DNA of 64,000 nt from Natronococcus sp. CG52 (GTDB taxonomy: Archaea; Halobacteriota; Halobacteria; Halobacteriales; Natrialbaceae), in NCBI RefSeq assembly GCF_023913515.1, contig NZ_CP099391.1, positions 2,294,001 through 2,358,000 of the forward strand, read 5' to 3'. A model generated the notes under the pieces. That model did not search any database, had not been told where the DNA came from, and worked only from the letters and a program-made list of their open reading frames with translations. This document shows positions 1-64,000 of the stretch, in pieces. The position numbers and the translations under genes were made by a program. Each line of letters starts with the position of its first letter. The stretch's first letter is position 1.

Positions 1-319
1 CGATGGACTCCGATACGTCGTGATGCCACAGACGCTCCGGTACGCCATTCCCGCCTGGACGAACGAACTCGTCTACTTGATCAAGTACTCGTCGCTGGCG
101 GCGTTTATCACGGTTCCCGAACTCTACTACCGGGCGTCCCGGATCGCCTCGCGAACGTTCGAACACACCGCTATCTACGCCACCATCGCGATCGTCTATC
201 TCGCGATCGTCCTGACGGCGACGGTACTGATGAGCCGCGTCGAACGGGAGGTCGCTATCCCCGGCCTGGGTCAAGCTGAGGGGCGCTACCAGGGGAAAAC
301 CGAAGGCGAGCGGGAATAA
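1..319 (+). CDS. ABC transporter permease, C-terminal part (gene cut by window edge)
   Basis: The open frame enters from the window edge (codons from base 2) and ends at TAA 317-319. It reads DGLRYVVMPQTLRYAIP and then TNELVYLIKYSSLAAFI, which matches the last cytoplasmic loop and final helices of HisM/GlnP-type polar amino acid permeases (usual form RYVVLPQALR..PP..NEFI.LLK.TSL). Two hydrophobic helices follow. The protein would sit in the membrane and form the amino acid channel with a periplasmic-type binding protein and an ATPase encoded outside the window. An in-frame GTG at 20 is not the true start. The family is clear; the substrate is not determined. Confidence 0.8.
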   Translation, partial: DGLRYVVMPQTLRYAIPAWTNELVYLIKYSSLAAFITVPELYYRASRIASRTFEHTAIYATIAIVYLAIVLTATVLMSRVEREVAIPGLGQAEGRYQGKTEGERE

Positions 320-332
320 TCGAGAGCGGAAC

Positions 333-1649
333 CTATCGACCGTGGGGGTTCTCCAGGTACGGGAACTCGCGGACCGACATCTCGTCGAAGTACCGCGTCT
401 CGTCGAGGTCGTGAATCGCCCCGCTGGCGATGCGTCGGAACGTCTCCACGTAGACCGTGACGGTCGCGTTGATCGTCGTTCCGACGGCCATCTGGCCCCG
501 GTCTTCGCTCTGGTGGGCGACCTCGTAGAGGAGCGCCGCGGCGTCGGTCTGTGGCGGCAGAGCTTCCTCGTAGGATCCCCAGAGCGGGCCGTACGGATAC
601 CGGTTGATCTTGTCGAGCTTCCCGCCGCCGCGGGCCTGCATCGCGTCCTTCGCGAGGATTCCGAGCTGGAGCGAGCGCTTCTGTGCGTCCTCGCTCAGGA
701 AGACGTTGCCGCCTCCCTCCTCGATGTCGTCGGAGATGTCGGCGTAGGCCGGCCCCTGTGGCGCCATCACGCTCATCACGGTCTGCCAGTCCGGACCGGA
801 CTCGTCCGTCGAATCGGGATCGATGGCCGCTCCCTGGTGGTGGTGGGTGAACGCCCAGTCAGGATCGGCCTCGAGATACGACTCCGTTATCGCGCGGGTT
901 TCGGGATTGAGACGCAGGCCGTGATTCCGAACGGTTTCCGGCGGGTCGTCGATCGTCGGCTCGAGCGGGATCTCCTCGGTCGGCAGGTTGTACGACGACC
1001 CCTCCCACCACTCCTCGCGTTCGTCCTCGATCGGCGTGAAGTCGGGGTCGACGCTGAAGTCGCGATTGAGGTCGTAGCCGCCGCCAGTGGGGTACTCGTA
1101 GAAGTAGTTCGGCTCGGAAAGGGAGTCGCCCTCCTCCCACTCGGTCGTGTTGATCCGTCGCTGGATGCGATCGCCCTCCTCCGCGAGTCCGCTGTCACCC
1201 CGGAACTCGCTCCCGTCGGGGTTCGCGTCGGGAATGATCGTCAGCGTGAGATTGTCGAGGATCCCCTCGATTTCCGGCGAGGTGCCCCGTGCGAATTGCT
1301 CGATGACCTTGACGGTGGCTTCGACGCCGGCCGGTTCGTCGCCGTGGATCCCGTTGATCATGTGGACGTTCTCATCGCCGTCGCCGAGCGTTACCTCCCA
1401 GATCGGATCGTTCCGGCCCGCCGATCGGCCTCTCTCGGCGAGTTCGACGCGATCGCTTCGGCGATCGATCCGCTGGAGCCGCTCGGCTAGCTGCTCGTTA
1501 TCGAGGAACGACTCGTAGTTAACCGCGTTCTCGTTGGGTGCCCACGGACCGCCCGGTCGATACCGATCGTCGTCCGCACTGCCGACGCCGACGAGTCCCA
1601 GTGCCGAAAGCGATACACCTGTCGACTTGATGAACATCCTCCGGTCCAT
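333..1649 (-). CDS. Secreted M14-family zinc carboxypeptidase
   Basis: 438 aa. The N-terminus (DRRMFIKSTG followed by a hydrophobic run ending VGSA near residue 25) is a twin-arginine signal, so the enzyme is probably exported folded. M14 metallopeptidase residues are visible: zinc ligands H102 and E105 in GIHGDEPAG, an N195-R196 pair in YDLNRDF (substrate carboxylate binding), a third zinc ligand in the HHH cluster 269-271, and the likely catalytic glutamate E376 in LLYEVAHQS. It should remove C-terminal residues from peptides or act on a related amide. It is convergent with the upstream permease and lies downstream of the phosphodiesterase gene on the same strand. The substrate cannot be read from sequence. 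Confidence 0.85.
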   Translation of the reverse strand: MDRRMFIKSTGVSLSALGLVGVGSADDDRYRPGGPWAPNENAVNYESFLDNEQLAERLQRIDRRSDRVELAERGRSAGRNDPIWEVTLGDGDENVHMINGIHGDEPAGVEATVKVIEQFARGTSPEIEGILDNLTLTIIPDANPDGSEFRGDSGLAEEGDRIQRRINTTEWEEGDSLSEPNYFYEYPTGGGYDLNRDFSVDPDFTPIEDEREEWWEGSSYNLPTEEIPLEPTIDDPPETVRNHGLRLNPETRAITESYLEADPDWAFTHHHQGAAIDPDSTDESGPDWQTVMSVMAPQGPAYADISDDIEEGGGNVFLSEDAQKRSLQLGILAKDAMQARGGGKLDKINRYPYGPLWGSYEEALPPQTDAAALLYEVAHQSEDRGQMAVGTTINATVTVYVETFRRIASGAIHDLDETRYFDEMSVREFPYLENPHGR

Positions 1650-1792
1650 TGAATTAATCTCGGCCGGGCGTTATCAGTGGGCCGAAAAGTAGTCTGGGAG
1701 CCGGGACAACATCTGCAACTGACCGAAATCCATATACCGAAACAACGAAGTGACAGGTAACGTTCGGGTGGAGACGAGTCGATCGGACGGCG

Positions 1793-3136
1793 TCAGATCA
1801 GACTCGCGCCGTCGAACTCGCCGCGGCTGTACTCGATGTCCAGCAGGTTGAGGATCGTCGGCGTAATGTCGAAGAGGTCGGCGTCGCCGATCGACGCGTC
1901 CGGATCGTCGATGTACAGCGAGGTGTCGTCGAAGCTGTGCATCCCGTTGCGCGGTCCGGTCGTGAACACCTCGGAGTCGGCCTTGAATCCGGACTTGAGG
2001 TCGAAGCCCTTGTTCGGAATCGCGACCAGGTCCGGCGCGATGTCGTCGTGGTCGCCGCGGAAGGCCTCTTCCTTCTCGACGACGCGGTCGACGACGTTCC
2101 GCCCTTCGGGACCCTCGAGCGCCTCGAGATCCTGCTTGAGCTGGTCGCGAACCTCGTCGTACTCGTCCTCGGGGACCGATCCGCGGGGCTCGCGACCCTC
2201 GAGATTGATGTAGAAGCGGCCGGGGATGAACGAGTAGGCCTTCGTCTCGTCGGCGATGTCGCCCAGTTCCTCGGGTTCGTCCGTCCCGAACGAGAGCCAG
2301 CCCTCCTGCTGCAGCCACTCGTTGAAGTGGACCTCGTAGTCGAGGCTGGTAAAGCCGTGATCGGAGGCGACGATGAGGGTGACGTCGTCGGGAACCGCCT
2401 CGCGGAGGCGACCGATGTAGTCGTCGACCTTCTGGTAGAACTCGAGGAATTCGTCCTTGTACTGACCGTCTCGCTCGTAGTCCTTGAACAGGAAGTGATT
2501 GACCCGGTCGGTCGTCATGAAGACGCCGAAGAAGAGATCCCAGTCGTCCTCCTCGATGTAGTGTTCGAACGCCTCGAACCGGGCGTCGATCGTCTCGTGG
2601 GCGTCCTGGATGAACTCCTCTTTTTTCTCCTGGTGGCCGAGTTTCGGATTGACGTCGATCCGGTAGTCGAGCGTCTCGAGATAGTCGCGGACGTCGTCGG
2701 GATACGCGGCCTTCTCGAGGTCGGGAGAGAGGAAGCCGGAGACCATCCGCTGGACGTTTCGCTGCGGCGGGAACGTGACGGGGACGTTCATCACCGTCGC
2801 CTTGAGACCCTCCTCCTGGACGCGGTCCCAGACACGATCGGCCTGGACCTCGCGACCCATCGGAACGTAGGTGTCGTAGGTTCCGACTTCCCGATCCTGG
2901 AAGCCGTAGACGCCCGTCTCACCGGGGTTTACGCCGGTCGTCAGCGACGGCCAGCACGCGCTCGATTCGGGTGGGACGATACTCGAGATCTCGCTGGCCG
3001 TCCCGTCCGCTGCGAGCGAGGCGAAGTTCGGGAACAGATCTTCGTTCTCCGAGAGGAGACTGTACGGCACGCCGTCGACTCCGATAAACGCGACTCGGGG
3101 GTTGTCGTCGCCCCGTAATCGATCGAACAGACCCAT
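1793..3136 (-). CDS. Alkaline phosphatase superfamily phosphodiesterase/nucleotide pyrophosphatase-like protein
   Basis: 447 aa using the ATG at 3136 (MGLFDRLRGDD); an upstream in-frame start would add nine residues without family support. Metal-site motifs of the type I phosphodiesterase/alkaline phosphatase fold are present: VAFIGVDG (metal-binding D21), the nucleophile segment SSACWPSLTTG near residues 58-68, TDRVNHFLF, and ASDHGF. Soluble, no signal peptide. Such haloarchaeal proteins hydrolyse phosphate mono- or diesters, but the physiological substrate is unknown. Stand-alone gene with 143 bp to the downstream peptidase. Confidence 0.8.
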   Translation of the reverse strand: MGLFDRLRGDDNPRVAFIGVDGVPYSLLSENEDLFPNFASLAADGTASEISSIVPPESSACWPSLTTGVNPGETGVYGFQDREVGTYDTYVPMGREVQADRVWDRVQEEGLKATVMNVPVTFPPQRNVQRMVSGFLSPDLEKAAYPDDVRDYLETLDYRIDVNPKLGHQEKKEEFIQDAHETIDARFEAFEHYIEEDDWDLFFGVFMTTDRVNHFLFKDYERDGQYKDEFLEFYQKVDDYIGRLREAVPDDVTLIVASDHGFTSLDYEVHFNEWLQQEGWLSFGTDEPEELGDIADETKAYSFIPGRFYINLEGREPRGSVPEDEYDEVRDQLKQDLEALEGPEGRNVVDRVVEKEEAFRGDHDDIAPDLVAIPNKGFDLKSGFKADSEVFTTGPRNGMHSFDDTSLYIDDPDASIGDADLFDITPTILNLLDIEYSRGEFDGASLI

Positions 3137-3530
3137 AGAGGCCCGTAGTCCGACCGCACACAAGAAGGTTCGTTTCGCGACACTGTTTCCGAGAGCCGGT
3201 ATCGACGTCGTCCGGAGTTCTCGCAGCGGCTACCAGGGTGCGGATGGATGCGTCGTTCGGGAGGCTACGTGTCCGACCGGCCCGCCGTCCGCTGGTCGGA
3301 GTCGAAGTTCGTCGGAACGACCGTCAGATGGGACATTCCGGTACCGGATTCGACCGGCTCGTCGGCCGACACGGACTCTCGTGGGGACGGGTTGGTTGCT
3401 GCCATGACGGACGTCACTACGACGGCCCACTCAATAAAATTACTCATGCTCATAATGCATGCGTTAGCGGGTCGAAGATAACTCTGGTGAATCCGGTGGA
3501 ACCGATACCGAGAGAAGAGACGGTGACCCG
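3137..3530. other. 394-bp intergenic stretch, no convincing gene
   Basis: This lies between the divergently placed upstream end of the phosphodiesterase gene and the 3' end of ppa. A short AT-rich patch with overlapping inverted motifs (around 3440-3465, TGCATGCG and similar) could be promoter material. A 62-codon minus-strand frame (3265-3453) has no acidic haloarchaeal composition and no recognisable family, so I do not call it a gene. Confidence 0.5.
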
Positions 3531-4064
3531 TTATTCGAAGTGCTCTTCGTAGAGGTCCTGTGCGTGCTCGATCGCGTCGTAGGCGGCCTGCCTGTCCTCC
3601 CAGCCGAGCGTCTCGACTTCCTTGCCCTCCTCTAAGTTCTTGTAGGTCGCGAAGAACTCGTCGATCTCGTCGAGTTGCTGCTGTGGAATGTCCTCGAGGT
3701 CCTCGATGTGATCGTAGCGCGGATCCTCGCTCGGGACGGCGATCACTTTGTCGTCCTGCTCGCCGTCGTCGTCCATCTTCATGAGTGCGACGGGGCGGGC
3801 CTCGATAACGCAGCCGGGGAACGTCTGATCCTCGACGAGGACGAGCACGTCGAAGGGATCCTCGTCGTCGTAGTACGACTGCGGGATGAACCCGTAGTCA
3901 GACGGGTAGTGAACGTTCGAGTGGAGCACGCGATCGAGGACGACGCCGGGAACGTCCTTGTCGTACTCGTACTTGTTGCGCTCGCCTTTGAGACACTCGA
4001 CGACGGCGTAGATTTCTTCGGGCGCGTTCGGTCCTGTTTCGAGGTCTTCCCAGAGATTGACCAT
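3531..4064 (-). CDS. ppa: Inorganic pyrophosphatase (soluble, family I)
   Basis: 177 aa from the ATG at 4064 (MVNLWEDLETGPNAPEEIYAVVEC), the usual haloarchaeal start; an upstream in-frame codon would add nine unsupported residues. The family I signature DEDPFDVLVL is present, preceded by the conserved NKYEYDKD and HYPSDYGFIPQSY segments that bind pyrophosphate and Mg2+. It hydrolyses pyrophosphate to two phosphates in the cytoplasm, pulling biosynthetic reactions such as tRNA charging and nucleic acid synthesis forward. It is transcribed alone, divergent from the PadR gene. Confidence 0.95.
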   Translation of the reverse strand: MVNLWEDLETGPNAPEEIYAVVECLKGERNKYEYDKDVPGVVLDRVLHSNVHYPSDYGFIPQSYYDDEDPFDVLVLVEDQTFPGCVIEARPVALMKMDDDGEQDDKVIAVPSEDPRYDHIEDLEDIPQQQLDEIDEFFATYKNLEEGKEVETLGWEDRQAAYDAIEHAQDLYEEHFE

Positions 4065-4237
4065 GTACCCGGAAACTCCACGGTGGATCAAAAAGTACTT
4101 TCGTAATCGTGTTGGAGATCACAGGTGACGGCTGATAGACAGCCGGCAGAGGCAGGTCTGGATACAGCACCGTGTCCGGGTTAACAGGCCGGTTAGACGC
4201 AGTCTGACCGGTCGATTCGAACGAATAGTTGACAAGT

Positions 4238-4246
4238 CTTAAATAG
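4238..4246 (+). promoter_or_regulatory. TATA box for the padR gene
   Basis: CTTAAATAG lies 22-30 bp upstream of the ATG at 4268. An archaeal TATA box places the transcription start about 25 bp downstream, that is almost at the start codon, so a leaderless transcript is expected (inference). Confidence 0.55.
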
Positions 4247-4267
4247 TTTGGTGACATTTGCGCAGCT

Positions 4268-4627
4268 ATGTCAGAGGCACAATCAATCACCGGCGACCAG
4301 AGTATCGCACGCGAACTTACCGCATTCCAGAACAACATCCTCATCATCCTCGCAAAGGAGCCGATGTACGGCCTGGCGATCAAGCGGGAACTCGAGGATT
4401 ACTACGGAACCGAGGTCAATCACGGCCGACTCTATCCCAACCTCGACGAGCTCGTCGAGCTGGGACTGGTCGAGAAGAGCGAACTCGACAAACGAACCAA
4501 TCAGTACTCCCTGACCGACGAGGGCTATGAGGCCGTCCTCGACGGTATCCAGTGGACGCTCTCGAAGGTCGTCACCGACGACGACCGCGCAGACGAGATC
4601 AACGAGATCGTCGACGAGAGCTACTGA
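4268..4627 (+). CDS. PadR-family winged-helix transcriptional regulator
   Basis: 119 aa. The PadR core is clear: FQNNILIILAKEPMYGLAIKRELEDYYGTEVNHGRLYPNLDELVELGLV, a winged helix with the conserved YG and GRLYPNL..L motifs, followed by KRTNQYSLTDEG forming the wing. It lacks the long C-terminal domain of PadR-s2 proteins, so it is a small dimeric repressor-type regulator. Its effector and targets are unknown. It is divergent from ppa and convergent with the RNase H operon partner. The TATA box sits so close to the ATG that the mRNA is probably leaderless. Confidence 0.88.
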   Translation: MSEAQSITGDQSIARELTAFQNNILIILAKEPMYGLAIKRELEDYYGTEVNHGRLYPNLDELVELGLVEKSELDKRTNQYSLTDEGYEAVLDGIQWTLSKVVTDDDRADEINEIVDESY

Positions 4628-4695
4628 ATAGTAGCCACTGAAAGTCAATGGACACCCGAGCGTACGACGACTGTGCGATCGGCGTGTAAATTGCT

Positions 4696-5334
4696 TCAGT
4701 TGGTACCGGAAGACGGCTGCGTCCGGAACTCGGGCACCGGTTCCGCAGCTGTCTGGAAGACGAGACGGATCGATTCATCGATCGCGTCCCGTTGTTCTGC
4801 CGACGGCCACGCGTTCCGTACGAAGTAGTCCCGACAGAACTCCTCGAGCTCCGCGGCCGTCGCGTCTTCGATCGGCTTCGCGTAGTGATTCCCGAAAAAG
4901 TCCGCGAGCGCGATCGCGTTGTCGCCGTGGACGTCGCCGTGGGCGTCCCTGACCTCGGCGGCGAGTTCGCGGTTGCGCTCGTCCACCGCGTCCCAGTCGT
5001 CGGGATCTTCGGCTCCCTCGAGCGGAATTTCGACCGCGCGCGAGATGTCCTCGATGTGGTCCGTCCTGATAACGCCGTCCGCGTTCCACTCCGCCGGGTG
5101 GAGCACGAGGGTCGCGTCGTCGTCCTCGCGAACGCGAGCGGTGAAGTCGTACACCTCGAGCAGTTGACTGCGTCGATCGAGGTGGACGCGGCGCTCGTCC
5201 TCGGCGGTCGTGGTTCGGGCGAGTCGCGTGAGCCGTTCGGCGTCGTCGACGACGTCGCTTGGGAGTTCTTCGGCAGCACCCTCGCTCTCGTCCTCGTTTT
5301 CGAGGTCGCCGTCGCCGGCGGTTCGATCGCTCAT
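4696..5334 (-). CDS. RnhA operon protein (haloarchaeal conserved protein, DUF7108-like)
   Basis: 212 aa from the ATG at 5334 (MSDRTAGDGDLENEDES). Very acidic N-terminus (residues 5-35), then a helical domain rich in conserved acidic and aromatic residues, with the C-terminal block FFGNHYAKPIEDATAAELEEFCRDYFVRNAWPS. It is a recurrent neighbour of rnhA in haloarchaea and is usually annotated simply as rnhA operon protein; no biochemical role is established. It lies 107 bp downstream of rnhA on the same strand. Function is not inferred beyond that association. Confidence 0.75.
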   Translation of the reverse strand: MSDRTAGDGDLENEDESEGAAEELPSDVVDDAERLTRLARTTTAEDERRVHLDRRSQLLEVYDFTARVREDDDATLVLHPAEWNADGVIRTDHIEDISRAVEIPLEGAEDPDDWDAVDERNRELAAEVRDAHGDVHGDNAIALADFFGNHYAKPIEDATAAELEEFCRDYFVRNAWPSAEQRDAIDESIRLVFQTAAEPVPEFRTQPSSGTN

Positions 5335-5441
5335 ACGTCCGCTTGGCACTCGAGGTTTTTTCGCTTGCCGATACGCGTCCGGGCGGCGAGGCTTACGGCG
5401 GAAGAGAGGCGAAAGCCTACGGCGTCAGCCGTGAGAGGATA

Positions 5442-6035
5442 TCAGCCCTGATCCAGCGCCTCGTTCGCGAGTCCGTCCGCTCGGTCGTTGACCTCGCGCG
5501 GGACGTGCTCAAGCGTCCACTCGTCGAACGAGGTGAACAGTTCAAGCGCGGTCACCCGCTTCTCGCGCAGTTCGGGATTGTTCGTGTCGTACTCGCCTCG
5601 GACCTGTTTGACGATGAGTTCGGAATCGCCGCGCGCGTGTACCTCGTCGTAGCCGTACTCGCGGGCCGCTTCGAGCGCCGTAATCAGTGCGGCGTACTCC
5701 GCCTGGTTGTTCGTCGCGCGGCCGATCCGTTCGTTACCCTCGGCGACGATGCCGTCGCCGGTGACGATCAGCCAGCCGATAGCCGCGGGACCGGGATTGC
5801 CGCGGCACGCTCCGTCGAAGTAGACGTGCGCCCGACCGCCGCCGTCGCGAAGCAGCGACTCGAGTTTTCGCGGAGTTTCGCCCTGAATCACGACCTTATC
5901 GTCGTAGGCAACCGCCGTCGCATCGCCGTGAGAGGCCCGCCAGCGCTCGTGGTCGGTGTTTCCGGGCTCGACGGTTACGCCTGCTTCCTCGAGACGGTCG
6001 CGGGCCGCGTCGACGTCACACTCGATGACCGGCAT
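5442..6035 (-). CDS. rnhA: Ribonuclease HI
   Basis: 197 aa from the ATG at 6035 (MPVIECDVDAARDRL), close to the length of known haloarchaeal RNase HI; upstream in-frame codons run antisense into tfb and are rejected. An N-terminal domain of about 70 residues precedes the catalytic RNase H fold. The acidic catalytic set is visible: D in YFDGACRGNPG, E in NNQAEYAAL, D in ARGDSELIVKQ and D in VNDRADGLANEAL. It degrades the RNA strand of RNA-DNA hybrids (primer removal, R-loop resolution). It is divergent from tfb, sharing a 162-bp intergenic region, and leads an operon with the downstream acidic protein. Confidence 0.93.
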   Translation of the reverse strand: MPVIECDVDAARDRLEEAGVTVEPGNTDHERWRASHGDATAVAYDDKVVIQGETPRKLESLLRDGGGRAHVYFDGACRGNPGPAAIGWLIVTGDGIVAEGNERIGRATNNQAEYAALITALEAAREYGYDEVHARGDSELIVKQVRGEYDTNNPELREKRVTALELFTSFDEWTLEHVPREVNDRADGLANEALDQG

Positions 6036-6162
6036 TCGTGACTGTGGTCGAGCAGAACCGGATAAATGTTTTCCGGTTTCAGTACGTAAACCTCGACCCT
6101 GAACGCCTGTGAGTGCCGTTTTCGGCGAATACTGGTTAGTAGACGAAAACGAAAACCCAGAA

Positions 6163-6188
6163 CTTATATACCATAGTAGTACTACTAT
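6163..6188 (+). promoter_or_regulatory. tfb promoter: TATA box followed by a perfect 16-bp palindrome
   Basis: CTTATATA (6163-6170) is a strong haloarchaeal TATA box. Two bases later lies ATAGTAGTACTACTAT (6173-6188), identical to its own reverse complement. The expected transcription start is about 6190-6195 and the ATG is at 6198, so the palindrome fills the space between TATA box and start site, where a dimeric protein would block polymerase. TATA call is confident; operator role is inference. Confidence 0.6.
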
Positions 6189-6197
6189 AAAAGCGCG

Positions 6198-7160
6198 ATG
6201 ACACGGTCCACCCGCCAGCGGGAGCGAACGCGTGAGACGGACGAGACCGAGGATCAGGAGGGGGTACGTGCCTGCCCCGAGTGTGAATCGGATAACCTCG
6301 TGAAAGACTCCGACAGGGGTGAGCTCATCTGTGAAGACTGTGGGCTCGTCGTGGAGGAGGAGAAAATTGATCCTGGTCCGGAGTGGCGGGCGTTCAACCA
6401 CCAGGAACGTCAGGAGAAGTCGCGCGTCGGTGCGCCGACGACCCAGACGATGCACGACAAGGGGCTGACGACCACGATCGACTGGAAGGACAAGGACGCG
6501 TACGGTCGTTCGATTTCCTCGAAAAAGCGCAGTCAGATGCACCGACTGCGCAAGTGGCAAGAGCGGATCCGAACGAAGGACGCCGGCGAGCGCAACCTGC
6601 AGTTCGCGCTCTCCGAAATCGATCGGATGGCCTCGGCACTGGGTGTGCCGCGGTCGGTTCGTGAGGTCGCGTCGGTCATCTACCGACGCGCGCTCAAAGA
6701 GGATCTCATCCGCGGACGATCCATCGAGGGCGTCGCCACCTCCGCGCTGTACGCTGCCTGTCGGAAGGAAGGCATTCCGCGCAGTCTGGAAGAAATCTCG
6801 GAAGTCTCACGCGTCGAACGAAAGGAGATCGGTCGCACGTATCGGTACATCTCGCAGGAACTCGGCCTCGAGATGCGCCCCGTCGACCCGAAAAAGTACG
6901 TCCCGCGCTTCTGTTCTGAACTCGAGTTGTCCGAGGAGGTCCAGACCAAGGCCAACGAAATCATCGAGAAGACGGCCGAGGAAGGACTGCTGTCGGGCAA
7001 GTCACCGACCGGCTACGCCGCGGCCGCGATCTACGCCGCGTCCCTGCTCTGCAACGAGAAGAAGACCCAGCGTGAGGTCGCAGACGTCGCGCAGGTGACC
7101 GAAGTCACGATCCGGAACCGGTACCAGGAACAGATCGAAGCGATGGGAATCCACGGCTAA
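6198..7160 (+). CDS. tfb: Transcription initiation factor IIB (TFB)
   Basis: 320 aa. N-terminal zinc ribbon CPECESDN...CEDCG (about residues 27-49), then the B-finger/linker segment [44 protein letters not shown], and two cyclin-like repeats (about 120-215 and 220-315). It bridges TBP-bound promoter DNA and RNA polymerase to start transcription. Haloarchaea encode several TFB paralogues; this one has the standard length and intact zinc ligands. It is preceded by a strong TATA box and a palindrome that may be an operator, and the 5' leader would be only a few bases. Confidence 0.95.
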
Positions 7161-7349
7161 CTCCGTCACAGCCTCTTTTATCGCGAACCGCGCTGACCAC
7201 CGTGTCGAGCCCGTACTGGCTGGTGAGTTGCGAGTCACGCCTCGATCGGTGGGCGAGGCGCTCTTCGCGCCGGTCGCCGTTGAGCGCGTTCGGTCCGTTC
7301 GCGAAGAAATGCTGACCGGTCGTGAGCGGAATCTCGACCGGCGAGTAGT

Positions 7350-7661
7350 TCACTCGTCCGTTTCGTTATCTTCCTCATCCGTTTCGTTGTCTTCGGCCGT
7401 TTCGTTGTCTTCGGCCGTTTCGTTGTCTTCGGCCGTTTCGTTGTCTTCGGCCGTTTCGTTGTCTTCGGCCGTTTCGTTATCTTCGGCCGTTTCGTTGTCT
7501 TCCGGTTCTTCTGCCGGCTCTTCCGTTTCGTTATCTTCCGGCTCTTCTGCCGGTTCCTCCTCCGGCTCTTCTTCTGGCTCGCCGTTACATCCTGCGAGTG
7601 CGGCGACGCTAACTGCACCACTCATCGCGATCAGGCGTCGGCGTGTGACGTAGTTATTCAT
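7350..7661 (-). CDS. Small lipoprotein made only of acidic NET repeats
   Basis: 103 aa. MNNYVTRRRLIAMSGAVSVAALAGC is a Tat-like lipoprotein signal with lipobox AALAGC at about residues 20-25. The remaining mature chain of about 78 residues has no folded domain: a Glu/Pro-rich stretch followed by hexapeptide repeats NETAED (six consecutive copies) and variants. There are nine N-E-T sequons, each a potential N-glycosylation site. This suggests a glycosylated surface stalk or a protein that has lost its domain. A similar NETED tail occurs on the cupredoxin lipoprotein at 51849-52493. No known function. Confidence 0.7.
   Translation of the reverse strand: MNNYVTRRRLIAMSGAVSVAALAGCNGEPEEEPEEEPAEEPEDNETEEPAEEPEDNETAEDNETAEDNETAEDNETAEDNETAEDNETAEDNETDEEDNETDE
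7381..7488. repeat. Tandem 18-bp repeat, six copies, inside the lipoprotein gene
   Basis: Unit GTTTCGTTGTCTTCGGCC repeats head to tail six times (7381-7398, 7399-7416, 7417-7434, 7435-7452, 7453-7470, 7471-7488), with one substitution in the sixth copy and a degenerate seventh. On the coding strand each unit encodes NETAED. Near-identity at the DNA level suggests recent copy-number change by slippage or recombination. Confidence 0.95.
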
Positions 7662-7962
7662 GTTCGATCACTCCAGCAAAAGCCCCCGGGACGCCGAATG
7701 CAAAGAGAATGCGCTGCCTATCATCATTGCTGTTGAAACAAAGTGTAGTTACGTACGGTCAGTTTTCGGACGATACAAACTACGTCACTCGAGGAGAATT
7801 ATACCGCAGTGTATGTGTGTGTGGTATGGGAGGAAACCGTGGATCGATCGACGACTCCGATCGGTTTTCCGGGAAAACTACAATTATCGTCTCGAACCGA
7901 TCGGATACGAGATCTGAACGCCCCCGGTGCGGCGAGATCAAGGCCCGATACGGACGATTTCG
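7662..7962. other. 301-bp intergenic stretch between lipoprotein and gfcR, no gene seen
   Basis: It holds the upstream region of the lipoprotein gene on the minus strand and the 3' flank of gfcR. The stretch 7735-7875 is AT-richer than its surroundings and has several short TG/GT tracts (7808-7826). I see no coding frame with haloarchaeal character and no RNA gene. Confidence 0.5.
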
Positions 7963-8613
7963 TCAGTCCTCCTTGCCGACGCTGATGACCTGCAGCAGCG
8001 AGTAGACGGGAACGCCCTCGAGTTCCTCGAGGCCCTGTTTGTCCGCCAGGACGACACATGCGAGCGGCTCGCCTCCCTGCGAGCGGATCGCCTTGATCGT
8101 TTCACGCATCGTCGTGCCGCTGGTGATGGTGTCGTCGACGACGTAACACTCCCGGTTGCGGATCCCGGCGAAGTTACGCGAGAACGTTCCGCCGAGGTCC
8201 TCGATGTCGCCTTCCTCCCACTGGTGTTTGGCCGGCGTGTACGTCGAGAGATCGGTCCCGAGCTCCCGCGCGATGAGCGTGGCGATCGGACCACCCGCCT
8301 TCTCGATGCCGACCGTCAGATCGACGTCCTCTCCGTGTTTGGCGAGCATGTCGGCCATCGCCTCGGCGATCGAACCCATGCGCTTGCTGTCGCGGCCGAC
8401 CGCGGACCAGTCGACGTGGATGTCCTGCGGACCGCCAGTTCCGGTCGCCGGCTCGCTGGTCTGGCTCGCGGGCTCGGCCGTCACACCGCTGCGCTCGACC
8501 AGCCAGCTTGCGGTCTCTCGAGAGACGTTCAGTTCGTCCGCGATCTCGCCCTTCGAGAGACCCTGGTCAGCGAGTTCGGCGGCACTCTCGATGAGGTCGT
8601 CGACGTTTTTCAT
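7963..8613 (-). CDS. gfcR: Transcriptional regulator GfcR (HTH plus phosphoribosyltransferase fold)
   Basis: 216 aa. Residues 1-60 form a helix-turn-helix (LSKGEIADELNVSRETASWLVERSG). Residues about 75-216 form a type I phosphoribosyltransferase fold with the PRPP loop CYVVDDTITSGTTM. This architecture matches haloarchaeal GfcR, formerly mistaken for orotate phosphoribosyltransferase, which activates sugar catabolism genes in related species. The PRTase-like half probably senses a metabolite rather than making nucleotides. The ATG at 8613 is the only sensible start. Stand-alone gene, divergent from the HAD hydrolase. Confidence 0.88.
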   Translation of the reverse strand: MKNVDDLIESAAELADQGLSKGEIADELNVSRETASWLVERSGVTAEPASQTSEPATGTGGPQDIHVDWSAVGRDSKRMGSIAEAMADMLAKHGEDVDLTVGIEKAGGPIATLIARELGTDLSTYTPAKHQWEEGDIEDLGGTFSRNFAGIRNRECYVVDDTITSGTTMRETIKAIRSQGGEPLACVVLADKQGLEELEGVPVYSLLQVISVGKED

Positions 8614-8903
8614 ACCCCGAAGTTAGTACGCCGTTTTTATAGTCGTATCGCAGTCGACGAACGTCGCCTGGAAATCCGCGAAAATCGGGGGCGGATGCGT
8701 GAGTTCCGGAAGCGTTCCGCGAACGTAACGAGCCGATCTCCTCTTTCCGTGCATCTTTGCCCGCGCTCGCTCGTCCGTTTCGCCTCGATCTCTGCTCGGA
8801 CGGCTTCGGTTCCCGATTCCTGGTCGCGTCCGGCAAGCCAGACCCCCTCGAAAAACTGTCAGTATCGGCAATCGTTATCCCCTGCGTCTCCCGTATATCA
8901 GGT

Positions 8904-10154
8904 ATGGAACGCTACGATCTCGTCTACCAGCTTTACGACGAGTACGATACGAAGACGCTGCGGGAGTACCAGGAGTTCGTCGACGTCTTTCCCGCGATCG
9001 ACTCGCGGGTCGCTCTCGAGCACTGGCAGGAGGCAAACGAGGAACTCGAGGAACGAAAGGACGAGATCCGATCGTCGTTCGCGGCCGGCGAGACGTTCGC
9101 AGAGGTCGCCTCGCGGGCGACCCGCGATCAGGCGTTTACCGCGCTGGATCTCGACGCCAAGTACGGCCGCGCGGTGAACGTGCTCGTACTGGACGTCGAC
9201 GAGACGCTGCGCTCCGCCGGCGGGACCGACAACGAGATCCCGCGGGACACGCTGCACATCCTGACGGAGTTTCACGAGGCCGGCGTGCCGATCGTGATCT
9301 GCACCGGGCAAACCCTGGAGAACGTCAAGGGCTTTGCCATCCAGGGACTGGGCAGCGAGATCGTCCACTCGGGCGAACTCTCGATCGTCTACGAGGCGGG
9401 AACGGGCGTGTTCACGCCGGGCCACGGTGCGGAGACGAAGCAGCTGCTCTACGAGGAACTGAACGACGAGATCCGCGACGTCTTCGACGACGTTCGAACC
9501 CGAGTCCTCCCGGAGGCGCCCGACTCGCTCCGGCGCGGCTGTCACCTGCAGGGCAACGAGTTCAACGTCACGATGAAGCCCAACTACGAGACCGGCTCGG
9601 CCGACGCCAGAGAGATCATCGACGAAGCGCTGGTCTACCAGATCGACCTCCTCGCGGACGCCATCGGTGATGCCGTCGAGTACGACGCGAACGGTGAGAG
9701 CGTCGTCGACTGGACGCGCGCGTTCTACGCCGCCCAGGACCCCGAGATTCGCGCCGTCCTGGAGGAGAGCGGCGCCTACCCCGACCTCGACGCCGACGGC
9801 GTCCCCGACGTGCTCGCGGACGTTCTCGAGCGCATCGACGTCGCCTACTACGAGGCCGACGCCGCCGAAATCGGCAGTCTCGAACTGAACAAGGTGGTCG
9901 GGGTCGAGCGCGCGCTGGAGGTGCTCGGCGTGGACGATCCGTTCGCGCTCGTGATGGGCGACTCGAAGAGCGACCGCCGCGTGATGCAGTGGGTCGACGA
10001 GAACGACGCCGGGATCGCGGCCGCCCCGGAACACGCCTCGCAGGACACCCTGGAGCACGTCCTCGAAACCGACGAACTCGTTTTCGATCGCGGACGGAGC
10101 GTCGACGTGTTACAGACGGTGTACGCCCTCAACCGGCTGGCGAGACTCGGCTGA
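8904..10154 (+). CDS. HAD-superfamily hydrolase (long haloarchaeal type)
   Basis: 416 aa from the ATG at 8904 (MERYDLVYQLYDEYD); in-frame upstream codons are non-coding in character. The first 90 residues are a helical cap specific to haloarchaeal homologues. HAD motif I is LVLDVDETL, motif II is in VPIVICTGQ, motif III is a lysine in ELNKVVGVERAL, and motif IV is LVMGDSKSDRRVMQWV, a Cof-like layout. It is probably a cytosolic phosphatase acting on a small phosphorylated metabolite; the substrate is not known. Transcribed alone, with a likely promoter near the AT-rich 8860-8900 stretch. Confidence 0.8.
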   Translation: MERYDLVYQLYDEYDTKTLREYQEFVDVFPAIDSRVALEHWQEANEELEERKDEIRSSFAAGETFAEVASRATRDQAFTALDLDAKYGRAVNVLVLDVDETLRSAGGTDNEIPRDTLHILTEFHEAGVPIVICTGQTLENVKGFAIQGLGSEIVHSGELSIVYEAGTGVFTPGHGAETKQLLYEELNDEIRDVFDDVRTRVLPEAPDSLRRGCHLQGNEFNVTMKPNYETGSADAREIIDEALVYQIDLLADAIGDAVEYDANGESVVDWTRAFYAAQDPEIRAVLEESGAYPDLDADGVPDVLADVLERIDVAYYEADAAEIGSLELNKVVGVERALEVLGVDDPFALVMGDSKSDRRVMQWVDENDAGIAAAPEHASQDTLEHVLETDELVFDRGRSVDVLQTVYALNRLARLG

Positions 10155-10301
10155 TCGGCTTTCGAACCTTCTTAAAGCACTGGAATAGATAGGCCTGTCC
10201 ATCAACCGTCTCGGAGCTGTCTCTCCGTTCAACACGATCCGAGCGTCCCGTCAACACTACGCACGAGACGTGTGCGGACGACAGCCGGATCGGTGGTCAC
10301 T

Positions 10302-10391
10302 ATGATAGGTCTCGAGTCCCAGCGCGTCGTCGGCGACAGTATCGGTCAGCAATCGGACTCGACCGCGCCGAGCGAGGTGTACCGACCGTGA
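10302..10391 (+). CDS. Possible 29-residue upstream ORF coupled to the HTH-10 gene
   Basis: ATG 10302 opens a 29-codon frame whose TGA (10389-10391) overlaps the GTG start (10388-10390) of the regulator by three bases, as GTGA. A TATA-like TTCTTAAAGC at about 10168-10177 lies far upstream, leaving a leader that would contain this frame. The overlap suggests translational coupling or a leader peptide. The peptide resembles nothing known and could be chance. Confidence 0.25.
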   Translation: MIGLESQRVVGDSIGQQSDSTAPSEVYRP

Positions 10392-11071
10392 CGACGATTG
10401 CAGAGCTTACGCTGTCCCCCGACGATTTCGCGCTCGGAGAGACGATCCGGTCGCTTCCCGAACTCGAGTTACGCGTCGAGAGCGTCGTCGTCGAGGACTC
10501 GACGCGAACGGCGCCCCTCGTCTGGTTCTGTGGAGTCGACTGCGACGCCGTCGAGGAGGCGCTCGAAGCTGACTCCTCCGTCGACGAGTTCGACGGGCTG
10601 CTCGAGCAGCCGGAAGACGCGGAGTGGCTGTACCGGATCCGGTACGCCGACGAGACCGGCTCGGTGTGTAACGCGATCCACGCCAACGACGGCACGGTTC
10701 TCGAGGTGAGAATGAACGACGGTCAGTGGACGCTCCGACTGCTGTTTCCCCACCGCGAGGGGCTCTCGAACGCCGTCGACGACATCGAGGAGTACGACGC
10801 CCGGGTCGACGTCAAACGGATGGTCGAGGCGGACCAGGACGGCGACCTCGAGATGACGGCGACGCTGACCGAGCCACAGCAGGAGGCGATTGCCGAGGCC
10901 TACCGACAGGGCTACTACGACGTTCCCCGCGAAATCTCGCTCGAGGAGTTGGCACGAGAGCTCGAGATCTCGCACCAGGCGCTGTCCGAGCGGCTCCGTC
11001 GTGCGAACCGCGTACTCGCGGGCGAACAGCTCGAGAGCGGGGGGCCGGCCGACCAGCTGCGAATCAACTGA
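10388..11071 (+). CDS. HTH-10 (bacterio-opsin activator-like) transcriptional regulator
   Basis: 227 aa with a GTG start giving MTTIAELTLSPDDFALGETI, the typical N-terminus of this family and matching its paralogue at 26754-27422. An N-terminal alpha/beta sensory-like domain of about 155 residues is followed by the C-terminal HTH-10 domain: LTEPQQEAIAEAYRQGYYDVPREISLEELARELEISHQALSERLRRANRVL. Such proteins are haloarchaea-specific DNA-binding regulators; the effector and target are unknown. The next gene, an acyl-CoA dehydrogenase on the same strand 87 bp downstream, could be a target or merely a neighbour. Confidence 0.88.
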   Translation: MTTIAELTLSPDDFALGETIRSLPELELRVESVVVEDSTRTAPLVWFCGVDCDAVEEALEADSSVDEFDGLLEQPEDAEWLYRIRYADETGSVCNAIHANDGTVLEVRMNDGQWTLRLLFPHREGLSNAVDDIEEYDARVDVKRMVEADQDGDLEMTATLTEPQQEAIAEAYRQGYYDVPREISLEELARELEISHQALSERLRRANRVLAGEQLESGGPADQLRIN

Positions 11072-11158
11072 GGAGTGCCGCTCCGGTCGTGGTTTCGACG
11101 CGAACGGCGGCCGACGCATGTGGTGGTGATTTTTGCCACCGCGCTCGAATGGGTCCGT

Positions 11159-12304
11159 ATGGAACTTACCGAGGAGCAGGCGGCGGTCCGGGACGTCGTC
11201 CGAGAGTTTGCCCGCGAAGAGATTCGACCGACCGCGCTCGAGGCCGACGAAACCGAGGAGTTCCCCGAGGACGTCTGGGACGGTCTCGCGGAACTCGATC
11301 TGACGAGCCTCACGGTTCCCGAGGAGTACGGCGGCTACGACGCCGACCCGGTCACGGCGGCCGTCGTCAACGAGGAGGTCGCCTACGGGATGCTCGCCGT
11401 CGCGACCGCCCTTTCGGTCCACTCGCTCGCTACGTCGTGTCTCGCCGAGTTCGGGAGCGAGGACCTGAAGGGGCGCTGGCTGCCCGACATGGCCGAGGGG
11501 CGTCCAGTCGGCGCGTTCGCGCTCTCGGAGCCACACGCCGGCTCGAACCCGGCGGAGATGTCGACCGAGGCCCGTCGCGTCGAACGCGCCAGCGGGCGCG
11601 CAGGCGACGAGTACGTCATCAACGGCGAGAAGCAGTGGATCACGAACGGACAGCGCGCGGGCGTCTACGTCGTGTTCGCCAAGACCGACCGCGAGGATCC
11701 CTCGACGGTGACCCAGTTCCTCGTGCCGGCGGACGTCGACGGCCTCTCCGTCGGCGAGAAGGAAGACAAACTCGGCCTCCGCGCGAGCGACACGACGAGT
11801 CTCACGTTCGACGACGTCCGAATTCCCGCCGAGAACCGACTGACCGAGGAAGGGAAGGGGCTCTCGGCCGCGTTCCACATCCTCACCGGCGGCCGGATCG
11901 CCATCGCCGCCCAGTCCGTCGGACTCGCACAGTGCGCGCTGGACGAGGCGCTCGCCTACAGCCAGGAGCGCAAGCAGTTCGACCAGCCGATCGGCGACTT
12001 TCAGACGATCCGGCACAAACTCGCCGAGATGGCCACGCGAACCCAGGCGAGCCGTCTCCTGACGCGAGACGCCGCCCGCCGGCGCGCGACCGGCGACGCC
12101 GCGCTCACCGCGAGCATGGCGAAGTACTTCGCCAGCGACACCGCCATGCACGTTACGAACGAGGCCGTCCAGATCCACGGCGGCTACGGCTACGTCACCG
12201 AGGGCGAGGTCGAACGCCTCTACCGGGACGCCAAGATCACCGAGATCTACGAGGGGACCACCGAGATCCAGAAGAAGGTGATCGCGCGGCACCTGCTCGA
12301 GTAA
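11159..12304 (+). CDS. Acyl-CoA dehydrogenase
   Basis: 381 aa from the ATG at 11159 (MELTEEQAAVRDVVREFAREEIRP), the standard family start. Family hallmarks are GAFALSEPHAGSNPAEM (FAD/substrate binding), EKQWITNGQRAGVYVVFAKT, QSVGLAQCALDEALAYSQERKQFDQPI, and the C-terminal QIHGGYGYVTEGEVERLYRDAKITEIYEGTTEIQ, where the E of IYEGT is the catalytic base. It performs FAD-dependent alpha,beta-dehydrogenation of an acyl-CoA; chain length and branching are not readable. It may be controlled by the adjacent HTH-10 regulator. Confidence 0.93.
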   Translation: MELTEEQAAVRDVVREFAREEIRPTALEADETEEFPEDVWDGLAELDLTSLTVPEEYGGYDADPVTAAVVNEEVAYGMLAVATALSVHSLATSCLAEFGSEDLKGRWLPDMAEGRPVGAFALSEPHAGSNPAEMSTEARRVERASGRAGDEYVINGEKQWITNGQRAGVYVVFAKTDREDPSTVTQFLVPADVDGLSVGEKEDKLGLRASDTTSLTFDDVRIPAENRLTEEGKGLSAAFHILTGGRIAIAAQSVGLAQCALDEALAYSQERKQFDQPIGDFQTIRHKLAEMATRTQASRLLTRDAARRRATGDAALTASMAKYFASDTAMHVTNEAVQIHGGYGYVTEGEVERLYRDAKITEIYEGTTEIQKKVIARHLLE

Positions 12305-12429
12305 CCGCGCGTGATGCGGCTTCCGAACGGGTTCCGTCTCGCGGTCGTCGCCACAATCGACGACGGTCGTCGCTGGCCGTTCGAGCGCGACCGTCGAAAC
12401 ATCGAATCGGTCTCCGTCAGGCCCGCTGA

Positions 12430-13761
12430 TCAGAACAGGAGCGAGCGCGTTCTGACGGATCCACTGACGACGAGAATCCGGTTGGACGCGTCGACCTCGT
12501 ACTCGCTGAGGGTCGCCCACCGGTCGTCGAGGTCACGGTTGGTATCGACCTGTTCGCGAAGGGCATCGGCGTCCGCGGCACTCGCGGACTCGTAGAGGAA
12601 CGCCTCGGTCAGTTCGGTCGTTTCGTCCTCGATCTCGAGCGAGCGGATCGATCCCACGAGGCCGTCCTCCCAGTCTTCGATGTCGATGCTGTCCTCGACC
12701 GACTCGAGTTCGCGGTTGACCTCCTCTTCGAACGACGCGACGTCCTGCTCGATGTCGTCGCGGAGCCGCTCGCGTTCCTCTTCCGGTACTTCGTCCGGAT
12801 CGTCGACTCCGTACCACTCCCGAAGTTGATGGTCGACCAGTTCGTCGACATCGGTGGTCGCGATACCGAGCCGTTGCTCGATCCGGTGAGCCAGCAGTTC
12901 GTCGGCATCGGCCGTCTCGACGCCGAACTGCCGTTCGATTTGCTCCGCGATAAGGGTCTCACGATTGTGCGGTTCGTGAAGTTCTCCCTCGGAGAGATGA
13001 CCGACGCCGGCCCGATCCAGCAGCTCCTGGACCTCCTCGTCGTCGGTCCAGCGGTCCGTACCGGTTTCGCGCCCGTTCAGCACCGCCTCGAGGGCAGCTG
13101 TGGTCTCGATAATCGACTCGGTCTGGACCTCGATGACGCGGTCGGAGCCGACCGCGAACCCGTATTCGCCTGCCTCGTAGAGCTCGTATCCGTCACGCTC
13201 GCCTTCTCGCGAGAGGCCGTCCTCGTCCTCTTCGTCGTCCTCCGTCTCGTTCTCGAACTGGTCCTCGGCCCAGCTTTCGAGCGCCGTTTCGATCTCGTCG
13301 GGATCGAACGAGCCCGCGAGAACGTTGATCCGGACCCTCGCAGAAGCGGTTTCGCTCTCGGCGGAAAACTCCCAGTCTACCCGCTGGCTGAGCTGCCACT
13401 CGAGGTCGATCGCAGGGATCCCAGTCCTGTCGCGCACTCCCGTGGCGTCTTCCAGCGGCCAGTAGACGACCAGTTCCTCCTCGTGGTCGAACACCGCCTG
13501 GACGTCCGTGTAGTCGAATTCACGGTCTCGGAGTTCCGCGTCGACGACGTCGACGTCTCCGTACGCTTCCGTCAGTCGGTCGTCGTCGAGGATCTCCGCG
13601 AGCCCTGGCTCGGCGAGCCAGCTCCCGATCTCATCGTTCCCGGCCCCGTCGTCGCTCATTCCCGGGAGACTGCTGGTACACCCGGCCAGTCCCGCCATCC
13701 CGATTGCCAGCATACTACCCCCTCCGTTGCGGACGAATTCTCGTCGCGAAATATCCACCAT
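12430..13761 (-). CDS. Haloarchaeal Tat lipoprotein of unknown function
   Basis: 443 aa from the ATG at 13761 (MVDISRREFVRNGGGSMLAIGMAGLAGC): a twin-arginine signal with lipobox LAGC near residues 25-28, so the protein is anchored outside the membrane. The mature part is highly acidic, with a ENETEDDEEDEDG run near the middle and a long charged helical segment (roughly residues 255-360, ELLDRAGVGHLSEGELHEPHNRETL and onward). No enzyme motif recognised. A longer in-frame start upstream is rejected because it would bury the signal peptide. Single gene, convergent with the acyl-CoA dehydrogenase. Confidence 0.7.
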   Translation of the reverse strand: MVDISRREFVRNGGGSMLAIGMAGLAGCTSSLPGMSDDGAGNDEIGSWLAEPGLAEILDDDRLTEAYGDVDVVDAELRDREFDYTDVQAVFDHEEELVVYWPLEDATGVRDRTGIPAIDLEWQLSQRVDWEFSAESETASARVRINVLAGSFDPDEIETALESWAEDQFENETEDDEEDEDGLSREGERDGYELYEAGEYGFAVGSDRVIEVQTESIIETTAALEAVLNGRETGTDRWTDDEEVQELLDRAGVGHLSEGELHEPHNRETLIAEQIERQFGVETADADELLAHRIEQRLGIATTDVDELVDHQLREWYGVDDPDEVPEEERERLRDDIEQDVASFEEEVNRELESVEDSIDIEDWEDGLVGSIRSLEIEDETTELTEAFLYESASAADADALREQVDTNRDLDDRWATLSEYEVDASNRILVVSGSVRTRSLLF

Positions 13762-14029
13762 TACATCAGTATCTGTGAAAGTATCGTAATTTAATACTTC
13801 TGATCCGGACCGGGTCGTTAGCCCGAAAGAACCGGGATAACAGCCGATTCGAAGACGGCAACTCTTGCTATCGACTCCCGGTGGAGGGAACCGACGAAAC
13901 GACACCGAACGAGAACGAGAGGCGATCGTCTAGCGCCGTTTCGAGTAGTCACCGACGTCGAACGCGGCTGGCTCCAGCCGCCGCCTGGCGACCGAAGTTG
14001 CTATTCCGTTCCCGGCCGTACCGACGACC

Positions 14030-14569
14030 GTGACCGAGTACGACGCTATCGTCTACGACCTCGACGGGACGCTCGCCGCCCTCGACGTCGACTGGGCGGC
14101 CGTCTCGACCGACGTCCGGGCCGTCTACGATGACGCGGGCGTGACGCCGCCCAGCGACGGCCTGTGGGACATGCTGGAGGCCGCGGCCGACGCCGGACTC
14201 GCCGCCGACGTCGAGTCGGCGATCGCCGAACACGAACGCGAGGGGGCGCGGCTGTCGAACCGACTGAGCCACGCGGACGAGTTGCTCGACCGATCGGTGC
14301 CGGTCGGGGTCTGCTCGCTCAACTGCGAGGCGGCCTGTCGCATCGCGCTCGAGGAACACGGACTCGACGACGTCGTCGAGACGGTCGTCGGCCGCGACAC
14401 CGTCGCGACGCGGAAGCCGGAACCGGAGCCGCTGCTCGAGACCGTCCGCGGGCTCGACTCGGAGCCGGAGACGACGCTGTTCGTCGGCGACTCCGCTCGA
14501 GACGAGCAGACGGCGGATCGGGCCGGCGTCGACTTCGAGTACGTCGGCGCCGGCCCGTCGGGCGTCTGA
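14030..14569 (+). CDS. HAD-superfamily hydrolase, small phosphatase
   Basis: 179 aa, GTG start. Motif I is AIVYDLDGTLAALDVDW (nucleophile D and general acid D), motif II is the S in VGVCSLNCE, motif III is the K in ATRKPEPEPLLE, motif IV is FVGDSARDEQTADRAGV. This is the phosphoglycolate phosphatase-like layout with a short helical cap. It dephosphorylates a small metabolite in the cytoplasm; the substrate is unresolved. The 268-bp region upstream toward the divergent lipoprotein gene shows no other gene. Confidence 0.85.
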   Translation: MTEYDAIVYDLDGTLAALDVDWAAVSTDVRAVYDDAGVTPPSDGLWDMLEAAADAGLAADVESAIAEHEREGARLSNRLSHADELLDRSVPVGVCSLNCEAACRIALEEHGLDDVVETVVGRDTVATRKPEPEPLLETVRGLDSEPETTLFVGDSARDEQTADRAGVDFEYVGAGPSGV

Positions 14570-14583
14570 ACCGGACGAACGAA

Positions 14584-14817
14584 CTATCCTTGCTTGTGTT
14601 TCGCGTACGCGAACACCGAGAGCGCGACGACCATCCAGATGACGGCACCGACGCGGACGGCGAACTCGGCTCGCGAACCCCAGGTCGGCAGGTCGACGCC
14701 GGTCGACAGGAAGGCGACGATCGGCGCGCCGACGAGGATCGTGACGACGAAGGTGACCTGCATCACCCATCCGTAGTCGACGCCGTCGGGTGTGGTCGTT
14801 TCGACGGGTTCTGGCAC
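14584..14817 (-). CDS. Small two-helix membrane protein (DUF5822-like)
   Basis: 77 aa from a GTG at 14817 (VPEPVETTTPDGVDYGWVMQVTFVVTI); a further GTG at 14850 would add 11 residues. Two transmembrane helices are evident: VMQVTFVVTILVGAPIVAFLS and VRVGAVIWMVVALSVFAYAKH, ending with a basic tail. It is a conserved small haloarchaeal membrane protein without assigned function. Convergent with the HAD hydrolase gene, 14 bp apart. Confidence 0.65.
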   Translation of the reverse strand: MPEPVETTTPDGVDYGWVMQVTFVVTILVGAPIVAFLSTGVDLPTWGSRAEFAVRVGAVIWMVVALSVFAYAKHKQG

Positions 14818-14921
14818 GTCCGAAGGTGCTAACCCGCTCCTCTTAAGCACCGCGACTGTGGCTCTTCGTCGCGGGCGATGGCAAACGATGACGTTTACCT
14901 ATGGGAGACGAACGAGGTGGT

Positions 14922-15734
14922 ATGCCAACGGTACGGGAGCTCAGGGCGATGGCCGGGGAGGAACCGATCACGATGCTGACGGCGTACGACGCGCCGACGG
15001 CCGAGATCGTCGACGAGGCCGACGTCGACGTGATTCTCGTCGGAGACAGCGTCGGGAACACCTCGCTCGGCTACGAGACAACGCTGCCGGTGACCGTCAA
15101 CGACGTGGCGAGACACGTCGGAGCGGTCTCGAGAGCGACCGGGGAGGCGCTGATCGTCGCCGACATGCCGTTTCTCTCCTTCGGCGTCGACGAGGCGGAC
15201 AGTCTCGAGAACGCCGGTCGAATGATCAAGGAGGAGGGCGCTCACGCGGTCAAACTCGAGTGCGGATCTCACACCGTCGAGCTGACGGAGACGATGGTCC
15301 AGCTCGGCATTCCGGTGATGGCACACCTTGGGCTGACGCCGCAGCACGTCAACCGGTACGGCGGCTACCCGCGCCAGGGGACCGACCGGGAGGCTGCAGA
15401 GCGGATCCTCGACCTCGCCGTCGAACACGAGGCGGCCGGGGCGTTCGCGCTCGTCCTCGAGCACGTCCCCGCGAACCTGGCGGCCGAGATCACGGCGGCG
15501 CTCGAGATCCCGACGATCGGGATCGGTGCCGGTCCGGACTGTGACGGACAGGTGCTCGTCGTCGACGACGCCGTCGGTCTCAGCGGGTGGTCGCCCTCCT
15601 TCTCGAAACAGTTCGGGAACGTCCGCGAGGAGATGGAGTCCGCGATCGAGCGGTACGTCGCGGCGGTCGAGTCCGGCGAGTTCCCCGCCGACGAGCACAG
15701 CCACGAGGAGCGCGACCTCGACGAACTCTACTAA
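14922..15734 (+). CDS. panB: 3-methyl-2-oxobutanoate hydroxymethyltransferase
   Basis: 270 aa from the ATG at 14922 (MPTVRELRAMAGEEPITMLTAYDAPTAEI); an upstream ATG adds seven residues without support. PanB motifs: ILVGDSVGNTSLGYETTLPVT (metal-binding D in GDS), VADMPFLSFG, AVKLECG (metal ligand E/K region), PVMAHLGLTPQHVNRYGGYPRQG, and LEHVP with the catalytic glutamate. It transfers a hydroxymethyl group from methylene-tetrahydropterin to 2-oxoisovalerate, giving ketopantoate for coenzyme A synthesis. Single gene, convergent with the downstream alpha/beta hydrolase. Confidence 0.95.
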   Translation: MPTVRELRAMAGEEPITMLTAYDAPTAEIVDEADVDVILVGDSVGNTSLGYETTLPVTVNDVARHVGAVSRATGEALIVADMPFLSFGVDEADSLENAGRMIKEEGAHAVKLECGSHTVELTETMVQLGIPVMAHLGLTPQHVNRYGGYPRQGTDREAAERILDLAVEHEAAGAFALVLEHVPANLAAEITAALEIPTIGIGAGPDCDGQVLVVDDAVGLSGWSPSFSKQFGNVREEMESAIERYVAAVESGEFPADEHSHEERDLDELY

Positions 15735-15741
15735 CGCGTCG

Positions 15742-16518
15742 TTAGCGCTCGAGATCGTCGAGAAACGCCGCGACGTCGTCGTTGAACGCCGCCGGCTGCT
15801 CGAGCATCGTCATGTGTGCCGCGTCCCCGATCTTGACGAGTTCGCTCTCTTCGATCTCGTCGGCGAGATACTCGTGGAACCACGGCGGCGTCAGCTGGTC
15901 GTGTTCGCCGTAGATCGCGAGCGTCGGAACGTCGATCTCGCTGACCCGATCGCGGACGTCGAACTCGTGGCAGGTCAGAAAGTCCCGCCGGGTGACGGCC
16001 TGCCCGCACGTGTACATCTGTTCTATCGACCGCTCACGGAGTTCGGGATCCGGGTCGTGAAAGAGCCGATCCTGGCCGTGAAGGAACTCGACGGCGCGGT
16101 CGAAGTCGTCCTCGAGCCAGTCGAGGAGATCCTCGAGTACGCCCAGTCGAGCGCCGGTTCCCGTCAGGATCGCCGCCTCCAGATCGAGATCCCGCTCGAG
16201 CAGGACGTGCATGACGACGGCACCGCCCAGCGAGTTGCCGACCAGCGCTCGAGCGTCGGTGGCCTTGATGACGGCGACGAGGTCGGCTGCGTAGGCCGAC
16301 AGCGTCCCGTACCCCGGATCCGCGTCGACGTCCTCGGAGTCGCCGTGACCGCTGAGGTCGAGGGTGACGACCGGGTGGCGGTCGGCGAGTCGATGCTGTG
16401 ACTTCCAGACGTCCCGCGAGCCGCCGCTGCCGTGAACGCAGCAGAGTGCCGGACCCGACCCCCCTCGGTCGGCGATCTCGTAGGCCGTCTCGCGGCCATG
16501 GTGACGAACCGTTTCCAT
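15742..16518 (-). CDS. Alpha/beta-fold hydrolase
   Basis: 258 aa from the ATG at 16518 (METVRHHGRETAYEIADRG). Oxyanion-hole strand ALCCVHGSGGSRDVW, nucleophile elbow ALVGNSLGGAVVM (Ser in GNSLGG), acid IYGEHDQLTP, and catalytic histidine in GDAAHMTMLEQP are all present, so the catalytic triad is intact. A helical lid (about residues 120-190) would shape the substrate pocket. Probably an esterase or similar hydrolase; the natural substrate is unknown. Convergent with panB, 7 bp apart. Confidence 0.88.
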   Translation of the reverse strand: METVRHHGRETAYEIADRGGSGPALCCVHGSGGSRDVWKSQHRLADRHPVVTLDLSGHGDSEDVDADPGYGTLSAYAADLVAVIKATDARALVGNSLGGAVVMHVLLERDLDLEAAILTGTGARLGVLEDLLDWLEDDFDRAVEFLHGQDRLFHDPDPELRERSIEQMYTCGQAVTRRDFLTCHEFDVRDRVSEIDVPTLAIYGEHDQLTPPWFHEYLADEIEESELVKIGDAAHMTMLEQPAAFNDDVAAFLDDLER

Positions 16519-16720
16519 ACCCGGTTCAATGCGGGGTGCCAGTATAAAGCCTCGAGCCGCGACGCGAGATCGCTGGCAGTACACGTTTCCGGTGATCGGT
16601 CGATAGCTCCTGACGGAGAGCGGTATCTGCCGCGCACCGCGCGGACTCGTCGCGCTGTGAACCGCGAACAATCTCTTTCGACGGTACCCCGGAGCCGTAT
16701 CCGGGTACCTAGGCGAAAGT

Positions 16721-16728
16721 TTTATATA
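16721..16728 (+). promoter_or_regulatory. TATA box for the Hsp20-like/cdc48 operon
   Basis: TTTATATA within a long AT-rich island (16717-16740) in GC-rich surroundings. It is 31-38 bp before the ATG at 16759, predicting a start near 16750 and a leader of only a few bases. No other promoter is seen before cdc48, so both genes should share it. Confidence 0.6.
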
Positions 16729-16758
16729 GTAATATAACTTACCCTGGGTTAGTACCAA

Positions 16759-17007
16759 ATGACACTCGAACAATTCACCCAGTCGGACGGGCAGATCGCT
16801 CGTCGCTACGACTACGAGGACGAATCGGTGTTGGCCGTCGACTTCGGATCCGCGGATGCGGACGCTACCTCCGATCTCGCCGATGGAACAGTTATCGTCG
16901 TCATCGACGACGAGCAGTACGAGTTCGATCTTCCGGAGGGCGCAGCTGACGCGCACACGTTTATCAGAAACGGGATCCTCACTGTCGAACTGGAGGGCAA
17001 CCAATGA
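16759..17007 (+). CDS. Small Hsp20-like protein coupled to Cdc48 (DUF7127-like)
   Basis: 82 aa, acidic, soluble. The C-terminal half, [29 protein letters not shown], resembles the last strands of an alpha-crystallin (Hsp20) domain, where a similar NGVLTV motif occurs; the first half would be a shortened beta-sandwich. Its stop overlaps the ATG of the AAA ATPase (ATGA, 17004-17007), so the two are translationally coupled under one TATA box. The Hsp20 resemblance is by eye; a role as adaptor or co-chaperone of Cdc48 is inference from coupling. Confidence 0.7.
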
Positions 17008-19265
17008 AACTCACCGTCAAACCCCTGAAACAGAAGGACGCCGGACGCGGACTCGCCGCGATCGATCGCGTCTCGATGCGTGAACTCGACCTCGAGAACG
17101 GAGACTACATCGTCATCGAGGGCAAGAACGACAGCCAGGCCGTGGCTCGCGTCTGGCCCGGCTATCCCGAAGACGAGGGGCGCGGGATCGTTCGAATCGA
17201 CGGCCGTCTCCGGCAGGAGGCCGAGGTCGGTATCGACGACAACGTGTCGATCGAACCCGCGGACGTCAAGCCCGCCAACTCGGTGACGGTGGCGCTCCCG
17301 CAGAACCTGCGGATCCGGGGCGACATCGGACCGCTCGTCCGCGACAAGCTGAGCGGACAGGCCGTTACCGGGGGACAGACGGTCCCGTTCTCGCTGTCGT
17401 TCGGTCCGATGGCGAGTTCCGGCCAGTCGGTGCCGCTGAAGATCGCGAGTACCGATCCGTCCGGCACCGTCGTCATCACCGACTCGACGAACATCGAGAT
17501 CTCCGAGACGCCCGCGGAGCAGGTTAGCTCCACCGGCGACAGCTCGCCCGAGGGCGTTCCGAACATCACCTACGAGGATATCGGCGGTCTAGACAACGAA
17601 CTCGACCAGGTCCGCGAGATGATCGAGCTGCCGATGCGCCACCCCGAGCTGTTCCAGCAGCTCGGCATCGAGCCGCCGAAGGGCGTCCTCCTGCACGGCC
17701 CGCCGGGCACCGGGAAGACGCTAATGGCCAAGGCCGTCGCCAACGAGATCGACGCCCACTTCGAGACGATCTCCGGTCCGGAGATCATGTCGAAGTACTA
17801 CGGCGAGAGCGAGGAGCAACTCCGCGAGGTCTTCGAGGAGGCCGAGGAGAACGCGCCCGCGATCATCTTCATCGACGAACTCGACTCCATCGCCGCCAAG
17901 CGCGAGGAGGCCGGCGGCGACGTCGAACGACGGGTCGTCGCCCAGCTCCTCTCGCTGATGGACGGCTTAGAGGAGCGCGGTCGCGTCACCGTCATCGCGG
18001 CGACCAACCGCGTGGACGCGATCGATCCCGCGCTGCGCCGCGGCGGCCGGTTCGACCGCGAAATCGAGATCGGCGTCCCCGACAAGCAAGGTCGCAAGGA
18101 GATCCTGCAGGTCCACACCCGCGGGATGCCCCTCACCGAGGACGTCGACCTGGATCAGTACGCCGAGAACACGCACGGCTTCGTCGGCGCCGACCTCGAG
18201 AGCCTCGCCCGCGAGGGCGCGATGAACGCGCTCCGGCGCATCCGACCCGACCTCGACCTCGAGTCCGAGGAGATTGACGCCGACATCCTCGAGTCGCTCG
18301 AGGTCACGGAAGACGACATCAAGGATGCGATGAAGGGCATCCAGCCCTCGGCGCTGCGGGAAGTGTTCGTCGAGGTCCCCGACATCACCTGGGACGACGT
18401 CGGCGGCCTCGGGGACACCAAAGAGCGGCTCCGCGAGACGATCCAGTGGCCGCTGGACTACCCCGAGGTGTTCGATCAGATGGACATGCAGGCCGCGAAG
18501 GGCGTCATGATGTTCGGTCCGCCGGGCACCGGGAAGACGCTGCTCGCGAAGGCCGTCGCCAACGAGTCCCAGTCGAACTTCATCTCGATCAAGGGACCCG
18601 AACTGCTGAACAAGTACGTCGGCGAGTCCGAGAAGGGTGTCCGCGAGGTCTTCGAGAAGGCCCGCTCGAACGCTCCGACCGTGATCTTCTTCGACGAGAT
18701 CGATTCAATCGCCGGCGAACGCGGCCAGCGTCAGGGTGACTCCGGCGTCGGCGAACGGGTCGTCAGCCAGCTACTGACGGAGCTGGACGGCCTCGAGGAA
18801 CTCGAGGACGTCGTCGTGATCGCCACGACCAACCGACCGGACCTGATCGACAGCGCACTGCTCCGTCCGGGACGACTCGACCGGCACGTCCACGTGCCCG
18901 TCCCCGACGAGGAGGGACGCAAGCGGATCTTCGAGGTCCACACCCGAAACAAGCCGCTGGCCGACTCGGTCGACCTCGACTGGCTCGCGAGCGAGACCCA
19001 GGGCTACGTCGGCGCCGACATCGAGGCGGTCTGTCGCGAGGCCTCGATGGCCGCCAGCCGCGAGTTTATCAACTCCGTGGATCCCGACGACATGCCCGAC
19101 ACGATCGAAAACGTTCGCATCAGTCGGGAGCACTTCGAGCGCGCACTCGAGGAGGTCCAGCCGAGCGTGACGCCCGAGACGCGCGAGCGCTACGAGGAGA
19201 TCGAAGAGGAGTTCCAGACCGCCGAACCCGAGACCGAAGATCAGGTCGGCCGGACGTTCCAGTAA
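17004..19265 (+). CDS. cdcH: Cdc48/VAT-type AAA ATPase
   Basis: 753 aa. An N-terminal substrate-binding domain of about 185 residues (double-psi barrel, [21 protein letters not shown]...) is followed by two AAA modules. D1 has Walker [13 protein letters not shown] and Walker [13 protein letters not shown]2 has [12 protein letters not shown] and [15 protein letters not shown]. Arginine-finger regions [14 protein letters not shown] and [14 protein letters not shown] are intact. It forms a hexameric unfoldase that extracts and unfolds proteins, often feeding the proteasome. A 10-bp perfect hairpin lies 37 bp past the stop. The upstream Hsp20-like gene overlaps it by four bases. No intein. Confidence 0.95.
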
Positions 19266-19301
19266 TCTGATCGTCCGTACTGTCGGCCGTAGCCGTCTGT
19301 G

Positions 19302-19329
19302 GGATTCGCCGGGCCGTCTCGGCGAATCC
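19302..19329 (+). terminator. Perfect 10-bp hairpin after cdcH
   Basis: GGATTCGCCG (19302-19311), 8-nt loop, CGGCGAATCC (19320-19329). It lies 37 bp after the cdcH stop, with no T-run behind it. It could stabilise the 3' end, assist termination, or be a protein site; which one is unknown. Confidence 0.45.
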
Positions 19330-19498
19330 AGCTCACTGACTTACAGCCGGCAGTACTGCTGTCGTTGCGTGATGTCGATGCGAACCGCTAGCTGAGCCGT
19401 CGTATCGGCTACCCGATTCCTCCGTCGACGGCTCCGTCTTCGCTCGAGTCTCGTTGGAGCGCAGACAGGGCTATACCCGCACAGTACCTGTACTACGT

Positions 19499-19831
19499 AT
19501 GAGTTCCCCGGAATCGACGCAATCGACGGAGGAGCGGGTTCGAGAAGCAGTCTCGCTGTTTTTGCAGCGGAATTTTCCGCAGATCCAGGCCCACGGCGGC
19601 GACTCCTCGATCACCGACGTCGATCTCGACGAGGGCCACGTGATGATCAATCTCGGCGGCGCCTGCAGTGGCTGCGGCATCAGTCCGATGACGACGCAGG
19701 CGATCCAGAGTCGGCTTCCGAACGAGGTCGACGAGATCGATTCCGTCTCGGTGAGCACCGGATTCGACGGACTACCCGACGAACAGCCCTCGTTTCGCGA
19801 CGGATCTCCCGCTCCCGACGCGCCGTTCTGA
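19499..19831 (+). CDS. NifU-like C-terminal domain protein (Nfu iron-sulfur carrier)
   Basis: 110 aa from the ATG at 19499 (MSSPESTQSTEERVREAV). Single Nfu domain with the cluster-binding motif GGACSGCGIS (CxxC, about residues 57-66), preceded by FPQIQAHGGDSSITDV, the classical Nfu block. It assembles or carries an Fe-S cluster, probably as a dimer sharing one [4Fe-4S], for delivery to cytoplasmic apo-proteins. Stand-alone gene, convergent with the peroxiredoxin gene; the window contains likely clients such as MoaA and the FAD/Fe-S oxidoreductase. Confidence 0.9.
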   Translation: MSSPESTQSTEERVREAVSLFLQRNFPQIQAHGGDSSITDVDLDEGHVMINLGGACSGCGISPMTTQAIQSRLPNEVDEIDSVSVSTGFDGLPDEQPSFRDGSPAPDAPF

Positions 19832-19867
19832 GCGATCGGCGGATCGGAGTGACCTTCGGAATCGGCG

Positions 19868-20347
19868 TTACGGCGTGACTTCGGGCGAGTCGGTTTCGAT
19901 TCCCTCGAGGACGTCCGCCGCGTGTCCCTCGGGGGAGACGTCCTCGTAGACCGCTTCGATGGCCCCGTCCGGGCCGACGACGTAGCTGTTGCGGAAGACG
20001 CCGTCGAAGGTGTTGCCGAACATCTGTTTCTCGCCGTGAGATTCGTAGAGCGTCGCGACCTCTCCCTGTTCGTCCGAGAGCAGGTCGAACTCGAGGTCGT
20101 GCTCGTCGGCGAACGGCTCGAGGTCGTCGACGGGGTCGTCGCTGATCCCGACGACGCTCACGTCCCGCTTGGCGAAGCGGGACCGGGCTGCCTCGAACTC
20201 GCTGGCTTCGGTCGTGCAGCCGTCGGTGTTGGCTCGCGGATAGAAGTAGACGACGAGTCGTTGGCCCTCGAAATCGGAGCGGCGGACGGTCTCGCCGTGC
20301 TGGTTGGGCAGTGCAAACTCGGGCGCATCGTCACCGACGTCGAGCAT
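19868..20347 (-). CDS. bcp: Peroxiredoxin of the BCP/PrxQ family
   Basis: 159 aa. Thioredoxin fold with FALPNQHGE and the peroxidatic cysteine C44 in FYPRANTDGCTTEASEF. The second (resolving) cysteine that many BCP proteins have five residues later is replaced by Ser here, and no other cysteine exists, so this is a 1-Cys type relying on an external thiol. It reduces hydroperoxides, protecting the cytoplasm from oxidative stress. Downstream conserved VVGISDDPVDDLEPFADEHDLEFDLLSD fits the family. Single gene. Confidence 0.93.
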   Translation of the reverse strand: MLDVGDDAPEFALPNQHGETVRRSDFEGQRLVVYFYPRANTDGCTTEASEFEAARSRFAKRDVSVVGISDDPVDDLEPFADEHDLEFDLLSDEQGEVATLYESHGEKQMFGNTFDGVFRNSYVVGPDGAIEAVYEDVSPEGHAADVLEGIETDSPEVTP

Positions 20348-20430
20348 AGTGGTGGCTTCGAGAGCGATACCCTATACTTTCTGATTAGTCGGTGATATGC
20401 CCCGATAATCCGCAGAACGAGCGGTAGATT

Positions 20431-21372
20431 TTATTCGAGCTGTTCCGCAGCGTCGCGCTCGAGCAGCGGCGACGCGTTCTGTTCGGGGAGGGTGACGACG
20501 TCGTCGGACGACAGCGTGTACTCGCGATCGTCGACGCCGAGGATCGAGCCGACGTCCCGCGTGATCCGAACCGTCACTCGGTCGACGGCGGCGTCTGCGT
20601 CGCCAGCGTCAACGGTTGCGGTAGCGTCGTCGCCGGGCTCCGATTCCGCACCCGTGTCGGAACCGTCGCCCGCTCGTTCGCGCTCGAGTGAGTCGCTTCC
20701 GTGGTCGTCAGAACCGGCACCGGTCTCGTCGACCGTCGGCCCGTCTCCGCCCATGACGTCGGCGGGCGTGACGCTACCCGACTCGCTCGAGGGCGGCTGA
20801 TCGTCGCCGACCGGGTCGATCTCGGTCGGATCGGTGTCGGCCGCGGGCTCCGGCGGCGTCGGCGGACCGTCGTCCGCGCGGGTCGGATCCGTCGGCCTAT
20901 CGGCCGGTCCGGCGGCGTCGACCGCGCTCGAGTCCGTTCCTCCCGCGCCGGCACCGGCGTCGGCGCTGGTGTCCGGTTCGACGTCGACTCCCTCGAGCAC
21001 GTCGAGAACGCGGGTCTTGTTCGACTGGATGCGGTCGACGAGGTCGTCGAAGAGATCCGCCTCCTCGGCGGTGAGACCGTCGTCGTCGGCTGCCATCCCG
21101 GCAGCCGCGAGGCTGGCCTGTTTGACGAGCTTTCCCATCCGCCGCTCGTAGATCGCCTCGACGACGTCCTTGGCGGTCTCGATCTCGTCGGTGAGTCGGC
21201 CGACTTCCGGCGAGGAGAACGGATCGTCGACCTGCCCGGCGACGCGTTCGCGTTCGTCCTCGAGGTCGGCGATGTACTCGCCGACCTCCTGGTAGAACGA
21301 GGGGCGCAGATTCTGGAGGCTGTCCTTCTGGCGCTCCTTGCTCTGGACCGAGCGTAACTCGTCTAGATTCAT
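20431..21372 (-). CDS. GINS complex subunit Gins51
   Basis: 313 aa. The N-terminal A-domain (MNLDELRSVQSKERQKDSLQNLRPSFYQEVGEYIADLEDE, to about residue 125) matches archaeal Gins51/Sld5-like proteins. A long acidic low-complexity linker (about 130-250, Asp/Glu/Thr/Ser/Pro rich) separates it from the small B-domain at the C-terminus (VTVRITRDVGSILGVDDREYTLSSDDVVTLPEQNASPLLERDAAEQLE). GINS links MCM helicase to the replisome (CMG). The start overlaps the priS stop (ATGA), an arrangement conserved in haloarchaea, so primase and GINS are made together. Confidence 0.9.
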   Translation of the reverse strand: MNLDELRSVQSKERQKDSLQNLRPSFYQEVGEYIADLEDERERVAGQVDDPFSSPEVGRLTDEIETAKDVVEAIYERRMGKLVKQASLAAAGMAADDDGLTAEEADLFDDLVDRIQSNKTRVLDVLEGVDVEPDTSADAGAGAGGTDSSAVDAAGPADRPTDPTRADDGPPTPPEPAADTDPTEIDPVGDDQPPSSESGSVTPADVMGGDGPTVDETGAGSDDHGSDSLERERAGDGSDTGAESEPGDDATATVDAGDADAAVDRVTVRITRDVGSILGVDDREYTLSSDDVVTLPEQNASPLLERDAAEQLE

Positions 21373-22544
21373 TCTTTTTCCTTTTCAGCTCTCCCGCGCG
21401 CCATGAGAAACACGGCAACGTACTCCGGGAGTGACTGGTCACCCTCCGAGACCGTAAAGATATCGCCCCCGAGTTCGACCTCGCCACCGTCGGTGACGTC
21501 GACGGTAATCTCGTGGCCCGTGAACGTCTCCGGAACGGCGTCGACGAGCGGCTCGAAGTCGTCGAGCTCGTCGCGCCCGAGGCGAACCGTCTCGAGCCCG
21601 CTCCCGCCGTGGAGACTCCCGGGCAGACGGATGAGTCGGTTCGTGTCGGTCGTTACCGGCTCGTCGATCGGCGCGTTGTCCCGGTCGACCGCCCGCTGAG
21701 CGAAGCGCTCGGCCAGCTGAGAGACCGCGGTGTGGACGGTGACGTTGCCCGCCTCGAGCTGTTCGCGGTTGTTGCGGGCGGCGTTCAGCGTCGCCGTCGC
21801 CTTTCCTTCGCCGATGCCGTCGAACGCCTGTAAGCGCTCGAGGGCGTCGTCTTCCTCGAGTTCGAGCAGCTCGTCGACAAACGCCATGAAGTGGTCGTGG
21901 GTCCGCGCGCCCCACCCGCCTTCGGTCCGAAGACGGCGGCGCTCGGTCGGCGTCTTCCGACCGAGTCCCGCGACGGTCTCGGTCTCGATCAGCTCCTCGA
22001 ACTCGAGGCCGATACCGCGGACGTAGTCGACGATCTCGCGGCGGTGCTCCCGGTCCAAGTAGAGCACGCTCTCGTCGCGGACGTGAACGTGGTAGCCCCG
22101 GCCGCCCGAGAAGACGATCTCCAGCTCCTCGAACCCGAAGTCGTCCTCGAGAAAGTCGAGCAGCCGGAGGAGGGCGGTCTTACACTTCGAGAGCATCTCG
22201 GCGTAGGAGTCCTCGCCGAGCGTGACCCGCGGCAGGTGGTCGGCGTCCAGGTCGAAGACCAGATCCGACGAGCGCCACTCCTTCTCGCTCATCGACCCCG
22301 CGCCCGGATCGCGGTAGCGCCCGGCGGAGAAGTAGACGTGGCGCGGTCGCTTCCGGACGAGAAACTCGGAGAGATCGCCTAACTCGAGCAGCGAACGGTG
22401 CCGGACCATCGTCGTCCCCGGTCCCTCGGTCCAGGGAATGAACCCCCACTCTCGCTCGTTGGCCTCGGGCGGCGGCGTGATCTCCGTCCGTCGGTAGTGA
22501 TCACGAAATCGGCCGCGAAGGTAGGCCCGCGTTCGCTCTTCCAT
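21369..22544 (-). CDS. priS: DNA primase small (catalytic) subunit
   Basis: 391 aa, start ATG 22544. Archaeo-eukaryotic primase with the catalytic acidic motif VFDLDADHL, the SGGRGYHVHV motif (triphosphate binding), and the zinc/positively charged segments typical of PriS; ends with VAVFLMARGRAEKEKE. With PriL (not in the window) it makes RNA/DNA primers for replication. It is first in a two-gene operon with Gins51, overlapping by four bases, which ties primase to the helicase complex. Length is near the usual haloarchaeal 385-395 aa. Confidence 0.95.
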   Translation of the reverse strand: MEERTRAYLRGRFRDHYRRTEITPPPEANEREWGFIPWTEGPGTTMVRHRSLLELGDLSEFLVRKRPRHVYFSAGRYRDPGAGSMSEKEWRSSDLVFDLDADHLPRVTLGEDSYAEMLSKCKTALLRLLDFLEDDFGFEELEIVFSGGRGYHVHVRDESVLYLDREHRREIVDYVRGIGLEFEELIETETVAGLGRKTPTERRRLRTEGGWGARTHDHFMAFVDELLELEEDDALERLQAFDGIGEGKATATLNAARNNREQLEAGNVTVHTAVSQLAERFAQRAVDRDNAPIDEPVTTDTNRLIRLPGSLHGGSGLETVRLGRDELDDFEPLVDAVPETFTGHEITVDVTDGGEVELGGDIFTVSEGDQSLPEYVAVFLMARGRAEKEKE

Positions 22545-22649
22545 GCGCCTCGCCTACTCGTCGTGGGTCCGGTATAATTGTATTGAAGTGGCGGCGAGAA
22601 GTATCGAACCGCCGAGAGAACCGCGGTACAGGTGCACGAACGCCGCGGG

Positions 22650-23126
22650 TCAGCGCCGCACGAGTTCGGAGATGCGGTCGGCGAGGCCGGCGTCCGAACC
22701 CAGTTTCAGGTAGTAGGCGTCGCCGCCGTCCTCGTAGTAGTTGTCGATCCGGCGCTTGATCTCGAAGCCGAGGTGTTCGTAGAACTGTAACGCGTTCTCG
22801 TTGCTCGTCCGGGCGTGACAGGTGATCGTATCGTGCTCGTCCGCGACGCGGGCGACGAGCCGTTTCCCGAGCCCCTGCCCTCGACAGTCCGGGGAGACGG
22901 CGAGAAAGAGAATGTAGCCGTCCCGTCGGACGGCCGCGAACCCCACGAGTTCGTCCTCCTGCAGGTAGCAGTAGACCGTCGAGCGGCGGTACGCGCTGGT
23001 AAAGAAATCGTACCGCTGTTTGAGGACCCCCTCCTGGCGGTTTATCGCTTCCTTGAGCTGCCAGGCTTCGTCGACGTGATCGTCACTCCCCGAAGTGACG
23101 ACGCGACTGTCGATGTTGACGCTCAC
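22650..23126 (-). CDS. GNAT-family N-acetyltransferase (RimI-like)
   Basis: 158 aa using the second of two GTG codons (23126, MSVNIDSRVVTSG after initiation); the first GTG (23132) would add two residues. Acetyl-CoA binding motif SPDCRGQGLGKRLVARVADEH and the C-terminal ENALQFYEHLGFEIKRRIDNYYEDGGDAYYLKL are typical of RimI/Ard1-type protein N-terminal acetyltransferases; the DAYYLKL ending favours a protein substrate. N-terminal acetylation is common in haloarchaea. Single gene, divergent from archease. Confidence 0.82.
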   Translation of the reverse strand: MSVNIDSRVVTSGSDDHVDEAWQLKEAINRQEGVLKQRYDFFTSAYRRSTVYCYLQEDELVGFAAVRRDGYILFLAVSPDCRGQGLGKRLVARVADEHDTITCHARTSNENALQFYEHLGFEIKRRIDNYYEDGGDAYYLKLGSDAGLADRISELVRR

Positions 23127-23309
23127 TACCACACTGTAACAGCGTCGTCAATATAATTCCACCGGGAGCGCCGTCGTCCGACGGGAAGAGCGCATCAACG
23201 GATTGACTGAACTGGAGGCGTCGCGCAGCTCCAAAACGAGTGCCTTCCCGCCGGAATCCCCGTGCGTCGGAAGCGACGAGCATACGTCGGGAGCTCGAGA
23301 ATACAGCCT

Positions 23310-23729
23310 ATGGAATACGAACTTCGGGATCACACCGCTGACGTCGCCGTCGCGGCGACCGGCGACACGCTCGAGGGAGTCTTCGCGGCGGTAGCCGACG
23401 GGCTCGCGGCCGCCTCGTGCGAGGACGTGCCGGCCGACGTCGGCGAGCGGTTCAGCGTCTCGGTCACGGCGGAGAGCCGCGAGGCCCTGCTGTTCGACTT
23501 TCTGGACGAACTGATCTACCTGCGGGACGTCCGAACGGCGCTGCCCGTCGACCACCGCGTCGAGAAGATCGACGAACTGGACACCGACGGCTGGCGACTC
23601 GAGGCCAGCGCACGCGAGGTCCCGCTCGGAGCGATCGACGCCCGCGAGGTGAAGGCCGTCACCTACTCGGAGATGCGACTCGAGGAGTCCAACGAGGGGT
23701 GGGAGGCGTACGTCGTCTTCGACGTCTGA
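23310..23729 (+). CDS. Archease, activator of RNA ligase RtcB
   Basis: 139 aa from the ATG at 23310 (MEYELRDHTADVAVAATG). Hallmarks of archease: HTADVAV at the N-terminus (metal-binding Asp), LLFDFLDELIYLRD in the centre, and VKAVTYSEMRLEESNEGWEAYVVFDV at the end. It accelerates RtcB guanylylation and multiple turnover in tRNA splicing. Here it is 76 bp upstream of a DoxX membrane protein gene and about 1.3 kb upstream of rtcB, all on one strand, so the RNA-ligation pair flanks a membrane protein. Confidence 0.93.
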   Translation: MEYELRDHTADVAVAATGDTLEGVFAAVADGLAAASCEDVPADVGERFSVSVTAESREALLFDFLDELIYLRDVRTALPVDHRVEKIDELDTDGWRLEASAREVPLGAIDAREVKAVTYSEMRLEESNEGWEAYVVFDV

Positions 23730-23805
23730 GCGGCGAGTGCAATCGTACGGTCCGCGAGAGCGGGAAGGCGTGCGCTTTTCCGTCACATTCGCCTCCGACT
23801 AGCCA

Positions 23806-24894
23806 ATGAAGCTCGCTCGCCGCCCGCGACCGCTCGAAACCGTTCTCTCCATCACCCTCTCAATGCTGTTCCTGGCGGGCGCCGGCATCGGATCCGCGAG
23901 CGCCCACGAGGAGTACGTCGTCGACGACGAGTACGACGTTTCCACCGGCGAATTTCTTGCGGACGCGCTGACCGATCCGCTGGTCGTCGGGCCGTTGCTC
24001 GCGGGTGGATTGGCCGCTCTCGTCGCCGTCGTGGCCTACCGTCGAATCCGGCCCGTTCCGCGGGACGTCGCGGCCTTCAGGGACGCGATGGGCGAATACA
24101 CCGGGTACGTGCCGTGGCTGTTGCGGATCTCGTTCGGCATTCCACTGATCGGCGCCGGCTTCGGCGGCTACTTCATCAGTCCGGACCTCGAGGTCGACCT
24201 TCGTCTCTTGCAGGTCGCACTCGGCTTTCTGTTGCTGTTCGGGCTCGGGTCCCGGATCGTCGCCCTTCTGACTCTCGGCGCGTATCTCGTCGGCGTACTG
24301 CTCTGGCCGACGCTCCTGTTGCAACTCGAGTTCGCGGGCGGCCTGCTCGCGATCGCACTCGTCGGCAGCGGCAAGCCGAGCGCCGATCACGTGCTCCAGC
24401 GGATGGCCGGCACGCCCGGAACCGTCTACGGACGGTTCGACGTCGTCTACGACTACACGCGCCGTTTTCAGGACTGGAACGCGGCCCGCGAGCGGTATCT
24501 GCCGACGGTCACCCGCCTTGGACTCGGCGTCACGTTCGTCTACCTCGGCCTGACCCAGAAAATCCTGCGACCGGGTATCGCGCTCGCGGTGGTCGATCAG
24601 TACGATCTGGCCGCCGTCGTTCTCGTCAGCCCGGAGCTGTGGGTGCTGGGTGCGGGACTGGCGGAGATCGGGCTGGGAGTGGCGTTAATCGTCGGCCTGT
24701 TCACCCGCGCAACGGCCACGACGGCGATCGCGATGTTTTCGCTCACGCTCTTTGCGCTCCCCGACGACCCCGTGCTCGCTCACGTCGGCCTCTTCGGGAT
24801 GGCCTCCGTCCTGCTGATAACCGGTAGCGGACCGCTCGGTCTCGACGGCCGACTGACGATGTCGAATCGGACTGTCACCGGAGATGCCGAGTAA
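23806..24894 (+). CDS. DoxX-family membrane protein
   Basis: 362 aa. An N-terminal signal-like helix (LSITLSMLFLAGAGIGSASA) ends near residue 33, followed by a short acidic external segment and about eight predicted helices in two DoxX-like halves: WLLRISFGIPLIGAGFGGYF... and VTRLGLGVTFVYLGLTQKI...AGLAEIGLGVALIVGLFTRATATTAIAMFSL. DoxX proteins associate with membrane oxidoreductases and stress responses, without an agreed activity. Its place between archease and rtcB is notable, though no functional link to RNA repair is known. Confidence 0.82.
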   Translation: MKLARRPRPLETVLSITLSMLFLAGAGIGSASAHEEYVVDDEYDVSTGEFLADALTDPLVVGPLLAGGLAALVAVVAYRRIRPVPRDVAAFRDAMGEYTGYVPWLLRISFGIPLIGAGFGGYFISPDLEVDLRLLQVALGFLLLFGLGSRIVALLTLGAYLVGVLLWPTLLLQLEFAGGLLAIALVGSGKPSADHVLQRMAGTPGTVYGRFDVVYDYTRRFQDWNAARERYLPTVTRLGLGVTFVYLGLTQKILRPGIALAVVDQYDLAAVVLVSPELWVLGAGLAEIGLGVALIVGLFTRATATTAIAMFSLTLFALPDDPVLAHVGLFGMASVLLITGSGPLGLDGRLTMSNRTVTGDAE

Positions 24895-25002
24895 AGACTG
24901 TACGGGTAGCCCGCAGCAACTCTCGGTTGTGTGACGTGTGGTCGCCCCCCGGGGCCGGAGGGAGGCGAACGTTCTTTGATCGTCGCGGACCGACATTCAC
25001 GT

Positions 25003-26463
25003 ATGACCACCTTCGACGCAGACGGCGTCACGCTCGAGCGCGTTCGCGAGTACGTCTGGGAAGTTCCCCAGGAGGAGGGGATGCGCGTCCCTGCCCGAAT
25101 CCTCGCAAGCGAGGCGCTACTCGAGGAGATTCAGGAGGACAAGACCATCGAACAGATCAAAAACACGACGCACCTGCCGGGGATCACGAACTACGCGATC
25201 TGCATGCCCGACGGTCACCAAGGTTACGGCTTCCCCGTCGGCGGCGTCGGCGCACTCGACGCCGAAGACGGCTGTATCTCGCCGGGTGCGGTCGGCTACG
25301 ACATCAACTGCGGCGTCCGGATGATGCGGACGAACCTCACCTACAACGAACTCCAGGGTCGCGAGGAGGAACTCGTCGACTCGCTGTTCGCCAACATTCC
25401 GTCGGGGCTGGGCGGCGGCGGCATCGTTGAGGCCGGCGTCGACACCGTCGACGAGATTCTGGCTCGAGGGGTCGACTGGGCGCTCGAGCACGGTCACGCC
25501 GTCGAGGACGACCTGCGCCACTGCGAGGACGAGGGGATGCGCGAGGGCGCGGATCCCGACAAGGTCAGCCAGAAAGCGAAAGACCGCGGCAAGAACCAGA
25601 TCGGCTCGCTGGGCTCGGGGAACCACTTCCTCGAGGTTCAGCGCGTCACGGACGTCTTCGACGACGAGGTGGGCGCCGCGTTCGGGCTCGAGGAGGACCA
25701 GATCGTCGTCCTGATCCACTGCGGCTCCCGCGGGCTGGGCCACCAGACCTGTAACGACTACCTCCGCAAGATCGAGCAGCAACACCGGGGGCTGCTGGAC
25801 CAGCTGCCGGACAAGGAACTGGCCGCGGCGCCCGCGGGCTCGCAGCTCGCCGAGGACTACTACGGCGCGATGAACGCGGCGATCAACTTCGCGTGGGTCA
25901 ACCGCCAGCTGATCATGCACCGCACGCGGAAGGTGTTCGAGCGCGTGTTCGATCGCTCGTGGGAGTCGATGGAGATGGAGCTCCTGTACGACGTGGCCCA
26001 CAACATCGCGAAGAAAGAGCTTCACGACGTCGACGGGGAAAAACGCGAACTCTACGTCCACCGGAAGGGCGCGACGCGGGCGTTCCCGGCGGGCCACCCC
26101 GAGGTTCCGAAGGCGTACCGCGACGTCGGCCAGCCGGTGATCATCCCCGGCAGCATGGGTGCGGGAAGCTACGTGCTGCGCGGCGGCGAGAACTCGATGG
26201 ATCTCACCTTCGGCTCGACCGCACACGGCGCGGGACGGCTGATGAGTCGGACGCAGGCGAAAAACGAGTACTGGGGCGGTGACGTCCAGCAGGAACTGGA
26301 GGACCAACAGCAGATCTACGTGAAGGCCCAGTCGGGCGCGACGGTCGCCGAGGAGGCACCGGGCGTCTACAAGGACGTCGACGAGGTCGTCCGCGTCTCC
26401 GACGAACTGGGTATCGGCGACAGGGTCGCGCGGACGTTCCCCGTCTGCAACATCAAGGGGTAG
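25003..26463 (+). CDS. rtcB: tRNA-splicing ligase RtcB
   Basis: 486 aa from the ATG at 25003 (MTTFDADGVTLERVREYVWEVP). RtcB signatures: CMPDGHQGYGFPVGGVGAL, GYDINCGVRM (Mn-binding Cys), LGSGNHFLEVQ, LIHCGSRGLGHQT, and the guanylylated histidine region near GSTAHGAGRLMSR. It joins 2',3'-cyclic phosphate and 5'-OH RNA ends using GTP, completing tRNA intron removal. No intein, unlike some archaeal RtcBs. Archease lies upstream on the same strand. Haloarchaeal tRNA-Trp and tRNA-Met introns are the usual substrates; neither tRNA is in this window. Confidence 0.96.
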   Translation: MTTFDADGVTLERVREYVWEVPQEEGMRVPARILASEALLEEIQEDKTIEQIKNTTHLPGITNYAICMPDGHQGYGFPVGGVGALDAEDGCISPGAVGYDINCGVRMMRTNLTYNELQGREEELVDSLFANIPSGLGGGGIVEAGVDTVDEILARGVDWALEHGHAVEDDLRHCEDEGMREGADPDKVSQKAKDRGKNQIGSLGSGNHFLEVQRVTDVFDDEVGAAFGLEEDQIVVLIHCGSRGLGHQTCNDYLRKIEQQHRGLLDQLPDKELAAAPAGSQLAEDYYGAMNAAINFAWVNRQLIMHRTRKVFERVFDRSWESMEMELLYDVAHNIAKKELHDVDGEKRELYVHRKGATRAFPAGHPEVPKAYRDVGQPVIIPGSMGAGSYVLRGGENSMDLTFGSTAHGAGRLMSRTQAKNEYWGGDVQQELEDQQQIYVKAQSGATVAEEAPGVYKDVDEVVRVSDELGIGDRVARTFPVCNIKG

Positions 26464-26464
26464 C

Positions 26465-26695
26465 TCAGTTCACTCGGAACGGGTTGTCCTCGTCGCCTCC
26501 GTCTTTGCCGTCTCCGTCGCTCTCCTCGTCGCTCTCGTACGGTTTTCGGGCGGTGATCGTCACGGACGCCTCCGGATCGTCCTCGTCGGCCCACGGGCTA
26601 TCGTAGGCCGAAATCTCGAGGTCGGTGACGTCCCAGCCTTCGGCTTCGACGAGTTCGACGAGGCGACGCTGGTCGGCGAGCATCTCCTTATCCAT
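26465..26695 (-). CDS. Small acidic haloarchaeal protein of unknown function
   Basis: 76 aa, ATG 26695. MDKEMLADQRRLVELVEAEGWDVTDLEISAYDSPWADEDDPEASVTITARKPYE looks like a compact alpha-beta fold followed by a disordered acidic tail DEESDGDGKDGGDEDNPFRVN. No catalytic motif. Composition and codon use fit a real gene. It is convergent with rtcB, with only 1 bp between stops, and follows the HTH-10 regulator on its strand. Function not inferred. Confidence 0.65.
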   Translation of the reverse strand: MDKEMLADQRRLVELVEAEGWDVTDLEISAYDSPWADEDDPEASVTITARKPYESDEESDGDGKDGGDEDNPFRVN

Positions 26696-26753
26696 AGCGG
26701 GCCTTCGACACCGACGGTGGTAGGTGTTCTGCCGGAGCGGGCCAGCGAAACGG

Positions 26754-27422
26754 TCACTCGTCGACCTCGGAGTCGGCGACGCCGACCGCCTCCTCGACGA
26801 GAGATCGATGTGCCCGCCGCAACCGCTCGGACAGCGCCTGATGCGAAATTCCGAGTTCGCTCGACAGTCCCTCCATATCGATCGTTCGCGGGATGTCGTA
26901 GTAGCCGTGATCCAGCGCCGAGACCAGCGTCTCGTGCTGGGCGTCGGTCAGATCGAAGCGACTGTGGCGGGTCTCGTCGAGTCGGTGGATCTTCTGGAGT
27001 TCGATCGACACTCCCTGATCCGTCGCGAACTCGTAGGTCCGGGACAGCACGTCTCGTTCCGGGAAGAGCGCGCGAAAGCGCCACTGCGTGTCCTCGACCG
27101 TGGCGTCGAGTACCGTCGACCGGTCTCCGGTCAGCAACTGGAGGACGACGGTGACGTCGTCGGTCCAGTCCATCGCGTACAGGCGCTCGTCACCGAGATC
27201 GGAGAGCAGTTCGGCCCGCTCGACGCTCGAATCCGTCGCGAGGGCGTCGTCGGCGTCCTCGAGCGTCGACTCGTCGCCGAGAAGCCAGACGTAGGGCATG
27301 ACGCGGTCGGGATCGTAGGCGATGACGCGCTCGATCTCGACGCCGAGACCGGTCGTGGCATCGAGCGTCTGCCACAGTGCGAACTCCTCGGCGGGAACGG
27401 TGAGTTCGGCGATGGTACTCAT
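26754..27422 (-). CDS. HTH-10 (bacterio-opsin activator-like) transcriptional regulator
   Basis: 222 aa from the ATG at 27422 (MSTIAELTVPAEEFALWQTLD). It is a paralogue of the regulator at 10388-11071: same N-terminal start, similar middle domain, and near-identical recognition helix region LGISHQALSERLRRAHRSL. C-terminal HTH-10 domain: LTDAQHETLVSALDHGYYDIPRTIDMEGLSSELGISHQALSERLRRAHR. Haloarchaeal DNA-binding regulator with unknown signal and targets. Single gene; the small acidic protein downstream may be cotranscribed. Confidence 0.87.
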   Translation of the reverse strand: MSTIAELTVPAEEFALWQTLDATTGLGVEIERVIAYDPDRVMPYVWLLGDESTLEDADDALATDSSVERAELLSDLGDERLYAMDWTDDVTVVLQLLTGDRSTVLDATVEDTQWRFRALFPERDVLSRTYEFATDQGVSIELQKIHRLDETRHSRFDLTDAQHETLVSALDHGYYDIPRTIDMEGLSSELGISHQALSERLRRAHRSLVEEAVGVADSEVDE

Positions 27423-27590
27423 AGCAGTGCTCACAACCTCCGTCCTCAAGAGTTATACACCACCGCCGCCGCGCCGACGCGGCGCTCGCACTACCGAATG
27501 AGCGGCGCCGGCGTGGCGACCGCGGCGTGACGCGCCGATCCGCCGACCTTCGAAACCAAAACAAGTTACATCGGTGTGGGTTTTCCGGCG

Positions 27591-27598
27591 TATTTAAG
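27591..27598 (+). promoter_or_regulatory. TATA box for moaA
   Basis: TATTTAAG lies 25-32 bp upstream of the ATG at 27623; the predicted transcription start is close to the ATG. Sequence match and spacing are good for a haloarchaeal promoter. Confidence 0.6.
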
Positions 27599-27622
27599 CA
27601 GTTTCACCTGCAAAGGGTGAGT

Positions 27623-28612
27623 ATGCTCACCGACGAGTTCGGGCGCGAGGTGACTGGGGTTCGGATCTCGCTCACCGATCGGTGCAACTTCGACTGCATC
27701 TACTGTCACAACGAGGGGCTCGGAGACACCCGTGGTCCGATGGATCCACAGGACGACGAGATGACCGCCGACGACGTCGTTCGCTTCCTCGAGGTTGCCG
27801 CCGAGTTCGGCGTCGACTCGGTCAAGTTCACCGGCGGCGAACCCATGCTCCGACAGGATCTCGAGGAGATCATCGAACGCACGCCCGACCAGATGGAGGT
27901 CTCACTGACGACGAACGGCACGTTTCTCCCCGGCCGGGCCGAGGACCTCGTCGACGCAGGCTTAGAGCGAGTCAACGTCTCCCAGGACGCGCTCGATCCC
28001 GAGGACTTCGCCGCCGTGACCAAGAGCGGCGCGTACGAGAAGGTACTCGAGGGCGTCGACGCCGCGCTCGAGGCCGGACTCGACCCGGTCAAACTCAATA
28101 TGGTCGTCTTCGAGCACACGGCGGGTTACGTGCCGGAGATGGTCGACCACGTCGCGGAAAACGAGGGACTGCAGCTGCAACTGATCGAGTACATGCCCGA
28201 ACTCACCGGCAAGCCGGAGTGGAACATCGACATCCAGCGGGTCCACGACTGGCTCGCCGAGCAGGCCGACGAGATCGAACGCCGCGAGATGCACGACCGG
28301 AAACGGTACTGGGTCAGTAGCGACAACGGCGACGGGCGAGGGATGGTCGAGATCGTCGACCCCGTCGAGAACCCCACCTTCTGCGCGAACTGCCACCGCG
28401 TCCGGGTCACCCACCAGGGCTACCTGAAGGGCTGTCTCAACCGCAACGACGACCTTCGGCCGATGGGCGAGATGTCCAAGGCCGAGATCCGCGAGGCCTA
28501 CCGCGAGGTCGTCGCGAACAGGGTCCCCTACTACGGCGAGTACATGATCAAGAACGACGACGACGAGTGGGAGGTCAACGACGAGTACATCGAGGAGTAC
28601 GCCGAGGTGTAG
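27623..28612 (+). CDS. moaA: GTP 3',8-cyclase MoaA (molybdenum cofactor synthesis)
   Basis: 329 aa from the ATG at 27623 ([23 protein letters not shown]). Radical SAM motif CNFDCIYC (CxxxCxxC) binds the first [4Fe-4S]; the C-terminal triad [19 protein letters not shown] binds the second. [14 protein letters not shown] is the SAM-binding GGEP motif. It converts GTP to the cyclic intermediate that MoaC turns into cPMP. The usual C-terminal double glycine of bacterial MoaA is not evident (ends EEYAEV), as in other archaea. Single gene with its own TATA box. Confidence 0.95.
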
Positions 28613-28657
28613 TCAGCGACTCCGGGTAGCGGTAGTGGGAATCTATTTTGGCGCGTG

Positions 28658-29206
28658 TCAGCGCCTGTGTGGTCGGTTTCGCCGACCCGATGTCGAACCC
28701 TTCGACCGCCGGCTGCCGAATCCGACGACGATGAGTACCGCTGCGACCACCAGCAGCACTACTGCAGCGATCGGCTGTCCCTCGCCTCCGACGACGTAGA
28801 CCGCGTAACCGGCCGTCCCCGACAGCAGGCCGACTAGCAGACTCGAGACGATTTGCACCGCCTCGAGCCGGCTCGTCTCGGCTTCCCGGCCGAGCTGATC
28901 GCCGAGGTCGACGGCGCCGTGACCGACGTCCCAGGCGACGACCGTCGCGACCGTTCCGACGACGGTCGGCTCGACCGCGAGCGTCTCGATCCCGCCTGCG
29001 ACGACGCCGAAGAAGAGCACGATCCCCCCGGCGTCGACCGCCCGGCGGTGGCCGCGTCCCAGGCCGGCGGCAAGGATCACGAACCCGAATGCGGCGAACG
29101 CGAGTCCGCCGGGCGTCCCGATCCCGGCGGCGAAGACGGTGACGAGGCCGGCGAGACCCGCGACGACGCTCGAACGGACCGCCGGCCGGCGCGTGATCTC
29201 GGTCAT
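28658..29206 (-). CDS. Membrane protein of the DUF58 operon (DUF7519-like)
   Basis: 182 aa. Five to six hydrophobic helices starting at SSVVAGLAGLVTVFAAGIG and ending AAVVLLVVAAVLIVVGFGSRR, with a basic arginine-rich tail inside the cell. No soluble domain. It is the third gene of an operon, overlapping the DUF58 gene by four bases. In haloarchaea this type of protein accompanies DUF58/DUF4129 proteins; its role is unknown, presumably assembly in the membrane. Confidence 0.7.
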   Translation of the reverse strand: MTEITRRPAVRSSVVAGLAGLVTVFAAGIGTPGGLAFAAFGFVILAAGLGRGHRRAVDAGGIVLFFGVVAGGIETLAVEPTVVGTVATVVAWDVGHGAVDLGDQLGREAETSRLEAVQIVSSLLVGLLSGTAGYAVYVVGGEGQPIAAVVLLVVAAVLIVVGFGSRRSKGSTSGRRNRPHRR

Positions 29207-31167
29207 CGGCGACCACCCGCGGAGTGGCGGGCGAACACGTCGTCGATCGATTCGTCGGCGGGCCAGTCGACGACCGGGATTCCCGCGCGCTGCAGGTCGA
29301 ACCGTCGAACGCGGCGGGCGACGCGAGCCAGCCGTTCGCCGGCGGTCTCGTCGGCCGTCGGATCCGGACTGACGACGGTGACCGGGTGTCCGTGCGCGTC
29401 GAGTCGGCGGGTGACGTCCGCCGACACGTAGTCACAGAGCGGCGTGAGGAGGACGATCTGCGTCTCCGCCGAGAGTCGCCGCCTGATCGTTCGTAGCTGC
29501 CAGAGCCACCGTCCCTCGTCAGCAGGCGGCGACGCCGAGAACTGCGGATGCGTCGCGAGCAACTCCGCGAACTGGACCTCGTGGTGGCGGCCCGACGCGG
29601 GCGCGAGCCAGCACGCGTCCCCGACCGATTCCGTGCTGTCGTCCCTGGCGACCGGGCCGAGCCCGGCGAGTCCGACGGTGTCGCCCTCGGCGAGCAGCGA
29701 GGCGGCGATCCGTCCCGCGGCGGCGACCGACCGATCGATGGCGTGAGTGGCGTCGGATTCCGGGGCGAGGTAGGCCGCCTTCCGCGCGTCGACGACCACG
29801 ACGACGCGCGCCGCCCGCTCCTCGTGGAACTCGAGCGTCGCGAGGTCGCCCGTCTTGGCGTGGCGGTTCCAGTCGACCCTGGAGAGCGGATCGCCCTTGC
29901 GGTACTCCCGAACGGAGTGAAACGTCGTTCCCGACCCCCCTTCGGTCGTCCGGAGCCGGCCCGAGAAGGAGGTCGCCGTCGCTCGTAGCGGGACGGGCGC
30001 CGCGACCGGTCGCAGTTCCGGTTCGCAGACGATCGTCGTCTCGCTGCCGACCAGGTACTCGCGCTCGGTCGACCGCGAGAGGTCGCGCACGACCGCGAGC
30101 GCGGGGTCGAACACGTGATTGCCGCGCCCGACGGTGGCGGTGTACTCGAGGGAGACCGACTCGCCGGGCCGCAACGCGGTGCCAAGCCGGCTCGAGCCGT
30201 CGGTGACTGCCAGTCCCGAGGGGACGCCATCGACGAACCGGAGGTCGGGGACGAACCCGTCGCGCTCGTTCGTGATCGTCACGGTGACGTCGACCTCGTC
30301 GCCGGGCACCGGTTCGTCGTCGCTCAACTGGCGGTCGACCGAAAGCTCGAGTTCGGGGGGCTCGAGCGCGCGAGCGAAGGCGGCGTAACCGACGCCGACG
30401 ACGCCGGCGAGCACGACGGCGGGGGATTCGGAGACGACGCCGATACCGACGGCGAACAGCGCGACGACACTGATCCCGTACCAGTAGTCGGTCGAGCGCT
30501 CCCGCGTGCGAGTGACGCCATCGACGGTCTTCGTCGTGGTTCGTGCCGCACGATCGGTGTCGTCGCGTTCGTCGTCAGTTCGATCGTACCGCGGCAGGGA
30601 CCGCGCTGCGGCGTCGCCGGTCTCGTACCCGATCGCGGCGATAGCGGCGACTGCGCGTCGAACCTGGGTGTAGAAACGGCTCTTGCGGCTGGCGACGGCC
30701 GCTAGTCGGTCACGAACCGATCGCGATGGGGGCTCGATCGAGGACGAGAGGAACGCGGCCGCCACCGGATCGTCGGTCCAGGTTCCGTCCTCGAGTTGCT
30801 GGGTGGCTTCTTCCTCCGTGCGGCCGTCGAAGCGGGTGAGGGCGGCGATCGCTGCCGCCCGCAGTCCGTCGGTCGTTCGTCGGCTGGTGGGCGTATAGCT
30901 GGTCTTGGCCGTTCGAAACGCGCCGATCGATTCGGCCAGCGTCTCGCCGGGAACGGGAACGGCGGTTCGACGCTCGGGATCCGGCGTCGGTGTGCGGTTC
31001 GCGTCACCGCGGTTGAGAAGCGACCTGATCCCGATCACGACCGCGAGCAGACCGACGATGACAGCGATCGATTGGGAGAGAGCGATCTCGAGTACGCCGA
31101 ACAGGGCCGCGACGCCGGCGGTGAACGCGGCCAGGCCCAGCACGAGCAGCGTCGGTCGGACGTTCAC
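29203..31167 (-). CDS. DUF58 domain protein with membrane anchors
   Basis: 654 aa. Two N-terminal helices, a cytoplasmic segment (about 40-225), two more helices near 228-265, then beta-rich domains and a DUF58/von Willebrand A-like region (residues about 395-590): FHSVREYRKGDPLSRVDWNRHAKTGDLATLEFHEERAARVVVVVDARKA contains the R-x-GD-x-x-R-x-DW motif and the metal-site-like VVVDARK. Such proteins usually partner a MoxR AAA ATPase in protein maturation, but none is encoded here. Overlaps both neighbours by four bases. Confidence 0.85.
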   Translation of the reverse strand: MNVRPTLLVLGLAAFTAGVAALFGVLEIALSQSIAVIVGLLAVVIGIRSLLNRGDANRTPTPDPERRTAVPVPGETLAESIGAFRTAKTSYTPTSRRTTDGLRAAAIAALTRFDGRTEEEATQQLEDGTWTDDPVAAAFLSSSIEPPSRSVRDRLAAVASRKSRFYTQVRRAVAAIAAIGYETGDAAARSLPRYDRTDDERDDTDRAARTTTKTVDGVTRTRERSTDYWYGISVVALFAVGIGVVSESPAVVLAGVVGVGYAAFARALEPPELELSVDRQLSDDEPVPGDEVDVTVTITNERDGFVPDLRFVDGVPSGLAVTDGSSRLGTALRPGESVSLEYTATVGRGNHVFDPALAVVRDLSRSTEREYLVGSETTIVCEPELRPVAAPVPLRATATSFSGRLRTTEGGSGTTFHSVREYRKGDPLSRVDWNRHAKTGDLATLEFHEERAARVVVVVDARKAAYLAPESDATHAIDRSVAAAGRIAASLLAEGDTVGLAGLGPVARDDSTESVGDACWLAPASGRHHEVQFAELLATHPQFSASPPADEGRWLWQLRTIRRRLSAETQIVLLTPLCDYVSADVTRRLDAHGHPVTVVSPDPTADETAGERLARVARRVRRFDLQRAGIPVVDWPADESIDDVFARHSAGGRR

Positions 31168-32132
31168 GTCGAACCACCGCCGTCGGTGATCCTGCGGTCG
31201 TCTCCAGTATCGGCCGACTCCGATTCGTCTCGAGCGTACTCGGTCTCGATCCGGCGAAGGACCGAGACCGCACGCTCCTCCATCGCTGCCGTGGTTTCGA
31301 CGTCGCCGTACCTGACGTCCTCGAACAGCCGGGTGAGTTCCTCGACGTGGTCGCGCTCGAGTCCGGCGTCGACGGCCGCGTCGGCGAACTCGCGCGGCGT
31401 ACTCGACTCGGGACGCTCGACCTCGAGCAGGGCTGTCATCTCCCGCCAGGCGCGATACACCTCGTTGTCGACGGCGGTCCCTTCGTCGATTCGATCGGCC
31501 GCGCGACCGGCGGCGGAGCCGACCGCGGCGGCCTCCGCCTCCTCCGTCGTCGGTGCGGCGGCGCCCGGTTCGGCTACCGCTCCGTCGGTCCCGCCGGAAT
31601 CGCGTGAGAGCAACACTCCGCCGACGAAGACGGCGGCGAGCAGCGCCAGAACCACGAGCAACGGACTGGTCGGCATCGAACTGCCGTCGTCACCGGATCC
31701 CGGTTCACCACCGTCGCCGGGAACGACGGGGGATTCGTTGGCCGGTTCCTGGGGAGAGACGTTCGACGAGAGAACGACGTCGCCCGCGGTCACGAGTCCG
31801 TACGCCAGTACGACGGTGACGAGGGCGACGATCAGGCCGATCGCGATCAGTTTCACCGCCTCTCGCCGATTCGCGAGGAGGTACCAGACGACGACGACCG
31901 CGACGAGGGCGACCACCACGTAGACGAGGTACTCGAGGAAGGGTGGAATCTCGCCGCTCCCAGAGGGATCCGCCGGCGGCGGTTGGCCGGTACCGGAGCC
32001 GGAACCACCACCGCCGGTCCCGCCGGAACCGCCGGTCTCGAGCGGAGAGCGGACGGTCGCCGCTGCCAGCGCGATCGCGACGATTCCCGCGACGGCGGCG
32101 ACGAGCCGGATGAATGGTTCCCTTCGTGACAC
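31164..32132 (-). CDS. DUF4129 domain membrane protein
   Basis: 322 aa with a GTG start at 32132 (MSRREPFIRLVAAVAGIVAIAL). A signal-like helix is followed by a Gly/Ser/Thr-rich external stretch, three more helices (about 65-85, 95-117 and 160-180), a cytoplasmic linker, and the C-terminal DUF4129 domain VYRAWREMTALLEVERPESSTPREFADAAVDAGLERDHVEELTRLFEDVRYG, a transglutaminase-associated module. First gene of the operon with DUF58 and DUF7519-like proteins. Function is probably envelope protein processing together with DUF58, but substrates are unknown. Confidence 0.82.
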   Translation of the reverse strand: MSRREPFIRLVAAVAGIVAIALAAATVRSPLETGGSGGTGGGGSGSGTGQPPPADPSGSGEIPPFLEYLVYVVVALVAVVVVWYLLANRREAVKLIAIGLIVALVTVVLAYGLVTAGDVVLSSNVSPQEPANESPVVPGDGGEPGSGDDGSSMPTSPLLVVLALLAAVFVGGVLLSRDSGGTDGAVAEPGAAAPTTEEAEAAAVGSAAGRAADRIDEGTAVDNEVYRAWREMTALLEVERPESSTPREFADAAVDAGLERDHVEELTRLFEDVRYGDVETTAAMEERAVSVLRRIETEYARDESESADTGDDRRITDGGGST

Positions 32133-32239
32133 TCGTTACGGTCGGTACGAACGCGACGGTAATAAGCGGAGGTCCTTCGTTCCCGGCGGACGGCCGACAG
32201 CTCCCTTTCGAGGGGCGCTTTCCGTCGCCATTCGTTGCG

Positions 32240-32247
32240 CTTAAGTA
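32240..32247 (+). promoter_or_regulatory. TATA box before tRNA-Ser and the ribosomal operon
   Basis: CTTAAGTA lies 81-88 bp before tRNA-Ser. Predicted start is near 32270, giving a short leader with a perfect hairpin GGGGAC-GCA-GTCCCC (32282-32296) before the tRNA. No other clear TATA box separates the tRNA from uS13, so the tRNA may be processed from the operon transcript (inference). Confidence 0.5.
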
Positions 32248-32327
32248 CCCATCGCCGATAGGTTTGCATGCAATACGTGCAGGGGACGCAGTCCCCGAGT
32301 CCGGACGGGCGACGATAGACAAACGGT

Positions 32328-32410
32328 GTCGTGGTAGCCAAGCGGCCCAAGGCGCATGGTTGCTAACCATGTGGCGTCAAGCCTCCGGGGTTCGAATCCC
32401 CGCCACGACG
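32328..32410 (+). tRNA. tRNA-Ser (GCT)
   Basis: Acceptor stem GTCGTGG (32328-32334) pairs with CCACGAC (32403-32409), discriminator G 32410. Anticodon arm CATGG-TTGCTAA-CCATG gives anticodon GCT (codons AGC/AGU, serine). A long variable arm (GTGGCGTCAAGCCTCC region) confirms a class II serine tRNA, and the T arm reads GGGGTTCGAATCCCC. No intron and no encoded CCA. Confidence 0.97.
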
Positions 32411-32483
32411 TCGGTTTCACTCGACCGGCACTTCAGCCGGTCGTCTTTGCAACGCGCGCACACCAGACACACATACACAACAC

Positions 32484-33002
32484 ATGAGCGAGGAAGAACC
32501 TCAAGAACAAGAGGACGAAGACCTTCAGTACTTCGTCCGCATCGGTCAAACCGACCTCGACGGGACGAAGTCCGTCGAGCGCTCGCTCTCGGAGATGAAC
32601 GGGATCGGTCGACGGACCGCCCGAATCATCGCCAACGAAGCGGGCGTCGACCGAACGGCGACGTTCGGCCGACTCGACGACGACGTCATCGACGAGGTCG
32701 TCGAAACCGTAGAGAACTACGCTGACGAAGTCCCGAACTGGCTCAACAACCGCCAGCACGACTTCTACTCCGGTGAGACGAGCCACGAGATCGGGAACGA
32801 TCTCCAGTTGACCCGGCAGCACGACATCAACCGGATGAAGATGATCGACTCCTACAAGGGATCGCGCCACAAGCGCGGTCAGAAGGTTCGCGGTCAGCGA
32901 ACCAAGTCCACGGGTCGTACCGAGGGCACCATCGGAGTCAACGTCGAAGAGATCCGCGAAGAACAGGCAGAGGAAGCTGCCGCCGAGGAGGATGACGAAT
33001 AA
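32484..33002 (+). CDS. rps13: 30S ribosomal protein uS13
   Basis: 172 aa. After an acidic N-terminus ([14 protein letters not shown]) the S13 core begins: [40 protein letters not shown], then the conserved basic tail [27 protein letters not shown] and an acidic end [10 protein letters not shown]. It binds 16S rRNA in the head of the small subunit and bridges to the large subunit. First protein gene of the operon, 73 bp after tRNA-Ser; the stop overlaps the next ATG by one base (TAATG). Confidence 0.97.
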
Positions 33003-33523
33003 TGCCGCTCGGAACTGACACCAAACAGTACGAGACGCCGAACCACCCGTACCAGGGAGAGCGCATTTCGGACGAGCACTCGCTGGTCGACCGCTACGGC
33101 CTCAGCAACAAAGAAGAGCTCTGGCGAGCGCAGTCCGAGCTTCGTTCCTACCGGCGCGAGGCCCGCGACCTGCTCGGTCAGGCCCAGGACGACGAGATCG
33201 TTATTCGTCGCTCCGAGGAGTTCCTCGGGCGACTCAAGCGCGTCGGCATTCTCGACGAAGCGGACGAACTCGGCGACGTCCTCAGTCTCGAAATCGAGGA
33301 CGTCCTCGAGCGTCGTCTCCAGACCGTCGCCTACCGCAAGGGGCTCGCCAACACCACCCAGCAGGCCCGGCAGTTCATCACGCACGGGCACATCGTGGTC
33401 GACGGCCAGCGCCACTGCATCCCGTCGTACGTCGTCGACGTCGACGAGGAAGACCTCGTCGCCTTCGAGGAGAACAGTCCACTTGCAGACGAACTCCACC
33501 CGGAACGGGCGGAGGGTCAATAA
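33002..33523 (+). CDS. rps4: 30S ribosomal protein uS4
   Basis: 173 aa. S4 RNA-binding domain at [46 protein letters not shown], preceded by the archaeal-type N-terminal segment [28 protein letters not shown] primary 16S rRNA binder that nucleates small-subunit body assembly. Start ATG overlaps the uS13 stop; the uS11 gene follows after one base, consistent with tight translational coupling. Confidence 0.97.
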
Positions 33524-33524
33524 C

Positions 33525-33914
33525 ATGAGTCAGGACGACGATAAGTGGGGAGTCGCCCACGTGCACGCATCGTTCAACAACACGGTCATGACCGTGACCG
33601 ACCTCACGGGCGCGGAGACGATCGCCAAGTCCAGCGGTGGCACGGCGGTCAAGCAGAACCGCGACGAGGCGTCGCCGTACGCGGCCATGCAGATGGCCGA
33701 GTCCGTCGCCGAGGAGGTCAAGGCTGCCGGCATCACGGGTCTGCACGTTCGCGTGCGTGGCCCCGGCGGCAACCTGCAGAAGTCCCCCGGACCCGGCGCA
33801 CAGGCGACGATCCGCGCGCTCGCCCGCTCGGGCATCGAGATCGGTCGCATCGAAGACGTCACGCCGATCCCGCACGACGGATCGCGCGCGCCGAAAGGGA
33901 AGGGCGGCTACTAA
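33525..33914 (+). CDS. rps11: 30S ribosomal protein uS11
   Basis: 129 aa from the ATG at 33525 ([32 protein letters not shown]). S11 motifs are complete: [22 protein letters not shown] and [54 protein letters not shown]. It binds the 16S platform near the P/E site. Third in the operon, one base after uS4 and 3 bp before rpoD. Confidence 0.97.
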
Positions 33915-33917
33915 CCC

Positions 33918-34667
33918 ATGAGTGAAGAGTACGACGTCGAGTTCGTCGAACGCGAGGATCGCGAGGCGCGGTTCCTCGTCCGTGGGGTGACGCCCGCGTT
34001 CGCCAACGGCATCCGTCGCGCAATGGTCGCCGACGTGCCGACAATGGCGATCGACACCGTCCGGTTCATCGAGAACTCGTCGGTCATGTTCGACGAGCAG
34101 ATCGCACTCCGGTTCGGGCTCGTCCCGCTGACGACGCCTCCCGAAGGCGAGTTCGTCGAGGACGATACCGTCACACTCTCAATCGACGTCGAAGGACCGG
34201 CCACCGCATACTCCGGCGATCTCGTCTCGAACGACGACCTCGTCCAGCCTGCGGACGAGAACGTCCCGATCATCGAACTCAAGGACGGACAGCGTCTCGA
34301 GGCCGAGGCGGACGCCGTGATCGAGCGCGGGAAGAATCACGCGAAACATCAGGGCGGCGTTGCGGTCGGCTACCGACACCTCCAGCGCGTGGAGGTCGTC
34401 GACGACCTGCCGGAGTTCGAAGAGCAGGAGTCCCAGATCGTCCGCGGCGTGATCGAAGAGGACGGCGAACTCGTGTCGACGTCCGAGTTCGACCACGACC
34501 TCTCGAAGCGATATCCGGGCAAGGAAGTCCGGACCGAGGACGTCCCGAACGCCTTCGTCTTCCACGTGGAGACGGACGGATCGTTCACGATCGAGGAACT
34601 GGTCACGCGAGCCGCGGACACGATCGAGGCGCGTGCGACCGAGCTCGAAGAAGCAGTACAGCTATAA
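33918..34667 (+). CDS. rpoD: DNA-directed RNA polymerase subunit D (Rpo3)
   Basis: 249 aa. Alpha-like dimerisation domain: [53 protein letters not shown], an insertion domain, and the C-terminal dimerisation helix. Together with RpoL it forms the platform on which RNA polymerase assembles. The protein contains no cysteine at all, so the [4Fe-4S] cluster found in some archaeal RpoD insertion domains cannot form. Sits between uS11 and tRNA-Leu/eL18 in the ribosomal operon, as in other haloarchaea. Confidence 0.97.
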
Positions 34668-34803
34668 ACTAACATGAACCGACGCCCCCAATCCCATATC
34701 GCCGAAGCCGCCTTCGCCAGCGCCGTGTGCAACGAGACTGGCGAGGCTTCGGCAGTCGGAATCGAAAGGGGTTTGAAGGGGCGACGGGTAGACAGAAGTG
34801 CGA

Positions 34804-34888
34804 GCAGGGATAGCCAAGTCAGGCCAACGGCGCAGCGTTCAGGGCGCTGTCTCGTAGGAGTCCGCAGGTTCAAATCCTGCTCCCTGCA
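34804..34888 (+). tRNA. tRNA-Leu (CAG)
   Basis: Acceptor stem GCAGGGA (34804-34810) pairs with TCCCTGC (34881-34887), discriminator A 34888. Anticodon arm CAGCG-TTCAGGG-CGCTG gives anticodon CAG (codon CUG, leucine). The long variable arm (TCTCGTAGGAGTC) and T arm CAGGTTCAAATCCTG fit a class II leucine tRNA. It is embedded in the operon between rpoD and eL18; no strong TATA box was seen just upstream, so processing from the operon mRNA is likely. Confidence 0.97.
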
Positions 34889-34966
34889 TCACTTCTATCA
34901 GACCGATTCAACGATCGGCGAGACGGTTCCACGTGTCGCCGAGTTTGCAGTACTTGGAGGAAATCA

Positions 34967-35320
34967 ATGAGTAGCAAAACGAACCCGAGGCTCAACGATC
35001 TCATCGCCGAGCTGAAGTCGACGTCCCGCGAGACGGACGCCGACGTCTGGCGAGACGTTGCGGATCGACTCGAGAAGCCCCGTCGAACCCACGCTGAGGT
35101 GAACCTGGGCCGCATCGAGCGATACGCACGTGAAGAAGAGACCGTCGTCGTTCCCGGCAAGGTGCTGGGATCCGGCGCACTACAGAAGAATGTCACCGTC
35201 GCCGCCGTCAACTTCTCGTCGTCCGCAGAGACGAAGATCGACCAGGTTGGTGACACAGTACCGCTCGAGCAAGTGCTCGAAGAGAACCCGGAAGGATCCG
35301 ACGTACGGGTGATTCGATGA
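34967..35320 (+). CDS. rpl18e: 50S ribosomal protein eL18
   Basis: 117 aa ([72 protein letters not shown]). The archaeal/eukaryotic L18e domain is complete. Large-subunit protein contacting 23S rRNA. A ribosome binding site GGAGG lies 5-10 bp upstream (TTGGAGGAAATCAATG), sensible because the preceding tRNA uncouples translation. Overlaps uL13 by four bases (ATGA). Confidence 0.97.
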
Positions 35321-35763
35321 GTATCGCAGAATTCGACGCGGACGTCGTCGTCGACGCCCGTGACTGTATTCTCGGCCGCGTCGCCAGTCAGGCCGCACAG
35401 CGCGCCCTCGACGGCGAGCGTGTCGCAATCGTCAACGCCGAAGACGCAGTGATCACCGGCGACAAGGAGGACATCTTCGGAACCTACCAGAAGCGACTGC
35501 AGCTCGGCTCCGACAGCGGGCCGTACTACCCCCGCCGACCGGATACGATCTTCAAGCGATCCGTTCGCGGGATGCTGCCGTACAAGAAACAGCGTGGTCG
35601 CGACGCGCTCGATAACGTCCGCGTATACGTCGGCAACCCCTACGAGGACGACGACCGCGAGACCGAAGTCCTCGAGGACACGTCGCTGGATCGACTCTCG
35701 AACATTCGCTTCGTGCACCTGCACGAGGTCAGCGAACAGTTAGGTGCTAACGTCACATGGTAA
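35317..35763 (+). CDS. rpl13: 50S ribosomal protein uL13
   Basis: 148 aa. Core motif [42 protein letters not shown], then [46 protein letters not shown]. It binds 23S rRNA domain II-VI contacts early in large-subunit assembly. Overlaps eL18 by four bases and uS9 by seven, indicating strong translational coupling. Confidence 0.97.
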
Positions 35764-36155
35764 CGAACACGAGTGGCAAGAAAAAGACCGCCGTCGCCCG
35801 CGCGACCGTTAGCGAAGGTGAGGGCCGCGTCCGAATCAACTCGAAGCCGGTCGAACTTGTCGAGCCCGAGATGTCGCGTCTCAAGATGCTCGAACCGTTC
35901 CGCATCGCTGGCGACGAACTCCGCAGCGAGATGGATATCGACGTTCGCGTCGAGGGTGGCGGCATCAGCGGCCAGTCGGACGCCGTCCGCACCGCCATCG
36001 CGCGCGGAATCGTCCAGCACACGAACGACGCCGAACTCCGCGACGCCTACATGGAGTTCGACCGCTCGCTGCTGGTCAACGACGTTCGCCAGTCCGAACC
36101 GAAGAAGTGGGGCGGCCCGGGCGCTCGGGCGCGCTACCAGAAGTCCTACCGCTAA
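35757..36155 (+). CDS. rps9: 30S ribosomal protein uS9
   Basis: 132 aa. [48 protein letters not shown], with the conserved [20 protein letters not shown] and the C-terminal tail [14 protein letters not shown], whose final arginine contacts P-site tRNA. Small-subunit head protein. Its start lies inside the uL13 stop region (seven-base overlap). Confidence 0.97.
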
Positions 36156-36167
36156 GGTGATTCAATC

Positions 36168-36362
36168 ATGATGGTACCGGTCCGGTGTTTCACGTGTGGC
36201 AACGTCGTCGGCGAACACTGGGAGGAGTTCGACGAACGATCCAACGAGGGCGACGAGGATCCGGAAGAAGTGCTCGACGAACTCGGCGTCGACCGCTACT
36301 GCTGTCGACGCATGCTCGTCAGTCACAGGGACCTCGTCGACGTGGTCTCCCCCTACCAGTGA
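36168..36362 (+). CDS. rpoN: DNA-directed RNA polymerase subunit N (Rpo10)
   Basis: 64 aa. [28 protein letters not shown]...[23 protein letters not shown]: the zinc-binding CFTCG...YCCRRM motif of Rpo10/Rpb10 is intact. The first or second Met could start the protein. It stabilises the RpoD/RpoL platform of RNA polymerase. Its TGA overlaps the ATG of rpoK by one base (TGATG). Confidence 0.95.
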
Positions 36363-36547
36363 TGTCCATGCAACAGGAACGCCACAACCGATACGAGAAA
36401 GCACGCATCCTCGGCGCGCGAGCGTTGCAAGTCTCCTACGGGGCGCCGGTACTGATCGAGACTGATCAGACCGAGCCGATCCTGATCGCCGCTGAGGAGT
36501 ACGACGCCGGTGTGTTGCCGTTCACCGTCAAACGAGGAAGCAACTAA
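36362..36547 (+). CDS. rpoK: DNA-directed RNA polymerase subunit K (Rpo6)
   Basis: 61 aa from ATG 36362 ([61 protein letters not shown]). A second ATG at 36368 gives the more common [11 protein letters not shown] start; which one is used is unclear. Omega/Rpb6-like subunit that clamps the large subunit of RNA polymerase. Stop overlaps the eno ATG by one base (TAATG). Confidence 0.95.
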
Positions 36548-37758
36548 TGACGCTCATTACAGACATCCGGCTCCGACGAATCCTCGACTCTCGCGGAAAT
36601 CCGACGGTCGAGGCGGACGTCGTGACCGAAAGCGGCGGGTTCGGACGCGCAGCCGCGCCGAGCGGGGCGAGTACGGGCGAGTTCGAAGCCATCGAACTCC
36701 CCGCGGACGAGGCGATCGCTGCGGCCCGCGAACACGCCGTTCCGCGCCTCGTCGGCGAGGCCTACGCCGGAAACCAGCGTGAAATCGACTCGATCCTGCG
36801 CGCCGCGGACGGCACCGACGACTTCTCGGAGATCGGTGCCAACAGCGCGGTCGCGATCTCGATGGCCGCTGCAAAAGCGGGTGCCGACGTACTCGGCGCG
36901 CCGCTGTTCCAGCATCTCGGGGGCGCGTTCCGGGGCGAGAATTTCCCGACACCACTCGGTAACGTCGTCGGTGGCGGCGAACACGCCGCCGACGCGACGG
37001 ATATCCAGGAGTTCCTCTCCGCACCCGTCGGCGCACCGAGCGTCGAGGACGCCGTCTTCGCCAACGCCGCCGTCCACGGCGCCGTAGCGGACTTACTCGA
37101 GGAGCGCGACCTCCCCTCCGGAAAGGGTGACGAGGGCGCGTGGGCGCCGTCGGTCGACGACGACGAGGCCTTCGAGATCGTCGACGAGGCCGTCTCGCAG
37201 GTCGAAGACGAGGTCGGCTTCTCGATCGGCTTCGGTCTCGATGTCGCGGCCGCAGAGATGTACGACGAGGACTCGGAAACCTACGAGTACGAATCCGCCG
37301 GCATCAGCCGCGACACCGACGAGCAGATCGAGTACATCGCCGAACTGGTCGACGAGTACGATCTGGTCTACGTCGAGGATCCGCTCGACGAGAACGACTA
37401 CGACGCGTTCGCCGATCTCACAGACGAGGTCGGCGATCAGACGCTCGTCTGTGGCGACGACCTGTTCGTCACCAACACCGACCGTCTGACCGAGGGCATC
37501 GGCCGCGGTGCGGCAAACAGCATCCTGATCAAGCCGAACCAGATCGGGACGCTGACCGACGCCTTCGACGCGATCGAACTCGCGACCAAGAACGGCTACG
37601 AATCGGTCATCTCCCACCGCTCGGGTGAGACCGAGGACACGACGATCGCACACCTCGCCGTCGCGACCGACGCACCCTTCATCAAGACGGGTGCCGTCGG
37701 CGGCGAGCGAACCGCCAAGCTCAACGAGCTCATCAGAATCGCAGACGACGCGACATGA
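36547..37758 (+). CDS. eno: Enolase (phosphopyruvate hydratase)
   Basis: 403 aa. Enolase features: [35 protein letters not shown], metal ligands D in [13 protein letters not shown] in [11 protein letters not shown] and D in [10 protein letters not shown], the catalytic lysine in [10 protein letters not shown], and the signature [18 protein letters not shown]. Interconverts 2-phosphoglycerate and phosphoenolpyruvate. Its presence inside the ribosomal/RNA polymerase operon between rpoK and uS2 is conserved in archaea. Overlaps uS2 by four bases. Confidence 0.97.
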
Positions 37759-38543
37759 CAGACAACGACGCAACCCAGGAAGGGCTCGACGCCGCTGACG
37801 AGGAAATCGACGAGGAGCCGGCCGAAGGGCCCGGCCCCGCCGCCGAACCCGACGAAGACGTCGAGCCTGCGGAGGAACAGGACGCCGAGGCCGAACTCGA
37901 GGCCGAGGCCGAAGCAGAAGACGAGGGGCCGTCCCTCGACGACGACGTAATGTCCGACGAGGAAGCGGACCTGCTGATCCCCGTCGAGGATTACCTCGGC
38001 GCCGGTGTCCACATCGGTACCCAGCAGAAGACCAAGGATATGGAGCGGTTCATTCACCGCGTCCGGACCGACGGGCTGTACGTCCTCGACGTCTCGAAGA
38101 CGGACAACCGCATCCGGACGGCCGCAGACTTCCTCGCGAACTACGACCCGGAGCAGATCCTGGTCACCTCGAGCCGCCAGTACGGTCGGTTCCCGGCCAA
38201 GAAGTTCGCCGAGGCCGTGGGCGCTCGCGCCCGCACCGGCCGCTTCATCCCCGGAACGCTGACCAACCCCAAGTACGACGGCTATATCGAACCCGACGTC
38301 CTCGTCGTCACCGACCCGATCGGCGACGCACAGGCCGTCAAGGAGGCCATCACGGTCGGCATCCCGGTTATCGCGATGTGTGACTCGAACAACCAGGTCA
38401 GCAACGTCGACCTGGTCGTCCCGACGAACAACAAGGGTCGCAAGGCCCTTTCGGTCGTCTACTGGCTGCTCGCCAACGAAGTCCTCGACCGCCGCGGCGC
38501 CGAGCCGTCCTACTCGCTCGAGGACTTCGAGAGCATGGTCTAA
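37755..38543 (+). CDS. rps2: 30S ribosomal protein uS2
   Basis: 262 aa. The first ~70 residues are an acidic haloarchaeal extension (repeats of Glu/Ala/Asp), followed by the S2 core: [125 protein letters not shown]. Small-subunit body protein. Last gene of the operon; no strong terminator hairpin is obvious after it. Confidence 0.97.
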
Positions 38544-38658
38544 CCGGCGTTTTCGATTACCGCTGTTTTCTCTTGTAGCGTCACCCGCAGTCGAGCGGGC
38601 GCGCTCGCGGGTTCCGACGGAGCGACAGAATTAGGTCGACGACGACGAATCGAACAGT

Positions 38659-38787
38659 ATGCTCGACCGAGTATTCGAGTTCGAAGAGGAAAAGATGCCG
38701 CTGCCCGTCCTGCTGTCGACGGCCGGGTTGATAGCGATCTTCGCGCTCGGAATCGTCTACCGTCTGGTTTCCTTTCTCGTCTTCTGA
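38659..38787 (+). CDS. Small single-pass membrane protein, 42 aa
   Basis: ATG 38659 to TGA 38785-38787 encodes MLDRVFEFEEEKMPLPVLLS and then TAGLIAIFALGIVYRLVSFLVF: a charged amphipathic N-terminus and one hydrophobic helix of about 24 residues. Codon usage (third-position G/C) looks coding. The gene lies between uS2 and mvk. The bases after its stop continue as a coding-like frame shifted by +1 (see findings). No function known; a real micro-protein is plausible, not proven. Confidence 0.5.
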   Translation: MLDRVFEFEEEKMPLPVLLSTAGLIAIFALGIVYRLVSFLVF

Positions 38788-39015
38788 CACCCGTCCGGAA
38801 TCGGATCCGATCGGTCCGACCGGTTCGATCGACGTGGACGTGACTCGAGTGCCGGGGGGCGATCGCGTCCGGATCTCCGCGACGGGGCCGGAGGCCGACG
38901 CGACACTGGATTCGATCGAGGACGCGTTCTCCGAGGACTGAACCGGGAGCCGCGGTTCCGGAGTCGGTGGACCGACACAGACAGGTTTTACTCCCGATCG
39001 TTCGAACGGTCGGTT

Positions 39016-40002
39016 ATGACACGCTCGAGCGCTCCCGGGAAGGTGTATCTCTTCGGGGAGCACGCGGTTGTCTACGGCGAGCCCGCGGTGCCGTGTGCGA
39101 TCGAACGGCGGGCCCGCGTCGGCGTACGACGACGGGACGACGGGAAACTCCGCGTCCACGCCGAGGATCTCAGTCTGGACGGGTTCACGGTCGAGTACGG
39201 CGGGAGCACGAACCAGCAACCGGACGTCGACGTCTCCGAATCCCTCGTCTCGGCGGCGATGGGCTACGTCGACGGCGCGATCGAGCAGGTTCGCGACGTG
39301 ACCGGCACCGAAGACGCCGGCTTCGACGTAACGATCGAGAGCGACATCCCGCTGGGTGCCGGTCTCGGCTCCTCCGCGGCCGTGGTCGTCGCCGCCATCG
39401 ACGCCGCGACCCGCGAACTCGGCGTCACCCTTGAGCCGACCGAGATTGCGAAGCGCGCCTTCCGGACGGAGTACGAGGTCCAGGACGGCCAGGCCTCCCG
39501 CGCGGACACGTTCTGTTCGGCGACCGGCGGCGCGGTCAGGGTCGAGGGCGACGACTGCGGCCCGATCGAGGCGCCCGACCTCCCGCTGGTGATCGGCTTC
39601 GACGGCGGCGCCGGCGACACGGGCGAACTGGTCTCCGGCGTCCGGCGCCTCCGTGAGGAGTATCCGTTCGCGAGCGACACCGTCGAGGCGATCGGCGACG
39701 TCGTCAGGAACGGCGAGGATGCGCTCGAGGCGGGCGATCTTGAGGAACTGGGCCGACTGATGAACTTCAATCACGGACTGCTGTCGGCCCTCGGCGTCTC
39801 TTCGCGCTCGCTCGACTCGATGGTCTGGGCGGCGCGAGACGCCGGCGCCTACGGTTCGAAACTGACCGGTGCCGGCGGGGGCGGCTGTATCGTCGCGCTC
39901 GATCCCACCGACGAGACCGAGACGGCGCTCTCGTACACGCCCGGCTGCGAGGAGACCTTCCGGGCGGAGCTCGCCGACGACGGGGTGAGGCGGCTCGAAT
40001 GA
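39016..40002 (+). CDS. mvk: Mevalonate kinase
   Basis: 328 aa. GHMP kinase: SAPGKVYLFGEHAVVYGEPAVPCAIERRARV at the N-terminus, ATP loop IPLGAGLGSSAAVVVAAIDAA, and the C-terminal motif KLTGAGGGGCIVAL. It phosphorylates mevalonate to mevalonate 5-phosphate in archaeal isoprenoid synthesis. Overlaps ipk by four bases (ATGA), so two steps of the route are made together; idsA further downstream uses the product. Confidence 0.95.
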   Translation: MTRSSAPGKVYLFGEHAVVYGEPAVPCAIERRARVGVRRRDDGKLRVHAEDLSLDGFTVEYGGSTNQQPDVDVSESLVSAAMGYVDGAIEQVRDVTGTEDAGFDVTIESDIPLGAGLGSSAAVVVAAIDAATRELGVTLEPTEIAKRAFRTEYEVQDGQASRADTFCSATGGAVRVEGDDCGPIEAPDLPLVIGFDGGAGDTGELVSGVRRLREEYPFASDTVEAIGDVVRNGEDALEAGDLEELGRLMNFNHGLLSALGVSSRSLDSMVWAARDAGAYGSKLTGAGGGGCIVALDPTDETETALSYTPGCEETFRAELADDGVRRLE

Positions 40003-40751
40003 TCGTCCTGAAACTCGGCGGCAGCGTCATCACGGACAAGGAACGCGCGGAGACGCTCGACGGCGAGTCTCTCGGCCGGGCGGCCGACGCCGTCGCCGCC
40101 GCGCTCGAGGCACCGACGGACTCGCTCGCGGAGGGACTCGTCGTCGTCCACGGTGGCGGCAGCTTCGGCCACCACAACGCGAGCGAGCACGGCGTCAGCA
40201 CGACGGCGGGAACTCACGACACGGCTGCGATCCACGATATTCACGGCGCGATGAAGACGTTGAGCGCGTTCGTGCTCTCGCGGCTGCTCGAGCGCGAGGT
40301 GTCGGCGGTACCGGTCCACCCGTTCTCCGCGGGTTATCGCGACGCCGACGGGAGCCTGCAGTTCCCGACGGAACAGATCACGACGCTGCTCGAAGAGGGG
40401 TTCGTCCCCGTCCTCCACGGCGACGTGATCGGACACGCGGGCCGGGGTGCGACCATCGTCAGCGGCGACGAACTCGTCGTCGAACTGGCGCAGGCGCTCG
40501 AGGCCGACCGCGTCGGGCTCTGCTCGACCGTCCCCGGCGTGCTCGACGCAGACGACGCGGTCATCGACCGCATCGGCTCCTACGCGGACGTCGAGAGCGT
40601 GCTCGGCGAGAGCGAGGCGACCGACGTCACCGGCGGGATGGCCGCGAAGGTGCGGGCGCTGCTCGCGCTCGAGGCCGACGCGTCGATCTTCGGACTCGAG
40701 GAGCTAGAAGGGTTCCTCGAGGGGACGGAACCGGGGACGACGATCGAGTAG
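39999..40751 (+). CDS. ipk: Isopentenyl phosphate kinase
   Basis: 250 aa. Amino acid kinase fold: MIVLKLGGSVITDKERAETL, HGGGSFGHHNASEHGVS (the catalytic His typical of IPK follows the glycine-rich loop), TIVSGDELVVELAQALEADRVGLCSTVPGVL, and VTGGMAAKVRALLAL. It converts isopentenyl phosphate to isopentenyl diphosphate, the last archaeal-specific step before prenyl synthases. In many haloarchaea RNase J follows directly; here about 3.3 kb of other genes intervene. Confidence 0.95.
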   Translation: MIVLKLGGSVITDKERAETLDGESLGRAADAVAAALEAPTDSLAEGLVVVHGGGSFGHHNASEHGVSTTAGTHDTAAIHDIHGAMKTLSAFVLSRLLEREVSAVPVHPFSAGYRDADGSLQFPTEQITTLLEEGFVPVLHGDVIGHAGRGATIVSGDELVVELAQALEADRVGLCSTVPGVLDADDAVIDRIGSYADVESVLGESEATDVTGGMAAKVRALLALEADASIFGLEELEGFLEGTEPGTTIE

Positions 40752-40945
40752 CCGAAAATCCTTCGTCAGCGAATATTTCGCATTCGGACGGCTGAGCCGG
40801 GCGATATTCGTACTACTGGTTCCGTTGAACTCCTCTTTGGAGAGACGTCGTCCGAGCAGCGGTTCCGTACGGCGGCGAACTGATCGGCGATTATACTCGA
40901 TCAGGGTGAGTAATTAACCCAGATACTCACAACAATTGAGTCGTA

Positions 40946-41143
40946 ATGACGGATGAAACCGAGAGCGAGCGAGCAGCAGCGATCTGCGAGAACTGTGAAA
41001 CGATCCACGCAGCGCACATCGGTTCCGAAGGAGATATCCGGCCAATTGGGACCGGACAGTGCACGTGTGAAGAGGGTGATCTTCGCATCGTCCGTACTGA
41101 TACGGACGTTCTGGACGAGGTGAGTCCGGAGACGTCTCAGTGA
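40946..41143 (+). CDS. Small Cys-rich (putative zinc-binding) protein, 65 aa
   Basis: MTDETESERAAAICENCETIHAAHIGSEGDIRPIGTGQCTCEEGDLRIVRTDTDVLDEVSPETSQ. A CxxC pair (residues 14-17) and a CxC pair (39-41), with histidines between, could form a zinc site. Acidic composition fits a haloarchaeal cytosolic protein. AT-rich promoter-like bases (around 40905-40925) precede it. No known family recognised. It stands alone between ipk and the transporter. Confidence 0.6.
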   Translation: MTDETESERAAAICENCETIHAAHIGSEGDIRPIGTGQCTCEEGDLRIVRTDTDVLDEVSPETSQ

Positions 41144-41349
41144 AGCGATTGACCGTACTGGGAGCCGTAACGTGGTCGTGCTACGCCGAACAGCGAGGAC
41201 CACTGTCGATCTTCTACCGAGAACTGCGACGAAGCCGCACGTTCGACCGAGAGGACGCTCGAGGGACGTCGATCCCGCGTCGTGTCAGGATCGGGACGGC
41301 TCGAGGAACGAACGCGAGCGACGCGGTGAGCCGCGCGACGCTGAGTCCG

Positions 41350-43668
41350 TCAGTCGAACAGGATGCGGTCGAGGATCGGTCGCAGGAACGACCCTCGGCG
41401 CGTCTCCTTGGAGTGGACCAGTAAGACGGGCTGTTCGATGGCCGCGGCGAGTCTGTCCGAGCGCTGTTCGATGAGCAAATCGGGGAGCCGACGGTGCGTG
41501 ACCGTGCTCAGCATGACCAGGTCGGCCGACCCGAGCTCCCGCGAGAGCCCGGCGATCTCGTCGTCCGTGCGGACGATGGTCGACTCAACGGGGACGATAC
41601 AGAGTTCGTCGAGTTCGTCGTGGTACTCCTCGATCGTCTCGAGCAGTTCATCGGGCGCGTTCTCGGAGACGGCAAAGAGGAACCGAACCGAGGCGCCGAG
41701 GGTGTCGGCCATCGCGTCCGCGAGCTCGACCTTGAGTGGATCGTTGAACGGACTGCGATCGGTGACGACGGCGATCTCGTCGACGCCGACGCGCTGTTCG
41801 TGCTGGACGAAGACGACGTCACAGGGGGCGTGCTCCAGGATCCAGTCGGCGTCCCGACCGAACAGGGTACCCAGCCGGCTCGTCGCCTGCCGGCGAGCCA
41901 GCACGAGGTCCGCACCGGTGCGTTCGGTGAAGTTGACGACCGCGTGGCGCGTATCGTGGCTGACGATCTCGCCGACTTCGACGGGGACCTCGAGATAGCG
42001 GACGAGTTCGTCCGTTCGCTCCTCGAACTCGACTTCGGCCTCGGAGAGCTCCTCGGCGGCTGTGTCGAGGGGTATCTGGTCGGGGACTTCGTCGAACCGG
42101 ACGACCCGGATGCGGCCACCCCTGCGGCGAACGAGCGGCGCGGCCATCTGGATCAGGGCGTCCTCCTGCTCGCGGGTGACGTCCCGGCGGATCGGGATGA
42201 GAACCTCGTAGCGATCCTCCTGCTCGAGTTGCTCCTCCGTATCGCGGACGAACTGTCGGCCGGCCTCGCGACGGGCGAGCCCCTTCGCGACGCCCTCGCG
42301 CTCGACCTTCTCCTCGGCGTACCACTTGAACCAGAGGTACCCGAGGATCACCATCCCGATCGAGCCGACGATCTCCTGGGGATCCATCTGCGCGATGATG
42401 AAGATCCCCGAGACGATCCCGAACAGCTGCACCCAGGGATAGCCCGGAGTGAGGAAGTCGGGATTGTACCACTCGAGGTCGCGTTCACGGAAGGCGATCA
42501 GGGCACCGCAGACGAGGATGTAGACGAGGATCTGGAAGGCGCCGGCCATCTTGGCGATCTCGTCGACGTCCTGGGTCGCGACGATGAAGATGATGATCGC
42601 ACCGGTGGTGAGGATCGCGGCGAACGGCGTGTTGAATCGTGGATGAATGTACTCGAACCTGCTCAAGAAGAGGTTGTCGCGGCTGAGCGCGAGCGGGTAT
42701 CGAGATGCAGTCAGGATCCCCGCGTTAGCGGTACTGACCAGCGCCAGCAGGGCCGCGAGGATGATCGTGGCGACCGCCAGGAAGCCGACCGGAAATCCAC
42801 TGCCGAACACCGGAACGGAGACCGACAGTCCGCCGAAGAGCAGGTCCGTCGCCTCCGCCATCGGCTCGTTCGAGTCGGCCAGTTCGCCGCCTTCCATCAC
42901 GCCGACGAGCACGAATACGAGCAGGGCATAGAGAAACGCCGTCACGATCAGCGAAAGCAGGAGCCCGAGAGGGAGATTTCGTCCGGGATTCTCGATCTCC
43001 TCGGCGACAGCGGCGACCTTTGTGACTCCGGCGTAGGAGACTAACACGAGCGCGGTTGCGGTGAGAATGCCGTCCAGTCCCTCGTCGAAGAACCCGTCGA
43101 AGTTCGCGCCCTCGACCTGAACGATCGAGGCGACGACGAACCCCGAGAGGATTACGAGCATGATGATGACCATGATCAACTGGAGCCCGCCGGTCTGTTT
43201 GACCCCGATCAGGTTGACGGCGATGAGCACGAGCGCGAAGGTGATTCCCAGCGCTCGAACGCCGGGGATCGGGAGCGCCATCCCGAGTCCGGGAAGCGCG
43301 AGGCTCCAGGTCGGGAGTTCGTAGATGAAGTTGATGTAGAACATCCCGCCGTACAGCGCCAGCGATCCCTTCAGCATGAGCATGAGCCAGGTTCCGAGGC
43401 CGGCGATCGTCCCGAACGACGGCCCGAGCCCCCGTTCGATAAACACGTAGTCGCCGCCGGCTTCCGGCATCGCCGTCCCCAGTTCGGCGATGCTGAGCGC
43501 GGCGGGAACGACCAGGATCGCCGCGATGACGAACGCGAGGATGACCGCGGGACCCGCCTCGGCCATCGCGATTCCCGGCAGAATGAAGATGCCGCTGCCG
43601 ATCATCGCACCCATACTGATCGCAATCACGGCAAACAACCCAAGGTCGCGCTCGAGATCTTTCGCCAT
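41350..43668 (-). CDS. APC-family amino acid transporter fused to two UspA domains
   Basis: 772 aa. Residues 1-440 form about 12 transmembrane helices of an APC permease, starting LGLFAVIAISMGAMIGSGIFILPG and containing VLVSYAGVTKVAAVAEEIENPGRNLPLG. After a linker, residues about 480-610 and 625-750 are universal-stress-protein-like domains (YEVLIPIRRDVTREQEDAL, DEIAVVTDRSPFNDPLKVELADAMADTL). Such fusions occur in archaea and likely sense nucleotides or energy state to gate amino acid transport. Transported substrate unknown. It is antisense to the surrounding lipid/RNA cluster and separates ipk from RNase J. Confidence 0.88.
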   Translation of the reverse strand: MAKDLERDLGLFAVIAISMGAMIGSGIFILPGIAMAEAGPAVILAFVIAAILVVPAALSIAELGTAMPEAGGDYVFIERGLGPSFGTIAGLGTWLMLMLKGSLALYGGMFYINFIYELPTWSLALPGLGMALPIPGVRALGITFALVLIAVNLIGVKQTGGLQLIMVIIMLVILSGFVVASIVQVEGANFDGFFDEGLDGILTATALVLVSYAGVTKVAAVAEEIENPGRNLPLGLLLSLIVTAFLYALLVFVLVGVMEGGELADSNEPMAEATDLLFGGLSVSVPVFGSGFPVGFLAVATIILAALLALVSTANAGILTASRYPLALSRDNLFLSRFEYIHPRFNTPFAAILTTGAIIIFIVATQDVDEIAKMAGAFQILVYILVCGALIAFRERDLEWYNPDFLTPGYPWVQLFGIVSGIFIIAQMDPQEIVGSIGMVILGYLWFKWYAEEKVEREGVAKGLARREAGRQFVRDTEEQLEQEDRYEVLIPIRRDVTREQEDALIQMAAPLVRRRGGRIRVVRFDEVPDQIPLDTAAEELSEAEVEFEERTDELVRYLEVPVEVGEIVSHDTRHAVVNFTERTGADLVLARRQATSRLGTLFGRDADWILEHAPCDVVFVQHEQRVGVDEIAVVTDRSPFNDPLKVELADAMADTLGASVRFLFAVSENAPDELLETIEEYHDELDELCIVPVESTIVRTDDEIAGLSRELGSADLVMLSTVTHRRLPDLLIEQRSDRLAAAIEQPVLLVHSKETRRGSFLRPILDRILFD

Positions 43669-43869
43669 TAGCTGGCCGTTTCCGGTGAAGAGTAAGAAGC
43701 CTTGCCGTTCCGGAACCGAGTGTGATTTTTATCCCGGCTAAATTAAAAACAAGGAGATAATCTCTACTCGCCCGGAACATATGTTGTTTTCCAGTCGAGC
43801 CGATCTTCCGCGGTGTGAGCGGGGAAATCAACCCACTGCGTTTTTAACACCTGAGCGTGTAGGGTGGAT
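43669..43869. promoter_or_regulatory. Divergent promoter region between the transporter and RNase J
   Basis: AT-rich patches at 43737-43760 (AAATTAAAAACAAGG) and TTTTTAA (43841-43847) look like promoter elements; the latter predicts a plus-strand start near 43870, giving RNase J a leader of about 180 nt. No gene seen. Confidence 0.4.
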
Positions 43870-44052
43870 CAACGAACCCGCGGGCAAGTGCGTTCGCGGT
43901 TCACAGCCTTGCTGTGAGCCACTCGGCGGGATACTCCGCCGTGAGCGCATAGCGGGATGGCCGACGCGCTGTAAGACGCCGGGGCCGCATAACCGGGAGT
44001 CCGCGGACCGTTTCAGTGAGAGTCCACAACGCGGCTTTCAGTGCTAGCAACC
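43870..44052 (+). ncRNA. Structured leader or small RNA upstream of RNase J (candidate)
   Basis: Successive strong stems: GAACC/GGTTC with GCG/CGC (43874-43902), CACAG/CTGTG (43902-43916), GGCGG/CCGCC (43925-43940), AGCGC/GCGCT (43944-43970), GGAC/GTCC (44005-44025). The first and last stems are directly followed by ACA, as in H/ACA-type RNAs, but stem sizes do not fit that family well. It lies between a TATA-like element and the RNase J ATG. It could be a 5' UTR bound by RNase J itself (autoregulation) or a separate RNA. GC-rich DNA makes hairpins cheap, so confidence is low. Confidence 0.35.
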
Positions 44053-45405
44053 ATGGAAATTGAAATTGCAACGATTGGCGGTTACGAGGAAGTCGGACGG
44101 CAGATGACTGCCGTTCGCGCCGGTGACGACGTCGTTATCTTCGACATGGGGCTGAACCTCTCGCAGGTTCTCATCCACGACAACGTCGAAACCGAGCGGA
44201 TGCACAGTCTCGATCTGATCGACATGGGTGCGATTCCCGACGACCGGGTAATGAGCGACCTGGAGGGCGACGTGAAGGCCATCGTCCCGACGCACGGCCA
44301 CCTCGACCACATCGGCGCCATCTCGAAACTGGCCCACCGGTACAACGCGCCGGTCGTCGCGACGCCGTTCACGATCGAACTCGTCAAGCAACAGATCGAG
44401 GGCGAACAGAAGTTCGGCGTCGAGAACGACCTGATCAAGATGGAGGCCGGCGAGACGATGTCGATCGGCGACTCCGGCGAGGTCGACCTCGAGTTCGTCA
44501 ACGTCACGCACTCGATCATCGACGCGATCAACCCGGTGCTTCACACGCCCGAGGGCGCGGTCGTCTACGGGCTGGACAAGCGCATGGACCACACGCCGGT
44601 CATCGGCGATCCGATCGACATGGAGCGCTTCCGCGAGATCGGTCGCGAAGGCAACGGCGTCCTCTGTTACATCGAGGACTGTACGAACGCGAGCAAGAAG
44701 GGCCGGACGCCCAGCGAGAACGTCGCCCGCGAACACCTCCGCGACGTCCTCTACAGCATGGAGGACTACGACGGCGGCATCGTCGCCACCACCTTCTCCT
44801 CCCACATCGCCCGCGTGAAGAGTCTCGTCGAGTTCGCCGACGATATCGGTCGACAGCCGGTCCTGCTGGGGCGCTCGATGGAGAAGTACTCCGGCACCGC
44901 CGAACGCCTCGACTTCGTCGACTTCCCCACCGACCTGGGGATGTTCGGCCACCGCAAGTCCGTCGACCGCACGTTCAAGCGGATCATGAACGAGGGCAAG
45001 GAGAACTTCCTGCCCGTCGTGACTGGTCACCAGGGCGAACCGCGCGCAATGCTCACGCGAATGGCCCGCGGGGAAACCCCGTACGAACTGGAGGACGGCG
45101 ACAAAGTCGTCTTCTCCGCGCGAGTGATTCCGGAGCCGACCAACGAGGGGCAGCGCTACCAGGCCGAGAAGCTCCTCGGCATGCAGGGCGCCCGCATCTA
45201 CGACGACATCCACGTCTCCGGCCACCTGAACCAGGAAGGCCACTACGAGATGCTCGACGCGCTCCAACCCCAGAATATCATTCCCGCACACCAGGACCTG
45301 AAGGGGTTCTCCAGCTACGTCGATCTCTGTGAGAGCGAGGGATACAAGATGGGTCGGGACCTGCACGTGACGCGCAACGGCAACCTCATCCAGCTTGTCG
45401 ACTGA
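44053..45405 (+). CDS. rnj: Ribonuclease J
   Basis: 450 aa from the ATG at 44053 ([36 protein letters not shown]). Metallo-beta-lactamase core with [10 protein letters not shown] (zinc ligands), beta-CASP region, [11 protein letters not shown], and the C-terminal [29 protein letters not shown] 5'-3' exonuclease/endonuclease of mRNA turnover and rRNA maturation. An upstream ATG-like codon at 44041 adds four residues. Preceded by a structured 180-nt leader; followed directly by idsA (1 bp between). Confidence 0.95.
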
Positions 45406-45406
45406 T

Positions 45407-46456
45407 ATGACGAGCCCCGAGGCACGCGAAGAAGCAGTGCTCGAGGCCGTCGGGAAGCGCCGGGAACTGGTCAACGAGGCCATTCCGGACGAACTCCCGA
45501 TCCAGCGACCCGAACGGCTTTACGAGGCGTCTCGGTACCTGCTCGACGCGGGCGGCAAGCGCCTTCGCCCGACCGTCCTGTTGACGACCGCGGAGGCGCT
45601 CGCCGACGTCGAACCCCTCTCGACGGAGTATCGAGAGTTTCCCGCGCTCGACGGGAGTACGATCGACGCGATGGCCGCAGCCGTCAGCGTCGAGGTCATC
45701 CAGTCGTTTACCCTGATCCACGACGACATCATGGACGACGACGACCTCCGTCGGGGCGTCCCGGCCGTCCACAAGGAGTACGATCTCGAGACGGCCATCC
45801 TGGCCGGCGACACGCTTTACTCGAAGGCGTTCGAGATCATGCTCGAGACGGGCGCCGACCCCGACCGGGCGGTCGAGGCGCTCGGAATCCTCGCGACGAC
45901 GTGTACGAAGATTTGCGAGGGACAGTCGCTCGACGTCGCCTTCGAGAACCGCGGCGACGTGACGACCGACGAGTACCTCGAGATGATCGAGCAGAAGACG
46001 GCCGTCCTCTACGCGGCATCGGCGTGTCTACCGGCCATCTTGCAGGGCGCCGACGAGGAGACGATCGACGCCCTCTACGGCTACGGGCTCGACATCGGCT
46101 GTGCGTTCCAGATCCAGGACGACGTTCTCGATCTGACCGTTCCGAGCGAGAAACTCGGGAAACAGCGCGGTAGCGACCTCGTCGAGCACAAACAGACCCT
46201 AATTACCGTCCACGCCCGCGAGAACGGCGTCGATATCGAGGGGTTAGTCGACACGGAGGACGTCGACGCGGTAACCGAGAGCGAGATCGACGCCGCCGTC
46301 GCCGAACTCGAGGCGGTCGGCTCGATCTCCTACGCGAACGAGACGGCTCGCGAACTCGTCGATCGAGGGAAGGGCCGACTCGAGGTGCTGCCGGACAACG
46401 AGTCTCGCGAGTTGCTGTGTGACATCGCGAACTACCTGATCGAGCGCGGCTACTGA
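45407..46456 (+). CDS. idsA: Geranylgeranyl/farnesyl diphosphate synthase
   Basis: 349 aa from the ATG at 45407 (MTSPEAREEAVLEAVGKRRELVNEAIPD). Aspartate-rich motifs FTLIHDDIMDDDDLRRG (first) and FQIQDDVLDLT (second) bind Mg-diphosphates. A Phe sits five residues before the first motif, the position that sets product length in archaeal prenyl synthases and fits C15-C20 products. It condenses isopentenyl diphosphate with allylic primers to make chains for ether lipids, completing the mvk-ipk route. One base after rnj. In many haloarchaea gltX follows directly; here an island intervenes. Confidence 0.94.
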   Translation: MTSPEAREEAVLEAVGKRRELVNEAIPDELPIQRPERLYEASRYLLDAGGKRLRPTVLLTTAEALADVEPLSTEYREFPALDGSTIDAMAAAVSVEVIQSFTLIHDDIMDDDDLRRGVPAVHKEYDLETAILAGDTLYSKAFEIMLETGADPDRAVEALGILATTCTKICEGQSLDVAFENRGDVTTDEYLEMIEQKTAVLYAASACLPAILQGADEETIDALYGYGLDIGCAFQIQDDVLDLTVPSEKLGKQRGSDLVEHKQTLITVHARENGVDIEGLVDTEDVDAVTESEIDAAVAELEAVGSISYANETARELVDRGKGRLEVLPDNESRELLCDIANYLIERGY

Positions 46457-46806
46457 CGGCGCTGCAGTCGTCGATTTTTCGGTCTCGAACCGAGCCCCGA
46501 GCGGTGCGACTGCGTTCCGGACGTCCCTGCTTTCGTCTACGGGTCTTTCGATCACCACCTACACGAGACGACCGCGAATCCGTCTCCGACTGACCGGGCC
46601 ACGTCGCGGTGACGCGCGCTGGACGACAGTGAGCGACAGCGAGGCTCGAGCATCGTGAGTGCCTCGAAAGGAGACTAACGAAGGACGCAAGCCGTCGTCT
46701 GCCACTGCGCGAGCGAATCAGCTGGGGATGACGTGATGATTCCGTAATGCCAACTGAGCATAAAATCCAGCACCGTGTGCCGATCCTACAGAGCAGAATA
46801 GAGAGC
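46457..46806. other. 350-bp non-coding stretch after idsA
   Basis: GC falls after about 46680. No open frame with coding character and no tRNA-like fold found. Probably the left flank of the idsA-gltX insertion. Confidence 0.45.
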
Positions 46807-46869
46807 ATGAATTTAGCACGGCGGCTTCGTTTGTTCCACGCCGAAACCGATGAACCGCCTGCTCAGTAG
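46807..46869 (+). pseudogene. 20-codon ORF resembling a gene start, possible IS remnant
   Basis: ATG 46807 reads MNLARRLRLFHAETDEPPAQ then TAG. The basic, helical start looks like the N-terminus of a DNA-binding protein or transposase cut short, and it lies 38 bp before a long imperfect palindrome of IS-terminus type. I cannot name the family; a chance ORF is possible. Confidence 0.3.
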
Positions 46870-46907
46870 ACCTGCTTATTGACCGCATCTCCACTCAGAC
46901 ACCACTG

Positions 46908-46988
46908 ATACGGACCGCTGTAAGTCATTTCCGGAGCAACTGCGACCGCCCTGCGATTGCTCCGGTAAACAGTTACAGCAATCCGTAT
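46908..46988. repeat. 81-bp imperfect palindrome, IS-terminus or MITE-like
   Basis: The left arm from ATACGGACCGCTGTAA matches the reverse complement of the right arm ending TTACAGCAATCCGTAT at about 26 of the first 32 positions, and both arms continue into GGAGCAA / TTGCTCC. The two arms meet almost without spacer. This looks like two inverted IS ends joined or a miniature inverted-repeat element. No transposase gene lies between the arms. Confidence 0.6.
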
Positions 46989-47206
46989 GACAGGCCGTCA
47001 CAGAACGTTTGTCACGGGTGTGTTAACAATAGACCTGTCCTGTCCTCAGTCGGGTGATTAGCGGTTTCACCCGTGATTTAAAGAAGCCGATTACGCTGAT
47101 ATCGACCGCAAGAAAGCGTCGGGGTGTGTGAGCCTTTCTGTGACGGCCACATCCGTATGAAGTAATCCAAGCGCCATATCGTAAACAAAAAGTTGCCTAC
47201 ACGAAC
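46989..47206. other. Intergenic stretch with a small hairpin, no gene
   Basis: A hairpin GGGTGA-TTAGCGGTT-TCACCC lies at about 47053-47073, followed by ATTTAAAG (47077-47084), which resembles a TATA box, but no gene follows on the plus strand. The region is part of the lower-GC island. Confidence 0.4.
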
Positions 47207-47566
47207 TCACAACTCAATCGGTTCGTCGAGATCCGGATCGATACCGAGGATCTCAGACAGATGAGGCTGTAGCTGGTCGAACTGTTCCGTTGGTTCCACG
47301 AGTTGACGTTCCGAATCGTAGTCAACAACCCCTGCCGATTCTAACTTCGGAATGTGCGTTTTGTATAGCGAGTGCTGAATTTTCGTCAGCACCTCTTCAG
47401 AAACTTCGGTAACTGGCGTATGATGATTATAGGTGAGAATCGTCCTCCTGAGGTCATTCACCGTCAACGAACGCTGTTCTTCTGCGAGTACTGCGAGGAC
47501 GATGCGACAGTGCTTATCTTCACACAGGTCGAGCACCGTGTCGAATGTGATGGGACTCTCGCTCAT
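47207..47566 (-). CDS. DUF7344-like winged-helix regulator
   Basis: 119 aa. SPITFDTVLDLCEDKHCRIVLAVLAEEQRSLTVNDLRRTILTYNH and IQHSLYKTHIPKLESAGVVDYDSERQLVEPTEQFDQLQPHLSEIL follow the haloarchaeal DUF7344 plan: a winged helix with the conserved (H)x4L..HxxIPKLxxAGVVDYD block. Lower GC than core genes. Presumably a DNA-binding regulator; targets unknown. It follows the HTH-10 gene on the same strand, 67 bp apart, so both could share a transcript. Confidence 0.75.
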   Translation of the reverse strand: MSESPITFDTVLDLCEDKHCRIVLAVLAEEQRSLTVNDLRRTILTYNHHTPVTEVSEEVLTKIQHSLYKTHIPKLESAGVVDYDSERQLVEPTEQFDQLQPHLSEILGIDPDLDEPIEL

Positions 47567-47633
47567 TATACCATTTTAGAAGACCTGTGCGAATTACGGT
47601 CACTTTTTAGTATCCAATATGTTTTTAAACCCT

Positions 47634-48293
47634 CTATTGAGAGCGAGCCGATATGTCGGATAGCGTGTTCCCGAGGATGTGCTTGATTCCGCGCCGAAGT
47701 CTGGATGCGACGGCCTGCTGTGTGATGCCGAGATCGTCGCCGATTTCTTCCATCGTTGCCTCGCGCGGGGATTCGAAGTAACCGTGCTCGTAGGCGAGCA
47801 CCAGCGCTTCTTGTTGGGTGTCGGTTAGGGCCGCCTCGGTAGCCGTCTCGACAGGCGTAAGCGCGTGCAGCTCCGTAAGTGTGATCGGGATGTCCAACTC
47901 CCGACAACGGGATTGAAAATCAGCAATATCGCCACGAGTGTCACCACGAATATCGAACGTCCACTGCGTGTTCGTTCCGACGGCTTCGATGAGCGCGACC
48001 TTCGTCTCCGTCAGCGTGGTTAACACGTCGTCGTAATCCAACGCCCACTCGACGCGCAACAGATTCTCGTCTTCGACGGAGTCAATGAACTGGATTTCCT
48101 TCACGCCCGGATGCTCCGAGAACGCCCCTTCCACATTTTCAACTGTGGTTCCCCGAACCCAGAAGTAGGGGATTACCACGTCTCGGGCGGGGATAATTCG
48201 CTCCAATTCGACCGACACATCTGGCAGTTGCTCGAACACCGTCCCCAGCGGGAACTCCTCGGACGGTACCGTAAAGGAAGCCTCTGTAGCCAT
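47634..48293 (-). CDS. HTH-10 (bacterio-opsin activator-like) regulator of the island
   Basis: 219 aa from the ATG at 48293 (MATEASFTVPSEEFPLGTVFEQLP); a longer start is rejected because it lacks family resemblance. C-terminal HTH-10 domain: LTDTQQEALVLAYEHGYFESPREATMEEIGDDLGITQQAVASRLRRGIKHILG. The N-terminal domain differs more from the two other HTH-10 proteins in the window than they differ from each other. Probably transcribed with the DUF7344-like gene. Signal and targets unknown. Confidence 0.85.
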   Translation of the reverse strand: MATEASFTVPSEEFPLGTVFEQLPDVSVELERIIPARDVVIPYFWVRGTTVENVEGAFSEHPGVKEIQFIDSVEDENLLRVEWALDYDDVLTTLTETKVALIEAVGTNTQWTFDIRGDTRGDIADFQSRCRELDIPITLTELHALTPVETATEAALTDTQQEALVLAYEHGYFESPREATMEEIGDDLGITQQAVASRLRRGIKHILGNTLSDISARSQ

Positions 48294-48400
48294 CGTCCAA
48301 TCCGTGGTTCCCTGAGCGTAAATATCCACCACGGACTATGGAACGGAGTCACGAACAGATTCGCGTTTCGTGTTCGGCACCGACTCGGTATGTCTTTGCC

Positions 48401-48472
48401 CTGTCCTGAGCGATCACTACTTTCGCAAATCGAGCCAGACCTCGTGCGGCATTCGCGCCCTGAGTTCAGCAT
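48401..48472. repeat. Diverged direct repeat, copy A
   Basis: This 72-bp segment matches 49689-49760 at about 53 of 72 positions without gaps, in the same orientation. On the minus strand both copies encode similar peptides (RECRTRSGSICESSDRSGQ versus RECGTRFGLVCKSGDQSVQ), yet neither is a full gene. Probably a haloarchaeal dispersed or IS-end repeat; the copies flank the lrp-HalOD1 segment. Confidence 0.65.
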
Positions 48473-48666
48473 TCACTCAATGAACTATTCGGGTACTGTC
48501 AGAAACGCCGTGACCGGCTCAGAGGATATATGCAACAGGGCCAGTTTGTTTATTTCACCATCACTGGGCTGAATCAGCCGATACATACAGATGCGAACTG
48601 ATCGTCAGGATCAAATCAAATATTATATACTTTCACCGAGGCGTACAGAACCTAAAGTACAATATT

Positions 48667-48696
48667 CAGGCGTAGTCAGCGTATGTTGACCGCCTG
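48667..48696. promoter_or_regulatory. 30-bp inverted repeat upstream of the Lrp-like gene
   Basis: CAGGCG-TA-GTCA-GCGTATGT-TGAC-CGCCTG: two nested dyads with an 8-bp centre. The spacing of 38 bp to the ATG at 48735 puts it just upstream of an A-rich TATA-like run (48697-48703). Well placed for a dimeric Lrp-type protein to control its own gene. Sequence symmetry is certain, binding is inference. Confidence 0.5.
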
Positions 48697-48734
48697 AAAA
48701 AAACGTCTTTTGGGTTCGTCCTGTAACGGTACAT

Positions 48735-49223
48735 ATGGTCTCCGACGAGCTCGATAATGTAGACAAAGGGATTATCTACCTCCTCCAGCAGGACGCCCGA
48801 AAACGAACGGTCGCCGATATTGGCGAGAAAGTTGGTGTCTCCTCCAGTACGGTCGCCAATCGAATCGACGGGCTCGAAGAACAAGGTATCATCAAGGGCT
48901 TCCACACAATCGTTGACTACCCGGAAGCTGGGTTAGGCCATCATCTCCTTGTAACTGCGACAGTTCCTCTAACGGAAAGAGAGGAACTATCAGATGAAAT
49001 TATGGAAATATCCGGTGTTGTGAGCGTACGTGAATTATTGACAAATAACGAGAATTTGTCGTTAGAATTAGTTGGTGCCTCCCAAGAGGACATAGAAGAG
49101 AGCCTTGCGGAACTGGATTCACATGGCGTTCATATAGAACGAATGGAGATAATGAAGCAGGAACGAGCCCAACCCTACAACCACTTTGGCCAAAAATTCG
49201 CAAATGAGGATAACACTGGCTGA
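48735..49223 (+). CDS. Lrp/AsnC-family transcriptional regulator
   Basis: 162 aa. N-terminal HTH: LDNVDKGIIYLLQQDARKRTVADIGEKVGVSSSTVANRIDGLEEQGIIKGFHTIVDYPEAGL, the classical Lrp/AsnC start; then an RAM-like alpha/beta domain (HHLLVTATVPLTEREELSDEIMEISGVVSVRELLTNNENLSLELVGASQEDIEESLAEL) that would oligomerise and bind a ligand. Clearly AT-richer than neighbours, suggesting transfer. No amino acid metabolism gene is next to it. Start ATG fixed by the short spacing to the promoter region. Convergence with no other gene; HalOD1 gene follows 78 bp on. Confidence 0.85.
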   Translation: MVSDELDNVDKGIIYLLQQDARKRTVADIGEKVGVSSSTVANRIDGLEEQGIIKGFHTIVDYPEAGLGHHLLVTATVPLTEREELSDEIMEISGVVSVRELLTNNENLSLELVGASQEDIEESLAELDSHGVHIERMEIMKQERAQPYNHFGQKFANEDNTG

Positions 49224-49272
49224 TTTCCAGACCCATTTAAGTATCACCGGATATTGTTTATTATACGACATG

Positions 49273-49280
49273 TTTAAAAG
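49273..49280 (+). promoter_or_regulatory. TATA box for the HalOD1 gene
   Basis: TTTAAAAG lies 22-29 bp before the ATG at 49302, so the transcript is predicted to start at or a few bases before the start codon (leaderless). Confidence 0.55.
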
Positions 49281-49301
49281 GAGTGACGGACTAAGGGCTT
49301 C

Positions 49302-49553
49302 ATGAACAAGATACAGGCCGAAGTAGCAGAGGAGAGTCGTGTCAGTCAAAAAGTGGTTGAAGCAATTGCTGAAGCGGAAGAAACCGAGCCTATCGAACTC
49401 ACACCCCCCTTGTATGAGGTCATAGACCTTGAGACCTTGGAGAACCTCCTTACCAATAACCGGACACTTGCAAAAGTTGTTTTTAACTACAACAGTTGTG
49501 AGGTTACTGTTTTCTCCGATGGCTATATTTCGGTCATGAAGGAGAGTATATAA
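49302..49553 (+). CDS. Stand-alone HalOD1 output-domain protein
   Basis: 83 aa. Matches the HalOD1 output domain by eye: VSQKVVEAIAEAEETEPIELTPPLYEVIDLETLENLL and VVFNYNSCEVTVFSDGYISV. HalOD1 is found alone or at the end of haloarchaeal signalling proteins; its binding partner is not established. Low GC like the neighbouring Lrp gene, consistent with horizontal acquisition. No sensor kinase or receiver domain lies nearby in the window. Own leaderless-type promoter. Confidence 0.8.
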   Translation: MNKIQAEVAEESRVSQKVVEAIAEAEETEPIELTPPLYEVIDLETLENLLTNNRTLAKVVFNYNSCEVTVFSDGYISVMKESI

Positions 49554-49954
49554 TTACGATTATCAAGTGGTAGATCTAGTTGATTTGACCGAGATAGAGC
49601 GCAATCTTCTGCTGAGTTTGATCCCCTCTACTCAGTACGTGGCTATTGAGTCAAGATAGATTGTACCCCGTCACGGTACGTCGCTCTCCTGTACCGACTG
49701 ATCACCACTTTTGCAAACCAAGCCGAATCTCGTGCCACATTCGCGCTTTGTATTCAACACGGTTCTATAAAAATCACCGGTAGCTGACAGAAGTAATAGC
49801 GTTAGGTACGCACTCTCTACGTACCGGAGTAGCCGGTTCGAATCCGAACCCGACTCGTCTCGACGGAAGTACGGATCGAGGACCTCCCCGAACGACACCG
49901 CCATCCGAACCGACACCGCGGAGGTTTTGACAAGGGGACGAATACCCCACGGTA
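49554..49954. other. 401-bp intergenic stretch with repeat copy B, upstream of gltX
   Basis: Holds repeat copy B (49689-49760) and then a normal-GC stretch leading to gltX. A T-arm-like GGTTCGAATCC at about 49833-49843 is a near-palindrome rather than a tRNA. No gene seen. Confidence 0.5.
49689..49760. repeat. Diverged direct repeat, copy B
   Basis: Partner of 48401-48472, about three quarters identical over 72 bp and followed in both copies by a related CCGGTA/GGGTA...TGACAGAA-like tail. It marks the right edge of the lower-GC segment. Confidence 0.65.
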
Positions 49955-51688
49955 ATGGACGACGATCTACGCGAACGCGTCGAACGCGAGGCGGAGAAAC
50001 ACGCCCTGCTGAACGCGGTGAAACATGAAAGCGACGCCGACGTCGGCGCCGTGATGGGACCGTTGATGGGCGACAACCCTGAGTTTCGTGAACACGCCGA
50101 CAATGTGCCGGGGATCATCGGCGGCGTCATCGGTCGGGTCAACGACCTCGCATACGCCGAGAAGCGCGACCGACTCGAGGAACTCGCACCCGAGGAACTC
50201 GCCGAGATCGAGGCCGAGGACGAGGAAGACGAACACGACCTGCCGGACCTCCCGCGGGCCGACGAGTACAACGAGATCCGGATGCGGTGTGCACCGAACC
50301 CGAACGGACCGTGGCACGTCGGCCACGCCCGAATGCCCGCGGTCATCGGGACCTTCAAGGAACGCTACGACGGCTGGTTCTGCGTCCGGTTCGACGACAC
50401 CGACCCCGAGACGAAACGGCCCGACATCGAGGCCTACGACGCGATCCTCGAGGATCTGGACTACCTCGGCTTCGAGCCCGACGCGACGTTTAAGGCGAGC
50501 GATCGCCTCGACATCTACTACGACCACGCCCGGAAGCTGATCGACATGGGCGGCGCCTACACCTGCTCGTGTTCCGGCGAGGAGTTCTCCGAACTGAAGA
50601 ACAACGGGGAGGCCTGTCCGCACCGAGACAAGGACCCCGAAACGGTTCTCAGCGAGTTCGAGGACATGATCGCGGGGGTCTACGACAGCGGCGAGATGGT
50701 GCTGCGGATCAAGACCGACATCGAACACAAGAACCCCGCGCTCCGCGACTGGGTCGCGTTCCGGATGATCGACACCCCTCACCCCCGCGAAGAGGCCGAG
50801 GAGTACCGCTGCTGGCCGATGCTCGACTTTCAGTCGGCGATCGACGACCACATCATCGGTATCACGCACATCATCCGCGGGATCGACCTCCAGGACTCGG
50901 CGAAACGCCAGAGCTTCCTCTACGATTATTTCGGGTGGGACTACCCCGAAGTCGTCCACTGGGGACACGTCCAGATCGACGCCTACGACGTGAAAATGAG
51001 CACCTCGACGCTGGACGAACTGATCGAGGACGGCGAACTCGACGGCTGGGACGACCCGCGAGCGCCGACGCTCAAGAGCCTCCGTCGACGCGGCATCCGC
51101 GGCGAGGCAATTGTCGAGGCGATGATCGGTCTCGGAACCTCGACCAGCGACGTCGATCTCGCGATGAGCGCGATCTACGCTAACAACCGCGAACTGATCG
51201 ACGACGAGACTGACCGTCGGTTCCTCGTGCGCGACGGTACTCGGGTCCCGCTCGGCGGCAGCCCGCCGGACGAGGCGAACCCGCCGCTGCACCCCAACCA
51301 CGAGGACCGCGGCGTCCGGGAGATCCCCGTCGGCGACTCCGTCCTGCTCGAGCCCGAGGACCTCCCCCAGCGCGAAGAGCGCGTCTGGCTCAAGGGACTG
51401 GGCTGTTTCCAGTACACCCGTGACACCCTCCAGTACACCGGCGAGGATATCGACGTCGTCCGCGAGGGCGACGTCGACGTCGTCCACTGGGTGCCGGCCC
51501 GCGAGAGCGTCCCCGTCCGGATGCGGACGATGGGCGGCGACGTGACCGGACGCGCCGAACCCGGCGTCGCCGACCTCACAACCGACGAGATGGTCCAGTT
51601 CGTGCGCGTCGGCTTCGCACGAATCGATAGCGTGACTCGAGACGACTCCGATGACGAGGAGGTCGTTACGTACTACGCCCACCCCTGA
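49955..51688 (+). CDS. gltX: Glutamyl-tRNA synthetase, non-discriminating candidate
   Basis: 577 aa. Class I signature in APNPNGPWHVGHARMPAVIGTF (HIGH-like HVGH), KMSKS-type motif DVKMSTSTL, and an archaeal-type C-terminal beta-barrel anticodon-binding domain. N-terminal helical extension (1-100) and a CSC/C zinc-like segment (TCSCSGEEFSELKNNGEACPHRD) are seen. Charges tRNA-Glu; in haloarchaea usually also mischarges tRNA-Gln for the GatDE/GatCAB route, but this cannot be read from sequence. Normal cluster partner of idsA, now separated by the island. Confidence 0.95.
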   Translation: MDDDLRERVEREAEKHALLNAVKHESDADVGAVMGPLMGDNPEFREHADNVPGIIGGVIGRVNDLAYAEKRDRLEELAPEELAEIEAEDEEDEHDLPDLPRADEYNEIRMRCAPNPNGPWHVGHARMPAVIGTFKERYDGWFCVRFDDTDPETKRPDIEAYDAILEDLDYLGFEPDATFKASDRLDIYYDHARKLIDMGGAYTCSCSGEEFSELKNNGEACPHRDKDPETVLSEFEDMIAGVYDSGEMVLRIKTDIEHKNPALRDWVAFRMIDTPHPREEAEEYRCWPMLDFQSAIDDHIIGITHIIRGIDLQDSAKRQSFLYDYFGWDYPEVVHWGHVQIDAYDVKMSTSTLDELIEDGELDGWDDPRAPTLKSLRRRGIRGEAIVEAMIGLGTSTSDVDLAMSAIYANNRELIDDETDRRFLVRDGTRVPLGGSPPDEANPPLHPNHEDRGVREIPVGDSVLLEPEDLPQREERVWLKGLGCFQYTRDTLQYTGEDIDVVREGDVDVVHWVPARESVPVRMRTMGGDVTGRAEPGVADLTTDEMVQFVRVGFARIDSVTRDDSDDEEVVTYYAHP

Positions 51689-51848
51689 GCGAGGCTCCAA
51701 ACAGACGGTCATCTCGGGGTAACGAACGGTCGCTCATTCGCACACAATGCGGTGCGAGTGGATCGGGGACTCCTCGAAACGAGTTACGTGTCGAATCGAT
51801 CGGTATCACCGACCCCGTTCACGGGTGGACGGGAACGGAGTCCGCTGA

Positions 51849-52493
51849 TCAGGTGTCCGTCTCGTTATCCTCCGTCTCGTTGTCCTCTGTTTCGTTATCT
51901 TCGGTCTCGTTATCTTCCGTTTCGTTATCCTCGGTCTCGTTATCTTCCGTCTCGTTCATCTCACCCCCGTCTTCGCCGCTCTCGACCTGGAGCTCGCCGT
52001 TCATCGTATCCTGGTGGGGTTCGCAAACGTAGGCGGCCATCTCGCTGCTGGCGTCGAACTCGAGGAACTGATCCTCGCCGCCTTCGTCGCTGACTTCGGT
52101 CGAGAGGTCATCGACGACCTCGTCGCTGTCGTCGCGAATTTCGATGTTGTGGCTGCTGCCGTCGCCCTCCTCCCAGCCGATCTCGTACGACTCGCCCTCC
52201 TGGAGAGTGATCGTCGGGTTCTCCTCGTCCGCGATTTCTTCGGGCTCTTGCCCCTGCCAACCCTGGGTCTCCGCCATGAGGACGATTCGGGTATCTGGCT
52301 CGAGCGCCTCACCGCCCCCTCCGGTTTCGTTATCCTCGGTTTCGTTCCCTTCGGCCGGCTCTTCTCCGTTTTCTTCGGCCGGCTCTTCTCCGCCGTTTCC
52401 GTTTCCACCACAGCCTGCAATGAGCGCCGTCGCACCGGTGGCACCGGCGATCTTGAGAACGTTACGTCGGGTTATCGGGTCTGTTTCCCTCAT
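51849..52493 (-). CDS. Cupredoxin (halocyanin-like) lipoprotein with NETED tail
   Basis: 214 aa from the ATG at 52493 (MRETDPITRRNVLKIAGATGATALIAGC): Tat signal and lipobox IAGC. The cupredoxin domain (about 65-175) carries type 1 copper ligands: H in GSSHNIEIRD, C in YVCEPH, H in CEPHQD and M in DTMNGEL. It likely shuttles electrons on the outer face of the membrane. The C-terminus is seven NETED-type repeats (NET sequons), like the repeat-only lipoprotein at 7350-7661. Two acidic linkers flank the domain. Single gene. Confidence 0.88.
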   Translation of the reverse strand: MRETDPITRRNVLKIAGATGATALIAGCGGNGNGGEEPAEENGEEPAEGNETEDNETGGGGEALEPDTRIVLMAETQGWQGQEPEEIADEENPTITLQEGESYEIGWEEGDGSSHNIEIRDDSDEVVDDLSTEVSDEGGEDQFLEFDASSEMAAYVCEPHQDTMNGELQVESGEDGGEMNETEDNETEDNETEDNETEDNETEDNETEDNETDT

Positions 52494-52669
52494 ATCTCTT
52501 CCTATAGAACCCAGCGGTGTTAAACCAAATCCGCGATAGGAAAGAAGTTCTAAAATCCGTTGTACAAATATTTTGGTTGTCCGACGGATTTTTCCAGATA
52601 TAACAACAGTATCGTACTCCGGACACTCGTCGGGCCGATCCAATCGAACGGTACGCGTCCGTGCCCACC

Positions 52670-52837
52670 TCAGCGCTCGAGCAGGTCGTCTCCCCTGTCG
52701 GGGTCGGGATCCGCGACGACGCCGTCCTGTCGACCGAGAACGCGCGCGTGGGCGGCGCAGACGGCCCTGTTCTCCTCCCACGGAACGTGGAGTTCGACGC
52801 AGGCCGCTCGATCACAGTCGTTCTCTGAGCACTCCAT
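52670..52837 (-). CDS. Small Cys-rich zinc-finger-like protein, 55 aa
   Basis: ATG 52837 to TGA 52670-52672 encodes MECSENDCDRAACVELHVPW then EENRAVCAAHARVLGRQDGVV and an acidic end. The cysteine/histidine pattern C3, C8, C13, H17 and C27-x2-H30 could bind zinc. Typical of small haloarchaeal zinc finger proteins; family not named. It lies between the cupredoxin and the DUF456 gene on the same strand, with high G/C at third positions. Confidence 0.65.
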   Translation of the reverse strand: MECSENDCDRAACVELHVPWEENRAVCAAHARVLGRQDGVVADPDPDRGDDLLER

Positions 52838-52887
52838 ACTGGATAAACGACGGCGACGGATTCAGCGTTTCGGTCGTTCGCGTCGAC

Positions 52888-53373
52888 TCAGAACACGAAC
52901 ACCGCGACGAGAAATCCGAGCAGGATCGCGGTCGTCAGCAGAACCTGAACCGCCGTCGAGGCGAGGATACCGACCGTCGCGTAGAACGCCGAACGGGTGC
53001 TCCCGTCCACGTCTCCTCCCCGGGCGTACTCGAGGAGGAACACGGTTCCGAAGAGTCCGATCAGCAGGCCGAGGGGGCCGGTAACGATCATGAGGGTGAT
53101 GCCGACGACGGCCGCGGCACCCGTCGTGGTCCAAGAGGCGCCGCCGGCCCGTGCGGCGATCGAACCGCCGAAGAACTCGACGAGCAGCGTTATCACGCCG
53201 AGGGTCGTCAGCACCACGATCGACGCCGGCCCGGGTTCGGTAAACCCGGAGTTCCACCAGTAGAGGACGAGGCCGGAAACCGAGAGCAGGCCCCCGGGAA
53301 CGAGGGGGGCGACGGTCCCGACGACACCGCCGACGAGCAGGGCAACCGCAAAGAGGGCAACCGCATCGACCAT
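52888..53373 (-). CDS. DUF456 family membrane protein
   Basis: 161 aa from the ATG at 53373 (MVDAVALFAVALLVGGVVGTVAPLVPGGLLSVSG). About five transmembrane helices with the glycine-rich PLVPGGLLS and GVVGTV segments typical of DUF456. Possible small-molecule channel or transporter; function unknown. Sits between a small zinc-finger-like gene and the decayed SDR gene, with which it is divergent. Confidence 0.75.
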   Translation of the reverse strand: MVDAVALFAVALLVGGVVGTVAPLVPGGLLSVSGLVLYWWNSGFTEPGPASIVVLTTLGVITLLVEFFGGSIAARAGGASWTTTGAAAVVGITLMIVTGPLGLLIGLFGTVFLLEYARGGDVDGSTRSAFYATVGILASTAVQVLLTTAILLGFLVAVFVF

Positions 53374-53454
53374 ACAGCGGTAGACGTCCGGACGCGGCAA
53401 AGGCCTACTGCCTCCAGAACCGTTACGTCGTCGGCATCGAACGTCCGTTCACGG

Positions 53455-54171
53455 AACGGACGCGCGGAGCGATCGTCGTCGGGAATCGGCGAGGCGCTTG
53501 CTCGCGAACTCGCCGCGGAGGGGTACGAGATCGGACTGGCCGCCAGGCGGACCGACCGCCTGAAACGAATCGGCGAGGAACTGCCGACCCGATCGTACGT
53601 CGCAACGATGGACGTCACCGAGACCGAGGACGCTCGAGTGGGGTTCGGCGAACTCGCGAACGCGATGCCGTCCGTCGATCTCGTCGCCGTCAGCGCCGGC
53701 ACCGCCCACGCGAACGACGCCCTCGAGTGGGAGCAAGAGCGACGGACGATCGACGTCAACGTTCGCGGGTTCACCGCGATCGCGACCGCCGCGATGGAGT
53801 ACTTCGAAGAGGAATCCGAGAGTGACGGCCACCTCGTCGGCATCTCGTCGGTCGAAGCGCACTTCGGGAACGGCGGCACGCAGGCGTACAACCCCTCGAA
53901 AACGTTCGTCTCGGCTTACCTCGAGGGCTCCGAAATCGGGCGGCGGGGAACGAGACGGACGTGACGATCACGACCGTCGAGTCAGGATTCGCCGACACTA
54001 CGCCGTCCTACGGCCCGTTCTGGGAGAGCTTACTCGAGACGGCAGCCGTAACAGATCGCGCGGGCAATTCGGAAGGAGCGCGACCGCGTCTACGTCACCC
54101 GCGTGCGGCGACTCGTCGCACGGCTGTTCGAGGCGACGCCGAATCCGATTCTCCGGCGAGTGCTCTCGTAG
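53455..54171 (+). pseudogene. Decayed short-chain dehydrogenase/reductase (SDR) gene
   Basis: Fragments of one SDR lie in different frames. The N-terminal Rossmann part begins only at SSGIGEALARELAAEGYEIGLAARR (no intact TGxxxGIG start) and continues through RTIDVNVRGFTAIATAAM, GHLVGISSVEAH and AYNPSKTFVSAYLEG; the reading frame then breaks near 53960, where TITTVESGFADTTPSYGPFWES continues in another frame, and the last part AIRKERDRVYVTRVRRLVARLFEATPNPILRRVLS (54064-54171) is in a third. Loss of start and two shifts make it inactive. It is convergent with tmcA. Confidence 0.75.
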
Positions 54172-54176
54172 AACGC

Positions 54177-56438
54177 TCACGAGCCGGTGAACCGATCCCG
54201 GACGTCGAGCGCGACCTGGGTCCCGTACTGATCGACCAGCGGGCAGAACGCGTCGCCGAGCGACCGCATGCACTGCCCCGACGAGTGGTAGCCGAGTCGG
54301 TCCGCGACGGTCTCCCACTCCCGGGCCTGTAGTACCCGGAGAACGAGCAGCCGCTCCTCCCGATCTGTCAGCTCGATCGGATCCGGCGCCTCGAGGAAGT
54401 AGCGAACGGCGAGTCGGCGGAACGGCCCGGGATCGACGTCGAACAGCCCGGGACCGTACGCGGCGCCGGCGACGACCCGCCACTCGTGATCGGTCAACTC
54501 GAGCGGTGGAGTGGCGTCCCCGTCGACGCTTCCCAACGCTGCGCGGGCCACGTCGGGCTCGAGGTCGTCGAGCGCGTCCGAACAGAGCGCGGCGAACCGT
54601 CGAGCGAACCACTCCGCGTGGCGGTCGTAGAGGTCGCGTCCCGCCTCGCTCGTCGGGGAGAGCAACAGCGCCGAGTACTCCCCGCTGGCGACGTTGCGCG
54701 TCGTCGAGAGGTGAACCGCCGAGTAGCCGTTCTCGCGCCAGAACTTGAGGAGTCCGGGCGTCGCCCCGAACCCGGTGCCGATCCAGTCGACCTCGGAAGC
54801 CAGTTCGTCTCGGATCTCCGCGAGCAGCCGCGAGCCGAGTCCGCGTGATCGAACCGCGTGGTGGGTCGCAATACGAACCACGCGGATCCCGGCGGGTTCG
54901 CTCGCCCGCTCGTCGCGAAGTTGGCTCGTGAGCACGTCCGGGAGCATGTTGCCGCGGATGCGTCCGCCCTCGTACATCATCGCTCGATCGTCCGCCGGGA
55001 GGTTCCCCTCGCGGGCGAGTAACGCGACGCTGACGACGCGTCCCTCGTGGACCAGCGCGCGGGCCTCGAGGTTCGGCGCGTCGAGGAGTCGCGCGAGGTC
55101 GTTCGGCTCGGTGCGGTAGTGGGCGAGGACGAGCAGGCCGAACGCCTCCCGCAGGAGGCGCTCGTCGGCCAGCAGGTCGTCGGGCTCGAGCCGGCGGTAC
55201 TCGACCGATTCGGGCGTCGCGTCCGTCACGAGCGGCTCGACCGGCGGGCGGGCGTCGAGCAGCAGGGCTCGAAAGGCCCAGACCTCGACGGGATCGCCGG
55301 CTGCGTAGCGGATCGGCGCCGTTAGCGTCCGTTCGGTAACGGTGTGGTCGCTCTCGTCGAGACGGTCCCGGAATCGGACGGAGAACCCTCGTCCCGCGCC
55401 CTCGTAGCCGTGGACCGTCGTCGCGAAGGCGACCCGATCGGCCGCGAGCAGCGATTCGAGGACCGCCACCGGGAGTGCAGCGGCTTCGTCGACGATGAGA
55501 ACGTCCGCCGTCTCGAGTCGCTCGACCGCCTCGGTCGGCTCCAGGTAGCGGACGCGCCCGCCGGCCGTCGTCTCGATTCGGCGCGATTCGACGGTCGCGT
55601 CTCGCTCGAGCGTTTCACAGAGTTCGCCGGCGCGGTCGAACACCTCGCGCGCGTTCCGGGAGCCGGGTGCGGTCACAAGGACGTCCTCGCCCTCGGCGGC
55701 GAACGCGCCGGCCGCCAACCCCGCCGCGCTCGACTTGCCCCGTCCGCGGTCGGCCTCGAGCACGACGGCATGCGGGGCGTCGAACAGCGACTCGAACGCG
55801 GCGACGGCGTCTACTTGATCGTCGGTAAGGCAGGCGTCGTAGGCCGCGGTCGGAAAGCGGTGGTCGGACGGCGCCTCGATTGGCGCCTCCGTTCCTCGTT
55901 TCGGCGGGGGATCGGTCAGGCCGTCGTCGACGACGCGCTCGGTCTCGAGGTCGACGATCCCGACCCCGCGGTGTGCTCGAAGCGTTTCGACCAGCCGGCG
56001 CCTGAATCGTCCGGTGACGTCCGACAGCGAGAACGGCGGGACGGCGAGCGACTCGTCGAACGCGCCCCGGCGCTCGGGCCAGGACTCGAGCGATGGCGTC
56101 AGGAGGATCAGGAGCCCGCCGCCGTCGACCGTCCCGACGAGTTTCCCGAGCGCGTTGGGCTGGAGTTGCTCGTGAGCGTCGAGGACGACCACGTCCCGGG
56201 TCGTTCCGAGCAGCTCCCCGGCGTGAGTCTGTGAGAGCTGTTCGCAGCGAAGGCGGTCCTCGGGACCGACGAGCGTCGTCCGGGTGATCGGGACGGCGAG
56301 CCGATCGAGGACCGACTCGAGCGCGTCGTACCCGCGTTCCCGGTCGCCGGCGAGTACCAGCAGCCGTCGCTCGTTCGTCCGCGTCGCTTCCGCGCGGAGC
56401 GACCGTGCGAGTCCGACGACGTCCACGTCCGCGGCCAT
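54177..56438 (-). CDS. tmcA: tRNA(Met) cytidine acetyltransferase TmcA
   Basis: 753 aa from the ATG at 56438 (MAADVDVVGLARSLRAEATRTNERRLLVLAGD). Three parts: N-terminal DUF1726-like domain, an RecD-like helicase/ATPase with Walker A VVLEADRGRGKSSAAGLAAG and Walker B ADVLIVDEAAALP, and a GNAT acetyltransferase domain (VRIATHHAVRSRGLGSRLLAEIRDEL...GLLKFWRENGYSAVHLSTTRN). It makes N4-acetylcytidine at tRNA or rRNA positions using acetyl-CoA and ATP. Complete by length. Convergent with the SDR pseudogene, 5 bp apart. Confidence 0.93.
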   Translation of the reverse strand: MAADVDVVGLARSLRAEATRTNERRLLVLAGDRERGYDALESVLDRLAVPITRTTLVGPEDRLRCEQLSQTHAGELLGTTRDVVVLDAHEQLQPNALGKLVGTVDGGGLLILLTPSLESWPERRGAFDESLAVPPFSLSDVTGRFRRRLVETLRAHRGVGIVDLETERVVDDGLTDPPPKRGTEAPIEAPSDHRFPTAAYDACLTDDQVDAVAAFESLFDAPHAVVLEADRGRGKSSAAGLAAGAFAAEGEDVLVTAPGSRNAREVFDRAGELCETLERDATVESRRIETTAGGRVRYLEPTEAVERLETADVLIVDEAAALPVAVLESLLAADRVAFATTVHGYEGAGRGFSVRFRDRLDESDHTVTERTLTAPIRYAAGDPVEVWAFRALLLDARPPVEPLVTDATPESVEYRRLEPDDLLADERLLREAFGLLVLAHYRTEPNDLARLLDAPNLEARALVHEGRVVSVALLAREGNLPADDRAMMYEGGRIRGNMLPDVLTSQLRDERASEPAGIRVVRIATHHAVRSRGLGSRLLAEIRDELASEVDWIGTGFGATPGLLKFWRENGYSAVHLSTTRNVASGEYSALLLSPTSEAGRDLYDRHAEWFARRFAALCSDALDDLEPDVARAALGSVDGDATPPLELTDHEWRVVAGAAYGPGLFDVDPGPFRRLAVRYFLEAPDPIELTDREERLLVLRVLQAREWETVADRLGYHSSGQCMRSLGDAFCPLVDQYGTQVALDVRDRFTGS

Positions 56439-56509
56439 ATACTCGAGTTGTCGGCTCACGTGTAAGAGGTCACGGTCTGGGCCGTGCTCTGGCGCGTACG
56501 GTGTTCGGG

Positions 56510-56962
56510 TCAGGCTCTGTTCGCATACCGTCCCTCGAGCCGCCGGAGGAGGTGTCCGACGAAGTACGCCGCGCCACCCAGCACGACCGCCCCGGCGAGC
56601 GCGTAGACGGGCCCGAGGGTAATTCCCTCGAGCAGTTCGCCCGGCGGATCGCGCTTGTATCCGAGCAGCCGCGGCGGCGTGTATCGCGTCTCCCACGACC
56701 ATCGGAGGTAGCCGACGAGCGGTGGGAAGACGAACCGCCAGAGGATCGTGAGAAAGACGGCACCGGCTCCCGCGAACAGGCCCGCTCGCGTCCACCCGGC
56801 GTAGAGCGCGATGACCAGCGAGACGTACAGCAACGACGGGGTGAGAACGGCGTCGTACTCGAGCAGAAACGCCGCGGAGGCGAGAGCGGGGACCGAGACG
56901 CCGAGAACCGCGACGCGAGTGCGCGTTCGCGGGTCACCAGTCAGGGCGTTTCGAAGCCGCAT
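56510..56962 (-). CDS. Multi-pass membrane protein of unknown function
   Basis: 150 aa from the ATG at 56962 (MRLRNALTGDPRTRTRVAVLGVSVPALASAAFLLEYDAVL). Four predicted helices, a positively charged loop SWETRYTPPRLLGYKRDPPGELLEG, and a basic C-terminus RRLEGRYANRA. No enzyme motif. It is divergent from the eL8 operon and 71 bp upstream of tmcA on the same strand. Upstream in-frame starts would add an unsupported basic stretch. Confidence 0.65.
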   Translation of the reverse strand: MRLRNALTGDPRTRTRVAVLGVSVPALASAAFLLEYDAVLTPSLLYVSLVIALYAGWTRAGLFAGAGAVFLTILWRFVFPPLVGYLRWSWETRYTPPRLLGYKRDPPGELLEGITLGPVYALAGAVVLGGAAYFVGHLLRRLEGRYANRA

Positions 56963-57085
56963 ATGATGGTTTTTCAACCAAATTCTCATAAGCGTTCGTA
57001 CGGCCGGGAGCGGCAGTGACGCTGCAGATCCAATCCAGAACATCCGGCGTGCGGACTGATCCCACGCGTTCTTGCGTTTGGACAC

Positions 57086-57240
57086 GCTTTTAAGGGGGGC
57101 AACGCTACTCGGTAGTACACCCTACGCGGGGTTGATGATGCTCCTAGCTTCACAGGACTTCCGCCGAGCGTAATTCGGCCCGGGACCCAGCCCGGACGGC
57201 AGGGGAGCGCGAGCCCGCGCGTAGGAGAGGTGAACAACCA
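57086..57240 (+). promoter_or_regulatory. TATA box and structured leader of the eL8 operon
   Basis: GCTTTTAAGG (57086-57095) is a good TATA box, predicting a start near 57118 and a leader of about 120 nt. The leader's 5' end CTACGCGGG (57122-57130) can pair with CCCGC and GTAG (57214-57224), next to the GGAGAGG ribosome binding site (57224-57230), and GCTCC (57140-57144) pairs with GGAGC (57204-57208). Between them lies an asymmetric loop GTTGATGAT opposite GCGAG, which resembles a kink-turn. L7Ae binds kink-turns and regulates itself this way in other archaea; here it is inference. Confidence 0.45.
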
Positions 57241-57603
57241 ATGTCAGTCTACGTAACAACAGACATCCCAGCCGACCTCGCTGAAGACGCCCTCGAGGCG
57301 CTCGAGGTCGCACGAGACACCGGACGCGTAAAGAAAGGAACCAACGAAACGACCAAGGCCATCGAGCGCGGCAACGCCGAACTCGTCTACGTCGCCGAGG
57401 ACGTCTCCCCCGAGGAGATCGTCATGCACCTTCCCGAGCTCGCAGATGAGAAGGGCATCCCCGTCGTCTTCATCGAGACCCAGGACGACGTCGGCCACGC
57501 CGCCGGCCTCGAGGTCGGCTCGGCCGCTGCGGCGATCGTCGACACCGGAGAGGCTTCCGACGATGTCGAAGATATCGCCGACAAGGTCGAGGACCTCGAC
57601 TGA
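57241..57603 (+). CDS. rpl7ae: Ribosomal protein eL8 (L7Ae)
   Basis: 120 aa. [101 protein letters not shown] is the full L7Ae fold with the RNA-binding [12 protein letters not shown] segment. Besides its ribosomal place, the protein binds kink-turns in C/D and H/ACA RNPs and RNase P. The long structured leader suggests self-regulation. First gene of the eL8-eS28-eL24-Ndk operon; eS28 follows after 11 bp. Confidence 0.97.
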
Positions 57604-57614
57604 GGTGACCTGAG

Positions 57615-57839
57615 ATGAGTGCTGAAGAGAACGAAAGCGGCTCCACGCCCGCCGAGGTCATCGAGATCGTCGGTAAGACCGGCATGCACGGCGAGGCCAT
57701 GCAGGTCAAGTGCCGTATCAAAGAGGGCGAAAATCAGGGACGAATCATCACCCGAAACTGCCTCGGGCCGGTCCGCGAGGGGGACGTACTCCAGCTTCGC
57801 GAGACCGCCCGCGAGGCGGACTCCATCGGAGGACAGTAA
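57615..57839 (+). CDS. rps28e: 30S ribosomal protein eS28
   Basis: 74 aa. The core [60 protein letters not shown] is a complete S28e OB-like fold. Small-subunit protein near the E site. A GAGGTGACCTGAG segment with AGG provides a ribosome binding site. eL24 starts 3 bp after the stop. Confidence 0.96.
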
Positions 57840-57842
57840 CCA

Positions 57843-58247
57843 ATGGTCGAGAAGCGAACCTGCGACTACACCGGCGAAGAGATCGAGCCCGGCACGGGCA
57901 TCATGTACGTCCGCAACGACGGTACCATACTCCACTTCGTCGACTCGAAGGCGGAGAAAAACTACAAGCTCGGCCGCGAACCGCGCGACCTCGAGTGGAC
58001 CGAAGCCGGCCGCGCCGGCAAGGGTCCCGCCGACGCCGACACGCCCGCCGACCAGGACGATGTCGTCGAAGCGAGCGAGGACGAGGACCTCCTGACCGAG
58101 GAGGAAGCCGTCGACGAGGACGAAGGTAGCGAACCCGCCGGCGACGAGGACGTCGCCGAGGGTGAGTCCGTCGAGGGCGAAGCCGAGCGCGCCGCCGAGG
58201 GCGAACTCGACGACGTCGCCGGCGGCAAAGAGGACAGCGAGGAATAA
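57843..58247 (+). CDS. rpl24e: 50S ribosomal protein eL24 with acidic tail and lost zinc ligands
   Basis: 134 aa. Residues 1-55 are the L24e domain ([53 protein letters not shown]). Of the four zinc cysteines of other eL24 proteins only one remains (C6); the partners are Thr, Val/Ser-like and Ala/Glu, so zinc cannot bind. The remaining 75 residues are a disordered acidic extension ([45 protein letters not shown]), rare in ribosomal proteins of that size. Overlaps ndk by one base (TAATG). Confidence 0.93.
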
Positions 58248-58711
58248 TGAGCGATCACGAACGCACCTTCGTGATGGTCAAGCCCGACGCGTTCGCGCGC
58301 GGGATCGTCGGCGAAGTTATCTCGCGACTCGAGGGCCGCGGGCTGAAGCTCGTCGGCATCAAAGTCGAGAACATGCCCCGCGAGCGGGCCGAAGAACACT
58401 ACGGCGAGCACGAGGACAAGCCGTTCTACGACGACCTCGTGGACTTCATCACCTCGGGCCCGGTCGTCCCGATGGTCTGGGAAGGCCAGGACGCGACCCA
58501 TCAGGTCCGCCAGATGATCGGCGAGACTGATCCGCTCGAGGCCGAACCGGGTACGATCCGCGGCGACTACGCGCTCGACCTCGGTCGAAACGTCGTTCAC
58601 GCGGCCGACCACGAGGACGAGGGCGCTAACGAGCGAGAGATCTCGATCCACTTCGACGACGACGAGCTGATCGATTACGATCAGCACGACGCCGAGTGGC
58701 TCTACGAGTAA
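58247..58711 (+). CDS. ndk: Nucleoside diphosphate kinase
   Basis: 154 aa. ERTFVMVKPDAFARGIVGEVISRLEGRGLKLVGIKVENMPRERAEEHYGEHEDKPFYDDLVDFITSGPVVPMVWEGQDA, then the active-site region IRGDYALDLGRNVVHAADHEDEGANEREISIHF, with the phosphorylated histidine in NVVHAADH. Transfers gamma-phosphate among NTPs and dNTPs. Last gene of the eL8 operon, coupled by overlap to eL24; the acidic C-terminus is haloarchaeal. Confidence 0.97.
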   Translation: MSDHERTFVMVKPDAFARGIVGEVISRLEGRGLKLVGIKVENMPRERAEEHYGEHEDKPFYDDLVDFITSGPVVPMVWEGQDATHQVRQMIGETDPLEAEPGTIRGDYALDLGRNVVHAADHEDEGANEREISIHFDDDELIDYDQHDAEWLYE

Positions 58712-58971
58712 CGCGACGACGTAGCAAATCCAGCTGTCGATCACGGTTGCGACGGTCGTCGCTGTAACCGACGGTAACCTTTTTCTGTCGTATCACCGTT
58801 CCACTAGGAGTGAAATAGCTGCTATCGGTGACTTCAGGCCCCCTCTTGGGTCACTCTCCTGTGTAGTACAGTTCACATGTATCATTTCAGGTAGACGCAA
58901 CATCTAATGTGTCTGCTGCAGTAGAAGGTACTGGTGGTTTCGAATGGTAACCAACGGTAGGTGGTTCGCGG

Positions 58972-59358
58972 ATGCGTGAACGGGAGCGAGGGTCAAAACC
59001 GATTACTGACAGGACGGCTCCGTCGCTAGACCTCGTTTTCGACCTTCTCTCGAACCGTCAACGGCGATACGTGCTGTATTACCTGTACGAACAACCCGAC
59101 GGCGTTGCGACCGTCGACGAGCTGACAGACCACGTCGTCGCGCTCGAACACCGGACGGCGAGTTCGGAGGGCGAGGATGCGTCGGACGTCCACCGGGAGA
59201 CGATACGGACGGAACTGCAACACGTCCATCTCCCGAAGCTCGCCGACGCCGGGATGGTCGAACACGACCAGCGAAGCGATACCGTCCGATACTGGAGCCA
59301 ACCGTCCCTCGAGGAGTGGCTGGAACACGCCCATCACAAGGAAATTTCGCACTCCTGA
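58972..59358 (+). CDS. DUF7344-like winged-helix regulator
   Basis: 128 aa. The block VFDLLSNRQRRYVLYYLYEQPDGVATVDELTDHVVALEHRT...HRETIRTELQHVHLPKLADAGMVEHDQRSDTVRYW matches DUF7344: winged helix with the LSNxRRRxVLxYL start and the HxxLPKLxxAGMVEHD motif. Distant relative of the protein at 47207-47566. Probable DNA-binding regulator; the adjacent superoxide dismutase gene on the same strand is a possible target but this is not shown. Own upstream region of 260 bp with no other gene. Confidence 0.8.
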   Translation: MRERERGSKPITDRTAPSLDLVFDLLSNRQRRYVLYYLYEQPDGVATVDELTDHVVALEHRTASSEGEDASDVHRETIRTELQHVHLPKLADAGMVEHDQRSDTVRYWSQPSLEEWLEHAHHKEISHS

Positions 59359-59439
59359 CACCGGCACCCGGTAATACCGGGACGGTTGTTGTAACAGGCG
59401 CCGCTGAAAGGTTTAAGACGCGGTTCGTGGTGGAACCAG

Positions 59440-59479
59440 CCACGGGGCGACAGATTAGCCGACTGCAACGTGGCGCCCC
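59440..59479 (+). promoter_or_regulatory. Alternative hairpins in the sod upstream region
   Basis: GTTTAAGA (59411-59418) is a TATA-like element. After it, CCACG (59440-59444) can pair with CGTGG (59469-59473), while GGGGCG (59444-59449) can pair with CGCCCC (59474-59479). The two stems cross and exclude each other, which is a switch-like or pseudoknot arrangement. A second weak TATA-like site is near 59510. Function unknown. Confidence 0.35.
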
Positions 59480-59553
59480 ATGAGGCGTGGTATCATTTCA
59501 CTCCTCAAAGCTTAACATGAGAGCTACCGATACAAACGGTACGAGGTGTACTT

Positions 59554-60156
59554 ATGACTGATCACGAACTTCCACCACTTCCATACGATTACGACGCGCT
59601 AGAACCGGCAATTTCCGAACAGGTCGTAACCTGGCATCACGATACGCACCACCAGGGGTACGTCAACGGCCTGAACAGCGCCGAAGAGGAACTCGCCGAG
59701 AACCGCGAGTCGGGCGAATTCGACTCGACGCCTGCGGCGATGGAGAACGTCACCCACAACGGCTGTGGACACTACCTCCACACGCTGTTCTGGGAGAACA
59801 TGTCGTCCGACGGTGGCGGCGAACCCGAGGGCGACCTCGCCGACCGCATCGAAGAGGACTTCGGCTCCTACGAGGCCTGGAAGGGCGAATTCGAGGCCGC
59901 AGCCGGCGCCGCCGGTGGCTGGGCACTGCTCGTGTACGACCCGGTTGCGAAGCAACTGCGTAACCTCAAGGTCGACCGTCACGACCTCCACGCGCTGTGG
60001 GGCGCCCATCCCATCCTCGCGTGTGACGTCTGGGAGCACTCGTACTACTACGACTACGGCCCGGACCGCGGGAGCTTCATCGAGGCCTTCTTCGACGTCG
60101 TCAACTGGGACAAGGCCGCCGACGAGTACCAGACGTGCCTCGACCACTTCGAGTAG
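59554..60156 (+). CDS. sod: Superoxide dismutase (Mn/Fe family)
   Basis: 200 aa. HELPPLPYDYDALEPAISEQVVTWHHDTHHQGYVNGLN, then the metal ligands H in WHHDTHH, H in NGCGHYLH, and D/H in CDVWEHSYYYDYG (DVWEH motif). The SVxxD/E... residues favour Mn as in other haloarchaeal enzymes, though the metal is not certain. It converts superoxide to oxygen and peroxide, consistent with an aerobic cell. Downstream neighbour of a DUF7344-like regulator and preceded by possible alternative RNA hairpins. Confidence 0.96.
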   Translation: MTDHELPPLPYDYDALEPAISEQVVTWHHDTHHQGYVNGLNSAEEELAENRESGEFDSTPAAMENVTHNGCGHYLHTLFWENMSSDGGGEPEGDLADRIEEDFGSYEAWKGEFEAAAGAAGGWALLVYDPVAKQLRNLKVDRHDLHALWGAHPILACDVWEHSYYYDYGPDRGSFIEAFFDVVNWDKAADEYQTCLDHFE

Positions 60157-60309
60157 TACTGCCGCCTGCAGCCGCAGTATAAGCGACGACTCGGTTCATC
60201 CTCCCGTTTTTTTGCAACCGGCTCCGAAGCGACGGCGACGAGTACCGATCGGGTTGCGAGACTGATAGCCACGGCACACTTTAACAGGCACCGTATCGTC
60301 GTCACGTGT

Positions 60310-63285
60310 ATGGCCGCCGAGGAGACAACACGGCGCACTCACGGGAGCGAATCGGTGAATACAGGGCGAGACGGCGATGATAGCGCTCTCGAGGCCGATC
60401 TCCGGGAGCGCTGCGCCGGAGACGTTCGCTTCGACGAGTACACGCGGGTGCTGTACGCGACCGACGGCAGTATCTACGGCGCCCAGCCCGCCGGCGTCGT
60501 CTTCCCGCAGGATACGGACGACGTCCAGACCGCCGTCCGCGTCGCGAACGAGCACGGTGCGCCGGTGATTCCCCGCGGTGCCGGCTCGTCGCTCGCCGGA
60601 CAGGCCGTCGGCCCCGGCTGCGTCGTCCTCGATCTCTCGCGACACATGGACGATACTCTCGAGATCGATCCCGATCGACGGCGAGCAGTCGTCCAGCCCG
60701 GCGTCGTTCAGGATCACCTCGACGCCGCGCTCGAGCCGCACGGCCTGAAGTTCGCGCCCGACCCCGCCTCCTCGAACCGGGCGACGATCGGCGGCGGGAT
60801 CGGGAACAACTCGACGGGCGCCCACTCGGTCCGGTACGGGATCACCGACGCCTACGTCGACGAGTGCGAGGTCGTCCTCGCGGACGGCTCGCTGATCCGT
60901 ACCCGCGACGTCGTCCTCGACAGCCCCGAGTGGGAACGGATCGTCGAGAAGGACGATCGCGAGGCCGCGATCTACCGAGCGGTTCGCGCCGTCGTCGAGG
61001 ACAACGCCGAGGAGATCGAAGACCGGTATCCGGAGCTCAAACGGACCGTCAGCGGCTACAACCTGCAGAAAGTGATTCGGACGGATCCGGAAGGAAACCG
61101 GATCATCAACCTCTCGAAACTGATCGTGGGGGCGGAAGGAACGCTCGGCGTCGTCGTCGAGGCGACGCTCTCGCTCGTAACCCGACCCGAGGAGACCGCC
61201 CTCGTCGTCTGCTGTTACGACGACCTGCTCGAGGCCCTGGCTGCGGTACCGAGGGCCCTCGAGTGCGAGGCCAGCGCGGTCGAGCTCATGGACAGCGAGG
61301 TGTTCCGTCTCGCAGCGGAGTCGACGGAGTACGCCGAGTACGCCGAGCCGATCCCCGAGGGGACCGACGCGGCGCTGATGCTCGAGTTCGACTCCGAGGT
61401 GTTTTCCGACCTGCCGGGCGCGATCGATGCGGCGACGACCGAGCTGGTCGCCGAGGGCGCGGCGTTCGACTCGATCGAGGCGTTCAGCCCCGAGAAACGG
61501 AACCGACTCTGGAAGCTCCGGAAGGCCGCTATCCCGCTCTTGATGGGGATGGACGGCGATCCGAAGCCGTACCCGTTCGTCGAGGACGCCTCCGTGCCGC
61601 CGGCGGAACTCGCCGAGTACGTCGCCGGCTTTCAGGAGATTCTCGAGGACCACGAGACGACGGCCGCCTACTTCGCCCACGCCGGCGCCGGGACGCTGCA
61701 CATTCGACCCGTCCTGAACCTCAAGAGCGAGGACGGGATCGAGACGATGCGCTCGATCGCCGAGGACGTCACCTCGCTCGCGCTCGAGCACAACGGCTCG
61801 TTCTCCGGCGAGCACGGCGACGGTCTCGCCCGGACGGAGTTCAATCCCAAGCTGTACGGCCCCAATCTCTGGGAGGCCTTCAAGGAGGTCAAGTCGGCGT
61901 TCGACCCCGATTGGCGCATGAATCCGGGCAAGGTGGTCTACCGCGAGGACGAAGACGGCCGGACCGACATGCGCGACCACCTCCGGTACGGCGCGGACTA
62001 CGCCTCGCTCGAGCCGCGGACGAGTCTCGACTTCGACGACGAGGGCAGTTTCTCGCACCTGGTCGAACTCTGTAACGGCTGTGGCACCTGTCGGCAGACG
62101 GACGGCGACGTGATGTGTCCGACCTATCGGGCGACCGAGGAGGAGATCACGACGACTCGAGGGCGAGCCAACCTGCTCAGGGCGGCGATCAGCGGCGAGA
62201 TAGACCCCGACGAGCTGTATTCGGAACGCTTCCAGTCCGAGGTGCTCGACCTCTGTATCGGCTGCAAGGGCTGTCAGAGCGACTGTCCGACCGGCGTCGA
62301 CCTCGCGAAGCTCAAAGCCGAGGTGAAACACCAGTACCACGACCGGGAGGGCGTCGGGTTGCGCGAGCGGCTCTTCGCAAATATCGACCGACTCGCCGCG
62401 GCGGGGAGCACGCTCGCGCCGATCGCGAACCGCGCGCCGGAGCTGCCGGGCGCTCGGACGGTGCTCGAGCGAACCGTCGGTATCGCCGCCGAGCGCACGC
62501 TCCCGACCTTCGAGCGTAAGACGCTCGTCTCTTGGTTCGCCGAACGCGGTCCCCGGGTCGATCCGGAAACGGCGACCGCCGGTGTCGTCCTCTACCCCGA
62601 CACGGACACGAACTACTCGAACCCGGCCGTCGGCAAGGCCGCCGTCAGGGTGCTCGAGGCCGCCGACGTCCGCGTCAGGGTTCCGGACCTCGGACCGACG
62701 GGACGGAGCGCCTACTCCCAGGGACTGCTCGACCGCGCGGCCGCGGACGGGCGGGCGCTGCTCGACGACCTCGAGCCGTACCTCGAGCGCGGCTGGTCGG
62801 TCTGCTTCGTCGAACCCTCCGACGCTGCGATGGTGACCGACGAGTATCGCTCGCTGCTGGACGACGAGCGGACCGAACGCCTCGCCGCGAACGCCTACGA
62901 CGTCTGCGAGTACCTCGACGAACGCCGCCTCGTCGAGAAGTTGCCGGTCGACGGAGGGGGAGATCAGCTGACGTATCACGGTCACTGCCACCAGAAAGCC
63001 CGCGGAACCGACCACCACCCCGTCGGCGTGTTGCGCCGCGCCGGCTACGCGGTCGACCCCGTCGACTCGGGCTGCTGCGGGATGGCCGGAAGCTTCGGCT
63101 ACGAGGCCGATCACTACGAGCTCTCGCGAGCGATCGCCTCCCTGCTCGAGGAGCAACTCGCGGCGAGCGACGGGACGCCCGTCGTCGCACCGGGGACCTC
63201 CTGCCGAACCCAGATCGGCGATCTCGAGGGGTACGACCGGCCAACTCACCCCGTCGAACTACTCGAACGGGGGCTCGAGGGGTAG
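60310..63285 (+). CDS. FAD-linked oxidase fused to Fe-S and CCG domains (D-lactate/glycolate dehydrogenase-like)
   Basis: 991 aa. FAD-binding VAO-type domain (about 45-260): AGVVFPQDTDDVQTAVRVANEHGAPVIPRGAGSSLAGQAVGPG, NNSTGAHSVRYG; an FAD-linked oxidase C-terminal domain; then two ferredoxin-like cysteine groups CNGCGTCRQ..CP and CIGCKGCQSDCP; finally a CCG domain (GHCHQK...SGCCGMAGSFGYE). It oxidises a 2-hydroxyacid and passes electrons via Fe-S to the quinone or other carrier. GlcD/GlcF-type subunits joined in one chain. Substrate not determined. Single gene, followed by DUF5827-like gene. Confidence 0.92.
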   Translation: MAAEETTRRTHGSESVNTGRDGDDSALEADLRERCAGDVRFDEYTRVLYATDGSIYGAQPAGVVFPQDTDDVQTAVRVANEHGAPVIPRGAGSSLAGQAVGPGCVVLDLSRHMDDTLEIDPDRRRAVVQPGVVQDHLDAALEPHGLKFAPDPASSNRATIGGGIGNNSTGAHSVRYGITDAYVDECEVVLADGSLIRTRDVVLDSPEWERIVEKDDREAAIYRAVRAVVEDNAEEIEDRYPELKRTVSGYNLQKVIRTDPEGNRIINLSKLIVGAEGTLGVVVEATLSLVTRPEETALVVCCYDDLLEALAAVPRALECEASAVELMDSEVFRLAAESTEYAEYAEPIPEGTDAALMLEFDSEVFSDLPGAIDAATTELVAEGAAFDSIEAFSPEKRNRLWKLRKAAIPLLMGMDGDPKPYPFVEDASVPPAELAEYVAGFQEILEDHETTAAYFAHAGAGTLHIRPVLNLKSEDGIETMRSIAEDVTSLALEHNGSFSGEHGDGLARTEFNPKLYGPNLWEAFKEVKSAFDPDWRMNPGKVVYREDEDGRTDMRDHLRYGADYASLEPRTSLDFDDEGSFSHLVELCNGCGTCRQTDGDVMCPTYRATEEEITTTRGRANLLRAAISGEIDPDELYSERFQSEVLDLCIGCKGCQSDCPTGVDLAKLKAEVKHQYHDREGVGLRERLFANIDRLAAAGSTLAPIANRAPELPGARTVLERTVGIAAERTLPTFERKTLVSWFAERGPRVDPETATAGVVLYPDTDTNYSNPAVGKAAVRVLEAADVRVRVPDLGPTGRSAYSQGLLDRAAADGRALLDDLEPYLERGWSVCFVEPSDAAMVTDEYRSLLDDERTERLAANAYDVCEYLDERRLVEKLPVDGGGDQLTYHGHCHQKARGTDHHPVGVLRRAGYAVDPVDSGCCGMAGSFGYEADHYELSRAIASLLEEQLAASDGTPVVAPGTSCRTQIGDLEGYDRPTHPVELLERGLEG

Positions 63286-63353
63286 ACTCCACGCGTTCGC
63301 GGGACGATCCAGGACCGGTGCGGTCTTGTGGCACCGCACCGATAGCAACGTTC

Positions 63354-63623
63354 ATGCCAGTGCCGAAATCCGAGTTCGATCAGCTTCCGCCGTGTGACTT
63401 CTACACGCCGGACGAGTTGCTCGAGGACGACCAGATGTACACCGTCTACGAGATTGCCCGCCTGCTCCAGGGGATCGAGCCCGACACGGACATCGATCGG
63501 GAGACCGAGGACATCCTGCTCGACTGGGCGATTCCCTGGATCATGACCAACGCGGACGAACTCGTGGTCGCGGAGCCACGAGACGAGGACGAGCCCGGAT
63601 TCTACGGTCTGAAGGAGGAATGA
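63354..63623 (+). CDS. Conserved haloarchaeal protein (DUF5827-like)
   Basis: 89 aa from the ATG at 63354 (MPVPKSEFDQLPPCDFYTPDELLEDDQMYTVYEIARLLQGIEPDTDIDRETEDILLDWAIPWIMTNADELV). Small helical protein with conserved CDFYTPDELLEDDQMYTVYEIA block. No catalytic motif; role unknown. Four bases overlap with the next gene (ATGA, 63620-63623), so it is probably coexpressed with the P-loop ATPase. Confidence 0.75.
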   Translation: MPVPKSEFDQLPPCDFYTPDELLEDDQMYTVYEIARLLQGIEPDTDIDRETEDILLDWAIPWIMTNADELVVAEPRDEDEPGFYGLKEE

Positions 63624-64000
63624 TCCTCCTCGTGGTCGGTTCCGATCGCGTCGACGCCGGCAAGACGACGTTCTCGGTCGGACTGCTCGAGCGCACCGGC
63701 GCGGTCGGCTACAAACCGCGCGCCGGCAACGACTACTGGTTCGACCACGACGACTGCCGGCGGGCGCTCGGGAACGGACGACTCTACGGCAAGGACGCCG
63801 CACGGCTCGCGACTGCGGAGGAATGCGGACGGCTCCCCGAGCAACTCAACCCGGTCCACCGACTGTGGCGGCCCGCACCCGGCGGCGGAACCGGGCTGCT
63901 CGGCCAGACCGACCGCGAGTTTCTCGTCGACAGAATCGGCCGCACGGGCGACGCGGCGGAGCCGACGTTCGTCCGGAACGCGACCGTCGATCTTCCCGAC
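63620..64000 (+). CDS. P-loop ATPase, N-terminal part (gene cut by window edge)
   Basis: At least 127 residues. LLVVGSDRVDAGKTTFSVGLL is a Walker A loop (GxxxxGKTT), followed by KPRAGNDYWFDHDDCRRAL. Such proteins are ATPases or kinases of the haloarchaeal P-loop family with a polynucleotide-kinase/CbiA-like start. Translationally coupled to the upstream DUF5827-like gene. Function cannot be set because the C-terminal part lies beyond the window. Confidence 0.6.
   Translation, partial: MILLVVGSDRVDAGKTTFSVGLLERTGAVGYKPRAGNDYWFDHDDCRRALGNGRLYGKDAARLATAEECGRLPEQLNPVHRLWRPAPGGGTGLLGQTDREFLVDRIGRTGDAAEPTFVRNATVDLPD

Follow-up and report, generated by a model that had tools for sequence, protein, structure and literature searches.

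The l7ae operon of Natronococcus sp. CG52 raises the question of whether the leader ahead of its first start codon is an RNA through which the encoded protein, L7Ae (eL8), controls its own synthesis. Repression of its own mRNA by L7Ae in some archaea, on which the original prediction for this locus drew, is published (PMC5539422, PMC6298567). According to the available text of Daume et al. 2017 (PMC5539422), L7Ae of Sulfolobus acidocaldarius binds to a kink-turn (k-turn) within the leader of its own mRNA, masking the Shine-Dalgarno (SD) sequence; that k-turn has a 3-nt GAU bulge, flanked by a single G-C pair and, on the opposite side, by a stem of 4 bp. The same text reports high conservation of the l7ae leader only in Sulfolobales, assigns k-turn strands in Haloferax volcanii and describes down-regulation in E. 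coli by several leaders, among them 50 bp of the H. volcanii upstream region. In the Archaeoglobus fulgidus l7ae 5'-UTR, as described in the available part of Huang, Ashraf and Lilley 2019 (PMC6298567), a leader that is largely single-stranded without L7Ae contains a k-turn with tandem G:A pairs, which hides the ribosome binding site upon L7Ae binding.

We analyzed the leader in the window, that is, the whole 64,000-nucleotide stretch of DNA from Natronococcus sp. CG52, and in its relatives (Table 1). The product of the gene that follows the leader is L7Ae, close to solved haloarchaeal eL8 structures. This gene opens the operon, and the gene order L7Ae-S28e-L24e-Ndk recurs in 78 of 80 named loci (the best 80 of 351); of the two exceptions, one locus is cut by a contig end (L036), and in the other L24e was not found (L076). 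The TATA box lies 28-31 nt from the leader start in 160 of 163 leaders, a count that covers 163 of 171 leaders, with three that lack the structured element, four unparsed ones and L069 left out. Because of this spacing, together with a conserved ACA, the l7ae transcript probably begins near 57117. The originally predicted span, 57086-57240, contains the leader and also takes in the TATA box. Upstream of the leader, the minus strand holds a divergent ORF (56510-57085) of at most 191 amino acids, with no match in Pfam or NCBIfam.

Table 1. Features of the l7ae leader and operon in the window (P1 is the C-helix and P2 the NC-helix of the k-turn; all positions are those of the window)
Feature	Position	Strand	Details and basis
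TATA box TTTTAA	57088..57093	+	Read from the sequence; spacing to the leader start
Structured 5' leader of the l7ae operon, ~124 nt	57117..57240	+	Covariance model R1
P1, 5' strand CCTACGCGGGGT	57121..57132	+	U57132 is -1b; alignment and covariation
K-turn, bulged strand	57133..57139	+	Bulge UGAU 57133-57136; G57137 (1b), A57138 (2b), U57139 (3b)
P2, 5' strand	57140..57149	+	Alignment and covariation
Conserved apical CAGGAC	57153..57158	+	Alignment A1, columns 39-44
Variable apical part, two predicted small hairpins	57163..57195	+	Folding and sequence
P2, 3' strand	57198..57208	+	G57205 bulged
K-turn, non-bulged strand	57209..57212	+	G57209, C57210 (3n), G57211 (2n), A57212 (1n)
P1, 3' strand GCCC-g-CGCGTAGG	57213..57225	+	G57213 is -1n; G57217 bulged
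SD-like GAGGTGA	57227..57233	+	7 nt before ATG; complementary to the 16S end read in L175
l7ae (eL8) gene	57241..57603	+	
S28e gene	57615..57839	+	
L24e gene	57843..58247	+	
Nucleoside diphosphate kinase (Ndk) gene	58247..58711	+	

The original prediction had the 5' end of the leader paired with bases next to the ribosome binding site, around an asymmetric GTTGATGAT/GCGAG loop with GA steps. Both features are present in the window: the pairing corresponds to helix P1 (12 pairs and one bulged base), next to GAGGTGA, and comparison of the loop among relatives fixes the UGAU bulge and a U:G closing pair. The evidence for the structure of the leader is comparative because the window leader folded alone is of ordinary stability (z -0.79, equalled or surpassed by 42 of 200 shuffles). 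Alignment A1 consists of 55 haloarchaeal leaders, namely, that of the window and those of 54 other loci, five of which are among the named loci. In A1, 17 of the 22 pairs show two-sided changes and 91.2% of the cells are paired (94.6% in P1 and 87.0% in P2, with two-sided changes in both helices). None of 500 shuffles, which ignore relatedness, scored as high, and slid partners pair in 37-50%, a control that keeps relatedness but tends to favor a structure drawn from the alignment under test. When run on A1 with no structure supplied, RNAalifold recovered 11 of 12 pairs in P1 and 6 of 10 in P2, with double changes in 12 of its 19 predicted pairs; the pairs at columns 20:111 and 21:110, which fall within the core of the k-turn, were rejected as an artefact of a program that has no non-canonical pairs. 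Among 38 further leaders (A2), which were outside the training of covariance model R1 (built from A1) but were aligned by this model and hence lean towards it, two-sided changes occur at 16 of the 22 pairs, with 93.7% of the cells paired. An absence of conserved pairing in relatives was to count against the original prediction; both the pairing and the k-turn core proved to be conserved, with covariation. Judged by this comparison, the l7ae leader is a conserved RNA in which two helices flank a k-turn.

The census of the k-turn core covered 93 leaders (55 from A1 and 38 from A2). In all 93, the 1b.1n step is G.A and the base preceding the GA is U; 2b.2n is A.G in 81 leaders and A.A in the remaining 12, the closing pair is U:G in 88, and 3b.3n is U.C in 56. 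In the window, the corresponding positions are G57137.A57212, A57138.G57211, U57132:G57213 (-1b:-1n) and U57139.C57210. Compared to the 3-nt bulge of a standard k-turn, the bulge comprises 4 nt (YGAU) in 75 of the 93 leaders, including that of the window, and 3 nt (CGU, CAU or UGU) in 18. In the tandem G.A and A.G steps beside the bulge and in the helices on both sides (C and NC), the leader matches a standard k-turn. An alternative register starting from the first GA of GATGATG was rejected, given that only the second GA is retained in the 18 leaders whose loop is short (CGU, CAU or UGU). L7Ae kinked every k-turn analyzed in the available part of PMC6298567, where kinking by ions alone follows sequence rules; when applied to the window, these rules suggest that ions alone would in most cases not suffice to kink a k-turn with U.C at 3b.3n and a U:G closing pair. 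Mimicry of the L7Ae site in 23S was considered and rejected, given that, by eye, the 23S region shows only a general k-turn likeness.

The bulged strand resembles box C (UGAUGA), with CUGA opposite in some leaders (L141 and L089), which speaks for a leader that gives rise to a small RNA of its own, for instance a guide of the C/D or H/ACA type. We regard this reading as highly improbable: the middle part between the strands is free in both length and sequence, so that there is no conserved guide; in A1, there is a single UGAUGA-like box and no second box pair of the kind that a C/D guide would have; the ACA after P1 is not conserved and P1 has one bulge and no pocket, which does not fit an H/ACA guide (A1, by eye); and Rfam gives no match. 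The leader and the box C/D guide k-turn, for which a consensus is quoted in the available text of PMC5539422, are alike in the UGAUGA-like bulged strand and the GA/GA core, and differ in that the leader has neither guide regions nor a second box pair and is tied to one mRNA.

At the apical end, the GGA step (A1 columns 41-43; G in 55 of 55 leaders, G in 52 and A in 53) lies within a CAGGA or CAGGGA motif, and the apical part differs in length among relatives. In Natrialba spp. and Haloterrigena salina (L005, L009, L012, L014, L015, L018 and L026), the apical part is enlarged, giving leaders of ~190-210 nt, and the core is unchanged. A switch between the apical AGGA and the CUCCU of P2, which many leaders allow, was not adopted because, by eye, it is impossible in L144, L145, L151 and L163. 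The unpaired base of P1 (57217 in the window; A1 column 117) is G in 30, A in 20 and C in 5 of the 55 A1 leaders, and its place, three pairs away from the closing pair of the k-turn, is the same in all of them.

In the window, R1 matches 57117-57243 (ATG included) with 85.2 bits, the one significant match in this genome; two further matches, considered as a possible second copy, were not significant (E 1.61 and 2.75). Across the named loci (the best 80 of 351; 502,663 bases), five of which were in the model, there are 80 matches with E <=0.1, one per locus, and the last base of each is the third of the l7ae start codon. The l7ae gene was found in all 292 genomes drawn from the class Halobacteria, and R1 matches 288 of the 292 (E <=0.001), with 38 matching regions in which the match is at the leader by choice of region. 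Of the four genomes without a whole-genome match (G021, G218, G285 and G138), G138 does carry the element (L083, 66.3 bits). Going by these matches, the element occurs, as a rule, once per genome, at the l7ae start codon. Second R1 matches were observed in G083, G084 and G115 (E 1e-4 to 4e-4), at the start of another gene, in L181, whose product reads by eye as an iron-sulfur protein. In G021, G285 and G218 (L137, L138 and L139), which are deep members of the class, the large leader is absent and a compact hairpin is found instead; by eye, this hairpin can be read as one k-turn located at the SD (in L138, CGU-GAU-GA...GA-ACG). In 69 genomes of the phylum outside the class, searched with stricter filters, there was no R1 match at l7ae, which was located in 67 of them; weak matches elsewhere were detected in 5 of the 69 (E 0.019 to 0.59). 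The Rfam search gave no match up to E 1 for positions 56000-59500 of the window, only two tRNAs at the gathering score for the whole window, and only two sub-threshold miRNA matches, within the L064 gene, for eight loci.

Beyond the class, we inspected 40 l7ae upstream regions of the same phylum (L182-L221). In 36 of these, two boxes (mostly, GATGA-NN-GATGA) precede the middle part and GA-NN-GAG follows it, a pattern that was widened after the sequences were viewed and that does not fit L199, L202, L210 and L217; the strict form GATGA-NN-RATGA occurs in 27 of the 40 leaders vs 9 of 8000 single-base shuffles. As far as their sequences go, the 36 leaders are readable as two tandem k-turns around the SD, with U:A as the inner closing pair in 35 and with the other middle step never Watson-Crick (A.G 14, U.G 7, G.U 7, A.A 4, U.U 3 and G.G 1). 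Against this reading, the pair adjoining the inner G.A steps is non-standard in 17 of the 36, and the second GA of the after-strand belongs to the SD and would therefore be present anyway; the plain alternative is a single k-turn with a spare box. If the tandem reading is true, these leaders would represent a natural double L7Ae switch. A designed double k-turn is said to be the subject of one published study.

Returning to the haloarchaeal leader, we consider it likely to be a cis-acting autoregulatory RNA through which L7Ae represses its own operon. In the window, P1 ends 15 nt upstream of the ATG and the SD adjoins P1 without overlap; the distance from the end of P1 to the AUG is 10-17 nt (median 14) in all 55 A1 leaders, and in 28 of these the best SD match (spacing <=13 nt) overlaps P1 by 1-3 bases. 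The SD is held in or beside the k-turn helices, as in an L7Ae autoregulatory leader. Under the proposed mechanism, surplus L7Ae, that is, L7Ae that is not in 50S subunits, guide particles or RNase P particles, would bind and kink the k-turn. The bound k-turn would clamp P1, the 3' strand of which abuts or overlaps the SD, and L7Ae on the leader would add bulk and impede the entry of the 30S subunit, so that translation of l7ae and, by coupling, perhaps also that of S28e, L24e and Ndk would drop. Given that the gene order is kept in 78 of the 80 named loci (the best 80 of 351), we infer that the feedback may also set the levels of S28e, L24e and Ndk, thereby linking the supply of ribosomes and of C/D RNPs.

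P1 is predicted to form without protein, with a median pair probability of 0.98 across 55 leaders (standard energy parameters, not molar KCl); it is weak in some of them (mean pair probability <0.7 in 12 of the 55, and 0.15 in L105), and the median predicted probability that the SD is unpaired is 0.47. The model in which the RNA is unstructured until L7Ae binds, as put forward in the available text of PMC6298567, does not fit this predicted folding. With P1 predicted to be formed in most leaders before any protein binds, the switch in haloarchaea would act by locking a leader that is folded in advance, and so keep the ribosome from opening it, rather than by folding an unstructured RNA. The same prediction counts against the mechanism, in that a clamp by L7Ae may add little to a P1 that is already folded. 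Also against it, the SD of the window is outside P1, P1 is weak in some leaders, the bulge is of 4 nt in 75 of the 93 leaders, and the apical GGA has no role in the proposal. A P1 predicted to be stable alone and an SD that is partly free could also belong to a leader that serves mainly as an mRNA stabilizer or a ribosome-loading structure, with no L7Ae feedback. However, such a leader would have no need for the G.A step and the preceding U that are invariant in all 93 leaders, and we consider it quite unlikely.

Alternatively, the leader could act as the receptor of a ligand other than L7Ae, perhaps the S28e or L24e encoded in this operon, with the k-turn as no more than architecture, as in some riboswitches. 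This would accommodate the operon order retained in 78 of the 80 named loci (the best 80 of 351) and the near-invariance of an apical GGA without a role in the k-turn. Nevertheless, such a receptor seems unlikely to us, given that L7Ae, encoded by the first gene, is a known k-turn binder, and that k-turn-like l7ae hairpins without the apical loop are present in the three deep genomes of the class (by eye) and in 36 of the 40 outside-class leaders. Repression by L7Ae remains our preferred reading. A tentative and rather unlikely extension of it is that the haloarchaeal L7Ae switch is a pre-folded two-input leader, in which the k-turn would read L7Ae and the conserved apical GGA loop would read a second partner, so that two assembly signals would control a single ribosomal operon. 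In this view, the tandem k-turn of leaders outside the class would offer two potential L7Ae sites around the SD strand, separated by two base steps, and haloarchaea would have lost one site and gained the long P1.

The haloarchaeal leader is similar to that of Sulfolobus, as described in the available text of PMC5539422, in having a k-turn beside the SD in the l7ae 5' UTR, with the L7Ae gene downstream, and unlike it in the 12 pairs of P1, the up to 10 pairs of P2, the apical domain and the usually 4-nt bulge. With the A. fulgidus leader, as presented in the available part of PMC6298567, it shares a tandem G.A k-turn at the l7ae leader; in contrast, the haloarchaeal leader is predicted to be folded without protein. 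In all nine Haloferax loci examined, H. volcanii not being among them, the distance from the bulged strand to the AUG downstream is 110-112 nt; therefore, the 50-bp H. volcanii construct, as described in the available text of PMC5539422, may have missed half of the k-turn. In the open-access literature, we found nothing beyond PMC5539422 and PMC6298567 on a structured haloarchaeal l7ae leader or on tandem k-turns in l7ae leaders. The k-turn strands of H. volcanii had already been marked in PMC5539422; what is new here is one structure common to nearly all class genomes examined.

Overall, the haloarchaeal l7ae leader emerges as a class-wide RNA element, backed by covariation and outside Rfam, for a feedback that so far has been shown mainly in other archaea. 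This element is amenable to test in H. volcanii, and it raises the question of how L7Ae would act on a leader that is already folded.
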